The position numbers and the translations under genes were made by a program. DNA of 14,155 bases, taken from NCBI GenBank assembly GCA_025774615.1, contig JALGVQ010000069.1:1-14155 (forward strand), in the 5' to 3' direction. Shown piece after piece: positions 1-14,155 of the stretch; positions within the stretch are counted from its first letter, which is position 1; each line of letters begins with the position of its first letter. The notes under the pieces were generated by a model. It ran no database searches. It worked only from the letters and a program-made list of their open reading frames with translations, and was not told the DNA's origin. Source of the stretch: a bacterium (GTDB lineage Bacteria; Blakebacterota; Blakebacteria; Blakebacterales; Blakebacteraceae).

Positions 1-162
1 ATCCGTTCTGCCCTGTCCGTAGACCGTAACCGCGGTTCGCAGTACGGTAGCCAGGGCCTGTTCCAGATCACCCTGAACGGTGCGGACTTCCGGTTGGCGC
101 TGCCAGCCGCAATACGCCGCACCGTCGTACTCAAGAGTGATTTTCACCGGCTGTTCGTCCAA
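1..162 (-). CDS. truA: tRNA pseudouridine(38-40) synthase TruA, 5' part only (partial at window edge)
   Basis: TruA converts uridine to pseudouridine at positions 38-40 of the tRNA anticodon arm. The reading frame was found by translating the minus strand. It gives a typical TruA N-terminus: KITLEYDG, then CGWQRQ, then RTVQGDLEQAL, and it ends in GRTD exactly at base 1. That Asp is the catalytic nucleophile of the family (GRTDAGVHA), so only the first quarter or so of the protein is here. Start choice is uncertain. TTG at 162 has AGGGGA (174-169) six bases upstream. GTG at 147 would begin directly at VKITLEYDG, as most family members do. ATG at 207 has no ribosome binding site. The frame is open back to a stop near 293. 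The gene diverges from the membrane protein at 408. No clear promoter of its own was found. Confidence 0.88.
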   Translation of the reverse strand, partial: MDEQPVKITLEYDGAAYCGWQRQPEVRTVQGDLEQALATVLRTAVTVYGQGRTD

Positions 163-310
163 AGGGAGTCCCCTGATCGAGCGGTCCGTATCGTGTACCA
201 GAAGCATGTCGGAGAAACCGGCAATAACCGGGGTTACGCTGGCGGAGTGTTTCTCCGACAGGCTCCCCGGGATGATACCATGATCACTGTGTTATCCGAT
301 ATCCTTTTGG

Positions 311-339
311 TTGACTCTCTCTGGCGTCACACGTATTGT
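311..339 (+). promoter_or_regulatory. sigma70-like promoter for the gene at 408
   Basis: TTGACT (311-316, 5 of 6 to the -35 consensus) and TATTGT (334-339, 4 of 6 to the -10 consensus) are separated by exactly 17 bases. Transcription would start near 346, giving a leader of about 60 nt before the GTG at 408. Part of the leader (about 338-369) can pair GTGCCCG with CGGGCGT, including two wobble pairs. Seen by eye only. Confidence 0.5.
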
Positions 340-407
340 GCCCGAGCCTGTCTGACTGTGCACGGGCGTACACTGGTCACTGATGTAATCCATGGAGGTT
401 TCGCGGC

Positions 408-746
408 GTGAAGGTACTGAAGCGGTTCGGCGGATACACCCTGCTGTTTATTCTCTCTCTCGTTCCCTCTGTAATCGCGTATGTCTATGATGCTTCGGCC
501 AATCAGGTCGGCATGATCTACGTCGCCTCAATTATCTGGTGCGCGCTCCTCTGGAGGGGTTTGCACGTCAAGGGAACCCTCAGTTACGTCCTGCTCGGCA
601 TTCTCGCGCTCATACCCGCAGGTATCGGTTTCGCCTACAGCATAGCGACCGGCCTGATCATCCAGATACTTCTCGTGTCGCTGGCCTGGGTGGGAGCCTT
701 CTGGGGCATTATTACCCTGATCGAGAAGAACGAAGAACTGATATAA
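408..746 (+). CDS. small four-helix integral membrane protein, unknown function
   Basis: A 112-residue protein that is almost entirely membrane. Predicted helices lie at about residues 9-27, 33-52, 57-77 and 81-105, with short loops and a charged C-terminus (EKNEELI). I do not recognise a family. The protein looks like two copies of a two-helix unit: residues 12-27 and 62-77 share the pattern LLxILxLxPxxIxxxY, with further S/A, V/I and A/G matches. The GTG start at 408 is supported by GGAGG (394-398) nine bases upstream and by a sigma70-like promoter at 311-339. It stands alone on the plus strand, between divergent truA and the convergent ssb operon, and its last codons overlap the U-rich tail of that operon's hairpin. 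It could be a small transporter subunit or a stress membrane protein, but nothing in the sequence decides this. Confidence 0.8.
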   Translation: MKVLKRFGGYTLLFILSLVPSVIAYVYDASANQVGMIYVASIIWCALLWRGLHVKGTLSYVLLGILALIPAGIGFAYSIATGLIIQILLVSLAWVGAFWGIITLIEKNEELI

Positions 747-775
747 AACAGGAAGGGGACCCGAAGGTCCCCTTC
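737..775 (-). terminator. UUCG-loop intrinsic terminator at end of the ssb operon
   Basis: A perfect 10-bp stem (752-761 with 766-775) closes a 4-nt loop. Read on the minus strand the loop is C(UUCG)G, an unusually stable tetraloop, and it is followed by CTGTTTTATAT, a U-rich tail. It therefore best fits termination of the leftward ssb transcript. On the plus strand the loop is CGAA and no U tract follows, though the same stem could still mark the 3' end of the gene at 408-746. Confidence 0.7.
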
Positions 776-884
776 GCCCGATCCCACCAGCACCTGCAGC
801 CCCCCAGTTGAAGGCACCAGCAGGATCGGAAACCGATACCTCAGCGGACTCCCGTCACATCACATCTACCCGGTGCAGTACCGC

Positions 885-1250
885 TCATGAACCGATATGT
901 TTCTGAGCAGCGTCACTCCGTGGCAAGCGTCTTCCCCAGCATGTTCTCCTCAACAGGTCCGGAGCAATGTCGGGCGCTACGATGAGTCGTACTTCCTCGA
1001 CCGGTGTGCCTTCATTTCCGGCCGTCACTTCGAGCCGCACTCCCGGCCCCATGCCCACACACAGCACCCAGCCGTTCGACCGGGTTCCCCCCTCTGCATC
1101 GAACCGGGGCCGGAGCACGACATTCTGGATCCGCAGATCCCATTCCATGAGCCCCACCCAGAGGCAGTCCTGAACTCTCAGGTCGCTCAGCAGTTCACCA
1201 AGCAGCTTCGGAACAGCTGAGCCATCCGTCTGAGCAGACCCGGACACCAT
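885..1250 (-). CDS. hypothetical protein translationally coupled to ssb
   Basis: A reading frame of about 121 residues directly after ssb. I do not recognise it. The N-terminal half is amphipathic (PKLLGELLSDLRVQD) and is followed by alternating hydrophobic stretches that suggest a mixed alpha/beta fold (WVGLMEWDLRIQNVVLRP, NGWVLCVGMGPGVRLEV, VEEVRLIVAPDI). There is no signal peptide or membrane helix. Start is uncertain among GTG 1253, ATG 1250 and GTG 1247. The ssb stop codon TGA overlaps these starts, and the only Shine-Dalgarno (AAGGAG, inside the last ssb codons) sits best, five bases away, for GTG 1247. This tight overlap supports a real gene made by coupled translation. A UUCG-loop hairpin lies about 110 bases past its stop. 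Opposite-strand frames here (for example 897-1220) look like shadows: they are rich in Pro, His and Ser and have no ribosome binding site. Its position suggests a job linked to SSB, but this is inference. Confidence 0.6.
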   Translation of the reverse strand: MVSGSAQTDGSAVPKLLGELLSDLRVQDCLWVGLMEWDLRIQNVVLRPRFDAEGGTRSNGWVLCVGMGPGVRLEVTAGNEGTPVEEVRLIVAPDIAPDLLRRTCWGRRLPRSDAAQKHIGS

Positions 1251-1666
1251 CACTCCTTCACCGTTTCCAGGTTTTCTTCCTGTTCCACCGGTTCATCTGA
1301 TGAGCCCGGCAGATCGGAGACCGTCCGATCGAGAAAGCTGACGCGATCTGCGCGTATTTCGAGCTGGTATCGCTTTTCACCCTCCGACGTTTCCCATTCG
1401 TCCGAATTGAGTCGGCCGTGCACGAGTACAGCGCTTCCCTTCTTCAGATTCTCATAACACCGCTCAGCCAGTGCCTGCCATGCAACGAACCCGGTGTAGG
1501 TCGTGTCCTTCTTCCACTCGCCATCAGCAGCCCGATAGAACGAATTGCTTGCCAACCGGCCATTGAACACCGCGACACCGTTCTGTGTGTATCGCAGCTC
1601 CGGATCCCTGGTGAGACGTCCCGTTATGTACACCACATTCAGATTCGGCATTCTGATTCCATTCAT
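1250..1666 (-). CDS. ssb: single-stranded DNA-binding protein (SSB), no canonical C-terminal tip
   Basis: SSB coats single-stranded DNA in replication, repair and recombination. The 138-residue protein has a clear bacterial SSB OB-fold: MPNLNVVYITGRLTRDPELR (6-25), the G-V-A-V-F-N strand (30-35), the WKKDTTYTGFVAWQALAE stretch (51-68), the LKKGSAVLVHGRL turn (74-86), and a final strand at YQLEIRADRVSFL (100-112). The tail after about 115 is short and acidic but ends ETVKE. It lacks the DDxPF-type tip most SSBs use to recruit partner proteins. Start: ATG 1666 has AGAGGA eight bases upstream; ATG 1651 would begin at MPNLN. The longer frame back to 1783 adds an unrelated leader that overlaps the sigma54-like promoter at 1723-1739, so I reject it. 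The downstream gene overlaps the stop codon. The missing tip and inducible-looking promoter recall tail-less accessory SSBs such as SsbB of Bacillus, but it could be the only SSB of the cell. Confidence 0.92.
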   Translation of the reverse strand: MNGIRMPNLNVVYITGRLTRDPELRYTQNGVAVFNGRLASNSFYRAADGEWKKDTTYTGFVAWQALAERCYENLKKGSAVLVHGRLNSDEWETSEGEKRYQLEIRADRVSFLDRTVSDLPGSSDEPVEQEENLETVKE

Positions 1667-1722
1667 GCGTTCATTCCTCTGCTTTTCTGCATCCGCTACG
1701 TGAGTTCTGCACGCTCTATAAC

Positions 1723-1739
1723 TACAAGAATCGTGCCAG
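1723..1739 (-). promoter_or_regulatory. sigma54-like (-24/-12) promoter upstream of ssb
   Basis: On the minus strand the sequence reads CTGGCACGATTCTTGTA. It matches the sigma54 consensus YTGGCACGRNNNTTGCW at all fixed positions except T for C in the -12 GC pair, with correct 10-base spacing between the GG and the -12 dinucleotide. Transcription would start near 1713, giving a leader of about 47 nt before ATG 1666. A perfect 11-bp palindrome, TTAGTCACTAA (1758-1768), lies just upstream. The gene directly upstream (1905-3290) encodes a sigma54 activator. No competing sigma70 promoter of similar quality was seen here. Confidence 0.5.
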
Positions 1740-1904
1740 CTTTCCCTGCCGGCTCGTTTAGTCACTAACATGCTGTCACTCATGGAATTACCGGAATTGT
1801 GAGGAAGTGGTCCTTACCAGGTGCCGGGGAGTTGCAGTGTAAGGCCAGCTTGACATGAATGCAGGGGGATGGGAACAGACGCGTGAAGCCACGTCACAAC
1901 ACTG

Positions 1905-3290
1905 TCAACGTTTCTTGACGTCACCTCCCCCGTTCGTCAGGGGTGTGAGTGGTATACCATGATGTTTCATCCGCTGGTAGAGATTCTGTCGTGACATTCC
2001 GAGGATCCGGGCCGTCTCGGTCTTGTTCCACTCAGTCCGCTGGAGAGATGCCACTATGATCTGCCGTTCCTTGTTCTCCAGGGCGACTTTCAGGCTTCCT
2101 GCCCCACGCAACTGGGATGTGGTACGCATCTCCTCGGAGAGATCACTGAATTCGATCCTCTCCCCTTCAGTGAGTGTGGCGGCACGCGCAACTTCGTTCT
2201 CCAGCTCACGGACATTGCCCGGCCACGGATAGGCCGAGAGCGCCTTGAGCGCCCGCTTCGAGAGAACCACCCCTTCCCGTCGCGAGTAGGTTGTCATGAA
2301 ACGACTGATCAGATGCGGGATATCCTCCCTCCGCTCCCGGAGTGTGGGTACCCTCAGGCGCAGTACGCTCAGTCGATAGAAGAGGTCTTTTCGGAATGCT
2401 CCAGCCGCGACTTCTGATTCGAGATCCAGATTCGTGGCCGCGATGATCCGCACATCCACCTTCTGATCAGACCGCCCACCCAGCCGTCTGATCATTCCCT
2501 CCTGCAGCACTCTGAGGAGTTTCACCTGACTGGCAAGCGGGAGGTCGCCGATCTCATCAAGGAAGAGGGTTGAACCATCCGCCTCTTCAAAGAGGCCCGG
2601 GCGATCGCTGACGGCACCGGTGAAGGTCCCCCGTACATGGCCGAAGAGTTCCGACTCTATGAGCGGCTCCGGGATCGCTCCACAGTTCAGGTTGATCATC
2701 GCGTGCTTGCTCCGGGAACTTGAATCATGGATCGCCCGGGCAACGATTTCCTTGCCGGTGCCCGTTTCTCCGGTAATGAGGACAGGCACATCCACCCGAC
2801 CGGCTTTGAGCACGAACGTTTCGATATCCTTCACCGCTTCACTGGCACCCATGACCCGCTGGAGATCGGTTGTTCCCACCTCAAATTCAGCAACAGCCTC
2901 TGAGACGCGATCACCTGAACGTCGCTTCCAGAGCGACTGCTCCACAGCATCCGCCACTTCACCTGCTGTTACCGGCTTGAGAAGGAATTCAACCGCACCC
3001 TGACGCAGGGAATCGAGCATTGTATCCATGGAACTGAAGGCGGTCATCATCACAACCCGGCACGCAGGTATATCCTCACGCAGCCGTTTCAGGAGCGTGA
3101 CACCGTCCGCGCCGGGAAGAACGATATCGAGGACAGCTACGTCGGGTGTTTCGCCTGCATCGATCGCGTTCAGGAACGATTCTCCATCCCTGAATATCGC
3201 GACATCGAAACCGCGATCGGTCAATGTTCCTGAGAGGATATCAAGAAGTATCGGGTCGTCTTCGACCACTGCGATTCGTGGGATGCGCAT
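1905..3290 (-). CDS. NtrC-family sigma54-dependent response regulator
   Basis: A 461-residue cytoplasmic transcription activator with the three NtrC modules in order. The receiver domain (about 5-118) has the acidic pair E10-D11-D12, phosphoacceptor D55 in VLDIVLPG, T83 and K105. The AAA+ domain (about 140-375) has Walker A GETGTGKE (174-181), Walker B LFLDE (242-246), arginine-containing RKDLFYRL (300-307) and WPGNVREL (356-363). The Fis-type helix-turn-helix (about 405-445) contains [18 protein letters not shown]. The sigma54-contact loop reads GTFTGA (221-226) instead of the standard GAFTGA. Start: ATG 3290 has AAGGA nine bases upstream; an in-frame TTG at 3293 is closer than usual to it. 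No partner histidine kinase is in the window. A sigma70-like promoter lies at 3327-3355, and a sigma54-like site lies downstream before ssb, so ssb is a natural candidate target. Target and signal are not shown by the sequence. Confidence 0.95.
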
Positions 3291-3326
3291 CAAGGTGATT
3301 CCTTCCAGAGGGGCTGAGGCGCGCAG

Positions 3327-3355
3327 ACTCTAGCGCCTCATTTCCGATCCGTCAA
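3327..3355 (-). promoter_or_regulatory. sigma70-like promoter for the NtrC-family regulator
   Basis: On the minus strand TTGACG (3355-3350, 5 of 6) and TAGAGT (3332-3327, 4 of 6) are spaced by 17 bases. The start point would be near 3320, about 30 nt before ATG 3290, with the ribosome binding site between. The regulator thus appears to be made from a housekeeping promoter rather than a sigma54 one. Confidence 0.55.
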
Positions 3356-3386
3356 CCCGGGTATCACTCCTGCTTCCCCGGTCGCT

Positions 3387-3420
3387 GACGATTGTTGACG
3401 ATCGCGGACGGTTGCTGATC
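3387..3420. repeat. 10-bp-phased GACG direct repeats in the divergent intergenic region
   Basis: GACG occurs at 3387-3390, 3397-3400 and 3407-3410, exactly one helical turn apart, followed by GATC at 3417-3420. The array touches the -35 element of the candidate promoter of the EamA gene. Such phasing is typical of tandem half-sites read from one face of DNA, but three 4-base repeats can arise by chance. Confidence 0.3.
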
Positions 3421-3440
3421 GGAACCGGTGTGTCTATCAT
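3412..3440 (+). promoter_or_regulatory. candidate sigma70-like promoter for the EamA transporter gene
   Basis: TATCAT (3435-3440, 5 of 6 to the -10 consensus) is preceded at 17 bases by TTGCTG (3412-3417, only 3 of 6 to the -35 consensus). Transcription would start near 3447, giving a leader of only 10-19 nt. If real, it rules out a TTG start at 3412 for the transporter and would explain why no good ribosome binding site is seen. Confidence 0.35.
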
Positions 3441-3456
3441 TGCCCACTTCACGATC

Positions 3457-4422
3457 ATGAATGACATGAATAGAGAAGAAGGCGCCGGAAGGCGCGCCCG
3501 GATCTGGATCGCCTACGCGACTGTCTCGATCGTCTGGGGTTCGACCTATCTGGCCATCCGGATCGGTGTTGAAGAAGTTCCCCCGTTCTGGATGGCAGGC
3601 GTGAGGCTCGTCACTGCCGGCGTCATTCTCTGGGGCATCGCGCTCTGGCGCGGCCATAAGTTCCCCAGAACACTCCGGGAGTGGGGTTGGCTCACCCTGA
3701 CGGGAACGCTCATTCTTGGTATAGCCATCGGCGGAATGTTCTGGGCCATTCAGCATCTTGATTCGGGACTGGCCGCTCTACTGGCATGCTTCAGTCCCCT
3801 CCTGATGGCGCTGTATGGGAGTGTGGGATCTGAGGGAGATCGTCTCGATCCCTCGATCCTTGTCGGACTCCTGTTCGGTCTGGTGGGGATCGCTGTCCTG
3901 CTCGACCCGGGGTGGTCATTCAAGACGGGGGGCATGCCCTTCATCGCGGTCGCGGTCATCCTTGTCGGGGCAAACGCCTGGGCGGGAGGCAGTGTTCTCT
4001 CCAAGCGTCGTCTCAAAGATATGCCGCCGCTGGTGAGCGCCTCTATCCACTCCCTCTCCGGAGGTCTCTTCCTGCTCGGTATCGACCTCCTGGTTCGCCA
4101 CGATCCCCTTCCGCGGATATCAGGAGTGGCCTGGGCCAGTATCCTCTACCTCGTCATCTTCGGCAGTGTGATCGCCTATTCGGCATACATCTATCTGGTG
4201 ACCCATCTGCCGCCGGCGAAGGCAGGCACCTTCACCTTCATCAATCCGGTCGTTGCCGTCTTCCTCGGATGGCTCATTCTCGGTGAACCGGTCACCTCGC
4301 GGCTGCTGCTCGGTGGTCTGATCATCTTCGTCGGACTCCTGCTCGTCCGCCGCTCCCGGACCGGTCAGAGGGCCCCGGTGCCGATGAGTGGTTCGGGACG
4401 GGTGGAGAAGCCGATCCTCTGA
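3457..4422 (+). CDS. EamA-family (DMT superfamily) transporter
   Basis: A 321-residue inner-membrane protein with ten predicted helices, built from two EamA repeats of about 130 residues each. The first begins with the family signature WGSTYLAIRIG and RLVTAGVILW. The second ends with the sequence YLVTHLPPAKAGTFTFINPVVAVFLGWLILGEP, typical of this family in position and composition. Relatives export amino acids or other small metabolites (YdcZ/YedA/RhaT-type group), and substrate cannot be predicted from sequence. The start is uncertain: ATG 3457 and ATG 3466 both precede the first helix and neither has a Shine-Dalgarno; the frame is open back to TTG 3412, which overlaps a candidate promoter. 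It diverges from the NtrC-family regulator (167 bp between them) and is followed 83 bp later by a lipoprotein gene on the same strand. The C-terminal tail after the last helix is basic (VRRSRTGQR), as expected for a cytoplasmic end. Confidence 0.9.
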   Translation: MNDMNREEGAGRRARIWIAYATVSIVWGSTYLAIRIGVEEVPPFWMAGVRLVTAGVILWGIALWRGHKFPRTLREWGWLTLTGTLILGIAIGGMFWAIQHLDSGLAALLACFSPLLMALYGSVGSEGDRLDPSILVGLLFGLVGIAVLLDPGWSFKTGGMPFIAVAVILVGANAWAGGSVLSKRRLKDMPPLVSASIHSLSGGLFLLGIDLLVRHDPLPRISGVAWASILYLVIFGSVIAYSAYIYLVTHLPPAKAGTFTFINPVVAVFLGWLILGEPVTSRLLLGGLIIFVGLLLVRRSRTGQRAPVPMSGSGRVEKPIL

Positions 4423-4505
4423 CCCGGCACCCGGTTGCCCACAGCCGACTCCCGGAGTATGTTCTGCCAGAGACGCCCTTTCGGCATCGGACAGGAAATC
4501 CCGGA

Positions 4506-5312
4506 ATGCTCCAGAAGTTCCCTTCATCCACCTTTCTCTTCATCTTCCTGATGCCGCTCCTTCTTCTGTCGGGATGTATCGAGGTGAAGCAGGAGATCTG
4601 GATCGAACCTGACGGCAGTGGAAAAATCAGGTTCGATATTGGCGCTCCCTCACCCGAGGACACCTCGATAGAGGCCAGCAGTGTTCCTGCAGAGGAAATA
4701 ATCGCGATCGCGAGGGAGATTCGCCGGGACCCCCGCCTGAGATCCACGCCTCGGATCGGACAGTATGTCCTCGATGGACATGACCACGTTGAACTGGTGT
4801 TGCTGCTTTACCGCTGGAGTGATCTTCCCGCGATCAACCACCTGATCCTGGATATGGCCCGGGGCGACGATGAGGTCCGTACCGCGCTCTCCCGTGTGTT
4901 CGAATTCTCGCTCGAGCAGGACAACGAGGGGAATATCCAGTACCGGCAGACGCTGTCACGTGAAGATGTGCGTGCCAGTCGTGATTACCTGTCGAAACTG
5001 CCGTCGTTCACAGAGGTGTCCCGGGCGGAAGGCTCACTGAGGGTGATCGTGCACAGCCCGACCATCAGCCGGAGCAATGGCTCGTGGCAGTTCGACAAGA
5101 CGAGCGTCCGGTGGACTCTCGCTCTGAAAGAGCTGGCAGGCGGCAGGGGATCTGTCAGGGCGTTCGAGGCTGAGATCGGGGCCTCTGCCCGCAGTCCCTA
5201 TTTCTGGCGTGTGATCGTTATCGTGCTGATCGTCTCGATACTGGTCGGAATCCTCACCTGGTTCCCGCATGTTCGCAGAAGAGCAAGAAGACCGAACGAG
5301 AAGATCCGGTAG
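4506..5312 (+). CDS. predicted lipoprotein with C-terminal transmembrane anchor, unknown function
   Basis: A 268-residue envelope protein. The N-terminus is a lipoprotein signal: hydrophobic segment 9-20, then lipobox LSGC with lipid-accepting C24. The mature start EVKQEIWIEPDGSGKIRFDI has the alternating pattern of beta strands. An extracytoplasmic domain of about 205 residues follows, with no cysteine after C24. A strong hydrophobic helix at about 233-253 is followed by a very basic tail (RRRARRPNEKIR), which should place the C-terminus in the cytoplasm. The protein would therefore be held in the inner membrane at both ends. The layout (lipobox, beta-rich opening, C-terminal helix with basic tail) resembles LppM-like proteins of actinobacteria, a weak likeness I cannot confirm. 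ATG 4506 has AGGA nine bases upstream. It may share a transcript with the EamA gene; a function in common is not evident. It converges on valS, 56 bp away, and I see no clear terminator in between. Confidence 0.85.
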   Translation: MLQKFPSSTFLFIFLMPLLLLSGCIEVKQEIWIEPDGSGKIRFDIGAPSPEDTSIEASSVPAEEIIAIAREIRRDPRLRSTPRIGQYVLDGHDHVELVLLLYRWSDLPAINHLILDMARGDDEVRTALSRVFEFSLEQDNEGNIQYRQTLSREDVRASRDYLSKLPSFTEVSRAEGSLRVIVHSPTISRSNGSWQFDKTSVRWTLALKELAGGRGSVRAFEAEIGASARSPYFWRVIVIVLIVSILVGILTWFPHVRRRARRPNEKIR

Positions 5313-5368
5313 CCTGCGTTCCCGTACTGTATCGCACCGACCTTGCTGAGCTGGTCACGGACAGGATT

Positions 5369-8023
5369 TCAGCCGTTCAATCCGTTCAGAAGCTCTTCCA
5401 GCTTCGCGTACCGTTCGCCCATGTCCGCCAGCTTCTCCCGCTCCCGTTCCACCACCTCGGCAGGTGCTTTTCCCAGAAAGGTCTCATTCTCGAGTTTCGA
5501 GGTTGACGCCGCCCGCCAGGAGGCGAGACGATCACGTTCAGCGGTGAGACGCTTTCGCTCCACATCGAGATCGATGAGGTCTTCGAGCGGCAGGAAGAGT
5601 TCGACATCTCCGACGACTGCCGCCGCCGAACCGGCCGGCTTCGTGAGTTCCGGCCCGACCTCCACCCCCTCCAGGCGAGCGAGTGAGAGGAGCATGCCCT
5701 TCTCGCGCTCGAGGACACTGCCTGCTTCCCCGCTGCCGGTACGGATGATCAGGTTGCCTCGAACACCGGGGGGAACATGCATCTCGCCCCTGATCGCCCG
5801 AACCGAAGAGATCACCGCTTTCAGGAGGTCTATCTCCGCTTCGGCGCTCTCGTCGATCAGTTCGGCCCGATACTCGGGCCAGGTTGAAGTCATCAGGAAC
5901 TCACCATTGACGTCTCTGCCGAGCACCTCCTGAAGGCGTTCCCATATCTCACTGGTAACGAACGGTATGCAGGGATGGAGGAGCCTGAGGATTCCGTCGA
6001 GCAGGTAGACCAGGTGTGATCTGGCAGCAGCGGCTTCCGGAGATTCCGCTTCGAAGAGCCTCTCCTTGACGATCTCCAGGTACCAGTCGCAGAACTCGTT
6101 CCAGACAAAGGCATACAACTCCTTCGCCACGTCAGCGTATTTCAGGTCCTCGAGGAGCTGTGTGACCCGATCGACGCACCGGTTGTACCGGCTCATGATC
6201 CAGCGGTCGGCCGTCTCCGGTTCGACACCGTCGGCCGTTATCTCTCCCCCCTCGAGGTGCATCAGAACGAATCGTGAGGCGTTCCACAGTTTGTTGGCGA
6301 AATTCCTGCCCATCTCGAACCGGGACTCGGACAGCTTCATGTCCTGTCCCTCGGTCGTGAGCAGGCAGAGGCTGTAGCGGACAGCGTCCGCGCCGTACAA
6401 ATCGACCATCTCGATCGGATCGATGCCGTTGCCGAGGCTCTTGCTCATCGGCCGGCCCTGCTCGTCCTGGATCATCCCGTGGATATAGAGGGTCTCGAAG
6501 GGGACCTCTCCGGTGAATTCGAGTCCCGCCATCACCATCCGCGTATCCCAGAAGAACAGGATATCGTAGCCGCTGATCAGGAGTGAGGTGGGATAGAACT
6601 CGGCCATGTCCTCTGTTTCACGCGGCCATCCCATCGTGGTGAATGGCCACAGCCACGATGAGAACCAGGTGTCGAGGACATCGGGGTCCTGCTCCCATCG
6701 GTCACCCCCACACTCAGCGCATGGCTCCTCAGGCGCTGATCGGGTGACCAGCATGTTCTCGCACGACTCACCCTGACAGTACCAGACCGGTATCCGATGA
6801 CCCCACCAGAGCTGTCTGCTGATGCACCAGTCATGGATATTCTCGAGCCACTGCCGGTAGATCTTCTCCCAGCGCGGCGGCTGGATACGGGGGCGTCCCC
6901 TCTCCAGCTCGGCGAGAGCTTTCTCTGCCAGCGGCTGCATCCGCACGAACCACTGGTCGGAGAGCGCCGGCTCAACGGCGGTATTGCAGCGGTAGCAGTG
7001 TCCCACCGAGTGCTGGTGATCTTCGATTCCGACCAGCAGCCCTGCGGCTTCAAGATCCCGAACCACCGCCTTACGGGCTTCGAACCGGTCGAGCCCCTGG
7101 TAGGGACCGCCCACCTCGGTGATCCTGGCGGTGTCGTCGATAGCCACGAGCGATGGCAGGTCGTGCCTGCCGGCGATGGCGAAGTCGTTCGGGTCGTGGG
7201 CCGGAGTGACCTTGACCGCCCCGGTTCCGAATGCGGGGTCTATCGATTCATCGGCTATGACCGGGATCTCCCTGCCGAGCAGAGGCACTATGACGGTCGA
7301 TCCGATACTATCTTGATAACGCGCGTCTCCGGGATGGACCGCGATCGCGGTGTCACCGAGCATGGTCTCAGGCCGGGTGGTGGCCACCACCACACCCGGT
7401 CCATCATCACTGCCCGGATAACGGATATGCCAGAGATGGCTGTCACGATCGAGGTGCTTCACCTCCTCGTTCGAGAGCGCAGTGTGACAGTGCGGACACC
7501 AGTTGATGATGTAGTGTCCACGGTAGATCAATCCCCGTTCATGGAGCGTGATGAAGACCTGGGTGACCGCTTCACTGAGCCCCTCATCCATGGTGAACCG
7601 TTCGCGTTCCCAGTCGACACTCTGCCCGGTCCTGCGGATCTGGTTCTTGATGATCCCCCCGTAGGTGTCGACCCACTCCCACACGCGCGTGACGAACGCC
7701 TCCCGGCCGATCCCCTCACGGCTCTTCCCTTCTTCAACCAGCGCCCGACCCACAACATTCTGAGTCGCGATCCCCGCGTGATCGGTCCCGGGCACCCAGA
7801 GGGCTCGACGACCGCGCATCCTCTGGAAACGGATCGGTATATCCTCGAGAGTCTGGTCGAGGGCGTGTCCCATATGGAGGATCCCGGTGACGTTCGGAGG
7901 CGGGAGTGTTATCGAAAAGGGCTCACCATCACCCGCAGGTGCGAACGCTCCCTCAGATTCCCACCGTTCATACCATCGCTGTTCGATGGCTGCCGGATCA
8001 TATGCCTTGTCCATCTGCGCCAT
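5369..8023 (-). CDS. valS: valyl-tRNA synthetase
   Basis: Class I synthetase that charges tRNA(Val) and edits mischarged threonine. Length (884 residues) is normal. Visible landmarks: the opening YDPAAIEQRWYERWES; HIGH motif HMGH (50-53) after PPPNVTG; the editing domain at about 190-345 with TTRPETMLGD (215-224), GTGAVKVTPAHDPND (266-280); WCISRQLWWGHRIPVWYC (399-416); possible zinc ligands in C416-x4-C421 and C435-x2-C438; DVLDTWFSSWLWP (448-460); MSKS signature reading PMSKSLGNG (525-533), with Pro where Lys is usual; and a C-terminal coiled-coil from about 815 (LIDLDVERKRLTAERDRL) typical of ValRS. ATG 8023 is chosen because the conserved N-terminus follows at once; ATG 8014 is possible. 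Ribosome binding site is weak. It lies 58 bp after the ABC ATPase gene, too little room for a T-box leader, so it may be read through from that operon. A 455-codon frame open on the opposite strand (6797-8164) is a shadow. Confidence 0.98.
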   Translation of the reverse strand: MAQMDKAYDPAAIEQRWYERWESEGAFAPAGDGEPFSITLPPPNVTGILHMGHALDQTLEDIPIRFQRMRGRRALWVPGTDHAGIATQNVVGRALVEEGKSREGIGREAFVTRVWEWVDTYGGIIKNQIRRTGQSVDWERERFTMDEGLSEAVTQVFITLHERGLIYRGHYIINWCPHCHTALSNEEVKHLDRDSHLWHIRYPGSDDGPGVVVATTRPETMLGDTAIAVHPGDARYQDSIGSTVIVPLLGREIPVIADESIDPAFGTGAVKVTPAHDPNDFAIAGRHDLPSLVAIDDTARITEVGGPYQGLDRFEARKAVVRDLEAAGLLVGIEDHQHSVGHCYRCNTAVEPALSDQWFVRMQPLAEKALAELERGRPRIQPPRWEKIYRQWLENIHDWCISRQLWWGHRIPVWYCQGESCENMLVTRSAPEEPCAECGGDRWEQDPDVLDTWFSSWLWPFTTMGWPRETEDMAEFYPTSLLISGYDILFFWDTRMVMAGLEFTGEVPFETLYIHGMIQDEQGRPMSKSLGNGIDPIEMVDLYGADAVRYSLCLLTTEGQDMKLSESRFEMGRNFANKLWNASRFVLMHLEGGEITADGVEPETADRWIMSRYNRCVDRVTQLLEDLKYADVAKELYAFVWNEFCDWYLEIVKERLFEAESPEAAAARSHLVYLLDGILRLLHPCIPFVTSEIWERLQEVLGRDVNGEFLMTSTWPEYRAELIDESAEAEIDLLKAVISSVRAIRGEMHVPPGVRGNLIIRTGSGEAGSVLEREKGMLLSLARLEGVEVGPELTKPAGSAAAVVGDVELFLPLEDLIDLDVERKRLTAERDRLASWRAASTSKLENETFLGKAPAEVVEREREKLADMGERYAKLEELLNGLNG

Positions 8024-8081
8024 GTATGCTGCTTTCAGAAAAAGAGTCTGGAACCCAAGAAAAGACCATCACCGACGGGTG

Positions 8082-8930
8082 TCAACGGATCGGCTCTCTC
8101 TTTTCACGCTTCAGTTTCTCTTTCGCCCGGTGGGAGAGCGGTATCACCAGCAGCTTTCCGGTAAGATCGTTGGTGTCTACATAGACATCCGACTCAAAAA
8201 CGGTGGTGAGATTCACATAGGTGAGCACATCATCGGTCGCTCCCTCAGCGAAGACCCGCCCCTCTTTCAAGAGATAGATACGGTCACAGTATTCCGCCGC
8301 CAGATTCAGGTCGTGCAGGGCGGTAAGCGCGGAGATGCCCTGTTCCGAAGCGAGCTGCCGGACCAGGTCATAGATCTCCACCTGATACCTGATATCGAGG
8401 AAACTCGTGGGTTCATCCAGGAGGATCGCTCCCGGCTCCTGCGCAAGCGCACGGGCAAAGATCACCCGTTGCCGCTCGCCGGAGGAGAGTCGCTGGATGT
8501 TCCTCGACGCCAGGTGTGAAGCGCCGGTCCGCTCAAGAGCCGTCTTTGCGATCTCGACATCCCGCTCTGATTCGAATGCCAGGCCCTTCATGTGCGCGTG
8601 TCGCCCCATGAGCACCACTTCGGTGGCGGTGAAGGGAAGTCCGGTCTCCGTTTCCTGTGGTACGACGGCAACGCTGCGCGCAAGCTCTCGTGGACCGATA
8701 TCCCGCACCTCACGTCCATCGACGGTCACCGATCCCTCATATCCCTTAACTACTCCCGAGATGATCTTCAGCAGGGTCGTCTTGCCCGAACCGTTCGGTC
8801 CTAGAATGCCGACGATCTCACCCGGTTCGACAGTGATAGAGACCGATCGCAGCACCGGCTCGGTTCCGTAGGTGAATGAGGTATCTCCGGTGAGTATCCG
8901 GACACCCCCGGTGGTATCAGGAGAAGGCAT
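8082..8930 (-). CDS. ABC transporter ATPase, FecE/BtuD-type (cobalamin, heme or siderophore import)
   Basis: The 282-residue ATPase that powers the importer formed with the two genes upstream. From ATG 8930: Walker A GPNGSGKTT (44-52), Q-loop VVPQETE (90-96, Q92), the EVVLMGRHAH segment typical of this subfamily (104-113), signature LSSGERQR (148-155), Walker B ILLDEPTS (169-176), D-loop FLD and H-loop H206 in TALHDLNLAAEYCDRI. All catalytic residues are present. The start is moved from the longer open frame (8993) to ATG 8930, because a strong ribosome binding site (AAGGGAAGGG) precedes it and the extra leader merely overlaps the permease gene. It overlaps the permease by 14 bp, so the pair is translationally coupled. 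The C-terminus is unusually basic (HRAKEKLKREKREPIR). The family handles B12, heme and ferric siderophores; motif inspection cannot separate these. Confidence 0.95.
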   Translation of the reverse strand: MPSPDTTGGVRILTGDTSFTYGTEPVLRSVSITVEPGEIVGILGPNGSGKTTLLKIISGVVKGYEGSVTVDGREVRDIGPRELARSVAVVPQETETGLPFTATEVVLMGRHAHMKGLAFESERDVEIAKTALERTGASHLASRNIQRLSSGERQRVIFARALAQEPGAILLDEPTSFLDIRYQVEIYDLVRQLASEQGISALTALHDLNLAAEYCDRIYLLKEGRVFAEGATDDVLTYVNLTTVFESDVYVDTNDLTGKLLVIPLSHRAKEKLKREKREPIR

Positions 8931-9963
8931 AATCCCTTCCCTTGCTCCGCAGCAGGTAGAGGAAGAAGGGTCCCCCCACCAGCGCGGTGACAACGCCTAC
9001 CGGGATCTCGTTCGGTGCCGCCAGAGTTCGCGCCAGCAGGTCGGCCAGCACGAGGAAGACGGCTCCTCCGATGAATCCGGTCGGTATCAGGAGACGGTGA
9101 TCGGGGCCGAGGATGATCCTCAGAAGGTGGGGTACCACGAGGCCGACGAACCCGATCAGCCCCGCAACCGATACGGCCATACCGGTGAGGAGCGAGCCGA
9201 GGAAAAAGGTTCGCCGTTTGATACGCTCAATATCCACACCGACCTGGATCGCGCCCTCCTCTCCCATCGCCATGGCGTTGTAATCCCGCGCCATCGCGAA
9301 GAGGGATATCGCGACCGCCGTTGAGACCAGGGCAAATCCGCCGATGGAGAGATACCCCAGATCGTCAGGCACCTGTCCCATCAGATAGAACACGATCGCG
9401 TGCAGCTGTTCGAGTGAGGCGATGCTCTGGATGAAGAAGATCAGGGCGGCACAGAAGGCGTTGAAGATGACTCCGGTGAGGAGGATCGTATGGACAGTGA
9501 ACCGCCCATCATGTGAGGCGATGCGCTCGATCAGTATCAGGGAGAGCAGCGCGCCGAGGAACGCGAAGCCGGGAACCCCGAACTGGCTCACCAGTCCCGT
9601 GCCTGCTCCAAGTCCCAGCAACAGGGCAGTGACGCCACCCAGACTCGCCCCTCCTGAAACACCGAGGATGTAGGGATCGGCCAGCGGGTTGCGCAGCAGT
9701 GCCTGAAAGACGATACCCGCAACAGTAAGCGCGCCGCCCAGTATCGCGGCAAGCAGCACGCGCGGCAGGCGCACCTCGAAGAGGATCCTCAGAAAGAGGA
9801 GCCGGTCCTCCCCATCGAGACTCTCCCCCAGTCCGAGCAGATTCAGCACGGGCACGCGCACTGCTCCTACGCTCCCGGCCAGAATGAGGCATGCCAGAAG
9901 AACCACCGCCAGGATAGTGGTCCTGGTGAGAACCCGGCCTGATGTCAGGTGTTCATGGGACAT
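8917..9963 (-). CDS. ABC transporter permease, FecCD/BtuC family
   Basis: A 348-residue polytopic inner-membrane subunit, about ten helices, that forms the importer channel as a homodimer. Recognised by family sequence: FLRILFEVRLPRVLLAAILGGALTVAG, FQALLRNPLADPYILGVSGGASLGG, LLTGVIFNAFCAAL, FYLMGQVP, and VAGLIGFVGLVVPHLLRIILGPDHRLLIPTG, which contains the loop contacting the ATPase (GLIGFVGLVVPH). It ends with EIPVGVVTALVGGPFFLYLL. Start ATG 9963 has GGAG five bases upstream; TTG 9981 also keeps the frame open but is less likely. It overlaps the substrate-binding-protein gene by 11 bp and the ATPase gene by 14 bp, so the three genes form one coupled unit. A single permease gene is what BtuCD- and heme-type systems have, whereas FecCD systems have two. 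Confidence 0.95.
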   Translation of the reverse strand: MSHEHLTSGRVLTRTTILAVVLLACLILAGSVGAVRVPVLNLLGLGESLDGEDRLLFLRILFEVRLPRVLLAAILGGALTVAGIVFQALLRNPLADPYILGVSGGASLGGVTALLLGLGAGTGLVSQFGVPGFAFLGALLSLILIERIASHDGRFTVHTILLTGVIFNAFCAALIFFIQSIASLEQLHAIVFYLMGQVPDDLGYLSIGGFALVSTAVAISLFAMARDYNAMAMGEEGAIQVGVDIERIKRRTFFLGSLLTGMAVSVAGLIGFVGLVVPHLLRIILGPDHRLLIPTGFIGGAVFLVLADLLARTLAAPNEIPVGVVTALVGGPFFLYLLRSKGRDYAFS

Positions 9964-10915
9964 GGCGCTCCAGGGGACCAAGTTCGCCTATCGAGACTGT
10001 TCCGAATATCTCGGGGTGGATCATCTTCGCCATCAGCTCGGTCATCTCGGGAAGGCGGGGCCCGGGAATGGTGAGCCGCACCGGATCGACATGATACACC
10101 CTCCCCTGCCTGACAGCGGGAAGGAACGCCCAGCGGGCCCAGTCGCCACCCTTCACCCCCCGAACGGCTCCCAGACGGTTGTCAGAGACATCGATGATCA
10201 CCTCCGGACGACGCTCTATCGCTGATTCCAGCGAAACCATCTGGTATGAACCGAGAGCATCAGAAAAGATATTCACTCCTCCCGCCGCCACCACTATCGC
10301 CTCAAGATGTGATCCCGGACCGGCTACATAGAGCGGGTCGGTTCCTACCACTACCATCACCCGCCGGGATCGCAGGCCTTCGACCCTCGAATGGACCCTC
10401 TCCATCCTCTCCCGGATCCCCGCCACAAGATCCCTGGCCTCTGCCTCCCTGCCCGTAACCTCACCGAGGCTCACTATCGACTCGAGCGTGCCGTCGAATG
10501 TGTCAAGGCGCAGAGCGAGCACCTCCACCCCGAGTTCCCGGAGTCTGTCATGGACAGCCGATCCCGCTTCACTCCAGGCGGTGGCAAACAGATCCACCTT
10601 CAGACTCAGGATCTGTTCGATGTTCGGTGTGTTGTAGTCGCCGATCGCCGGCAGCTCTGTCAGTCTCGGAGGCCATTGCACGAAATCGCCGACCGCCACG
10701 ACCATGTCGAGAGTGTCGAGGTAATGCAGTATCTCTGCGGCAGCAGGCGCCATGGCCGCGATCCGTGGATGAGTCGAAGTCTCAGCCCCGTAGCTCTCCC
10801 CGTCGCCGGAGCCTCTCTGACAGGCGCCGACGAGCAGGGTCAGAAGCAGAAGGGCCGTGATGGTCCGGAGCGCGGATATTCCATGGCGGAGAAGAGGCAT
10901 CATCGAGAGATGCAC
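9953..10915 (-). CDS. periplasmic-binding lipoprotein of a BtuF/FecB-type ABC importer
   Basis: The substrate-capturing component of the importer (periplasmic binding protein, class III fold). About 320 residues. Residues 1-31 form a lipoprotein signal with lipobox VGAC, so C32 is the predicted lipidated residue. The mature part has the two-lobe pattern of the family: RIAAMAPAAAEILHYLDTLDMVVAVGDFVQWP, then IGDYNTPNIEQILSLKVDLFAT, a long linking helix (EARDLVAGIRERMERVHSRVEGL), RVMVVVGTDPLYVAGPGSHLEAIVVAAGGVNIF and SLESAIERRPEVIIDVSDN. The GDYNTPNIEQILSLKVDL element is where BtuF-like proteins have GxxxxPNLExIxALKPDL. Start uncertain: GTG 10915 is used, with ATG 10903 and 10900 possible; none has a strong ribosome binding site. 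It begins 62 bp after the HtrA-like gene. That gap is too short for a cobalamin riboswitch, so a B12 role has no regulatory support here. Substrate could be cobalamin, heme or a siderophore. Confidence 0.92.
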   Translation of the reverse strand: MHLSMMPLLRHGISALRTITALLLLTLLVGACQRGSGDGESYGAETSTHPRIAAMAPAAAEILHYLDTLDMVVAVGDFVQWPPRLTELPAIGDYNTPNIEQILSLKVDLFATAWSEAGSAVHDRLRELGVEVLALRLDTFDGTLESIVSLGEVTGREAEARDLVAGIRERMERVHSRVEGLRSRRVMVVVGTDPLYVAGPGSHLEAIVVAAGGVNIFSDALGSYQMVSLESAIERRPEVIIDVSDNRLGAVRGVKGGDWARWAFLPAVRQGRVYHVDPVRLTIPGPRLPEMTELMAKMIHPEIFGTVSIGELGPLERHVP

Positions 10916-10977
10916 ACTACCCGTCGCCCGTCGCTTCCGTCAAGGGAACGGGTGTGTCGTTCCGGTAACGCGGTGAG

Positions 10978-12213
10978 TCAGCAGGGAGGACGTTCCGGGG
11001 GTGGGCGATCGGGCAGCGAGGCCTGTTTCAGCTCACTCAATTGACGCTCGATCATCAATATCCGACTGCGTACATCCGATCGTTCCGGGTCGAATCCGGG
11101 CGTGGCGAAGAGCCTGTTCAATTCCTCGAAGATTGTATGGAAGCGGGCGACAACGACCATGTCGAATGTCGGCACCGGCTGTATGAGCGTATCAGTCAGC
11201 TGCTGTGACATGGCCGGTCTGCTCCCCACGATCACCTCCACTTCTACCTCACTGGAATCCCGAACGGCCCTCATGGGCACCACAGTCCCGGGAACAGTGG
11301 CCAGAACCAGATTGCGCAGATGGACCGGGCCACCGAGTACCTGCCCACCATAATGCGTCACCCTGTCACCAGCTCTGAGACCAGCCAGAGCGGCCGGGCT
11401 TCCTTCATCTACGGTCTGCAGGACGATCCTGTCCTGAACATTCTCATCGGAAGATCCACCGATCCAGCCCCACCTCACTCGTCCGAATTCTTCGATCTCT
11501 GCGGCTACCTGAGCGGCGACATCCACCGGGATCGCCACAGCATCACCCCGTCCGCTCGCAGTCATATCAGATATCAGTGAAAGCACCACAATCCCGACGA
11601 GGTCACCGTTCCCGTTCAGTAGTGGAGCCCCGCTGAGTCCCGGATAGATCGGTAATGTCGTCAGAATCAGGTCGGTCGGCAGTACCATCATTATCTCGCC
11701 CTGATGCAGGATGGTCCTGTCCTGAAGAGGGTCGACGAGCAGAACTATGTCTCCTGTCCGGGCAGGAATCTCAGAGGGAGCGGGTGGCTCATTGCTGGTG
11801 ATGAGGTTATTTACCGACAGAAGAGCGAGTTGTGTGAATTCATCCGAACCGAGCAGAGACGCCGGCATCCTTCTCCGGCCGATCTCGACCACTATTGAAT
11901 CTGCATCCAGCACGACACTTCGGGCTGTCAGGACACGATTGGAAACGGCGAACCGTACTCCTGATCCAATGTTGAGGACCTCGAGGGTTGCCGTTGTGCC
12001 CCCGCGCCTGCTGTCTGGTTCTCCGAGCGGAACATTCGAGTAGGCGAGGATCCTTACCGCGCTCTGCTGTCCCTTCGAATGGAGTGCCTCGAGCGGGAGT
12101 GGAACTCTCACAGGATCACTCTGGGCGCTGAGCGATAACGGAGCCGCTGTCATGCTGAGCAGGAGAAGAAACGCGACCGCGACAGGAACCTCAGCTCTGG
12201 GATGGCAGGACAT
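10978..12213 (-). CDS. secreted HtrA/DegP-like PDZ protein, predicted pseudoprotease
   Basis: A 411-residue exported protein with an N-terminal signal peptide (hydrophobic 10-28, cleavage near SLSA-QSD). Residues about 75-240 follow the chymotrypsin-like fold of HtrA: GSG (83-85) and VLTARSVV (94-101), GSDEFTQLALLSV (122-134), and PGLSGAPLLNGNGDLVGIVV (191-210). A PDZ domain covers about 250-332 (GSPAALAGLRAGDRVTHYGG). Compared with active HtrA proteins, the His of TNNHVV is Ser99 and the Asp of TDLAVL is Gln128; only the nucleophile position, Ser194 in GLSGAP, is kept. Protease activity is therefore unlikely. The C-terminal part (about 352-400) is helical, perhaps a short coiled coil, and ends in a Pro-rich tail with a final Cys. 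The gene follows the anti-sigma factor after 18 bp, the relative place of mucD in Pseudomonas and a hint that it works in the same envelope-stress circuit. ATG 12213 has only a weak ribosome binding site. Confidence 0.85.
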   Translation of the reverse strand: MSCHPRAEVPVAVAFLLLLSMTAAPLSLSAQSDPVRVPLPLEALHSKGQQSAVRILAYSNVPLGEPDSRRGGTTATLEVLNIGSGVRFAVSNRVLTARSVVLDADSIVVEIGRRRMPASLLGSDEFTQLALLSVNNLITSNEPPAPSEIPARTGDIVLLVDPLQDRTILHQGEIMMVLPTDLILTTLPIYPGLSGAPLLNGNGDLVGIVVLSLISDMTASGRGDAVAIPVDVAAQVAAEIEEFGRVRWGWIGGSSDENVQDRIVLQTVDEGSPAALAGLRAGDRVTHYGGQVLGGPVHLRNLVLATVPGTVVPMRAVRDSSEVEVEVIVGSRPAMSQQLTDTLIQPVPTFDMVVVARFHTIFEELNRLFATPGFDPERSDVRSRILMIERQLSELKQASLPDRPPPERPPC

Positions 12214-12231
12214 GACGGGAGCGATAGGCCG

Positions 12232-12780
12232 CTAGAAACTCACGGCCCTCGCGCCGGGCAGGCGGATGGGTGCATTACTCCTGGTGGAATCGAGCATGGC
12301 TACCTGATCGTCGTATAGACCGGCACCCTGGAATCCTCCTATCTGCGGAGGCAGGATATAGCGCTGAAGCTGGCCCTGATCGACAGCAGAGAGTGTCTCG
12401 AGAGGCGCAGTTGTTTCACCGACGGATGGTGAGACGGCTGCTCCCTGGAATCCGACCATGACCAGGATGATCGCCGCGGCAGCCGCTGAGGCCAGGAACG
12501 GGAACGGCTTCAGCAGCGAGATCGCCTGCTCCTTTCGAGCTTCACGATGAACCGCCCGCTTGATCGACCAGCTCAGTTCCTGGGGCGCATCGATCACGTT
12601 CAGTTTCTTCAGATCGGTCAGAAGAAATGATATGCCCTCCAGACGGTGTCTGCAGGAAACACATTCCTCCAGATGCGTCGCCACATCCCTCTCCAGCGAG
12701 GCGGAGAGTGAATGGTCGAGGTAGGAGGAGAGGACCTCGCTTACCAGACCGCAATACCCCTGTTCATCTCTCGTTCTCAT
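12232..12780 (-). CDS. zinc-type (ZAS) transmembrane anti-sigma factor
   Basis: A 182-residue single-pass protein that should bind and silence the ECF sigma factor encoded just upstream. The cytoplasmic N-terminus has the anti-sigma zinc signature: C10-x25-H36-x3-C40-x2-C43 (HLEECVSC). The spacing is that of the classical H-x25-H-x3-C-x2-C motif with Cys for the first His, a common variant. A transmembrane helix follows at about 93-112 (FLASAAAAAIILVMVGF), leaving a periplasmic tail of about 70 residues that is low in charge and shows no known domain. The last residues are ARAVSF, a hydrophobic carboxyl terminus of the kind PDZ domains bind. Start ATG 12780 has GGGAAG close upstream; the frame extends to TTG 12792. 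It overlaps the sigma gene by 17 bp, which supports coupled, balanced production. Release would presumably need cleavage or a signal on the periplasmic side, by analogy with RseA and MucA. Confidence 0.92.
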   Translation of the reverse strand: MRTRDEQGYCGLVSEVLSSYLDHSLSASLERDVATHLEECVSCRHRLEGISFLLTDLKKLNVIDAPQELSWSIKRAVHREARKEQAISLLKPFPFLASAAAAAIILVMVGFQGAAVSPSVGETTAPLETLSAVDQGQLQRYILPPQIGGFQGAGLYDDQVAMLDSTRSNAPIRLPGARAVSF

Positions 12781-13381
12781 ACCACTTCCCAAGCTTCTCC
12801 TGGAGGATCAGACGTCCCCGGTTCAACCGTGATTTTACTGTACCGACCGGTATCTGAACAATACCAGCAATCTCTTCATAGCTCATTTCCTGGATGTCCC
12901 GCAAGATCACAACCTGTCGGTACCGTTCAGGGAGCTTTGCCACCTCATCGATGAGTTCGGCGGCGGCCAGACGGTTCTCCACCACCTGGTCGGGGATGGC
13001 GCTCTCGTCAGGCAGGTCGTAATCGGGCTCATCATCGTTGTTGGAAGGCCCGATCCTGAGCATGCGCCACCGTTTGCGGCGGCGCCACTCACTACGTGCC
13101 AGATTTCCGGCTATCGTATAGATCCAGGTGGAGAAGGAGGCGATGTTCCTGAATTCACCGCGCTTCTTCCAGACTCGCAGGAAGGTCTCCTGAAGCAGGT
13201 CCTCCGCCATGTCCGAGTCCTTCAGGAACCGGTAGAGGTACCCGTAGATCCGGTCGTAGTAGCGATCCACGAGCAGATCGAAGGCGACCAGGTTCCCATC
13301 CAGACTGCTGGAAAGGAGCGCCTCATCTGACATCAGCGGGAGTTCCGCCTGTTCCAGATCCTGTTTCGTCAATACGGGCAT
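12764..13381 (-). CDS. ECF (group 4) RNA polymerase sigma factor, RpoE-like
   Basis: A 205-residue sigma factor that should direct RNA polymerase to stress promoters. Region 2 (about 29-100) carries AFDLLVDRYYDRIYGYLYRFL, DMAEDLLQETFLRVWKKR (58-75) and FSTWIYTIAGNLARSEWRRRKR (region 2.3-2.4). An acidic linker (NNDDEPDYDLPDES, 114-127) joins it to region 4 (about 140-195): LPERYRQVVILRDIQEMSYEEIA and the DNA-recognition helix PVGTVKSRLNRGRLIL. No N-terminal region 1 or C-terminal extension is present, as usual for ECF factors. Start ATG 13381 has a distant AAGG; ATG 13333 is a weaker alternative that would trim the leader. It overlaps lnt by 13 bp and the anti-sigma gene by 17 bp. I looked for an RpoE-type GGAACTT...TCTGA element in the visible part of lnt and found none, so autoregulation is not shown. 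Confidence 0.96.
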   Translation of the reverse strand: MPVLTKQDLEQAELPLMSDEALLSSSLDGNLVAFDLLVDRYYDRIYGYLYRFLKDSDMAEDLLQETFLRVWKKRGEFRNIASFSTWIYTIAGNLARSEWRRRKRWRMLRIGPSNNDDEPDYDLPDESAIPDQVVENRLAAAELIDEVAKLPERYRQVVILRDIQEMSYEEIAGIVQIPVGTVKSRLNRGRLILQEKLGKWYENER

Positions 13382-14155
13382 GTGTCTCGTAACCTTATGA
13401 ACAGGCCTGACAGACCGACGATGAGTGCCAGCAGGGGCACCCAGTCCCCGGTGCTCGCGTACGGTGTCATTCCCGTCTCAGGCCATACTCGCGCCAGTAT
13501 CGCATCCTTCCGGTAAAGCGGGGTAGCGTGATGGATCCTGCCCCATCGGTCAATGACGGCCGAGATGCCGCTATTCGCCGCCCGGATCACCGGTCTGCGG
13601 AACTCTACTGCCCGTAGAGCTGCGATCCTCAGATGCTGATATGGTCCGGCTGTCTTCCCGAACCAGGCGTCATTGGTGATGACGCTCAGGACCCGGGCGC
13701 CGTTGACGACCTCCGGTCTGACAAGTCGGGTGAACGCGCTTTCATAACAGATCAGCATGCCGATCGGAGGCACGCCTGGAGTGTTTTCCTTCCCGCCGAG
13801 AAGCGGCGCTCCCTCCCCCATCGAGAAATCGGACCAGCCCATGCTCCAGTCGCGCATGAAGCTGAATATCTGCTGATAGGGGACCCGCTCTCCGAATGGT
13901 ACGAGCAGTCGCTTGTTGTAGATCTCTTCACCCTGCGAAACACCATCACCAGTGACCATCATCGCCGAGTTGAAGTACCTGGAGGGCTGCTCCCCCCGAG
14001 TGGCGGAGAAGGCTCCCGTCAAGATCGGCAGACCCAGGTCCTTCTGCAGGCCGGTTGCAAACCGGTGTGCCCGAAGAGAGAAGTTCAGGTACTGCGGTAT
14101 CGCCGTTTCAGGCCACACAACGAGTTCCAGCCCCTCGCCGGCCCGGGCAACAGCC
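13369..14155 (-). CDS. lnt: apolipoprotein N-acyltransferase Lnt, C-terminal half (partial at window edge)
   Basis: Lnt adds the third acyl chain to lipoproteins at the outer face of the inner membrane. About 261 residues are visible; the frame continues past base 14155, so the N-terminal transmembrane part is outside. The nitrilase-like domain shows its catalytic triad: Glu in VVWPETAIP (codon 14109-14107), Lys in YNKRLLVPFGE (13914-13912) and Cys in MLICYES (13749-13747). The spacings (65 and 55 residues) are close to those of E. coli Lnt (E267, K335, C387). Further family sequence: YFNSAMMV, GVPPIGMLICYESAF, SVITNDAWFG, HLRIAALRAVEFRRPVIRAANSGISAVID. The last helix is PLLALIVGLSGLFIRL. It is the first visible gene of a leftward operon and overlaps the sigma-factor gene by 13 bp. 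The window also encodes two lipoproteins that would be substrates. Confidence 0.96.
   Translation of the reverse strand, partial: AVARAGEGLELVVWPETAIPQYLNFSLRAHRFATGLQKDLGLPILTGAFSATRGEQPSRYFNSAMMVTGDGVSQGEEIYNKRLLVPFGERVPYQQIFSFMRDWSMGWSDFSMGEGAPLLGGKENTPGVPPIGMLICYESAFTRLVRPEVVNGARVLSVITNDAWFGKTAGPYQHLRIAALRAVEFRRPVIRAANSGISAVIDRWGRIHHATPLYRKDAILARVWPETGMTPYASTGDWVPLLALIVGLSGLFIRLRDTCPY

Follow-up and report, generated by a model that had tools for sequence, protein, structure and literature searches.

One gene in the window (the whole 14,155-nucleotide stretch of DNA that we analyzed) raised two questions: whether the HtrA-like PDZ protein that it encoded was still a protease and, if it was not, what such a protein might do behind the genes for a sigma factor and an anti-sigma factor. 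The original prediction, made from the sequence of the locus, was that the protein had lost its catalytic His and Asp through selection and not decay, and that it acted only by binding. We refer to this protein as pseudo-HtrA.

Domains and gene order at the locus

The features of the locus are listed in Table 1. In Pfam, pseudo-HtrA matched Trypsin_2 (53 bits) and PDZ_2/PDZ_6, all above cut-off; in NCBIfam, its best models were DegP and DegS, both far under their cut-offs. The fold landmarks, the PDZ domain and the clean frame that had been predicted were all recovered, as Trypsin_2 and PDZ matches over cut-off, an HtrA fold in the structural model and an uninterrupted 411-aa ORF. The signal-peptide-like segment at the N-terminus suggested that pseudo-HtrA is exported.

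The predicted placement after a sigma/anti-sigma pair was borne out by the domains found upstream. The first gene encoded an ECF sigma factor with Sigma70_r2 (72.6 bits) and Sigma70_r4_2 (63.3 bits) domains, and the second encoded an anti-sigma factor with a zf-HC2 domain (26.3 bits; cut-off 22.2) and one predicted transmembrane (TM) segment. The anti-sigma and pseudo-HtrA genes directly adjoined, and we found no MucB/RseB-like gene in the window operon. The next gene past pseudo-HtrA encoded a Peripla_BP_2 protein.

Table 1. Coordinates in the window of the pseudo-HtrA gene, its partner genes and their parts
Feature	Coordinates	Strand	Basis or remark
Pseudo-HtrA ORF, 411 aa, HtrA-like, triad S99/Q128/S194 degenerate	10978..12213	-	Open, clean frame
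Signal-peptide-like hydrophobic N-terminus, residues 1-30	12124..12213	-	Hydropathy 2.0 at residues 11-29
Trypsin-like (Trypsin_2) domain, residues ~78-245	11479..11982	-	Pfam and model
Ser99 codon, catalytic His position	11917..11919	-	Alignment
Gln128 codon, catalytic Asp position	11830..11832	-	Alignment
Ser194 codon, nucleophile position	11632..11634	-	Kept here, lost in most relatives
PDZ domain, residues ~246-335	11209..11478	-	Pfam, conservation, model
Two C-terminal helices, residues 352-399	11017..11160	-	Predicted by model; partly conserved
ECF sigma factor, 205 aa, in the clade accompanying pseudo-HtrA genes	12764..13381	-	Pfam, tree
Anti-sigma factor, 186 aa, zf-HC2 zinc-finger N-terminus	12232..12792	-	Pfam, hydropathy
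Anti-sigma single TM segment, predicted	12448..12504	-	Hydropathy
Anti-sigma tail GARAVSF-COOH, putative PDZ ligand	12235..12255	-	Tail comparison

Loss of the catalytic triad

When pseudo-HtrA was aligned to solved DegP, DegQ and DegS chains, LTARSVV sat on LTNNHVV and TQLALL sat on TDLAVL, which placed Ser99 and Gln128 at the positions of the catalytic His and Asp, respectively. The catalytic Ser was kept as Ser194, with GLSGAP on GNSGGP, and all three residue numbers agreed with those given in the original prediction. Hence, the protein had the trypsin-like domain, the PDZ domain and the fold that mark the HtrA family, and it lacked the His-Asp-Ser triad that marks an HtrA enzyme (Ser99, Gln128 and Ser194).

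The window's phylum was represented by four genomes, which were the same four at the family, order, class and phylum levels. In these genomes, the His position was occupied by S, N, T and A and the Asp position by Q, H, G and G. Triad residues that vary while the fold landmarks stay look like the pattern of lost catalysis without lost function.

A family of degenerate HtrAs behind sigma/anti-sigma pairs

In all four genomes of the window's phylum, the gene lay behind genes for the same ECF sigma factor and zf-HC2 anti-sigma factor. A broad search of 386 genomes, nearly all outside this phylum, matched mostly ordinary HtrAs, and its three long matches (in genomes G196, G147 and G322) were all degenerate and lay behind the same sigma/anti-sigma pair. 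The search was then extended to the phyla to which two of these three genomes belong (82 genomes in one and 64 in the other), and the broad sample was searched again with an improved profile. The resulting operonic set held 85 distinct HtrA-like genes directly behind a pair of genes for an ECF sigma factor and a zinc-finger anti-sigma factor, with one MucB-type locus, L073, left out.

Besides the window's own phylum, those of G322 and G147 contained members of the family, as did genomes that appear in none of these three listings (among them G060, G104, G137, G139, G196 and G251), so the family spans at least four phyla, and the place behind the sigma/anti-sigma pair was conserved across them. 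The stand-alone HtrAs, which had no sigma pair upstream, included 74 with an intact triad, three of them read as two aligned pieces. Four degenerate HtrAs (L084, L204, L236 and L249) had no visible sigma pair; each lay so close to the end of its contig that the genes upstream were missing. A related-locus search yielded one distant active HtrA in genome contigs and three HtrAs in viral contigs. This gene order showed that a catalytically degenerate HtrA is the constant third member of a module with an ECF sigma factor and its anti-sigma factor, and the module goes beyond this genome: it is a whole family and not a one-off.

Loss of the triad was itself conserved in the operonic set, although the exact residues varied. 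The catalytic His was missing from all 85 copies, with Ser at that position in 52 and R, A, T, G, N, K, C, P, D or F in the others. Another residue, most commonly Gly, stood in place of the catalytic Asp in 74 of 85 copies, and the catalytic Ser was replaced in 68 of 84 (L073 subtracted). A homologue with an intact triad, which would have spoken against the original prediction, was found in 0 of the 85. The fact that triad loss was fixed in the whole family excluded chance and sequencing error as its source.

We also looked for a residue that might stand in for the catalytic His. Because the structural model was too coarse to judge active-site geometry, the lack of a conserved candidate His was used in its place. 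The wider family had no conserved stand-in: the only column with more than 25% His was residue 93, which was His in 28 family sequences and mostly Tyr or Phe in the rest. Within the window's phylum, His170 was invariant in all three sequences of full length, and we rejected it as a relocated catalytic His given its lack of conservation in the wider family. The neighbours of the oxyanion hole were degraded in the family as well. Judged from these alignments, the window protein is very probably catalytically dead and the name serine protease wrong for it. This corrects the annotation of these genes, which match trypsin-like peptidase models and would otherwise be named serine proteases.

Selection and phylogeny

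The claim that the loss was selected held up. The dN/dS of pseudo-HtrA was 0.17-0.18 (Nei-Gojobori, against copies of 66% and 53% identity), compared with 0.08 for the sigma factor and 0.18-0.28 for the anti-sigma factor; these ratios are approximate because synonymous sites were near saturation in the more distant pair. A dN/dS of about 0.17, the open frames and an operon position conserved across phyla all pointed to selection and not decay.

In a tree of 45 pseudo-HtrAs and 41 active HtrAs, a single branch parted the two groups (SH-aLRT 99). The partner sigma factors (42 sequences) likewise parted from 34 other ECF sigma factors (SH-aLRT 97), almost all of which came from the phylum of G322. 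Both trees were quick builds with long branches, so a single origin of the pseudoproteases and of their partner sigma factors is favoured and not proved.

Constraint had relaxed unevenly along the protein. Mean conservation fell from 2.99 bits in the protease domain of active HtrAs to 1.97 bits in the pseudo-HtrA family, and from 2.31 to 1.83 bits in the PDZ domain. It was mostly gone around the active site, at positions 97, 99, 128, 186, 190, 193, 194 and 196 (window numbering), and the PDZ loop G-W-[LI]-G was as conserved as in active HtrAs. In pseudo-HtrA, this loop, which is of the carboxylate-binding type, reads G249 W250 I251 G252.

Structural model

A single-sequence AlphaFold2 model of pseudo-HtrA had a pLDDT of 32. 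With a five-row alignment (the window protein and four homologues), the pLDDT rose to 63 overall, with mostly 79-93 in the PDZ domain and a fair protease core. This model had the expected HtrA fold, which confirmed the original prediction at the level of fold only. Its best structural match was DegS (Z 27.5, 277 residues aligned, rmsd 3.2), and the three top matches among solved structures were DegS chains with YQF- or YRF-type peptides (Z 27.1-27.5). The intact PDZ loop, these peptide-bound matches and the anti-sigma tails described below suggest that the PDZ domain may work like a DegS-type reader of C-terminal signals.

An aromatic tail on the partner anti-sigma factors

The partner anti-sigma factors had one predicted TM segment followed by a median of 90 residues. 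In 83 of 85 operons they ended in Phe or Tyr, residue -3 was Val or Ile in 58 of 85, and the tail was usually V/I-x-F. Information content was 3.5 bits at the last residue and 1.8 bits at -3, compared with 0.5-0.8 bits at -16 to -6. Two anti-sigma factors broke the rule: L200 (G060) ended in TVTFSP, with the motif two residues before the end, and L210 (G041) ended in TAGGL. The controls were zf-HC2 proteins without an HtrA-like neighbour, 38 in all and taken from the phylum of G322, and three of these had an aromatic last residue (Fisher p ~8e-25 for 83/85 versus 3/38, with related sequences counted as independent).

The PDZ domain of DegS binds YxF and that of AlgW binds WVF (PMC8545111). Position -3 of the anti-sigma tail is mostly V/I, unlike the Tyr of the DegS signal. 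In the window's genome, all seven Omp85-family barrels that were read ended in F or Y (GFRF, GHLF, GQIF, GMKF, GPEF, MYAF and AQFY). Based on the DegS and AlgW ligand types and on these seven barrel ends, the tail, [V/I]-x-[F/Y], resembles the C-terminal signal of outer membrane proteins (OMPs). This aromatic tail, which was absent from the original account of the locus, is a likely ligand of pseudo-HtrA.

Possible roles of pseudo-HtrA

The results lent support to the idea that pseudo-HtrA is a binding-only part, although action by binding is itself inferred. The reading that we hold to be somewhat better than an even bet is that an exported, predicted dead HtrA docks the anti-sigma tail with its PDZ domain and that the tails of unassembled OMPs compete for it. 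According to this reading, docking in the periplasm would hold or shield the anti-sigma factor, and the sigma factor would be off. During envelope stress, unassembled OMPs, which have aromatic C-termini of the same kind, would compete for the PDZ pocket. The released anti-sigma factor would then be cut by separate enzymes, a DegS-type active HtrA and RseP, and the sigma factor would be freed. The sequence-level prediction of the model centres on the last three residues of the anti-sigma factor. The least certain step of the model is the sign of the effect, because pseudo-HtrA may either shield the anti-sigma factor or present it.

RseP was encoded in all four genomes of the window's phylum, and a one-PDZ, intact-triad HtrA with an N-terminal hydrophobic anchor was present in G000 and G003. 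The window's genome had intact HtrAs of 575 aa (L018 2030-3754) and 449 aa (L020 1467-2813), the latter with one PDZ domain and a DegS-like N-terminal anchor.

More tentatively, the module may be a widespread envelope-stress switch that has the dead HtrA as its sensor, in which an OMP-mimicking anti-sigma tail is displaced by unassembled OMPs and sensing is uncoupled from cutting. In the sigma-E paradigm, one HtrA both senses and cuts. If the proposal is true, sensing would occur by competitive binding, apart from the cutting enzyme, and the operon clade would have kept the apparent sensing half and shed the cutting half over several phyla.

An unlikely alternative, and the one that fared best, is that the pseudoprotease promotes sigma activation, either as an adaptor that presents the anti-sigma factor to an active HtrA or as an allosteric activator. 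MamO, a dead HtrA, activates MamE-dependent proteolysis in this way (PMC4794232), active HtrAs coexist in the genome, and the anti-sigma tail fits either sign. However, the active HtrAs are encoded elsewhere in the genome, and we saw no pairing of pseudo-HtrA with a particular one of them. The present data fit shielding and presenting alike.

It is also rather improbable that the tail is read by the PDZ domain of a separate, active DegS-like protease and that pseudo-HtrA is otherwise employed, for example as a periplasmic OMP chaperone in the regulon. HtrAs can act as chaperones, and active one-PDZ HtrAs exist in these genomes. Against this, the control anti-sigma factors were nearly all tail-less even though genomes of the same phylum carry active HtrAs, which indicated that the tail goes with the pseudo-HtrA gene, and this gene stays behind the pair across phyla.

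The Ser194 kept in GLSGAP might hint that the protein still cuts, by way of an unorthodox catalytic site, but most of the clade has lost this Ser, none of the alignment columns is a conserved His and the oxyanion-hole neighbours were gone, so we regard this as very unlikely. The source genome was fragmented (82% completeness), which might favour a pseudogene in decay or an error of assembly or sequencing, but the open frames, the dN/dS of 0.17 and the operon position conserved across phyla leave that explanation next to no credence.

Relation to known systems

The preferred reading, with a PDZ domain that docks the anti-sigma tail, has its closest parallels in the DegS/RseA/RseB/RseP sigma-E pathway of E. 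coli and the AlgW/MucA/MucB pathway of Pseudomonas. The shared elements were an ECF sigma factor, a membrane anti-sigma factor, a predicted exported HtrA with a PDZ domain and a DegS fold, an aromatic type of C-terminal signal and RseP in the genome. In contrast to those pathways, the operon-encoded HtrA is predicted to be dead here, the aromatic signal is found on the anti-sigma factor itself as well as on OMPs, and the operon has no RseB-like gene. On this comparison, pseudo-HtrA would work most like DegS/AlgW sensing, yet it lacks the triad by which the protease family is defined.

The position of the gene resembles that of mucD in algU-mucA-mucB-mucC-mucD, where an HtrA-like gene also lies downstream of a sigma/anti-sigma pair, but MucD is proteolytically active, and L073, an operon of the MucB type, encodes an HtrA that has an intact triad and grouped with the active HtrAs. 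We rejected the idea that pseudo-HtrA is a degenerate MucD or a MucD orthologue, given the separate clade (SH-aLRT 99), the lack of any intact triad and the absence of a mucB (RseB-like) gene.

The closest precedent for a bacterial HtrA that is dead and still functional is MamO, a magnetosome pseudoprotease derived from HtrA, with a degenerate active site and a noncatalytic role; its di-histidine motif binds metal, and it activates MamE (PMC4794232). Unlike MamO, the family described here is tied to a sigma/anti-sigma pair. A scan of conservation by column across the family, made independently of the positions of the surface di-histidine site of MamO, revealed no conserved His pair (only column 93 exceeded 25% His).

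The partner anti-sigma factors were like other zf-HC2 anti-sigma factors in their zinc-finger N-terminus, single TM segment and upstream sigma gene, and they differed in the aromatic tail, which was absent in 35 of the 38 zf-HC2 proteins sampled. We found no description of an HtrA pseudoprotease in a sigma/anti-sigma operon in the literature searched, which was mostly open access and did not include the NAR 2021 ECF re-classification; the module is apparently new to the literature, though this is not proven.

On either side of the window operon were lnt (apolipoprotein N-acyltransferase; 13369-14118, minus strand), upstream and overlapping the start of the sigma gene, and a BtuF/BtuC/BtuD-like uptake system (8082-10915, minus strand), downstream. 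At the loci that we read in other phyla, the operon had different flanking genes. The operon at L073 302-4068 (G238) contrasts naturally with the pseudo-HtrA module; it encoded a sigma factor, an anti-sigma factor, a MucB/RseB-like protein and an intact HtrA, and the anti-sigma factor at that locus ended in KAHFLQ.
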